Source of the DNA: a virus
Virus record (IMG/VR): IMGVR_UViG_3300000313_000010
Span: 1 to 27,100 of that record
DNA length: 27,100 bases
Strand: one strand, 5' to 3'
Of the stretch, positions 1-27,100 are shown piece by piece. Below the pieces are notes generated by a model. That model did no database searches. It was not told where the DNA came from and worked only from the letters and a program-made list of their open reading frames with translations. The translations under genes were made by a program, and so were the position numbers. Position 1 is the stretch's first letter, and the number at the start of each line of letters is the position of its first letter.

Positions 1-14
1 AAGAATTTTAAATT

Positions 15-278
15 ATGTCTAAGATAAAAACAACCGATTGGTTAGCTGACTTACAAGGTTGGATAGCTTATTTTAAATCCGGAGATTCTGATGTATCCCA
101 TGTTACTTGTTGGCAAGACTATATAGCTATGATTGTTTATGAATATCTTGAAGACATTCCAGAAGTTTCTTTGGTTTTGTTGTTATGCGAAGCAGAAAGA
201 TTAGAATTATATGAAGATTGTGTTTTACTTAGGGATGAAATACAGTTTAGAAAAATTAGATTGTTAAAAAATCTTTAA
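15..278 (+). CDS. Hypothetical protein, 87 aa, UVR-like C-terminal helix pair
   Basis: Small acidic protein that I do not recognise as a whole. Residues about 55-82 (LCEAERLELYEDCVLLRDEI) resemble the UVR motif, a helical hairpin seen in UvrB/UvrC and in some adaptor proteins, where a conserved (Y/F)E.A..LRD core follows an acidic helix. The match is short and could be chance. The N-terminal half carries several Trp and Tyr residues and no signal peptide. It is the first of a run of small plus-strand genes leading to the terminase. The ATG follows an A/T-rich leader, normal for this window. Real gene likely; function unknown. Confidence 0.6.
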   Translation: MSKIKTTDWLADLQGWIAYFKSGDSDVSHVTCWQDYIAMIVYEYLEDIPEVSLVLLLCEAERLELYEDCVLLRDEIQFRKIRLLKNL

Positions 279-300
279 AATAAAAAGATATATAGATCAA

Positions 301-396
301 ATGACAACGCAAAACAAAATAGAATTTATTCAAAACGAATTCAATCAAGGTTATACTCGTATCGAATTTGAACAATTGTTCCAAAAATATAACTAA
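301..396 (+). CDS. Possible microprotein, 31 aa
   Basis: An ATG-initiated reading frame of 31 codons, beginning MTTQNKIEFIQNEF and ending at a TAA four bases before the next start. It is predicted to be a single helix rich in Gln, Asn, Phe and Glu. It fills an otherwise empty gap between two genes, and the A-rich leader before the ATG resembles that of its neighbours. No family is recognised. Its length alone is no proof of coding, so this is tentative. Confidence 0.4.
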   Translation: MTTQNKIEFIQNEFNQGYTRIEFEQLFQKYN

Positions 397-400
397 TAAT

Positions 401-634
401 ATGTATCAATACATTTTAAAAGACGAATTCAAAGGATTAACTTTTAGCAAATATAACATTTCTAAAGATTATACTATCTATTTCGACTCTTTAAAAACTC
501 CTGAAGAATATTATCCTAACTATTATAAAGCAGGATTTGAATTTCTGTTTTATTCTGAAAAAGAATTAATTGAAAAATCTTTAAAAATAGAATTAGAATC
601 CAATAAAAAACAAAAACAAATCTCTAAAAAATGA
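401..634 (+). CDS. Hypothetical protein, 77 aa
   Basis: Start chosen at the ATG at 401, four bases after the preceding stop. A TTG 33 bases upstream also keeps the frame open, but it lies inside the previous small frame and is less likely. The protein (MYQYILKDEFKGLTF...) is rich in Tyr, Phe and Lys, with a lysine-rich C-terminal tail (KKQKQISKK). It has no signal peptide or recognisable motif. Its TGA overlaps the ATG of the following microprotein (ATGATG), a typical translational-coupling arrangement. Function unknown. Confidence 0.6.
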   Translation: MYQYILKDEFKGLTFSKYNISKDYTIYFDSLKTPEEYYPNYYKAGFEFLFYSEKELIEKSLKIELESNKKQKQISKK

Positions 635-729
635 TGGAAAAAATCCAAAACGAAATTCTTTTTTATAAAAAACTAAAAGAAAATTCTACAAAAATAATAA
701 AAGTAACAGGTTCTAAACCAAGAAAATAG
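631..729 (+). CDS. Possible microprotein, 32 aa, basic
   Basis: A 32-codon frame starting with two consecutive ATGs (631 or 634) that overlap the TGA of the previous gene and ending with TAG. The product (MMEKIQNEILFYKKLKENS...) is a basic, probably helical peptide ending in GSKPRK. The tight start/stop overlap matches the style of neighbouring genes and is the main reason to believe it is translated. No family recognised. Confidence 0.4.
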   Translation: MMEKIQNEILFYKKLKENSTKIIKVTGSKPRK

Positions 730-772
730 AACAATTATTAAAACAAAATAAACAAAAATAAACAAAAACAAC

Positions 773-1132
773 ATGGAAAACCCACAAGAAGAGACAGTAA
801 ATTTACAAAAAACATTCGAAGAAACAGGAGTTTATACTACTGCAAATCCTGAAGATTTTAAAGTAATTGATGCTTTTTATCAAGCAGCTCCAGATGTAAG
901 AATTATGCAATATATGGATAGATTCTTTATCCAAACTAAAATTGCAAATATCATGGAAACTTATACAGATTTAGGAGATGAAAAAAATGGAGTAGTATCT
1001 TATCAAGTTGCTAACACTTTATTGATGCCTAAAGAAGGTTATACATCTTTAGAAGTTGCTTTAAATGCAGTTAAGTTAATGCAAACAGCACCTACATATA
1101 CTTATATTGAAAATACACATTCTAATGATTAA
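773..1132 (+). CDS. Hypothetical protein, 119 aa
   Basis: Soluble-looking protein, unrecognised. The first 25 residues are acidic and probably flexible (ENPQEETVNLQKTFEETG). The middle (KVIDAFYQAAPDVRIMQYMDRFF) is predicted helical and the C-terminus is Thr/Tyr-rich. There is no signal peptide. The final TAA shares one base with the ATG of the sigma-like gene at 1132, so the two are probably co-translated. An A-rich leader (730-772, almost no G) precedes the start. Possible DNA-packaging or regulatory accessory by position only. Confidence 0.65.
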   Translation: MENPQEETVNLQKTFEETGVYTTANPEDFKVIDAFYQAAPDVRIMQYMDRFFIQTKIANIMETYTDLGDEKNGVVSYQVANTLLMPKEGYTSLEVALNAVKLMQTAPTYTYIENTHSND

Positions 1133-1605
1133 TGAAGAAACCCCAATGGAACTCTATAGATGTGTCAGGTTGCATTAATAATAATCAAACTGATATAACT
1201 TATTTTTTCAATACAATAAGTCCGTGGCTGAATTATCTAACGTTTAATAACGAAGAGTTAAAACATGACATATTTTTGAAATTATTGAGTAAATTGCCAC
1301 AGTTTCAACCGTCCAAAGGGAAACTCCACAATTTCCTTTGGACGGTTGCAACAAATCATTATAAAGAATCTAAAATAATTAAAAAACGTAAAATTCTTTT
1401 TCATGATGTTGATATTTCTAACATAGATATTATTGAAGAAGAACATATGTTTTTTTCAAATAACCTAGAATTATTAGATAAGTTACCACAAAATGACCAT
1501 CTTTTTTTAATTAATCACATAATTAAACAAAAAAAAGATCAATCTATTCAAGACCGAAAACGCTTTCAACTTATTAAAAAACAACTACTTAAACTAAAGA
1601 ATTAA
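1132..1605 (+). CDS. Divergent sigma-70-like protein (region 2 recognisable, region 4 degenerate)
   Basis: Residues about 24-85 read like sigma-70 region 2: FFNTISPWLNYLTFNNEELK, then a DIFLKLLSKLPQFQP segment and a KLHNFLWTVATNHYKESK helix, matching the family pattern of acidic helix, (E/D).FLKL..KL..F.P..G....(F/W)L..IA.N. The C-terminus (LELLDKLPQNDHLFLINHII ... RFQLIKKQLLKLK) has the start and end of a region-4 layout but lacks room for a full helix-turn-helix. At 157 aa it is shorter than a usual ECF sigma factor. By family knowledge it would bind host core RNA polymerase and direct promoter opening; promoter choice cannot be inferred. It overlaps the upstream gene by one base and lies directly before the terminase genes. 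A 17-bp hairpin lies inside the region-2 coding sequence. Confidence 0.55.
   Translation: MKKPQWNSIDVSGCINNNQTDITYFFNTISPWLNYLTFNNEELKHDIFLKLLSKLPQFQPSKGKLHNFLWTVATNHYKESKIIKKRKILFHDVDISNIDIIEEEHMFFSNNLELLDKLPQNDHLFLINHIIKQKKDQSIQDRKRFQLIKKQLLKLKN
1304..1350 (+). repeat. Long inverted repeat (hairpin) inside the sigma-like gene
   Basis: CAACCGTCCAAAGG at 1306-1319 is the exact reverse complement of CCTTTGGACGGTTG at 1335-1348. One G-T and two A-T pairs extend the stem inward to about 17 pairs around a 9-base loop (1323-1331). The arms are much more GC-rich than surrounding DNA. The stem encodes sigma region-2 residues about 58-72. There is no U-run after it, so it is not a standard terminator; it may slow or regulate translation or mRNA decay. 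Confidence 0.8.
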
Positions 1606-1612
1606 GTAACAG

Positions 1613-1641
1613 TATCTAATTGATTGAATTTCAATTAGATA
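1613..1641 (+). repeat. AT-rich intergenic hairpin before terminase small subunit
   Basis: TATCTAATTGA (1613-1623) and TCAATTAGATA (1631-1641) form a perfect 11-bp stem with a 7-base loop. It lies in the 62-base gap between the sigma-like gene and the terminase small subunit. It has no following T-run, so it would be at best a weak terminator; an mRNA processing or operator site is equally possible. Confidence 0.5.
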
Positions 1642-1667
1642 AACTTTAATATAACCACACCAATCCA

Positions 1668-2132
1668 GTGATTTCAGACAAACAACAACTATTTCTTGAT
1701 TATTACTTCGAGCAAGGATGTACAAACGCTTTGCAAGCTTATGTGAAAGCTTACGAAACTTCAACACAAGTGGCAAAACCAGCAGCACATATGCTTTTAA
1801 AGAATCCAGAAATAAAAGCTCAGATTAAATTCCACCAGGCAACACTAATAGATGATTGTGGAATTACTAAGTTAGAAATTCTAGAAAGACTCAATCGTAT
1901 TGCTAAAAAGAACGAGGATAAAGCTCCAAGAGTTTCCATAGAAGCATCTAAGCTAATAGTTTCCATGTTAGGTTTGAATGCACCTATTGAAACTAACAAC
2001 ACACATTCCATCAATGTAGAACAGCCTTTATTCGGACCCCTTGAAAATCAAGAACAGACAAAACAATTCCATCTTCAAAATATCTTAAGAATAGAAGATA
2101 ACTTTCCAGAAAATAACCTCTTAGAAGAATGA
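1668..2132 (+). CDS. Terminase small subunit
   Basis: DNA-recognition part of the packaging motor, which marks the phage genome for cutting and loading into the prohead. The N-terminus fits the Terminase_2-type helix-turn-helix pattern: SDKQQLFLDYYFEQGCTNAL at residues 3-22 (a K(Q)..F...Y......A...A motif), then A..A..LLKNPEIKAQIKFH at about 40-56, the usual LL.NP.V...I helix. The rest is helical, with a polar tail. The length (154 aa) is normal. The only plausible start is GTG at 1668, since no in-frame ATG precedes the conserved region. It lies just before the large subunit, as expected. Confidence 0.85.
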   Translation: MISDKQQLFLDYYFEQGCTNALQAYVKAYETSTQVAKPAAHMLLKNPEIKAQIKFHQATLIDDCGITKLEILERLNRIAKKNEDKAPRVSIEASKLIVSMLGLNAPIETNNTHSINVEQPLFGPLENQEQTKQFHLQNILRIEDNFPENNLLEE

Positions 2133-2212
2133 TAGATTTAATATTTTCCACGATTATAATAACTTTAGTAGTTATATTCACTTTTAAATTAATGAAAAAT
2201 TTGTTAAGATGA
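2129..2212 (+). CDS. Candidate 27-aa single-span membrane microprotein between terminase genes
   Basis: The frame starts at an ATG overlapping the TGA of the small terminase gene (ATGA) and ends at a TGA overlapping the ATG of the large terminase gene (ATGA), so it bridges both genes exactly. The product MIDLIFSTIIITLVVIFTFK followed by LMKNLLR is one hydrophobic helix of about 18 residues with a positively charged C-terminal end, typical of a single-span inner-membrane peptide. Function unknown. It could also serve only as a coupling cistron carrying ribosomes between the terminase genes. Confidence 0.5.
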   Translation: MIDLIFSTIIITLVVIFTFKLMKNLLR

Positions 2213-3405
2213 GTGATTTCATTTATACTACGGCTTTGAATAAGATTCGTAAGATGAAATCAAGGATAAAGATTATTCCAGGAGGATCATCTGCTGGAAA
2301 AACTTATTCTATTTTGCCAATTCTCATCGATATGGCAATTAGAAATCCATTAATTTCCATATCTGTAGTTTCTGAGAGCATGCCTCATCTTAGGAGAGGT
2401 GCTATGAGAGATTTCATAAAGATTCTTAAATTCACAGGAAGATATATCGACATAAATTGGAATAGAACAAATTCGATTTATTCATTTACAAATGGTTCTT
2501 TCATCGAATTCTTTTCGGTTGACGAAGAGTCTAAACTAAGAGGAGCTCGTCGTAATGTGTTGTATATCAATGAAGCAAATAACATTAAGGAAGAGTCTTA
2601 CATACAGTTAGCTATGAGAACTTCTGGAGATATTTTCCTGGATTACAATCCTAGTCATAAATTCTGGATAGAAAACATAGACAAAAAAGATTCTGAAAAG
2701 CTCATTCTAACATATAAAGATAACGAAGCTCTTCCTCAAACAGTTATAGATTTCCTAGAATCTAAACTTGAATTAGCAAAAACAAGCAATTACTGGAAAA
2801 ACTGGTGTAATGTTTATCTTTACGGATTAGAAGGTTCTTTAGAAGGAGTAGTTTTTAATAACTGGAGTGAAATAGATGGAGTTCCTAAAGAAGCTGAATT
2901 AATAGGTTATGGAATGGACTTTGGGTTTTCTAATGACCCATCAACTTGTATTGCTGTTTATAGATATGATGGAAAACTTATATGTGATGAATTGATTTAT
3001 CAAAAAGGTTTAAGTAATTCTGAATTATCTAAGTTAATGTATGATAGAAGAGTCAACGGAGAAATCTATGCAGACTCAGCAGAACCAAAATCTATAGATG
3101 AATTAAAGAAATATGGTCATAAGATTTATCCAACAAAGAAAGGCCCAGATTCTATTTTACACGGTATCAATTTATTACAAGAATTTAATATTCTTATTAC
3201 AAATAATAGCATTAATTTAAAAAATGAGTTACAAAGATATTCTTGGAAAAAAGATAAAGAGGGTAACACATTAAATGTTCCAGAAGGAATATTTGATCAT
3301 GGGATTGATGCTGTAAGGTACTTAGCTTTAATGAAACTAGGAAAAAAATCCATAACTTCCATGGTACAAGGTGCTGCAGCTCCTAATATGAAAAATCGTT
3401 TTTAA
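2209..3405 (+). CDS. Terminase large subunit (ATPase-nuclease)
   Basis: ATP-driven packaging motor and headful/cos nuclease at the portal. Walker A is GGSSAGKT at residues 25-32; Walker B is VLYINEAN at 117-124, with Glu122 as the likely catalytic base. The nuclease domain (about 230-380) shows the three acidic sites of the RNase H-like fold: GMDFGFSNDPS (Asp237), ADSAEPKS (Asp289) and DHGIDAVRY (Asp363/Asp367). This layout fits the Terminase_3 / PBSX-type family and the length of 398 aa is usual. Start overlaps the preceding microprotein stop by four bases. All key residues appear intact. Confidence 0.95.
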   Translation: MSDFIYTTALNKIRKMKSRIKIIPGGSSAGKTYSILPILIDMAIRNPLISISVVSESMPHLRRGAMRDFIKILKFTGRYIDINWNRTNSIYSFTNGSFIEFFSVDEESKLRGARRNVLYINEANNIKEESYIQLAMRTSGDIFLDYNPSHKFWIENIDKKDSEKLILTYKDNEALPQTVIDFLESKLELAKTSNYWKNWCNVYLYGLEGSLEGVVFNNWSEIDGVPKEAELIGYGMDFGFSNDPSTCIAVYRYDGKLICDELIYQKGLSNSELSKLMYDRRVNGEIYADSAEPKSIDELKKYGHKIYPTKKGPDSILHGINLLQEFNILITNNSINLKNELQRYSWKKDKEGNTLNVPEGIFDHGIDAVRYLALMKLGKKSITSMVQGAAAPNMKNRF

Positions 3406-3455
3406 TTTTGTTAAACTAATTAAATTTAATTTAAAATATAGTATATAGATATAAG

Positions 3456-4619
3456 ATGAACAGATTTTTAACATTTGCAGACTATCAAAGTCAAATACAG
3501 TTGGAAGACCTTCAACAAATAGTTTTAACTCCTGGAATTACTCAACCAGGGGATGCTTTTACATTAGAAGCACAACAAGTATTGTTCAATATGGAAATGG
3601 TTGCTCAAGAAGAAATCTCTTCTTATATCAGAAACAGATATATAGTTGACCAGATATTTTCCGCAACACAACATTTTAATATAAATACCACTTATTACGG
3701 AAAGAATCTGATTCAATATTCAGAAACAGAATACGATCCAGCAATAGCATATGCTGTAAATGACAGATTTTCTTACAAAGATTTCATCTATAAAGTTTTA
3801 GTTCCAGGTCCATATCTTAGTCCACTTATATCAGATCCAAGTGTTTCTACTGATTTTACATTAATATGTCAAAATAATCAATACTATTATGCAAATTTAC
3901 CGATTGCAGAATATAACAAGACTGTAAATTATAAGCAAGGCGATTTAGTTTGGTTTCTTAATAACATTTATGTAGCATTACAAAATGTTACAGGAATTAC
4001 TCCAGGTGATACACAGAATCTAGAAGCTAGATATGGAATTCCAAGTGTTTATTCCAATTTCATTGGAAATACTACCATGGTTAATCCAGCAGGAGATCCA
4101 AGTCCAACATTACAAAAAACAATTTGGCAATTATATCCTTTACCGCTTCCAGGAATTCCAGTTTATAATAATACTTTTTCATATAACATAGGTGATAGAT
4201 TTCAGTATTCAAACAATACATATCAAACATTAATTCCAGGGACTAACATAGGTATAGCTGATCCTTCTACTTCTCCCTTAAATTTTAGAAATGTTACAGG
4301 TTCAACTTATTCTTTTTCTGGAATCATGCCTGAAAACACTACTTATTGGACTTTAGGAGATAATAGAAATCCTTTAATTAAAATGTATTTGATAGACATA
4401 TTGCTTTACCATGTTCATTCAAGGATTAACCCTAGAAACATTCCAGAATTGCGAGCAATAAGATATGATGGAAACAACAGCTTTCAATCAGGTGGTGCTA
4501 TTGGATGGCTTAAAAAGATAGAAAAAGGTTTAGTTAGTTTAGATGCACCGGAAATAGTCCTTACACAAGGGGGAGATATTCGGTTTGGATCCTCTCCTAA
4601 GAAAAACAATTACTTTTAA
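3456..4619 (+). CDS. Mu gp36-like (DUF1320) neck protein with three inserted carbohydrate-binding-like modules
   Basis: The ends of the protein look like a Mu gp36 (DUF1320) head-tail connector. One part is residues 45-70 (MEMVAQEEISSYIRNRYIVD); the other is residues 307-362 (IKMYLIDILLYHVHSRIN, RAIRYDGNN, GAIGWLKKIEKGLVSLD), matching the family's membership of a dimer helix, RY motif and L..I..G...L tail. Between them, three segments (about 96-137, 155-228 and 238-302) follow a Y..GD.......Y......G..P....W.L pattern like CBM5/12 chitin-binding modules, for example YKQGDLVWFLNNIYVALQNV and YNIGDRFQYSNNTYQTLIPG. The family is normally about 140 aa, so the insertions explain the 387 aa. Role: neck completion; the modules may display sugar binding on the neck. 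The insertion reading is inference. Confidence 0.7.
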   Translation: MNRFLTFADYQSQIQLEDLQQIVLTPGITQPGDAFTLEAQQVLFNMEMVAQEEISSYIRNRYIVDQIFSATQHFNINTTYYGKNLIQYSETEYDPAIAYAVNDRFSYKDFIYKVLVPGPYLSPLISDPSVSTDFTLICQNNQYYYANLPIAEYNKTVNYKQGDLVWFLNNIYVALQNVTGITPGDTQNLEARYGIPSVYSNFIGNTTMVNPAGDPSPTLQKTIWQLYPLPLPGIPVYNNTFSYNIGDRFQYSNNTYQTLIPGTNIGIADPSTSPLNFRNVTGSTYSFSGIMPENTTYWTLGDNRNPLIKMYLIDILLYHVHSRINPRNIPELRAIRYDGNNSFQSGGAIGWLKKIEKGLVSLDAPEIVLTQGGDIRFGSSPKKNNYF

Positions 4620-4623
4620 ATAA

Positions 4624-5865
4624 ATGAAAAAGACTAATAGAACTTCAGGTTATCAATTACTTAAAGATAAACTTAAAGAAAAAGAATCTGAATTGAATAG
4701 TATAAAGAATGTTAAAGACCAAAAAGTTGGGAAAAAACAATTGGTTAGTTCCACTATTCCTCACATTACCACTCTTTATAGAATTCAAAGTGATTTGACC
4801 ACATTTTCAAACGCATTAATATATGCTCAGAACATATTAAATCCAAATAGAACAGAACTTTTCAGACTTTATAATGACATAATGTTAGATGCACATCTAA
4901 CATCAGTTATTGCAACAAGAAAAGCAACAATTCTTTCTGCTGAATTCATGTTTACAAAAGAGGGAAAAGAAGACAAAGAATTATCTTCTGTTTTTAAAAC
5001 AAAATGGTTTTATGATTTCTTAAATCTTTCTTTAGATTCTTTATTTCTTGGATTTTCATTGATAGAATTTGGAAATCTTGTAAACGACGAATTTGAAACC
5101 ATAACAGAAGTTCCAAGACAGTATGTTAAACCAGAATTCGGCGTAGTTACTCCTGCTTTAGGTATGATTACTGGAACTTCTTATTCAGAATTACCGTATT
5201 CTGATTGGGCAATGTTAGTCGGAGAAAAAACTAATTTAGGATTATTAGCAAAGTGTGCTCCATATTGTTTATGGAAAAGAAACGCGATGATTGCTTATGC
5301 AGAATTTGTGGAAATGAATCAAGCCATCAGAATTCTAAAAACTGACGCTTATGATGAAACCACAAGACAAGCTGGTGAAAATTTCATGAGAACAATGGGT
5401 AATTCAGCATATGCAGTCCTTGGAAAAGATGACGAAGTACAGTTTGCAGAAACAAGAAATGCTAGTGGAGCTGAACAATTATACAATGGATTGATAAATA
5501 AATGTAACGAAGAACTTTCTAAATTGATTTTAGGTGGAACTGGAATGACAGATGCTAAATCTTTTGTAGGTTCATCTAAAATCCATCAAGAAACTTTTCA
5601 TTTATTAGGAACTCAAGATAAAATATTTATTCAAAATGTTTTAAATAAACAGTTAATTCCATTTTTGATAAGACATGAATTCCAATTAGAAGGATATAAA
5701 ATAGAATGTAAACCAGAAGAAGAACTTAGTTTGAAAGAAAGATTTGAAATAGATTCTAAACTTTTAGATTATTTTGACTTCAAACCAGAATATTTCCGTG
5801 AAACTTATGGAAGTGATGTGTATCCAAAAGCAATTAAAATAGAAGAACCTAAAATAAATGAGTAG
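4624..5865 (+). CDS. Portal protein, Mu gp29-like (DUF935)
   Basis: Forms the dodecameric ring at the capsid vertex through which DNA enters and leaves, and to which terminase and neck attach. Residues about 75-110 (LFRLYNDIMLDAHLTSVIAT, RKATILSAEF) match the DUF935 opening D..L...L..R...I....W/F. The middle contains PRQYVKPEFGVV and SDWAMLVGEKTNLGLL; the C-terminal part has LILGGTGMTDAKSFVGSSKI and the family's final FGF...Y-like segment. The length, 413 aa, is slightly shorter than Mu gp29. It starts four bases after the neck gene and overlaps the next gene by eight. Confidence 0.88.
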   Translation: MKKTNRTSGYQLLKDKLKEKESELNSIKNVKDQKVGKKQLVSSTIPHITTLYRIQSDLTTFSNALIYAQNILNPNRTELFRLYNDIMLDAHLTSVIATRKATILSAEFMFTKEGKEDKELSSVFKTKWFYDFLNLSLDSLFLGFSLIEFGNLVNDEFETITEVPRQYVKPEFGVVTPALGMITGTSYSELPYSDWAMLVGEKTNLGLLAKCAPYCLWKRNAMIAYAEFVEMNQAIRILKTDAYDETTRQAGENFMRTMGNSAYAVLGKDDEVQFAETRNASGAEQLYNGLINKCNEELSKLILGGTGMTDAKSFVGSSKIHQETFHLLGTQDKIFIQNVLNKQLIPFLIRHEFQLEGYKIECKPEEELSLKERFEIDSKLLDYFDFKPEYFRETYGSDVYPKAIKIEEPKINE

Positions 5866-6205
5866 TGTAACAAATCCTATATCAGATCAATTAAAAGCTT
5901 ATGATAATGCTTCTATAAAGACATTAAAATCTATCGGTTCTGAAGCAGTAACAAATATCAAGAAACAATTCGATAGGGCTGGAATAGTTTCAAGAAGTGG
6001 AAATCTAAGAAGTCATATTGAATATGAAATTGTATTAGAAAAAGATGACATGAATGTATATATAAAAGATGACATGAATTATGCTTCTTATGTCAATGAT
6101 GGAACAACTAAGATGAAAGCTCGACCGTTTCTTTTTATAAGTCCATATATGGAAGAGATAATCAGGAGAAATCTTGAAGAACAAATAAATAAAGCTTTTA
6201 AATAA
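5858..6205 (+). CDS. HK97 gp10-like neck / tail-completion protein
   Basis: Small head-tail joining protein. The layout fits the HK97 gp10 family: an N-terminal helix with V..IKKQFDRAGIVSRSGNLR at about 31-49, a beta-rich middle ending in YASYVNDGTTKMKARPF (the family's Y...ve.GT....A.PFl motif), and a C-terminal amphipathic helix. Length (115 aa) is normal. It overlaps the portal gene by eight bases, implying translational coupling. It probably binds the portal-proximal end of the tail during completion; exact ring position is inferred from the family. Confidence 0.8.
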   Translation: MSSVTNPISDQLKAYDNASIKTLKSIGSEAVTNIKKQFDRAGIVSRSGNLRSHIEYEIVLEKDDMNVYIKDDMNYASYVNDGTTKMKARPFLFISPYMEEIIRRNLEEQINKAFK

Positions 6206-6206
6206 A

Positions 6207-6779
6207 ATGTTAAAACAGTTTTATTCTGATTTAAAACAACAAATTGCAACTTCTTTACCTGAAATAAAGAACAACATCTACTTATGGAATAATCAATTTG
6301 ATCATTCTAATGGAGATTCTAACAATTCTAAAGGTCGTGATGAGTCAGCGTTCCAATATCCTGCAGTTTTTATAGAATTTAATGATTTTGAATTCAGACA
6401 ATTGAGTTTAGGAGTTCAAGAATATGATTACATATGTACAATAAGATTAGGAACAAAAAGTTATTTGAAAGAAGATTTAAGTCTATTTGATTTGTCTACC
6501 AGATTATATTATGTTGTACAAAGATTTCAACAAGGTAACAAATCAAGACTATCAAGAATTTCAGAAGTTAAAGATATAAATCACAATAATGTAACTATAA
6601 CTACAACCAGATATAAAGGTTATGGAATTGATGATTCTAGATATGTATTAGCAGATCCAAATTTAACAAAAGGTTATATTACTGCGATTGATCAAACAGA
6701 TGATATAGTAGAACAAGTTGATCCTAATATTCCTTTAGACCCTTCCATCCAAAATGGGGATAATAGATTTTTAGGATAA
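6207..6779 (+). CDS. Putative tail terminator / head-tail joining protein
   Basis: I do not recognise strong motifs. The size (190 aa), an alpha/beta-like composition (MLKQFYSDLKQQIATSLPEI, then QYPAVFIEFNDFEF and YICTIRLGTKS) and position after the gp10-type gene match tail terminator/Mu gp37-type proteins, which cap the tube at its head-proximal end. YPAVFIEF resembles the P.v.v.f beta-strand of that fold. The C-terminal 40 residues are acidic, with DPNIPLDPS-type spacers. It starts one base after the preceding stop. Function rests largely on position. Confidence 0.55.
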   Translation: MLKQFYSDLKQQIATSLPEIKNNIYLWNNQFDHSNGDSNNSKGRDESAFQYPAVFIEFNDFEFRQLSLGVQEYDYICTIRLGTKSYLKEDLSLFDLSTRLYYVVQRFQQGNKSRLSRISEVKDINHNNVTITTTRYKGYGIDDSRYVLADPNLTKGYITAIDQTDDIVEQVDPNIPLDPSIQNGDNRFLG

Positions 6780-6797
6780 TATAAAATATACAAACAC

Positions 6798-7637
6798 ATG
6801 GCAAGAAGCATAGTTACAATACAAAATCAAATTTTATTAGAGAAATCTAATCAATCAGCATTAGATGGTTTGAATTCTCCATCTAGAACTTCTATATACA
6901 ATCTATGGTCTTATATAACTGCTGTTGTTATCAATTTATTTGAGCAACTATACGATGTATTTCAAACTAATTTAGAATCTGAAATAGCATTAGCTCCTGT
7001 AGGAACAGATGATTGGGTAAAAGCACAGTGTTTGAAATTCCAATACAATGCAATTAATCCACAGATCATAACATTAACAGATTTTGTTCCCAGTTATAAT
7101 CCAGTTAATATAGCTTATCAATTAATATCAAGAGCAGCAGTTTTAACACTAGCATCAAGAATAGTATCAGTTAAAGTAGCTAAATCAGAACCACCAGAAG
7201 CTTTAACTTCTACCGAACTTACAGCTTTCCAAGGTTATTTAGATGAAATATCTTTTTCAGGAGTTCAATACAATGCAATATCTATTCCTCCTGATGAATT
7301 AATGATAGGAGCAACTATCAATTATAACGGTTTATATGCTGCAGTTATTCAACAAAATGTTATTAATGCTATTAACAATTACTTGACAACATTACCTTTC
7401 GACGGTTCTGTAGTGGTTTCTCAAATAGAATCTGCTATCCTGTCAGTAACAGGAGTTACTGATTGTGTGTTGAATAATGTAAGTTTGAGAGCTTATTCAG
7501 TGCCATTTGCAAGTGCAACTTATCTAGTTCAGAGTAACACAGAACTATTACGTAAATCGTCAACATTATCAGGATATGTTATCGGAGAAACAACTTCTGG
7601 ACATACATTTTTAGACACATTAATTTTTGTGTCATAA
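6798..7637 (+). CDS. Baseplate J-like (Mu gp47-type) wedge protein
   Basis: Likely baseplate wedge protein linking the hub to the tail fibres. The C-terminal part has the clearest family feature: a beta-strand, then AAVIQQNVINAINNYLTTLP, FDGSVVVSQIESAILSVTGV and a TDCVLNNV strand, which is the J-protein pattern of v...i..ai..yl..l..G..v..s.i...i..v.GV..v. The N-terminus starts with IVTIQNQILLEKSNQSALDG, resembling the helical start of J proteins. The protein (279 aa) is shorter than Mu gp47 (about 380 aa). Odd position: it precedes the protease and capsid genes rather than following the hub and wedge genes. Confidence 0.65.
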   Translation: MARSIVTIQNQILLEKSNQSALDGLNSPSRTSIYNLWSYITAVVINLFEQLYDVFQTNLESEIALAPVGTDDWVKAQCLKFQYNAINPQIITLTDFVPSYNPVNIAYQLISRAAVLTLASRIVSVKVAKSEPPEALTSTELTAFQGYLDEISFSGVQYNAISIPPDELMIGATINYNGLYAAVIQQNVINAINNYLTTLPFDGSVVVSQIESAILSVTGVTDCVLNNVSLRAYSVPFASATYLVQSNTELLRKSSTLSGYVIGETTSGHTFLDTLIFVS

Positions 7638-7655
7638 TAATATAATTTTAAATAG

Positions 7656-8327
7656 ATGTTCAATACAAATATATTTGCTATCAATTTTAAAGGAATAACT
7701 GAACTGTTGTTGCCTCCAATTCTTAGAAAATCTAAAGAGATTGCCTGGTTAACTAGTTTAACAAAACCTTTACAGTATGACAATGATTTATTTCTTGATT
7801 ATATAAACGGTTCTAACTATCCTATATATAATTCCGGAACTACTTATGTTGCTGGAAATCGAGTAATTAATATAGATAGAGGAGTTTACGAAAGCATTAA
7901 CGGTTCAACAGGAATTGTTCCAACAGATACAACTAAATGGACTTTAATAAATGGTAATTATATAGGAGCTGTCGAAAGAAGTAGATATAATTCTCAAAAA
8001 TACTTGAATGAATATGCTTTAAATAGATGGTTTCAAGTTTCTGGTACAACTACTACTTCTCTATATGGTCCAAGTTATAATAACATATATATAAAAACAA
8101 ACGTGACAAAATCAAACATGTTTGTTATGGGACAAACTGGACCTTATAGCGATTACATGTTGAATAGATCAAGTTCAGAATACATGTTTAATCATTATAT
8201 AGTTCCATCGTCAACGGATTTTACAATATACGTTCCAACTACAGTCACAACAGACTTACAAAGTGTAAGAACATTTGAAGATTTAGTTGTTATAGCAGGC
8301 ATAACTTATGATGTAGTAAATTATTAA
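7656..8327 (+). CDS. Putative baseplate/tail protein (gpI-position) with one carbohydrate-binding-like module
   Basis: It directly follows the J-like gene, where gpI / Mu gp48 normally sits. The N-terminus (FKGITELLLPPILRKSKEIA, then WLTSLTKPLQ) is compatible with gpI but not diagnostic. Residues about 58-99 contain YNSGTTYVAGNRVI, GVYESINGSTGIVPTDTTKW and a closing W-T-L-I, very like the CBM5/12-type repeats in the neck protein at 3456. The C-terminal half is beta-rich, with Ser, Thr and Tyr. Probably connects the wedge to a fibre; a direct sugar-binding role is inferred. Confidence 0.5.
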   Translation: MFNTNIFAINFKGITELLLPPILRKSKEIAWLTSLTKPLQYDNDLFLDYINGSNYPIYNSGTTYVAGNRVINIDRGVYESINGSTGIVPTDTTKWTLINGNYIGAVERSRYNSQKYLNEYALNRWFQVSGTTTTSLYGPSYNNIYIKTNVTKSNMFVMGQTGPYSDYMLNRSSSEYMFNHYIVPSSTDFTIYVPTTVTTDLQSVRTFEDLVVIAGITYDVVNY

Positions 8328-8343
8328 AAATAAATAAATAAAA

Positions 8344-9204
8344 ATGTCAGATTTCATTTTAACTAATAGTATTTCCGATCCGTTGATCGGACAACCTTGG
8401 ACTGGTCCTTCTTTAAATTTCTTACAGAATGGATTTAATGTTCAAACTTCAGGACTTGCACAATCAATAATAGGAAGAAGCTATAATAATGCTAATACCT
8501 ATGTATTAAGCGGATTACAACCATACGGAACTAATCAATATTATCCAGGATATATTTTTTATCAAGGGGAAATATTTTATTGTGCTGGAAAAAGTTCAAC
8601 CACATCTTTTACTCATATTCCTATATTAACATTAACAATAACAAATGATCCTATTGCTGATCCACTATTATTTACTGATGCAATTTCTAGAAATGTTCAT
8701 AACATAAGAACAATGGTATTGAGCGATGGAATAAGCGGTTCAGGAACTGTAGATTTGAGCACTTGTATTTACACTCAACAAGATTGGGTTTATTATCAAA
8801 TACAATCTTCTGATTTACACTTTAATACTTCTGTTGCTTCTGTAAATGGAGCTGCAGCCCATGATTTAAGGTATTTAAAAATAAATAATACAGTTACTGT
8901 AGATTTTAATTTTTCGATGTTTGCAAATCCTGGTCCTTCAGAAGTATTTGTTTATTTGAATCTACCTGCAGGTTGTGGAACTACTGTCAGATCATTTTCT
9001 AGTATAGGTTATTTTTTAAATTCAGCTTGGCCAGATTTTGATGATGGCCATGCCATTGGTCAAGCTGCTATGTTTATAAAAACTCAATCCGGTGGAGCAG
9101 GAACTCAATTGTATTTAACCCCAGCAATGTACAGAAATTTCTATTTTGAAACTTATCCGACTCCGGTTGAATTCCATGGACAAGTAACATTTCAAATATT
9201 TTAA
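8344..9204 (+). CDS. Putative tail fibre / receptor-binding-type structural protein
   Basis: Beta-rich, Ser/Thr/Gly/Tyr-rich protein of 286 aa with few charged residues and no signal peptide, typical of a virion surface protein. The N-terminus has DPLIGQPWTGPSLNFLQNGF, and the remainder alternates short hydrophobic strands with loops. The C-terminal domain includes VFVYLNLPAGCGTTVRSFSS and ends in a strand (GQVTFQIF). No catalytic motif is evident. Following the J-like and I-like genes, it occupies the fibre position of the Mu/P2 order J-I-fibre. Function inferred from composition and position. Confidence 0.5.
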   Translation: MSDFILTNSISDPLIGQPWTGPSLNFLQNGFNVQTSGLAQSIIGRSYNNANTYVLSGLQPYGTNQYYPGYIFYQGEIFYCAGKSSTTSFTHIPILTLTITNDPIADPLLFTDAISRNVHNIRTMVLSDGISGSGTVDLSTCIYTQQDWVYYQIQSSDLHFNTSVASVNGAAAHDLRYLKINNTVTVDFNFSMFANPGPSEVFVYLNLPAGCGTTVRSFSSIGYFLNSAWPDFDDGHAIGQAAMFIKTQSGGAGTQLYLTPAMYRNFYFETYPTPVEFHGQVTFQIF

Positions 9205-9220
9205 AAAAAACTCATAAAAC

Positions 9221-10483
9221 ATGAATAATTTCAAATATATAAAGAATTTATCTTTAGAAGATTCAGAAGCAACAATCCTTCTTTATAATACAATAGGTAT
9301 AGTAGAAGATGAGATCGGAAATATAACTGAAGGTATAAACGGAGAACACTTTGCTAAAGAATTAGAATTTCTTTCTACTCAAGTAAGTAAAATTCATGTG
9401 AGAATAAATTCTCCAGGTGGAAATGTAATGGATGGTTATAGTATCATCTCAGCAATTTTAAATTCTAAAGCTGAAATCTACACTTACAATGATGGAGTTG
9501 CAGCTTCCATAGCTAGTTTGATTTTAATTGTTGGAAATAAAAGATTTGCAAAAGATTATTCTATCACAATGATACATAATCCATCATCTCAGACAGCAGA
9601 AAATGAAGTATTGGAAAAAATTAAAGAAAGTTTGATAACAATTTTAAATAAATATAGTATATATAATAAAGATACTTTAAATATTCTGATGGATAAGGAA
9701 ACTTATTTCAATGCAGAAGAAGCAAAAGAAGCAAGATTGATTGATGAAATAGAGAATAATACTGAAAAATTTCACATTGCAACTAAAGATGTAAGAGAAA
9801 TGGCAGCAGTTTTTAATCTTTTAATTAACAAAACAGAAATGAAATCTACAAAGAAAAATATCATAGTTAACACTTTAGTCGATAAAGCAGAAACTATCGA
9901 AACTATTGAAAATAAATTAGGAATTGAATCTCCAGAAACATTGACTAATGAATTAACCCCAGATGATGAAGCGGAAAAAGCTAACGAAGCAGCTAAAGAA
10001 TCTAAAAAATCAGAAATGTTAGAAGATTGTTCTCCTTTAACTAAAATCAAATCGGATTTAGGAATGGATGATGACACAGCAGACGAAGATGTATATGATT
10101 TCCTTAAATCAATGAAAGATGATCTTGAAAAAACCAAATCTACACTTGCTGATATGGTTAAAGAAGCTAAACATGCTCACAAACAAAGAATCGATCAGAT
10201 GGTAAACCAATTAGTAATATCTAAAAAAATTACTAAAGATGAAGTTGTGAATGTTACAAAATTAGCAGAAGTAGATTTCGAAACTACAAAAAATCTTTTC
10301 GATAAGATTTCCACTGTTTCGAAACACACTAGTATCAGTAATGTTATCAAGCAAGAAAGTACTAATCCAAAAGCTAATTGGACTATAAGAGATTACGAGA
10401 AAAAAGATCCTCAAGGATTAACAAAAATAAAGAATGAAAACCCTTCTGAGTATACTAGATTATATAACGAATTTTACAAATAA
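9221..10483 (+). CDS. ClpP-type prohead protease with C-terminal scaffold region
   Basis: Capsid maturation protease fused to a scaffold-like tail. The ClpP/SppA-like domain (about 1-185) shows INSPGGNVMDGYSI at 62-75, the nucleophile Ser96 in GVAASIASL, and His119 in TMIHNPSS. The acidic triad member is probably Asp158 or Glu160 in MDKETYFNAEEAKEARLIDE, the counterpart of the ClpP segment before AEEA..GLID. From about 190 the sequence is highly charged (Glu, Asp, Lys), with predicted coiled coil at 300-380. This fits a scaffold that occupies the prohead and is then degraded. It directly precedes the major capsid gene. Confidence 0.88.
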   Translation: MNNFKYIKNLSLEDSEATILLYNTIGIVEDEIGNITEGINGEHFAKELEFLSTQVSKIHVRINSPGGNVMDGYSIISAILNSKAEIYTYNDGVAASIASLILIVGNKRFAKDYSITMIHNPSSQTAENEVLEKIKESLITILNKYSIYNKDTLNILMDKETYFNAEEAKEARLIDEIENNTEKFHIATKDVREMAAVFNLLINKTEMKSTKKNIIVNTLVDKAETIETIENKLGIESPETLTNELTPDDEAEKANEAAKESKKSEMLEDCSPLTKIKSDLGMDDDTADEDVYDFLKSMKDDLEKTKSTLADMVKEAKHAHKQRIDQMVNQLVISKKITKDEVVNVTKLAEVDFETTKNLFDKISTVSKHTSISNVIKQESTNPKANWTIRDYEKKDPQGLTKIKNENPSEYTRLYNEFYK

Positions 10484-10502
10484 AAACTAAAAAAACAATA
10501 AC

Positions 10503-11486
10503 ATGGCAGGATTATTAAAAGAAGTCTGGATCGCAGACGTAGAAGAATTACTTTATCCAGAGAATTCAATTCTCTTCAGAGCAACAGATCATAGTGCTTA
10601 TGTACATAATAACATTGTCCACGTTCCAAATGCTGGAGCAAATGGTGCAATTGTTAAAAACAGAAACTTAGGTGGTGTTCCAGCGACAACTTATCAAAGA
10701 ACTGACGTTGATTTGACTTATGCAATTAATAGTTATTCAGTTGCTCCAGTTATTATCTCTGAACTTGAGACATATCAAATTGCTTATGATAAAAGAAAAA
10801 CTATCATATACAATGCTACGATGAACTTGGAAACTATTATAACTAATAACTTCCTTAACAGCATTGCGCCAGCAGTATCTTTGGCAGCAACAAACTTTGT
10901 TTACACTACAGGTTCAGCACAAGGAACTGACTTACCTTTTACCACTTCTGGTACAGGTACAGCAACAGGAACTAGACTTTCTATAACATTAGCAGATATT
11001 TTTGCTGCTAAATCTTTGTTGGATAAACAAAATGTTCCACAAAATGGTAGAGTAATGATTGTTCCATCTGATATGTTTAACTTGGAGCTGTTACAAATTC
11101 CAAATGTATTACAAGCATACCAATTAGGTGCTATTGGACTTTCTGAATCAGCATTAGCAACAGGTATGTTAGCAAGAGTTGCTAACATAGATCTTTATGA
11201 AAGACCAACAACTACTGTTTATACTAAAACATCTTCTCCAGATGCAGTTCTTGCAAAAGCAACTTGCGGTGATGATGGTCAACCATTAGTAATAAATGCA
11301 ACAGATGCTTGGGCAGCTTTAGTATGGCACCCATCAACAGTTTCTTTTGCTAAAGGTCAAACTGATGTATTTTATCAAGAAGTAGTAGCAGCAGCATACG
11401 GTTCTGAAATTTCTTTCTCTGTATGGTTCGGTTCAGCTCCTCTAAGAGCTGATGGAAAAGGTATTGTTGCAATTGTTCAATCTTAA
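10503..11486 (+). CDS. Major capsid protein (HK97-fold type)
   Basis: Identified by position after the protease/scaffold and by its overall pattern. It opens with MAGLLKEVWIADVEELLYPE, followed by a VPNAGANGAIVKNRN loop, then VDLTYAINSYSVAPVIISEL and a long helix (the region corresponding to the HK97 E-loop and spine). The A-domain-like half includes NGRVMIVPSDMFNLELLQIP, a sequence pattern common in HK97-type coat proteins (vvp...l..L), and IDLYERPTTTV. The length of 327 aa suits an icosahedral T=7-or-larger shell. A strong terminator follows immediately. Confidence 0.85.
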   Translation: MAGLLKEVWIADVEELLYPENSILFRATDHSAYVHNNIVHVPNAGANGAIVKNRNLGGVPATTYQRTDVDLTYAINSYSVAPVIISELETYQIAYDKRKTIIYNATMNLETIITNNFLNSIAPAVSLAATNFVYTTGSAQGTDLPFTTSGTGTATGTRLSITLADIFAAKSLLDKQNVPQNGRVMIVPSDMFNLELLQIPNVLQAYQLGAIGLSESALATGMLARVANIDLYERPTTTVYTKTSSPDAVLAKATCGDDGQPLVINATDAWAALVWHPSTVSFAKGQTDVFYQEVVAAAYGSEISFSVWFGSAPLRADGKGIVAIVQS

Positions 11487-11509
11487 TCTAAGATTAAATA
11501 GATAAACCT

Positions 11510-11542
11510 AAAGGGATTTGAGGTAATCTCAAATCCCTTTTT
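11510..11542 (+). terminator. Rho-independent terminator after the major capsid gene
   Basis: AAAGGGATTTGAG (11510-11522) and CTCAAATCCCTTT (11528-11540) form a perfect 13-bp stem with a 5-base loop, followed by TTAATTT. The T-run begins inside the stem's 3' arm (11538-11542). It lies 24 bases after the capsid stop and would separate capsid transcripts from sheath transcripts or lower read-through. Confidence 0.88.
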
Positions 11543-11565
11543 AATTTAAAATATATAAAACAATC

Positions 11566-13092
11566 ATGTCGAACAACGTCAATATAATCTACAGTCCTTC
11601 AGGATTAGGAACACCAGCAACTGGTGAGGATTTCATCTCAGGGATGATCTTTTATTCATCAGTATTGCCATCAGGTTTTACTTCAGGAGTTCCACAAGAA
11701 ATCTTTGGATTACAACAAGCAGCTTCTTTAGGAATAACTAATACTTCTATAGGAGAAACTAAAGCTAGTGGTGGTGGAATAATCGTAACTAATGCAGGTG
11801 CAACAGGGGATAAAATAACAGTTTCTATTGATACACAAAGCATGTTTGGTATCATAGAACTAGGTTCTTATGCTAATTTAGCTTCTGACACTATTAATAC
11901 AGTTGCAGCAGGACTTACTGCTTCAATCAATGCATCTAGTATAAAAGGATTTACAGCTACTGTTGTAGGTGCAGATATTACAATTATAGCTCCAGCTCAA
12001 ACAGGTCTTGCCGGAAATGCATTTCTTCCTATATTATCATCTACCGGAGGTATCACATGGAATCTTTCTTCTATAGCAGTATTATCTGGTGGAATTGCTT
12101 CTAAAATTGATCCTATTTGGTATCACATATCTGAATTTTTCAGAGCTAATCCAACAGGAACATTATGGACTTTGATTTCAACAACATCATCTTCATCTTC
12201 TGCTTATGCGGAAATTTCAACTATACAAAATGTAGCAATCGGGAAAATAAGACAATTAGGTATTTTTGAAACAATTGCTTTTTCAACTTCTAATTTAAGT
12301 TTGATGGAAACTCAAGCAAAAGCTTTAGAAACTAATAACAAACCTTTAGAGATAGTTTATCAAGGAAATTTTAAAGCTGTTTCTGATTTAACAACATTAT
12401 CAGACTTACAAGCATTAACAGCACAAAATGTAACAGCTACATTTGGACAAGATGGTGCTAATACTAACTTAGGCGGTGGTTTAAGATTGTTCTTAGCAAG
12501 TGGATATAGCATTGGTTGTGTTGGATTAATATTAGGTGCTATTTCAAGTGCTTTAGTTTCTACTTCTATCGCATGGGTTCAAAACTTTAACATGGATAAT
12601 GGATCTGAAATGGATGTATTAGCTTTTGCTAATGGAACTTTACTTTCTTCTGTGTCTGATAATCTTATAAACAATATTGATTCTAAGAATTACGTGTTTT
12701 TAAAGAAATTTGTAGGTGTTAGTGGAAGTTATTTTAACAACAATTATACTTCTATATCTAATACAAGTGATTATTCTTCTATATCTAACAACAGAACAAT
12801 CCATAAAGTTGCAAGAAATGTAAGAGCAAGATTGTTACCTTCTTTAGCTTCTCCAGTATACTTTAACAAAGACGGTTCTATCGCATTGTATTCAATAGCA
12901 TTCTTTCAAGACGAAGCTAATACCGCTTTAAGTTTCATGAAAGCAGCAGGAGAAATATCTGATTATAACACAATCATCAATGCAAAACAAAACGTTTTAT
13001 CAACTAAAACTTTAACCATAGGTGTACAAATAGTTCCAGTTGGAACTGCAAATGTAATCAATGTTAATTTAGGATTCGTTTTGAGCATTTAA
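11566..13092 (+). CDS. Contractile tail sheath protein (DUF2586-like)
   Basis: Forms the contractile outer tube of the tail. The protein is 508 aa, within range for phage sheath proteins. The C-terminal domain is the most diagnostic: RTIHKVARNVRARLLPSLAS, PVYFNKDGSIALYSIAFFQD, and a final strand (IGVQIVPVGTANVINVNLGF), the pattern of sheath proteins in which a terminal beta-strand links to neighbours. WYHISEFFRANPTGTLWTLI in the middle fits DUF2586-type sheaths. An N-terminal insertion (about 65-190) of Gly/Ala/Ser-rich beta structure probably forms an exposed domain. The tube and chaperone genes follow directly. Confidence 0.82.
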   Translation: MSNNVNIIYSPSGLGTPATGEDFISGMIFYSSVLPSGFTSGVPQEIFGLQQAASLGITNTSIGETKASGGGIIVTNAGATGDKITVSIDTQSMFGIIELGSYANLASDTINTVAAGLTASINASSIKGFTATVVGADITIIAPAQTGLAGNAFLPILSSTGGITWNLSSIAVLSGGIASKIDPIWYHISEFFRANPTGTLWTLISTTSSSSSAYAEISTIQNVAIGKIRQLGIFETIAFSTSNLSLMETQAKALETNNKPLEIVYQGNFKAVSDLTTLSDLQALTAQNVTATFGQDGANTNLGGGLRLFLASGYSIGCVGLILGAISSALVSTSIAWVQNFNMDNGSEMDVLAFANGTLLSSVSDNLINNIDSKNYVFLKKFVGVSGSYFNNNYTSISNTSDYSSISNNRTIHKVARNVRARLLPSLASPVYFNKDGSIALYSIAFFQDEANTALSFMKAAGEISDYNTIINAKQNVLSTKTLTIGVQIVPVGTANVINVNLGFVLSI

Positions 13093-13115
13093 AAATATAA
13101 ATAAACTATAATACT

Positions 13116-13544
13116 ATGGACATCCCAATATTTCCTATTCGCGTTAATGGACACTGTTATGAATGGGCAGACATCCAACTATCAATTGCAGGATCAACTC
13201 CTCAATCAACATTACAAGAAATCAATTACTCTTCTGTAAGAGAAGGTAAGAACATCTATGGAACAGGTTCTGAACCTATAGGTGTTGGTTACGGTAACAG
13301 AGTTTATTCAGGTTCTATAACTATGTTGATGGACGAAGTACAAGCTCTTCTTGCAATAGCACCACTTAAAGATTTATCACGTATTCCATCATTTAGTATA
13401 ACTGTATCTTGGTTAGATGCAGAGAATGTTACTATTACAGATGTTCTTAAAAATTGTAAGTTCATGAACTACGATATTAAAACGAAACAAGGAGATACTT
13501 CAACTCCGGTTACATTGAATATCTTATTTGCTGGAATTGCTTAA
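13116..13544 (+). CDS. Tail tube protein
   Basis: Inner tube subunit surrounding the DNA channel. 142 aa, beta-rich, directly after the sheath gene as in all contractile tails. The motif-like core YSSVREGKNIYGTGSEPIGV resembles the loop of tube proteins following the first beta-hairpin (Y....e...iyG.G..p.g...G...y.g.i.....e). The family tail GDTSTPVTLNILFAGIA matches the final strand. A possible T4-late-like TATAAATA sits in the leader at 13096-13103 but may be chance in this AT-rich DNA. Confidence 0.82.
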   Translation: MDIPIFPIRVNGHCYEWADIQLSIAGSTPQSTLQEINYSSVREGKNIYGTGSEPIGVGYGNRVYSGSITMLMDEVQALLAIAPLKDLSRIPSFSITVSWLDAENVTITDVLKNCKFMNYDIKTKQGDTSTPVTLNILFAGIA

Positions 13545-13570
13545 TAATTAAAAATAAATAAAAACCCCAC

Positions 13571-13897
13571 ATGAAAACACAAGAAGAATTAGATGCAATT
13601 AAAATTGCATTAGAACCAACTCACAAGACTATCTATACTGTTGAAATCCCAGTTAACGAAGATGAACTTGAAACAAGAACTATTTTCTTAAAGAAATTTG
13701 ACAGAGCAACTTTAGCAGCAACGCAAAAAATGGTTTCTGTAGACTCTTTAAAAGCAATTGAGGTATTCGTTAAAAATACTTATATCGGAGGAGATGATCT
13801 TCAAGAAATCTTAAATGATTTGTATATGTTAAGGAGTTTAGAAGGTGTTATCGTTGATTTGATTTCAGTAAAAAAAGCCTCTCTAAAAAAAAATTAA
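13571..13897 (+). CDS. Tail assembly chaperone, short (unshifted) form
   Basis: 108-aa protein between the tube and tape-measure genes, the standard position of the gpG / gpE-type chaperone that holds the tape measure while the tube is assembled around it. It reads MKTQEELDAIKIALEPTHKT, then a beta segment, FLKKFDRATLAATQKMVSVD, and a C-terminal helix ending in a lysine-rich ASLKKN. The stop at 13895 follows a 9-A run (13885-13893) in the phase A_AAA_AAA that supports -1 slippage. A longer frameshifted form is annotated separately. Confidence 0.85.
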   Translation: MKTQEELDAIKIALEPTHKTIYTVEIPVNEDELETRTIFLKKFDRATLAATQKMVSVDSLKAIEVFVKNTYIGGDDLQEILNDLYMLRSLEGVIVDLISVKKASLKKN

Positions 13898-14067
13898 GTT
13901 CGTTAGAGGAAGATATTCAAGATAATTTCATTGCTCAGAATGACGCACTTATAAGATTTTATTACCACGTGAATCCTGATTTATTATCTGATAATAAATG
14001 GTTAAAATATTCGAATGAAATATTATGGATTCTTCGATTTAACGGAACATTAAAAATAAAAGAATAA
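13571..14067 (+). CDS. Tail assembly chaperone, long form by -1 frameshift
   Basis: After a one-base backward slip on A_AAA_AAA (13885-13891), reading continues in the -1 frame from 13891 to a TAA at 14065-14067. This adds 58 residues (KLSSLEEDIQDNFIAQNDAL then IRFYYHVNPDLLSDNKWLKY and a final ILWILRF segment) for a product of about 165 aa. The long gpGT / gpE'-type form is known to link the tape measure and the tube protein. CTCTAA at 13881-13886 can pair with TTAGAG at 13903-13908, placing the slip site in a loop. A terminator follows the -1 stop, supporting this as the true end. The shift was inferred from sequence only. Confidence 0.78.
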
Positions 14068-14069
14068 CC

Positions 14070-14101
14070 AAAAGGTGATGAAAATTTCATCACCTTTTTT
14101 T
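14070..14101 (+). terminator. Rho-independent terminator after the chaperone
   Basis: AAAAGGTGATG (14070-14080) pairs with CATCACCTTTT (14088-14098) around AAAATTT, and a T-run continues to 14101. The A-run before the stem means it could work from either strand. It ends immediately before the endonuclease gene, so that gene probably relies on read-through or its own promoter. Confidence 0.85.
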
Positions 14102-14108
14102 ATAAAAA

Positions 14109-14522
14109 ATGAATAATAAAAAAATAAAACAAAAAGAATATAGAGATAAACAAAAAAGTTATCAGAAAGAATATCAGAAAAAATATAGAAAATCTGGTAA
14201 AAAATTATTTGGAGAAACTATTAAAGGAAAAGAATATCAAAAAGAATATAGAGAAATGGAAAAGAATAAAACAAAATTATTTTTAAAAAAATACGGAATT
14301 ACAAATAATGATTATAATGAAATGTTTGATCAACAAAAAGGATGTTGTAAAATCTGTTTTATTCACCAAAAAGAATTAAAAACAAAATTATTTATAGATC
14401 ATGATCATAAAACAGGGAAAGTAAGAGGATTACTTTGTAATTCATGTAATTTAGTTTTAGGATTTGCGAAAGATAATATAAATATATTAGAAGAATCTAT
14501 TAAATATTTAAAAAATCTTTAA
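14109..14522 (+). CDS. Endonuclease VII-like HNH endonuclease
   Basis: Likely a free-standing homing-type endonuclease. The N-terminal half is highly basic and helical (repeats of K-E-Y-Q-K/R). The C-terminal domain fits the recombination endonuclease VII family: CCKIC at 79-83, the central DHDH at 97-100 followed by KTGKVRGLLC, and NSCN at 111-114. The four zinc-binding cysteines and the catalytic DHD-H centre are present. At 137 aa it matches the family. It sits between a terminator and the tape-measure gene, where no structural gene is expected, suggesting insertion as a mobile element. Confidence 0.85.
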   Translation: MNNKKIKQKEYRDKQKSYQKEYQKKYRKSGKKLFGETIKGKEYQKEYREMEKNKTKLFLKKYGITNNDYNEMFDQQKGCCKICFIHQKELKTKLFIDHDHKTGKVRGLLCNSCNLVLGFAKDNINILEESIKYLKNL

Positions 14523-14527
14523 ATTAA

Positions 14528-16060
14528 ATGGCAAATGAAATAAAGTATAAGATAACCGCTGACAATTCGCAATTCAAAAATGCGATGAGAGATGCTGGTA
14601 GTAGTGTGAGTTCATTAGGTTCACAATTAACCAGTCTAGCTGCAGCATTTGGAGTTTCATTTGGAGTTTCAAAGATTTTAGAAGCTGGTATGGCTTATGA
14701 AAAAGCAGGAATTCAATTAAAGACACTAACAGGTTCAGCTACAGAAGCTAAGAGAATAATGGAGGGTCTTCAATCTGATGCACTTAAATCTCCATTTAAT
14801 CTTGATGCTATAGTGAAAGTAAATAACTCATTAATGAGTGCTGGAGTATCAGCAGATAGATCTAGAGAAGATGTTAAAAATCTTTCTAATGCTATTGCTG
14901 CTACAGGTGGTGGAAATGATGAATTGATGAGAATGGCTGTTAACTTACAACAAATAAAAAATGTTGGAAAAGCAACAGCAGTAGATATAAAACAATTTGC
15001 TTATGCTGGTATTAATGTTTATTCAGTTTTAAATGATTATGCTGATAAACACAAAATCAAGATTGATAAGAATAATATATCTTATGAATTATTAACTGAT
15101 GCATTAAAACAAGCAGCAGACAAAGGTGGAATATATTTTGGAGCTTTAGATGCTTATGCTGATTCAACTACAGGAAAGATTTCTAATTTAGAAGATCAAT
15201 TCTTTAAAACAGCAAATACCTTATTTATAAAATTACAACCTGAAATAAATTCTTTAATCACAAGTTTAAGTTCTTTATTAACATGGATTGGAAACAATGT
15301 CGAATTATTAAAAGGAATAGGTAAAGCAGTATTAATATTAACTGGTTTATGGGCAGCATATAATACATCTATAGCAGCAACTACAACAGCACAAGCTGCT
15401 TTAAATTTTGTAATGAGTGCTAATCCTATAGGTCAAGTAGTTATTGCATTAGGATTATTAGCTGGTGCATTAGAAATAGTATTAGGTTATTATGATCAAT
15501 TAAAAAAATCTTATGAAGATACATTAAAAGGTTCTAACAAACAGGGAGAGTCTAAAGCATTAAGAGAATTAAAAGCTGAAACTGCTGAAATGATGAAGCA
15601 AAAAGGAATGAAATCCGAATTAGCTGATCAATTATCACGTAATAAATTAGAAAAAAAATATGCTGAAGATTACAAGTTAGAATTAAGAGAGATTTCCAAA
15701 TTAGAAAATGAAATAAAAGATTTACCATTTTTTACATCAATAGATACTAAAAATGAATTAGGTGCACAACTTGGTAAACACAAAGCACAATTATCTTTTA
15801 TTTCAGGAGCTAGAAATGCTTTAACTGGAAATTTAAGTGGATTAGATTCTGGTAAAAAATCACCAAATGCTTCTTCTACTCCTTCTGCTCCTTCAAAAAA
15901 GGAAGCAGTTAGAGAGAATATAACTATTAAGATAGATAGTTTAGTTAAGCATTTAGAATTACATGCTTTAACTTTAAAAGAAGGAACTGATGATATTAAA
16001 AAAATTGTTGGACAAGCATTACAAGAAGCAGTATATGGTGTAAAATATGCAGGACGCTAA
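14528..16060 (+). CDS. Tail tape measure protein (short)
   Basis: Sets tail length and exits at DNA delivery. N-terminal KYKITADNSQFKNAMRDAGS is the classic tape-measure start (i.ad.s.f...m......). MRMAVNLQQIKNVGKATAVD (about 137-156) followed by a Q-F-A-Y-A-G-I segment matches the tape-measure N-terminal domain. A hydrophobic region at about 266-323 contains two probable membrane segments (VLILTGLWAAY and GQVVIALGLLAGALEIVLGY). After 330 it is helical with coiled-coil character and ends in a Ser/Pro-rich linker and a helix. 510 aa is short for a myovirus and suggests a tail well under 100 nm. Confidence 0.88.
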   Translation: MANEIKYKITADNSQFKNAMRDAGSSVSSLGSQLTSLAAAFGVSFGVSKILEAGMAYEKAGIQLKTLTGSATEAKRIMEGLQSDALKSPFNLDAIVKVNNSLMSAGVSADRSREDVKNLSNAIAATGGGNDELMRMAVNLQQIKNVGKATAVDIKQFAYAGINVYSVLNDYADKHKIKIDKNNISYELLTDALKQAADKGGIYFGALDAYADSTTGKISNLEDQFFKTANTLFIKLQPEINSLITSLSSLLTWIGNNVELLKGIGKAVLILTGLWAAYNTSIAATTTAQAALNFVMSANPIGQVVIALGLLAGALEIVLGYYDQLKKSYEDTLKGSNKQGESKALRELKAETAEMMKQKGMKSELADQLSRNKLEKKYAEDYKLELREISKLENEIKDLPFFTSIDTKNELGAQLGKHKAQLSFISGARNALTGNLSGLDSGKKSPNASSTPSAPSKKEAVRENITIKIDSLVKHLELHALTLKEGTDDIKKIVGQALQEAVYGVKYAGR

Positions 16061-16086
16061 TTTTTAAAATAAAATAATAATAATAA

Positions 16087-16833
16087 ATGAGTGATTTTAA
16101 TATACAACCAGATAAAGTACATCAAGCTTCTATATTGCCTGAAGATTATCAAATTCGTTCAGAAGTAGTAACAGATAAAGCATTCTTAAAACATTTAGAA
16201 GCTGAAATAAATCCTTTATCAAGACAAAGTCCAATTAATGCTATACCTGTTCAATCAGTTAAAACATTTGTAAGGAGCTACACTATTAAAGAGATTGAAA
16301 AAACAATTTTAAAAAAACAATTAAATCTTTCTAGTGATCCTAATTTTAAACCGAAAGGAATCTTAGAATCTTCTGGTTTTTCTGATTTGTTAGGTTTAAA
16401 TGTTTGGGACTCTTTATTGTTACAAGATCCTTTAAATCCAGGATTATTAAATCCATACTTGGAAATAGCTTTAGTAAATGTGTCACAAACACGAAACATA
16501 GTAACAACTGCTGTTCAAGGTTTAGATGGAACTATAAAGGAATACATTTCGGATGGGGATTTCAATATCAACATATCGGCAACTCTTGTGGGGGACGAAG
16601 CTGATGTGTACCCATCCGATTCTGTTAATACTCTATTGAACATGTTTAAATCAAAAAATGCGATAGATATATATAGCACAGTATTAAATAAATATTTCGG
16701 AATAAAATCTATTGTTATAACTAATTATAATTTTTACCAAGCAGAAGTAGGTATGAGAAATGTTCAAAATGTCGATTTCACTTGCATCTCAGACAATCCT
16801 GATGTTTATAAAATAATATTACAACAAGTATAA
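16087..16833 (+). CDS. Inner tail / baseplate protein, DUF6046-like
   Basis: 248-aa protein between tape measure and hub. The core TAVQGLDGTIKEYISDGDFN and the segment PSDSVNTLLNMFKSKNAIDI followed by GIKSIVITNYNFYQAEVGMR match DUF6046, a family found mainly in Bacteroidota phages and probably the counterpart of the LysM-linked tail proteins next to the tape measure in other phages. It would sit near the tail tip, joining tube and hub. The last codon shares one base with the next start. Family assignment is from memory of the pattern, so moderate confidence. Confidence 0.6.
   Translation: MSDFNIQPDKVHQASILPEDYQIRSEVVTDKAFLKHLEAEINPLSRQSPINAIPVQSVKTFVRSYTIKEIEKTILKKQLNLSSDPNFKPKGILESSGFSDLLGLNVWDSLLLQDPLNPGLLNPYLEIALVNVSQTRNIVTTAVQGLDGTIKEYISDGDFNINISATLVGDEADVYPSDSVNTLLNMFKSKNAIDIYSTVLNKYFGIKSIVITNYNFYQAEVGMRNVQNVDFTCISDNPDVYKIILQQV
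16549..16619 (+). repeat. Long-range 9-bp inverted repeat inside the DUF6046-like gene
   Basis: TCGGATGGG (16549-16557) and CCCATCCGA (16611-16619) are exact reverse complements separated by 53 bases and are GC-rich for this region. Could form a long-looped mRNA structure; may be chance. Confidence 0.4.
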
Positions 16834-18230
16834 TGTTAAAATTAACTTCAAGAATTACTGTTATAAAAAATATAAGCACAACTCCTACTGATGGAAGTAC
16901 TCCAATCTTGTCAGCACGTTATTATATTCCACCAGAAGACACAAGAGGATATGACGAGTCTGTAAACACAGGAGATTTATTCGTAGAAAAAGATTTTTTA
17001 GAGTTTTATAAAACTGGAAATGACTTATCTTTGATTTTCACATATGCTAACACAATAGAATGTGAGAGTAATTTTAGAAATCTTACAAAGACAGGTAAAT
17101 TGATATTACCAAGAAATATTTCTGCCATAGCTAAATTACCGTTGATCGCTAACACATCTTCTCCAATATTTGGGAGAGGAGATAGAATAATAATAGAATG
17201 CGGATATAATGGAAATCTTCAAGAGGTTTTCCGTGGTTACATTACAAAAATAAATTTCGGTATACCTTTAATTTTAGAATTAGAAGATCAGATGTTTCTT
17301 TTGAAACAGATAAGAGCAAAAATTGGAGATAAGAACAAAGGTGATGACAGGAAATTGACTATAACTGAAATCATGCAAAGATGTTTATCTTCTAAATTTA
17401 ATGATAACATAACTAACACTCAAGATTATTTTACTTTCATAGACATTAATTTACCTACAGATTCTGGAGATAATCAAGTGAATACAGCTACAGTTAAAAG
17501 GAAAAATAATCTTATTCCTGTTATAATCAATGCAACCACCGAACCTTTTACTTATAACACAGCCATTGAAAAATCTGTTGCAGAGATATTTGATGATTTG
17601 AAAAAGAAAACTGGATTATTTATTTATTTCGATGATTATGGAAATTTAAGAGTTGAATTGCCTTTCATAAATTCTGAGAATTTATTAAGTAATACTCTAT
17701 TACTGTTCGAAGGACAGATAATAAATTCTGAGAATTTGAACTATCAAAGAGCAGATGAACTTGCTATCAAAATAATATATTCTAGTAAACCATCTGACAA
17801 GAAAAAACCTATAATTTTCGGAGAAGACTCTCCTAAAAGGGGTTTTGTTGGAGATGGAAACGGTGATAGCATAACTGTAAATGCTCCTATGGATCAATCT
17901 CAGGAAGAATGTAATGCTAATGCATTACAACTTTATAAAGCAAATAAATATGATGGATTCAGACCTAATTCAACACTGCTGACATTCGGAGAACCTGCAA
18001 TATTTGTAGGAGAAGCTGTATATTTATATAGCACAAAGTATCCAGAAAGAAACGGTGGATTTGTGGTAGTTGGAGTTAAAAGGACATTTGGTATGGATGG
18101 ATACAGACAGGAAATTGAATTAGGAATAAAAATTCCTAATATAAACAACTCTTATATCTTTAGCAAATATAATAAATATTTTTTACCGTATAATTATGAC
18201 GGTACTCCACAATTTCAAAATATAGCATAA
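16833..18230 (+). CDS. Baseplate hub protein, gpD / Mu gp44-like
   Basis: Probable hub that links tube to spike. Residues about 115-160 (IIIECGYNGNLQEVFRGYIT followed by KINFGIPLILELEDQMFLLK) show the late-control-D pattern: G....iF.G.I........i.l.v.D....l. The middle has LRVELPFINSENLLSNTLLL, the family's 'fYvd..g.L....P' strand. The C-terminal domain includes GEAVYLYSTKYPERNGGFVV and ends in VGVKRTFGMDGYRQEIELG, typical of the hub's last beta domain. At 465 aa it is somewhat larger than gpD. It lies next to the spike gene. Confidence 0.72.
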   Translation: MLKLTSRITVIKNISTTPTDGSTPILSARYYIPPEDTRGYDESVNTGDLFVEKDFLEFYKTGNDLSLIFTYANTIECESNFRNLTKTGKLILPRNISAIAKLPLIANTSSPIFGRGDRIIIECGYNGNLQEVFRGYITKINFGIPLILELEDQMFLLKQIRAKIGDKNKGDDRKLTITEIMQRCLSSKFNDNITNTQDYFTFIDINLPTDSGDNQVNTATVKRKNNLIPVIINATTEPFTYNTAIEKSVAEIFDDLKKKTGLFIYFDDYGNLRVELPFINSENLLSNTLLLFEGQIINSENLNYQRADELAIKIIYSSKPSDKKKPIIFGEDSPKRGFVGDGNGDSITVNAPMDQSQEECNANALQLYKANKYDGFRPNSTLLTFGEPAIFVGEAVYLYSTKYPERNGGFVVVGVKRTFGMDGYRQEIELGIKIPNINNSYIFSKYNKYFLPYNYDGTPQFQNIA

Positions 18231-18231
18231 T

Positions 18232-19068
18232 ATGAGCACGATTTCACAAATAAAAGATTCTATACAAGAACTGGCTAAAATGGCTATGAATGACATGGAC
18301 AATCATAACATGGTAGTCGGAACTGTGATTCCTGGTTCTGTAGATTTGATAAATCAGACTTGCAGTGTACAACCTATAGATCCTTTCAGAACTTCTATAA
18401 ATAATGTAAGTTTTAGCAATGAGGATGGAGTTCCTGCTAACATAATACCTGCTGATACAGCAGTTGTTACAGTTTCTTTATATGATTCTGGTAGTGGTTG
18501 TATAGTACAACACGGAAAGATTGCTGGACAAAAGATTGCTGGAGAAGACCATGGTGGACTTATCATAGCTGCAAGCATGATTTCAATTTTAAATAACTTA
18601 GCAGATTTCTGTAATAACATCAAGGTAGAATATAACGGACACATTCATAGCACAACTGTAACTGTTTCAACATTAGGGGTTCCAACTCCAGCAGTAGTTT
18701 TACCTACCACATCACAAGCAACAACTATAGTAAATGATGGAAATGTTTATTTAGAAACACAGTTAACAACAAACATAAATACTGGAAAACCATCTGCGGG
18801 TTTTCATGGTTCAGGAAACCCAGCTAATTCTACATTAAAAGCTGCTTTAGAAGCTGCTTTAGGAATTCTAACATCTGCTATCACCAACACAAACGATATA
18901 CAAGATCAATTAAATCAATTAAATCTTGTGATAGCAACTCAATTAGGAGTGACATCAGCATCACAACAGCAACAACAAAAATCTTTAGAATCAAAATTAG
19001 CTAAGGCTCAAGTGTTACAAGCTAAAGCACAAGCTAATTATGATTCTTTAAATAACAACAGTCAATAA
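18232..19068 (+). CDS. Baseplate spike protein (gpV / Mu gp45-like)
   Basis: Membrane-piercing spike at the tail tip. An N-terminal OB-fold-like part (about 25-105: VVGTVIPGSVDLINQTCSVQ ... AVVTVSLYDSGSGCIVQH) is followed by a hinge EDHGGLIIA typical of spike proteins. GHIHST at about 138-143 recalls the metal-binding HxH motif. The C-terminal third is helical and Gln/Ala/Lys-rich (QDQLNQLNLVIATQLGVTSA, AKAQVLQAKAQANYDSL), probably a coiled coil and unusual for a spike, which usually ends in a beta-helix. It follows the hub by one base and overlaps the wedge gene by one base. Confidence 0.7.
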   Translation: MSTISQIKDSIQELAKMAMNDMDNHNMVVGTVIPGSVDLINQTCSVQPIDPFRTSINNVSFSNEDGVPANIIPADTAVVTVSLYDSGSGCIVQHGKIAGQKIAGEDHGGLIIAASMISILNNLADFCNNIKVEYNGHIHSTTVTVSTLGVPTPAVVLPTTSQATTIVNDGNVYLETQLTTNINTGKPSAGFHGSGNPANSTLKAALEAALGILTSAITNTNDIQDQLNQLNLVIATQLGVTSASQQQQQKSLESKLAKAQVLQAKAQANYDSLNNNSQ

Positions 19069-19367
19069 TGGTACAAGATATACAACTCATAGACTATGAT
19101 TTAGTCATTGAAAACGGAGATTTCAATTTTATAGAGAGCGAACAACAGGAAACAGATTTGTTGTTAAACACTTTTATTGGAAATTGGAAACAATATCCGT
19201 TAGTAGGAATTGGCATATTAAATTATCTAGCTGGTCCAATATCATCTAATCAATTAGAAACTTTGATAAAAGAACAGATGATTGCTGATGGTTTTACCGT
19301 CCAATCTATCGATGTAAAAGGAAGTACTTTAGATAGCATCAAAATAAATGTTTTAGCTCATAGATAA
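19068..19367 (+). CDS. Baseplate wedge protein, gpW / Mu gp46 / T4 gp25-like
   Basis: Small, conserved baseplate component that anchors the first sheath ring. DIQLIDYDLVIENGDFNFIE matches the start of Mu gp46-type proteins, followed by QQETDLLLNTFIGNWKQYPL, the helix with the 'l.t..GeW' motif (here GNW), and G-I-G-I. The length of 99 aa suits the short members of the family. It overlaps both neighbours by one base, indicating tightly coupled translation with the spike and LysM-like genes. Confidence 0.8.
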   Translation: MVQDIQLIDYDLVIENGDFNFIESEQQETDLLLNTFIGNWKQYPLVGIGILNYLAGPISSNQLETLIKEQMIADGFTVQSIDVKGSTLDSIKINVLAHR

Positions 19368-19858
19368 TGAATATAATAGTTAAAGAAGGAGAAAGCATAT
19401 TTGATATTTCATTGAGATATTATGGAAATATATCTGATTCCATACAGATAATGTTAGATAATCCTATAATATCTGATATAAATAGTGATATTTATGGAAT
19501 GACTTTAGTCATCAACAATCCAGGTAAATTAAATACTATTTTACAACCAATTATAAAGAAAGTAAAAACAACTACTTCTATTATAGTTGAAGAGCTAGAA
19601 AGCATATTTGATGTTTCTTTGAGATATTATGGAGATATTTCATATACTATAAATTTACTATTGAATAATAAAAACATTGAAAATATCAACAGTGAAATTT
19701 ATGGGTTAAATATATTGGTAGATCCTATAAATACAGATTACAATGTAGTATATTATAATATAAACAACAGCAAACTTAGAACAGGCTTATCGATATTTGA
19801 AAATGAAATTTTAGAAAGCAGGTCATTTGATATGTCTTTTGATTTTTCATTCGATTAA
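19367..19858 (+). CDS. Tandem LysM-like tail protein (gpX-like)
   Basis: Two LysM-like modules, at 3-50 (VKEGESIFDISLRYYGNISD ...) and 72-119 (VEELESIFDVSLRYYGDISY ...), share the pattern ESIFD(I/V)SLRYYG.IS and (D/N)IN.(D/E)IYG. LysM modules bind peptidoglycan or, in tail proteins such as gpX, help build the baseplate hub. The two copies also match closely in DNA (GAAAGCATATTTGATRTTTC type), so the duplication looks recent. The C-terminal 45 residues are acidic and end in SFDMSFDFSFD, an odd low-complexity Phe/Asp tail. Probably a hub or wedge adaptor, with peptidoglycan binding possible. Confidence 0.68.
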   Translation: MNIIVKEGESIFDISLRYYGNISDSIQIMLDNPIISDINSDIYGMTLVINNPGKLNTILQPIIKKVKTTTSIIVEELESIFDVSLRYYGDISYTINLLLNNKNIENINSEIYGLNILVDPINTDYNVVYYNINNSKLRTGLSIFENEILESRSFDMSFDFSFD

Positions 19859-19876
19859 AAATTATAAAAAGTAATA

Positions 19877-21841
19877 ATGAGTAATAAAACTAAAGTATCA
19901 TTAAAGGCAGAAATAGATGCTAAAGTATTTGAAAACACAAATAAATTAGTTACTGCTATAAATGTAAACGGAATTTTCAATGATATTGTTGATTCTAGTA
20001 ATTGGTATTTTTCATATGCTCAGAATACAACTATCGGTAGTACAACAGTTTTAATAAACACATCATCTTTCCAACAATATTTTACAGGAACTTCTTCTCA
20101 GACAGTACAGATGCCAGATGTGACTACTTTCACGTTGGGTGGATCTTTCAAGATAATAAATAAAAGCACTGGAGATATTAATGTTGTATCTAGCGGAGGT
20201 AATCTAATACAAGTAGTTAGTAGTGGAAATTATGCATTAGTTACATGTATTTTATTGACTGGCACTGGAAGTTCTTCTTGGGATGTCATTTATGGTACTA
20301 ACTCATCTATTTATAAATATGGAACAGGGACAATAAGCATTGTCCCTGTTTTAGGAAACCATACTTCTACTGGATATGGTAATTTTGTTGGTTCTGGTTT
20401 AACAAATAATGCTTCCGGTGAGAGATATTCAGTCGTAGTTGGAGGGGCTTTGAATAATTCTACAGACAGATATTCTGTCATTGTAGGTGGGGAATATAAT
20501 AACGCTAATGATATGTATACTTTCATCGGTGGAGGTATCTTTAATACAGTTTCAAACGAATTCGCTTCTGTTGTTGGGGGTGACAATAACACTGCTAGTG
20601 GATTTAAAAGTTCTGTTGTCGGTGGAAGTGGAAATACTGTTTCTGGAACTTCTTCTTCAATATTAGGTGGTGACAATAACACAAATAATAATAATAACAC
20701 ATTTATTCTTGGAAGTAATATAACAAGTTCTCAAGATAACACTACTTACGTTCAAAACCTGAACATATCTACTTTAGGTTCAGGAACTCCAGTAAATAAT
20801 CTAGCTTTAGACTCAAGTGGAAATGTAGTTGCTGCTGCTGGAATTTCAGGATATTCCGGAGTTAGTGGTTTTTCAGGAGCAAGCGGAATTTCTGGATGGT
20901 CTGGAGTTTCCGGATTTAGCGGTTATTCAGGAATATCTGGTATTAGTGGGGAATCTGGAACTTCAGGTTTCAGTGGAGTTTCCGGTTATTCTGGTATTTC
21001 AGGTTTCAGTGGAGTTTCTGGAACTTCAGGATTTAGTGGCATATCAGGAACAAGTGGTATTTCAGGTTTCAGTGGAGTTTCTGGAACTTCAGGATTTAGT
21101 GGTGCTTCAGGTTATTCCGGATGGTCAGGTACATCTGGATTTAGTGGTGTATCTGGATGGTCTGGCACGAGTGGAGTTTCAGGTTATTCAGGTGTATCTG
21201 GTTCCAGTGGGGTTTCTGGATGGTCTGGAATTTCAGGATTTACTGGAGTTAGCGGAGTTTCTGGTTATAGTGGTATTTCAGGTTATAGTGGAGTTTCTGG
21301 CCAATCTGGTTATTCAGGAACTTCTGGTTTTAGTGGTATCTCAGGTTATTCAGGAACAAGTGGATTTTCAGGTATTTCAGGATGGTCTGGAACTTCTGGT
21401 TTTAGTGGTATCTCAGGTTATTCAGGAACAAGTGGATTTTCAGGTGTTTCTGGATGGTCTGGTATTTCTGGTTACTCGGGATCTTCCTTTAGAACAATCC
21501 AATTCGCTGCCAGTGATACATCTTCAGCATTAACAGTATCAACTCCGTCAATTGTTGTTTATTCTCCATTTACCGGAACTATAAACGAGATTATAATAAC
21601 ATTAGGTACAGCTCAAACAAGTGGTAGCATATTTACTGTTGATATTAAAAAGAATGGAATAACAATTCTAAGCACATTAGCAACTATTGATAATACAGAA
21701 TTCACAAGCTTAACCGCGGTTACGGCTCCTGTTTTATCGGTAACAAGTTTAACAAAGGGTGATAAAATTACTTGTCAAATAACACAAGTTGGCGATGGAA
21801 CTGCTAAGCAATTGGGGATAATAATAAATGTTTTAATATGA
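19877..21841 (+). CDS. Mosaic long tail fibre protein with 15-residue beta repeats and a G-X-S repeat shaft
   Basis: 654-aa virion fibre in four parts. Residues 1-155 form a beta-rich attachment domain. About 175-295 has a 15-residue repeat (RYSVVVGGALNNST, RYSVIVGGEYNNAN, FASVVGGDNNTAS, SSVVGGSGNTVS), like YadA-type trimeric beta-roll heads. Residues 322-535 are an unbroken run of about 72 Gly-X-Ser triplets in which X is often F, Y, W, V or I, with only one Ser-to-Thr exception and no Pro. About 536-654 is a beta-sandwich-like tip, probably the receptor-binding end. The stop overlaps the next start. Host recognition is inferred from architecture. Confidence 0.82.
   Translation: MSNKTKVSLKAEIDAKVFENTNKLVTAINVNGIFNDIVDSSNWYFSYAQNTTIGSTTVLINTSSFQQYFTGTSSQTVQMPDVTTFTLGGSFKIINKSTGDINVVSSGGNLIQVVSSGNYALVTCILLTGTGSSSWDVIYGTNSSIYKYGTGTISIVPVLGNHTSTGYGNFVGSGLTNNASGERYSVVVGGALNNSTDRYSVIVGGEYNNANDMYTFIGGGIFNTVSNEFASVVGGDNNTASGFKSSVVGGSGNTVSGTSSSILGGDNNTNNNNNTFILGSNITSSQDNTTYVQNLNISTLGSGTPVNNLALDSSGNVVAAAGISGYSGVSGFSGASGISGWSGVSGFSGYSGISGISGESGTSGFSGVSGYSGISGFSGVSGTSGFSGISGTSGISGFSGVSGTSGFSGASGYSGWSGTSGFSGVSGWSGTSGVSGYSGVSGSSGVSGWSGISGFTGVSGVSGYSGISGYSGVSGQSGYSGTSGFSGISGYSGTSGFSGISGWSGTSGFSGISGYSGTSGFSGVSGWSGISGYSGSSFRTIQFAASDTSSALTVSTPSIVVYSPFTGTINEIIITLGTAQTSGSIFTVDIKKNGITILSTLATIDNTEFTSLTAVTAPVLSVTSLTKGDKITCQITQVGDGTAKQLGIIINVLI
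20323..20350 (+). repeat. Perfect 12-bp hairpin inside the fibre gene
   Basis: AACAGGGACAAT (20323-20334) and ATTGTCCCTGTT (20339-20350) form a perfect stem with loop AAGC. It falls near residue 150-158, at the boundary between the fibre's attachment domain and the 15-residue beta repeats. Two Ts follow, too few for a convincing terminator. Confidence 0.75.
20840..21481 (+). repeat. Gly-X-Ser triplet repeat DNA of the fibre shaft
   Basis: About 640 bases of nine-base-unit repeats coding for G-X-S triplets. Within it are larger tandem copies: a 72-base unit at 21317-21388 and 21389-21460, and a 63-base spacing between matching blocks near 20993 and 21056. Such DNA can expand or shrink by slippage or recombination and thus change fibre length. 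Confidence 0.9.
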
Positions 21842-22722
21842 TTATAGACCCTTATATTTTTGGAGTAAATCTATTACTCGACTACTATCCGTGCAATGGT
21901 GCGGCATTTTCTTTTTATAAACTATCAAAAAACTATAACGGTGGTTGTTGCACTGTCATGCGGTCAAGTGACAACACTTATATTGATGTTGGCTTTGTCA
22001 ACAATTACGTGGACACAGCATATATTTTATCATTTGTTGGAAGTGGTAACGGATATGTTGCTCAAATGTATGACCAAACTGGGAACAATAGAAAAGCTAT
22101 TGGGGCTAGTAGTATTGGTGGAACGGCTTATAATCCAATCATTGTTCAATCAGGTGTCTTGTGTACAGACTCAAATGGTAAAGTAGTAGCACGTAATCCT
22201 ACCGCTAGTTCTGGAAGATGGTTTAATTTAGCTCCAGCATTAGGAGGTGTTGCATTTTCAACATTACAAAATTTGCCAGTTTCTATTTTTACAACAGCAA
22301 AAATTACAACACTGCCAACCAATATATATAATAATGCCGCACATATAGTTGGTGGAACAGCGTTTGGTAGATATGAACAAGCTTTAAATGATGTTGATGG
22401 GTTTGGTTGTCAAAGAAGGACAACGACTGGTGCGGATGTATTAATCGATAAAACACCAGTAATTTACACCCCTTTTATTCAAACTGGATTATATAGGTCA
22501 TCACAATTAACAGGTAGATTTAACGGAGTAGATGCAACACCCATTAGTTACACAGGAACGGCATTTAACACTGCGAGTAATTTTCAATTGATGACAGGAA
22601 ATAGCGCAACAATGATTAACCCAGCGATGGATTTTTACGAGTGCATAATTTATTTAAGCGATGAGTATAGTAATAGAGCAGCTATAGAGTCAGATATTAA
22701 TTCAAGATATTCAATTTTTTAA
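21838..22722 (+). CDS. Arabinofuranosidase/concanavalin-like lectin domain protein (putative receptor binding)
   Basis: The whole 294-aa protein resembles the fold of fungal alpha-L-arabinofuranosidase B catalytic domains, common in tail proteins of Bacteroidota phages: LLDYYPCNGAAFSFYKLSKN, then YNGGCCTVMRSSDNTYIDVG, DTAYILSFVGSGNGYVAQMY and DQTGNNRKAI. Family members read LLD.Y..A..AYSLR.L...Y.G...RVRRSSDN...DIGF and YDQSGNGR. Arg and Trp/Tyr sites are only partly kept, so binding rather than hydrolysis is more likely. It starts in the fibre's stop codon (ATGA). Codon use (more GGG, CCG, GTG, ACG) differs from the capsid and tail genes, hinting at transfer. Confidence 0.72.
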   Translation: MIIDPYIFGVNLLLDYYPCNGAAFSFYKLSKNYNGGCCTVMRSSDNTYIDVGFVNNYVDTAYILSFVGSGNGYVAQMYDQTGNNRKAIGASSIGGTAYNPIIVQSGVLCTDSNGKVVARNPTASSGRWFNLAPALGGVAFSTLQNLPVSIFTTAKITTLPTNIYNNAAHIVGGTAFGRYEQALNDVDGFGCQRRTTTGADVLIDKTPVIYTPFIQTGLYRSSQLTGRFNGVDATPISYTGTAFNTASNFQLMTGNSATMINPAMDFYECIIYLSDEYSNRAAIESDINSRYSIF

Positions 22723-22744
22723 AAATAAAATAAAATAAAACAAC

Positions 22745-23254
22745 ATGAAAAAATTAATAGATTCTGTATTAACAGACCAAACATTGGTTTTAGACTATAC
22801 TGAGTTAGGTAGTTCTTTGTCTAAAACTTTTTTAAGATCAGACCTTGATGAAGGTGAGCTACTCATAATTACCACTTACGATAACCTTATTAACACCATA
22901 TTAAACTCCAATAGGGTGCCCAAATTATTAGACCTTGTTAAGAGCGTGTCTCTTACTAATGGTAATTTAAGTATCGTTGGGGAGAGTAATACGACTAAAG
23001 ATTTTGAACTTATTAATTTATCTGATACTACTCTAGTAGGTACTACGGGTAAAACGCAAAAACAAGTGTACGATGAGTTAGAGTCTGCTGTATTGTCCGC
23101 TACCGGACAACCATTTACTCAACTGTTTGCACCATTTGGGACTGGCTATGTTTATTTGAATAATGAAAAAATGGTTTATAATTTAATAGTACAGCAGACT
23201 GGTTATATTATGGGAAACGCTACAAAATTAGCGCTTGATTTACTAAATTCTTAA
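22745..23254 (+). CDS. Hypothetical protein, 169 aa, in the fibre cassette
   Basis: Unrecognised protein. It opens MKKLIDSVLTDQTLVLDYTE, without a convincing signal peptide, and has a helix-rich start, a short beta section (VSLTNGNLSIVGESNTTKDF) and a C-terminal part with GYVYLNNEKMVYNLIVQQTG. Codon use resembles the lectin-like gene before it (many AGG, CCC, CTC, GTG and TCC), not the core tail genes, so the pair probably arrived together. It may be a fibre chaperone, a baseplate tip subunit or a moron. The gap from the lectin gene is 22 bases of A-rich leader. Confidence 0.6.
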   Translation: MKKLIDSVLTDQTLVLDYTELGSSLSKTFLRSDLDEGELLIITTYDNLINTILNSNRVPKLLDLVKSVSLTNGNLSIVGESNTTKDFELINLSDTTLVGTTGKTQKQVYDELESAVLSATGQPFTQLFAPFGTGYVYLNNEKMVYNLIVQQTGYIMGNATKLALDLLNS

Positions 23255-23265
23255 ACTATGACTAA

Positions 23266-23373
23266 ATAATAAGCGGATGTAATGCTGACTTTACCGATTC
23301 TTACGATGAAATTGGACAATGGACTGATTCAGATGTTCAATCTAGAATAATAGAATTATTAAATGGACTTTAG
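23266..23373 (+). pseudogene. Remnant of a gene related to the 79-aa protein at 23911
   Basis: An open stretch without start codon, preceded in frame by TAA at 23263-23265 and ending with TAG at 23371-23373. It translates as GCNADFTDSYDEIGQWTDSD followed by VQSRIIELLNGL. The segment YDEIGQWTDSDVQSR aligns with YDAAGQWSDADVQAR at the C-terminus of the intact gene downstream. Only about the last 30 codons remain. It lies in the 175-base gap between the cassette gene and the holin; the rest of this gap (23374-23429) shows nothing I can assign. Likely debris from a fibre-cassette exchange. Confidence 0.7.
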
Positions 23374-23429
23374 GAGCAGTTTGGAGTAATTCTGGAATTT
23401 TAACAATAGTTTAAAATAACAATCGTTTT

Positions 23430-23894
23430 ATGTTAAATGAATTACAAATTTTAATAACTAAAATTAAAATATCAACGTCTGGAATAATAGGAGTTATAAT
23501 AGCTTTTTTAACTCCTATTATTCCATTAATTTTGATAGTAGGGTTTGCTATTGCATTAGATACACTATTTGGAGTGTTAAGAGCAAAGAAATTGAAAGAA
23601 ACTGTTACATCTAGAAAATTATCACAAGTAGTTTCTAAGATGGTTCTTTATCAATCTGCTATAATAGGGTTTTTTGTTATAGAAAAATTCATATTAGAAG
23701 ATTTTATAATAATGTTTACTAGCATACATCTAGTATTAACCAAACTAGTTGCAACTACTTTACTGTTTATAGAAGGTAAATCCATCAATGAAAATTATTT
23801 TATAATCTCAGGAGTTTCAATTTTGGATAAGTTTAAAGAGATGTTAAGTCGTACAAAAGAAATAAAAAATGATATAAACATTTTTAATAATTAA
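23430..23894 (+). CDS. Holin, phage holin family 4 (TcdE-like)
   Basis: Membrane protein that permeabilises the inner membrane at lysis. Hydrophobic spans at about 16-45 (IIGVIIAFLTPIIPLILIVG), 68-90 (VLYQSAIIGFFVIEKFI) and 95-118. The family-4 features are LDTLFGVLRAKKLKETVTSR after the first span (a D..fG...A...k...tS.kl motif) and LFIEGKSINENYFIISGVSI near the C-terminus (the E..Si.EN..i.G motif). 154 aa is normal. No endolysin follows in this window, so it must be elsewhere or the lysis genes are split. Confidence 0.85.
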   Translation: MLNELQILITKIKISTSGIIGVIIAFLTPIIPLILIVGFAIALDTLFGVLRAKKLKETVTSRKLSQVVSKMVLYQSAIIGFFVIEKFILEDFIIMFTSIHLVLTKLVATTLLFIEGKSINENYFIISGVSILDKFKEMLSRTKEIKNDINIFNN

Positions 23895-23910
23895 AAAAAC
23901 AACAAATACA

Positions 23911-24150
23911 ATGCCAATAGTTATATTACCTAAATCAGTAGTTTATACTACTCAACCTGCTCAAACAGTTACATTGAGCACATTAACTATCAATAGAGTA
24001 GTAGATCTTCCAGAAGAAAAAATTGTAAGATGCTTTTTGAAAGAGATAAACACTGCAATTATTCTATGGGAAGGAGATGATTATGATGCTGCTGGACAAT
24101 GGTCAGATGCTGACGTTCAGGCTAGATTAACAGCCATTTTCTCAGCTTAA
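23911..24150 (+). CDS. Small conserved-type phage protein, 79 aa
   Basis: Beta-strand-rich N-terminal half (MPIVILPKSVVYTTQPAQTV ... NRVVDLPEEKIVRCFLKEIN) followed by WEGDDYDAAGQWSDADVQAR. The last motif also occurs in the remnant at 23266, showing a family with two members here. It may bind the virion or membrane, but I do not recognise a function. It follows the holin by 16 bases. Its stop overlaps by three bases the stop of the oppositely oriented lipoprotein gene (convergent TTAA). Confidence 0.65.
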   Translation: MPIVILPKSVVYTTQPAQTVTLSTLTINRVVDLPEEKIVRCFLKEINTAIILWEGDDYDAAGQWSDADVQARLTAIFSA

Positions 24151-24485
24151 TATTTTTCTATTATATTAAAATATAATGTAATTGTATCATTATACCTATT
24201 TATGCTAGTTACTGAATTATATTTTATACCATCAATAATAAAACAACTATCATTTATATAATAAGGTTCAAAAATTTTATTTTCTAAATGTAGATTCTCT
24301 TTAATTATAATTGGATAAGTCAAATATTTAATATTCTTCTTATTTGTTTTAATAGGTATAGCATTTTTTAAAGTAGTACCATCATTCAAAACTAAAACAT
24401 TTGAATCATGTTTAATTTCATAATGATATGTGTTTTTTATACTACAAGAAGTAAGAATAAATAAACCAAATATTAACTTTTTCAT
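24147..24485 (-). CDS. Putative small lipoprotein (possible moron)
   Basis: N-terminus MKKLIFGLFILTSCSIKN is a classic lipoprotein signal: two lysines, a hydrophobic stretch and lipobox LTSC with Cys14 as the lipidated residue. The mature part is about 99 aa, beta-rich, Asn/Ile/Tyr-rich (LHLENKIFEPYYINDSCFII) and unrecognised. The first residues after Cys lack the acidic cluster typical of Bacteroidota surface-export signals, so it probably stays in the periplasm. A near-consensus host promoter precedes it. Its strand opposes the structural operon, as expected for a gene expressed on its own. Superinfection exclusion and outer-membrane spanin are both possible. Confidence 0.7.
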   Translation of the reverse strand: MKKLIFGLFILTSCSIKNTYHYEIKHDSNVLVLNDGTTLKNAIPIKTNKKNIKYLTYPIIIKENLHLENKIFEPYYINDSCFIIDGIKYNSVTSINRYNDTITLYFNIIEKY

Positions 24486-24508
24486 TTTATCAGTTATTTT
24501 TTATAATA

Positions 24509-24538
24509 CAAATATATAAAATATTTTAAAGTAAACAA
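24509..24538 (-). promoter_or_regulatory. Bacteroidota-type promoter for the lipoprotein gene
   Basis: On the minus strand, TTG (24536-24538) is followed by a 19-base spacer and TATATTTG (24509-24516). This fits the host consensus TTG-N17-23-TAnnTTTG exactly. Transcription would start about 24502, leaving a short leader before the ATG at 24485. The promoter overlaps the 3' end of the glycosyltransferase gene, so the lipoprotein can be expressed alone by the host's main sigma factor. Confidence 0.8.
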
Positions 24539-25155
24539 AAACCATTTTTTACTAATAAATAAGTATAATCAACATCTCTTTCCATAATATTACTATATCC
24601 AGTACTTTGTATAGCAAACATTAATTTAGGAACATACATATTCATATTTGATGCTGCATAATATCTATCTAAATGATATGTTGTAGGATCATAATCTTTT
24701 AAAACTGTATCATAAGCAGTATTTTTTATTACATAAAAATGTGTAGATGAAAAGTTTTTAATCTTCCACCAATGTTTTTTAGAATCTATAGGATTACTAC
24801 CTTGATAAATACCTCCAAATAACATATCATAATCTTCTGGTACATCATCAAAACAAGATTGAACATACTCCATAGTTTTTTCTTTCCCTTGGAATATACA
24901 ATCATCCTCCATTATAATAACATTCTCGTAATTTCTTTCTTTAGCTATTTTTATTATTTCTAAATGAGAATTACCACAACCCATCATACCAGCTTTATTA
25001 CGGTTAAGCTCATTGGGGTATTCTACGCCTTCAAATCTTTCAAAATTAGGATTATCACACAACCATTTCATTTCGTTTGTTATTTGAGCAAGCCTATCAG
25101 TTCTATATTTAAGATTGATTACAAATTTAGGAGTGTTATTTATATCTATATGCAT
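24526..25155 (-). CDS. Glycosyltransferase family 25 (LPS/surface glycan type)
   Basis: Transfers a sugar, commonly galactose or glucose, to lipopolysaccharide or other surface glycans. Signature parts: FVINLKYRTDR (11-21, the NL..R.DR motif), GMMGCGNSHLEIIK (57-69, the G..GC..SH motif) and VIIMEDDCIF (79-88, with metal-binding EDD at 83-85). DYDMLFGGIYQG and the DRYYA motif near 163-167 (the D.y) also fit. 209 aa is typical of short GT25 enzymes. On the minus strand and outside the structural order, it looks like a moron that could modify host surface sugars after infection and block further phage. Confidence 0.82.
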   Translation of the reverse strand: MHIDINNTPKFVINLKYRTDRLAQITNEMKWLCDNPNFERFEGVEYPNELNRNKAGMMGCGNSHLEIIKIAKERNYENVIIMEDDCIFQGKEKTMEYVQSCFDDVPEDYDMLFGGIYQGSNPIDSKKHWWKIKNFSSTHFYVIKNTAYDTVLKDYDPTTYHLDRYYAASNMNMYVPKLMFAIQSTGYSNIMERDVDYTYLLVKNGFCLL

Positions 25156-25193
25156 TTTATTTAGTTTTTTATGTATATATCATTTTTAATTTC

Positions 25194-25201
25194 TATATTT
25201 G
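25194..25201 (+). promoter_or_regulatory. Possible host-type -7 element upstream of the small membrane gene
   Basis: TATATTTG at 25194-25201 matches the Bacteroidota -7 consensus TAnnTTTG and lies 28 bases before the ATG at 25229. I see no TTG at the expected upstream distance (17-23 bases), so this is only half a promoter. It sits in the divergent region between the glycosyltransferase and the plus-strand pair. Confidence 0.5.
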
Positions 25202-25228
25202 CATTATAAATTTAAAACTGATAAAAAT

Positions 25229-25429
25229 ATGGGAACTCCAACAGCAGTATTAATAATAATTCTTTTATTTATTTGTATTTTTCTAATTTGTAGAGAAATA
25301 TCTTTATGGTATTTTAGAATTAATCAAAGAGTTAAACTCCAACAATTGACATTAGAAACAATGTTAAAGATTTATGAACAAAATGGAGGTTATATTAATT
25401 GGCCAGAAATTAATAAATTAATAAAATGA
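25229..25429 (+). CDS. Small single-span membrane protein, 66 aa
   Basis: Start taken at the ATG at 25229. An upstream TTG at 25199 keeps the frame open, but it lies inside the likely promoter. Residues about 5-23 (TAVLIIILLFICIFLICREI) form one strong transmembrane helix, followed by a helical cytoplasmic or periplasmic tail (RVKLQQLTLETMLKIYEQNG). No family recognised. The ATGA overlap with the KTSC gene indicates a two-gene operon. Possible roles include membrane anchoring or host interference; none can be claimed. Confidence 0.65.
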   Translation: MGTPTAVLIIILLFICIFLICREISLWYFRINQRVKLQQLTLETMLKIYEQNGGYINWPEINKLIK

Positions 25430-25632
25430 TTCCAGTAATATCTTCTAATGTTAAAAGCATTGGATATAACCCTAAAAACAAAATAACATACGTCAAATTC
25501 AATAACGATTCGATGTATGTTTATTTTGGGGTTCCTCGAGAAACTTTTGAAAATTTTAAAAAAGCTGAATCAAAAGGTAAATTTCTACATTTACATATTA
25601 AAAATTCATATTCATATTTAAAGTTTAAATAA
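25426..25632 (+). CDS. KTSC domain protein
   Basis: 68 aa covering almost exactly one KTSC domain: V-x-S-x-x-V-K-S-I-G-Y at the start (PVISSNVKSIGYNPKN), ITYVKFNNDSMYVYFGVP as the middle hairpin (family: L.v.F..G..Y.Y..VP), then KKAESKGKFLHLHIKNSYSY (A.SkG.y.n..Ir..Y). The domain is common in phage and bacterial proteins, including the C-terminus of some lysyl-tRNA synthetases; its molecular function is unclear and RNA binding has been suggested. It overlaps its partner upstream and converges with the minus-strand gene (eight bases of overlap). Confidence 0.85.
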   Translation: MIPVISSNVKSIGYNPKNKITYVKFNNDSMYVYFGVPRETFENFKKAESKGKFLHLHIKNSYSYLKFK

Positions 25633-26014
25633 CTGAAAAATCTATAATTCTTTTGTTCATAGATACTTCTTCTCTTACATTTTCAATTAACTCTTCATCT
25701 AATTGTTTAACTACATAAAGTAATGAAGAATTAATATTTCTTAATTTATTTCTTATTATTATATAAGCAGTTTCCTTACCAGAAGTTTTTATAAAATCTT
25801 CTGCTATTATAATTTTTATATTAAATAATGCTCTATGTTTTTCTAATATTTTTTCTAATGCTATTTCTTTTTGATCAGTGATAAAAAATTTCATTTTATA
25901 ATTAGATTTTTCATTTGTTTTAGTTAAACCTAATTTACGTTTTTCATTACATCTTCTTACAGCTTCAACATGTGCAAATTTTCTTTCTTCTTCAGTATTA
26001 TATTTTTTCTTCAT
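25625..26014 (-). CDS. Hypothetical basic protein in the sigma operon
   Basis: 129 aa, unrecognised. The N-terminal 50 residues are strongly basic and helical (KKKYNTEEERKFAHVEAVRR, CNEKRKLGLTKTNEK), suggesting nucleic-acid binding. A mixed alpha/beta middle (MKFFITDQKEIALEKILEKH) and a helical end (YVVKQLDEELIENVREEV) follow. The ATG overlaps the stop of the gp55-like gene by four bases, so it is the last gene of that minus-strand operon. By analogy with T4, where gp55 works with gp33 and gp45, a transcription co-factor is possible, but this is speculation. Confidence 0.6.
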   Translation of the reverse strand: MKKKYNTEEERKFAHVEAVRRCNEKRKLGLTKTNEKSNYKMKFFITDQKEIALEKILEKHRALFNIKIIIAEDFIKTSGKETAYIIIRNKLRNINSSLLYVVKQLDEELIENVREEVSMNKRIIDFSVI

Positions 26015-26373
26015 AGATTGTGTGTATCATTAATACTTACAAAAAATATTTGAGTTTTATTTTCTTCATCCCTAGGATTTAATTGCTTAAATTCTTTTGC
26101 AGCACCAAATTTTATGATTTGACTAAAATATGCAAATACATTATCTGTTTTTTCTGGATTATAACTTCTCCAATATAAAGCACAATCTAATATTGCTCTA
26201 CATATACAATCTTTTCTATCATCATCATTCTTATAACTGAATTTTCTATTTATCATGTTCTTTGCTATTAATGAAAACATTCTATATGCTTCATCAGTTA
26301 AGCAATCTTGTTCTTTAGAAATTGCAAGTTGCTTTCGTAATTCATCAGCTTTTATATAGTTTCTATTTTCCAT
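26011..26373 (-). CDS. T4 gp55-like late transcription sigma factor
   Basis: Likely a minimal sigma factor that recruits host RNA polymerase to phage late promoters. CLTDEAYRMFSLIAKNMINR (24-43), RKDCICRAILDCALYWRSYN (53-72) and NVFAYFSQIIKFGAAKEFKQ (78-97) follow the gp55 pattern: LT...Y..F..I......Y, D..(D)...i..A...(c)...(W)..F(n), and N.FAYF.QII...(f). These resemble sigma-70 region 2. At 120 aa it is shorter than T4 gp55 (185 aa) and lacks an obvious separate clamp-binding tail. It overlaps the upstream split sigma gene by 22 bases and the downstream gene by four. Confidence 0.7.
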   Translation of the reverse strand: MENRNYIKADELRKQLAISKEQDCLTDEAYRMFSLIAKNMINRKFSYKNDDDRKDCICRAILDCALYWRSYNPEKTDNVFAYFSQIIKFGAAKEFKQLNPRDEENKTQIFFVSINDTHNL

Positions 26374-26843
26374 TGATTTCTAAATTCAATTGCTTCTTCT
26401 AAAGTGTTAAATTTTTTAATAAATTTATTATGCTTGTATAAATAAAAATAAAGACCATTAGTTGAAATGTTCTTTTCAACTCTTTTCTTTTTAGCAACTT
26501 TTTTCTTATCTCCGAATAATTTTGTACTATGTGGTGTAGATGTACCTGTTTTTATTCTAACTTTTTTTAAGAACCTACAAACATGACCTCTTATTGTAAC
26601 TTCCTGTAAGTTTAATATAGCAGCAACTTCTTTATATGAACCATTATGCTTTAATAAAAGCTCAAAAGATCTTTTATGAATTGAATCTGGCATATCATTT
26701 ATTATGTTTTTTATATAATTATATTGAGATTCTACATTAAATTCATCTTCTTCATCAATAAAATCTTTATCTTCTATAGAAGAAGTTCTTTGTTTTTTTT
26801 TCTTTTTTGTAATGCAAAATTTTTTGCAATAGTACATAACCAT
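26352..26843 (-). CDS. Sigma factor region-4 half (second frame of a split sigma gene)
   Basis: The distal half of a sigma-70-type protein in a different frame from its region 2. About 41-105 is region 4: NYIKNIINDMPDSIHKRSFE, then LLLKHNGSYKEVAAILNLQE and VTIRGHVCRFLKKVRIKTG, matching LP...r..f.l.....sy.EiA..L...e.TV..h..R.lkkLr with a helix-turn-helix that would read the -35 region. A basic linker and a C-terminal domain (YFYLYKHNKFIKKFNTLEEA followed by I-E-F-R) resemble an AP2-like DNA-binding hairpin. Own ATGs at 26843 and 26837 could give a separate polypeptide; otherwise it is made by -1 slippage from the region-2 frame. The fused product would be 220 aa. Confidence 0.68.
   Translation of the reverse strand: MVMYYCKKFCITKKKKKQRTSSIEDKDFIDEEDEFNVESQYNYIKNIINDMPDSIHKRSFELLLKHNGSYKEVAAILNLQEVTIRGHVCRFLKKVRIKTGTSTPHSTKLFGDKKKVAKKKRVEKNISTNGLYFYLYKHNKFIKKFNTLEEAIEFRNQWKIETI
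26770..26801 (-). promoter_or_regulatory. Probable -1 frameshift site joining the sigma halves
   Basis: On the minus strand an A-run of nine (26793-26801) contains A_AAA_AAA in the region-2 reading phase (ending at 26795). Slipping back one base gives ...KRKKKQRTSS..., joining residue 73 of region 2 to the region-4 frame. Eleven bases downstream is a perfect 14-base palindrome, TCTTCTATAGAAGA (26770-26783), that could form a weak 5-bp hairpin. Site and phase are seen directly; use of the site is inferred. The same heptamer occurs in the chaperone gene. Confidence 0.55.
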
Positions 26844-27013
26844 GTATTTATAGCAGCCTTTTCAACATCAAACAAATATTCTTTTTCCATTCCCTTTAAA
26901 AAGGTCTCAGAAACTATATCATTAATATCATCTTCATCTAATAAAATGGAACTAACAGTATTTCTTACTTGTCTTTTGTATTTAATGAAAGTATCATCCC
27001 AATTTATTTCCAT
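26774..27013 (-). CDS. Sigma factor region-2 half (first frame of a split sigma gene)
   Basis: 79-aa frame covering sigma-70 region 2: YKRQVRNTVSSILLDEDDIN, DIVSETFLKGMEKEYLFDVE and AAINTWLCTIAKNFALQKRK, fitting the core-polymerase-binding and -10-reading pattern (acidic dd..DivqetFlk... and the W/L..IA.N helix). It ends soon after in NKELLL and a stop, with no region 4. The stop is reached only if the ribosome does not slip on the A-run at 26793-26801. It is the first gene of this operon, starting just after a terminator that closes the previous minus-strand unit. It could be a truncated regulator, the unshifted form of a longer sigma, or a product of a sequencing error. Confidence 0.7.
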   Translation of the reverse strand: MEINWDDTFIKYKRQVRNTVSSILLDEDDINDIVSETFLKGMEKEYLFDVEKAAINTWLCTIAKNFALQKRKKNKELLL

Positions 27014-27060
27014 AATTTAATTGTCTTTATGTTATATATACAGAATATAAAAAGTTCCAG

Positions 27061-27099
27061 AAAAAAGGAACGGCTTTCTTTTTTAAGAAAGCCGTTCCT
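27061..27099 (-). terminator. Strong rho-independent terminator closing an upstream minus-strand unit
   Basis: AGGAACGGCTTTCTT (27066-27080) and AAGAAAGCCGTTCCT (27085-27099) form a perfect 15-bp stem with loop TTTT. Read on the minus strand it is followed by a run of six T (A at 27061-27066). It would stop transcription arriving from genes beyond the right edge, 48 bases before the sigma operon's ATG at 27013, so that operon probably has its own promoter in 27014-27060. Confidence 0.88.
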
Positions 27100-27100
27100 A

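What the first reader, a model, noticed from the sequence alone, without database searches (positions are those of the whole stretch)
26352..27013. Phage sigma factor split across two frames at a slippery A_AAA_AAA site
Region 2 and region 4 of one sigma-70-type protein are both well preserved but lie in overlapping frames. The 70-base overlap holds a nine-A run in the correct phase for -1 slippage, with a 14-base palindrome eleven bases downstream. Slippage would yield a 220-aa two-domain sigma; no slippage yields a lone 79-aa region-2 peptide that could still bind core polymerase. A frameshift-controlled sigma, making both full and promoter-blind forms, would be a new type of transcription switch. 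A region-4 product from the internal ATG is a further option.
Basis: partly seen in the sequence, partly recalled or inferred. Interest (0 to 1): 0.85.

Follow-up and report, generated by a model that had tools for sequence, protein, structure and literature searches.

The report
Phage sigma gene split at slippery run
A small virus of Bacteroidetes-type bacteria carries a gene for a transcription-switching protein (a sigma factor) that is cut into two overlapping reading frames exactly at a run of nine A's, the same run, in the same phase, that the virus appears to use for a well-known frameshift in its tail gene, so the protein may be made only when the cell's machinery slips; no reads or close relatives were available to exclude a simple one-base mutation or sequencing error.

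Summary
On the minus strand a complete sigma region 2 (79 aa, 27013-26774) is followed in the -1 frame by sigma region 4 plus a C-terminal extension (26843-26352). Profile hits and codon preference switch frames exactly at the A9 run (26801-26793). The read-through product is an ECF-type sigma: it aligns across the junction with E. coli RpoE and with single-frame sigmas of Bacteroidetes jumbo phages.

New evidence for real slippage: the window has only one other sense-strand A9, in the putative tail-assembly-chaperone gene (13571-14066), in identical phase and with a -1 extension. A relative (L116) has an A9 -1 junction at the same place in its tail operon. Long A-runs are depleted in intact genes: A>=9 in 608 relatives' genes, 7 seen against 52 expected; A>=10, 0 against 20.

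Against: 44 viral and 39 bacterial sigma homologues are all single-frame. Those 39 carry A9 or longer at this very spot, so the run alone is not a signal. No close relative was found, no stimulatory RNA structure is evident, and reads could not be checked.

Best reading: a recoding-dependent ECF sigma, made by transcriptional or ribosomal slippage (about 0.55). A mutation or assembly error at the hotspot is the main rival (about 0.33).

The parts
26774..27013 (-). ORF A: complete sigma region 2 (79 aa), frame 0
   Evidence: Pfam Sigma70_r2 40.8 bits, profile 4-69/71; phrog_1740 RNA polymerase sigma factor 7.6e-9
26352..26843 (-). ORF B: sigma region 4 plus about 60-aa C-terminal extension, frame -1 (163 aa from its first ATG; homology to sigma factors begins only around the A9)
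   Evidence: phrog_351 and phrog_1740 sigma, 7e-4; AlphaFold pLDDT about 90-98 over residues 41-99; Foldseek to E. coli sigmaE region 4 (2h27), rmsd 2.1 A over 64 columns, TM 0.73 by target, E-value only 0.11; own ECF profile positions 93-175
26793..26801 (-). A9 slippery run, frame 0 AGA AAA AAA AAC; proposed -1 recoding site
   Evidence: frame switch of codon preference and profile here
26770..26783 (-). 14-nt palindrome holding the ORF A stop; weak hairpin, no evidence that it stimulates
26011..26373 (-). next gene of the operon: T4 gp55-like late sigma factor (120 aa)
   Evidence: phrog_234 late sigma transcription factor 4.3e-11; relatives at 33-44% in T4-like contexts
25625..26014 (-). 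last gene of the minus-strand operon, 129 aa, function unknown
27066..27100 (-). hairpin followed by a T-run on the minus strand: likely terminator of the upstream gene; single N just beyond, at record position 27101
13571..14066 (+). putative tail assembly chaperone (between tail tube and tape measure genes) in two frames, joined at the only other sense A9 (13885-13893, CTA AAA AAA AAT TAA), same phase: in-genome comparison for the sigma site
   Evidence: phrog_19076 (3.9e-7, unnamed) ends at the junction; neighbours tail sheath, tail protein and tape measure

Best explanation
It is an ECF-type sigma-70 factor of a Flavobacterium-phage-like myovirus whose full-length form depends on recoding at an A9 run. 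Normal readout gives a 79-aa region-2-only peptide. Slippage at A9, either extra or missing A's added by RNA polymerase or a -1 tandem slip of the ribosome on A_AAA_AAA / A_AAA_AAC, joins region 2 to region 4 and the C-terminal extension in a 220-aa two-domain sigma, a minor share of the product. Shown: domain content, frame switch at the run, same-phase A9 in the tail chaperone, avoidance of long A-runs in intact genes. Inferred: that slippage occurs on this mRNA, that the full-length form is the active one, and which of the two slippage mechanisms acts.
For: Both domains are well preserved with no stop in the -1 frame over 147 codons after the run. The fused sequence aligns through the junction with RpoE (residues 9-148, E 4e-4) and with single-frame phage sigmas, including the KDFI-E linker motif right after the run. 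The only two sense A9 runs in the window both sit at -1 junctions in identical phase. Intact genes of the window avoid long A-runs: A>=7 10 against 20.6, 0 of 3000 shuffles as low; A>=8 2 against 8.2, 2 of 3000; A>=9 0 against 2.8, 41 of 3000. So do 608 genes of TerL relatives: A>=9 7 against 52, A>=10 0 against 20, as expected if such runs are slippery in these hosts. Relative L116 has an A9 -1 junction between its tail-tube-like and tape-measure-like genes. Published precedents: 9A runs support transcriptional slippage and are avoided in coding DNA, and the Shigella transcription activator MxiE is made that way (PMC1088944).
Against: No homologue shares the split: 44 viral and 39 bacterial homologues are uninterrupted, although the viral ones are all at or below 41% identity. 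The 39 bacterial genes have A9 or longer at the same spot, so the run alone does not mean recoding. No downstream structure beyond shuffled level. One record only; reads and transcripts not seen. Avoidance of A-runs can also come from replication slippage (as PMC1088944 notes). The tail-chaperone comparison is itself inferred from position and frames, not from a named family.
Confidence: 0.55

Rival explanations
1. Simple indel: a homopolymer mutation (including on/off phase variation by replication slippage) or an assembly or sequencing error at the A-run broke an ordinary single-frame ECF sigma gene; the split has no function of its own.
For: Every homologue that could be judged is single-frame; A-runs of 9-12 occur naturally at this Lys-rich spot in bacterial ECF genes; no stimulatory structure; the record carries an ambiguous base about 90 nt upstream of the start codon; only one record known.
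Against: None of 39 bacterial ECF genes with the same run is broken (by the rule of three this allows up to about 7%). No run of ten or more A's occurs in 608 genes of relatives, about 20 expected, so an uninterrupted version with a longer run would be unusual for this group, although the indel could lie elsewhere in the overlap. All other long genes of the record appear intact, and region 4 has gathered no stop.
Confidence: 0.33
2. Two-subunit sigma: region 2 (ORF A) and region 4 (ORF B, from the ATG at 26843 or 26837) are made as separate proteins that act together, like RsoA and SigO of Bacillus subtilis.
For: Each ORF holds one complete domain; the region-4 core is predicted with high confidence on its own; two-subunit sigma factors exist (PMC10028694); the neighbouring gp55-like gene is a region-2-type sigma of a family known (own knowledge) to work with a separate flap-binding protein.
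Against: ORF B's start would lie 70 nt inside ORF A; the largest other same-strand overlap between genes here is 22 nt. Residues 1-10 of ORF B have no counterpart in homologues and its codons there are not coding-like. No start codon lies near the ORF A stop (next ATG 26693, inside region 4).
Confidence: 0.08
3. Region 2 alone is the functional product and region 4 is a decaying remnant.
For: Region-2-only late sigmas exist (T4 gp55, own knowledge), and one lies next door.
Against: Region 4 is free of stops, coding-like in its frame, predicted with high confidence and still aligns to the ECF profile.
Confidence: 0.04

Closest known systems
ECF (group IV) sigma-70 factors, e.g. E. coli RpoE; nearest phage sequences found: ECF-like sigmas of Bacteroidetes jumbo phages (LR745206, LR756502, Lak phages, IMG/VR contigs)
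   Same: Region 2 and region 4 with a short linker and no other sigma region; alignment runs through the junction
   Different: Here the two regions lie in different frames; shorter linker; about 60-aa C-terminal extension absent from the homologues aligned
Shigella mxiE (AraC-type transcription activator made by transcriptional slippage) and 'pseudo pseudogenes' with 9A/9T (Baranov et al. 2005, PMC1088944)
   Same: A transcription regulator in two overlapping ORFs joined by slippage at a homopolymer; the long form needs slippage
   Different: Sigma factor rather than AraC activator; sense A-run rather than U-run; phage gene; slippage not shown here
Phage tail assembly chaperone -1 frameshift (lambda gpG/gpGT type; PMC5009743)
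   Same: Identical -1 geometry at A9 in this same phage (13571-14066)
   Different: Structural-assembly gene; the frameshift is widely conserved there, and not known in sigma genes as far as I found
SigO-RsoA two-subunit sigma of B. subtilis (PMC10028694)
   Same: Region 2 and region 4 on separate ORFs
   Different: There the two proteins have separate genes; here the ORFs overlap by 70 nt at a slippery run
T4 gp55 late sigma (phrog_234)
   Same: The gene directly downstream belongs to this family by profile
   Different: Not the split gene itself

Membership tests
ECF sigma-70 factor | Sigma region 2 | tested here: met
   Pfam Sigma70_r2 40.8 bits, cut-off 24
ECF sigma-70 factor | Sigma region 4 after a short linker, no regions 1.1/3 | tested here: met
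   Below Pfam cut-off by sequence, but ECF profile 93-175 in frame -1 (4e-4), alignment 9-148 with RpoE, region-4 fold (Foldseek E-value 0.11, geometry good)
ECF sigma-70 factor | One uninterrupted reading frame | tested here: not met
   Stops between the domains in frame 0
ECF sigma-70 factor | Binds core RNA polymerase and starts transcription at its own promoters | not testable with these tools
   Needs protein work
Recoding site (-1 ribosomal frameshift or transcriptional slippage) | Slippery run in the right zero-frame phase at the frame switch | tested here: met
   AGA AAA AAA AAC; switch located there
Recoding site (-1 ribosomal frameshift or transcriptional slippage) | Downstream frame encodes a conserved domain | tested here: met
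   Region 4
Recoding site (-1 ribosomal frameshift or transcriptional slippage) | Arrangement conserved among relatives | tested here: not met
   No split homologue among 44 viral and 39 bacterial genes; close relatives absent
Recoding site (-1 ribosomal frameshift or transcriptional slippage) | Stimulatory RNA structure (ribosomal type only, not always present) | tested here: not met
   Fold energies at shuffled level
Recoding site (-1 ribosomal frameshift or transcriptional slippage) | Fusion product or mixed-length mRNA detected | not testable with these tools
   No transcripts or peptides
SigO-RsoA-type two-subunit sigma | Region 2 and region 4 made from separate starts | tested here: inconclusive
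   An internal ATG exists but in an atypical 70-nt overlap
Phage tail assembly chaperone (-1 extension), for 13571-14066 | Lies between tail tube and tape measure genes, -1 extension at a slippery run | tested here: met
   no named chaperone family matched (phrog_19076 is unnamed)

The most novel reading that the evidence does not exclude
A phage sigma factor whose dose is set by slippage at A9: most readouts give a region-2-only peptide, which may compete for or work with RNA polymerase alongside the adjacent gp55-like sigma, and a fixed fraction gives the full two-domain sigma, so one mRNA yields promoter-blind and promoter-reading forms in a set ratio.
Probability: 0.2. Interest if true: 0.8.

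Novelty: new variant of a known kind. Interest (0 to 1): 0.52.

Why it matters
Recoding is well known for tail chaperones, insertion sequences and dnaX, and for the activator MxiE, but I found no report of a sigma factor that depends on it (open-access papers only). If real, it would set the level of a phage's transcription switch by slippage rather than by promoters. It also shows that ORFs dismissed as broken may be functional in phages whose genes otherwise purge long A-runs: no run of ten or more in 608 genes of relatives against about 20 expected, so an A9 at a frame junction is a useful flag.

Tried and rejected
Close relatives of the sigma, the capsid protein and the gp55-like gene by single-sequence scans: none. 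A pattern of the region-2 motif followed by A9 in viral contigs: none; the region-2 motif in all synonymous forms: none. Fifty records of TerL relatives searched for the sigma: only one weak match with stops, near TerL. ECF genes next to gp55-like genes in other viruses: none. Palindrome as stimulator: not supported. L193, at first an apparent split bacterial ECF, is merely cut by the end of the locus. L080/L082/L092, A9 at an overlap of a short gene pair, set aside as possibly ordinary overlapping genes because the second frame has its own ATG. Relatives of a virus record cannot be drawn automatically.

Full report
What is there. The window is 27,100 bases of a 29,556-base virus record, 30% GC. 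Its large terminase is 52% identical to that of Flavobacterium phages of the FPSV group, and it has a tail sheath, a tail protein and a tape measure gene, so it is a contractile-tailed phage of a Bacteroidetes-type host (host inferred). On the minus strand ORF A (27013-26774, 79 aa) is a complete sigma region 2. ORF B (26843-26352) carries region 4 and a C-terminal extension in the -1 frame. The overlap is 70 nt and contains A9, read AGA AAA AAA AAC in frame 0. The next gene, 26373-26011, matches the T4 gp55-type late sigma family at 4e-11.

Is it one gene in two frames? Yes, by four lines of evidence. (1) The fused -1 sequence aligns through the junction with single-frame sigmas of jumbo phages and, in the PDB, with E. 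coli RpoE over residues 9-148. (2) An ECF profile built from viral homologues matches frame 0 up to codon +19 and frame -1 from codon +20, counted from the W of the W-L-x-T-I-A motif, i.e. at the run. (3) Codon preference is best in frame 0 upstream and in frame -1 downstream, with the change between 26833 and 26803. (4) The region-4 ORF gives a high-confidence helical core that superposes on the sigmaE region-4 structure at 2.1 A over 64 columns, although the Foldseek E-value is weak (0.11).

Is the A9 a slippage site? The window has exactly two A-runs of nine. The other, 13885-13893, lies in the gene between the tail protein and the tape measure gene, where tail assembly chaperones lie. It reads CTA AAA AAA AAT TAA, and the -1 frame stays open to 14066. 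Same length, same phase, same direction of shift. One terminase relative, L116, has an A9 -1 junction between a tail-tube-like and a tape-measure-like gene (these two named by position and sequence look, not by profile). Long A-runs are rarer in intact genes than in synonymous-codon shuffles. In the window: A>=7 10 against 20.6, none of 3000 shuffles as low; A>=8 2 against 8.2; A>=9 0 against 2.8 (the shuffles keep each protein and each gene's codons). In 608 genes of AT-rich terminase relatives: A>=9 7 against 52 and A>=10 0 against 20. Baranov et al. (PMC1088944) found the same avoidance around nine A or T in many bacteria and tied it to transcriptional slippage, while noting that replication slippage would also contribute.

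What speaks against a programmed site. All 44 viral homologues are single-frame. A scan of bacterial genomes for the region-2 motif followed within 12-42 nt by A9 returned 80 stretches (80 is the likely cap of the tool). Of these, 39 are ECF genes that could be judged over region 4 and all 39 run on uninterrupted. So A9 is natural at this Lys-rich place, and the break, not the run, is what is unusual. The hairpin downstream is no better than shuffled sequence. No relative closer than about 41% was found, so conservation, the strongest test, could not be made. The record has one ambiguous base just upstream of the operon, and reads were not available.

Weighing. Slippage explains the preserved region 4, the exact frame switch and the match with the tail gene. 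A one-base indel or assembly error explains the single-frame homologues and needs no new mechanism, but it would put the break by coincidence in the same run and phase as the chaperone site. A longer uninterrupted A-run would be out of character for this phage group. The phase itself is weak evidence, since one of the two indel directions gives it. I put recoding-dependent expression at 0.55, a non-functional indel or error at 0.33, a two-subunit sigma at 0.08 and region 2 alone at 0.04. Even if the split began as a mutation, slippage at A9 would still give some full-length protein ('pseudo pseudogene', PMC1088944). Ribosomal and transcriptional slippage cannot be told apart from sequence.

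Comparison with the known. By domain make-up it belongs with ECF sigma factors; one customary feature, a single frame, was tested and not met. It works like mxiE or the tail chaperones if the slippage is real. It is not shown to be a two-subunit sigma like SigO-RsoA (PMC10028694): the internal start would need a 70-nt overlap, against at most 22 nt elsewhere on one strand here. I found no report of a sigma factor made by slippage, within a search of open-access papers only.

Noticed in passing
window 13571-14066, A9 at 13885-13893: Putative tail assembly chaperone with a -1 extension at the only other A9; the match to PHROG family 19076 (unnamed) ends exactly at this junction.
   Followed up: yes
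window 26011-26373 (-): T4 gp55-like late sigma in a small Flavobacterium-phage-like genome; its best relatives lie in T4-like and jumbo phage contexts without an ECF sigma beside them, suggesting acquisition.
   Followed up: partly
window 1132-1605 (+): A further region-2-like sigma ORF (22-23 bits, just below Pfam cut-off) just before the terminase genes, so the phage may carry three sigma-like genes.
   Followed up: partly
loci L059-L138 (TerL relatives, GC at most 36%): Strong depletion of sense A-runs in 608 genes: A>=8 63 against 149, A>=9 7 against 52, A>=10 0 against 20 expected.
   Followed up: yes
L116:9232-9883: A9 -1 junction between tail-tube-like and tape-measure-like genes of a relative, a second likely A9 chaperone frameshift.
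   Followed up: yes
L080:1012, L082:6357, L092:393: A9 at the end of a short gene with a 48-codon -1 continuation that also has its own ATG just before; overlapping genes or another recoding site.
   Followed up: no
window 26352-26530 (-), C-terminal part of ORF B: About 60-aa extension after region 4 (low-confidence linker, then short helices), absent from the viral homologues aligned.
   Followed up: partly
window 19877-21841 (+): Long SGxSG-type repeat region in a probable tail fibre protein.
   Followed up: no
window 14109-14522 (+): Endonuclease-VII/HNH-like ORF inserted between the tail chaperone and the tape measure gene (by sequence look only).
   Followed up: no
record position 27101 (just outside the window): Single N next to a terminator-like hairpin upstream of the sigma operon; possible scaffold join or ambiguous base.
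   Followed up: partly
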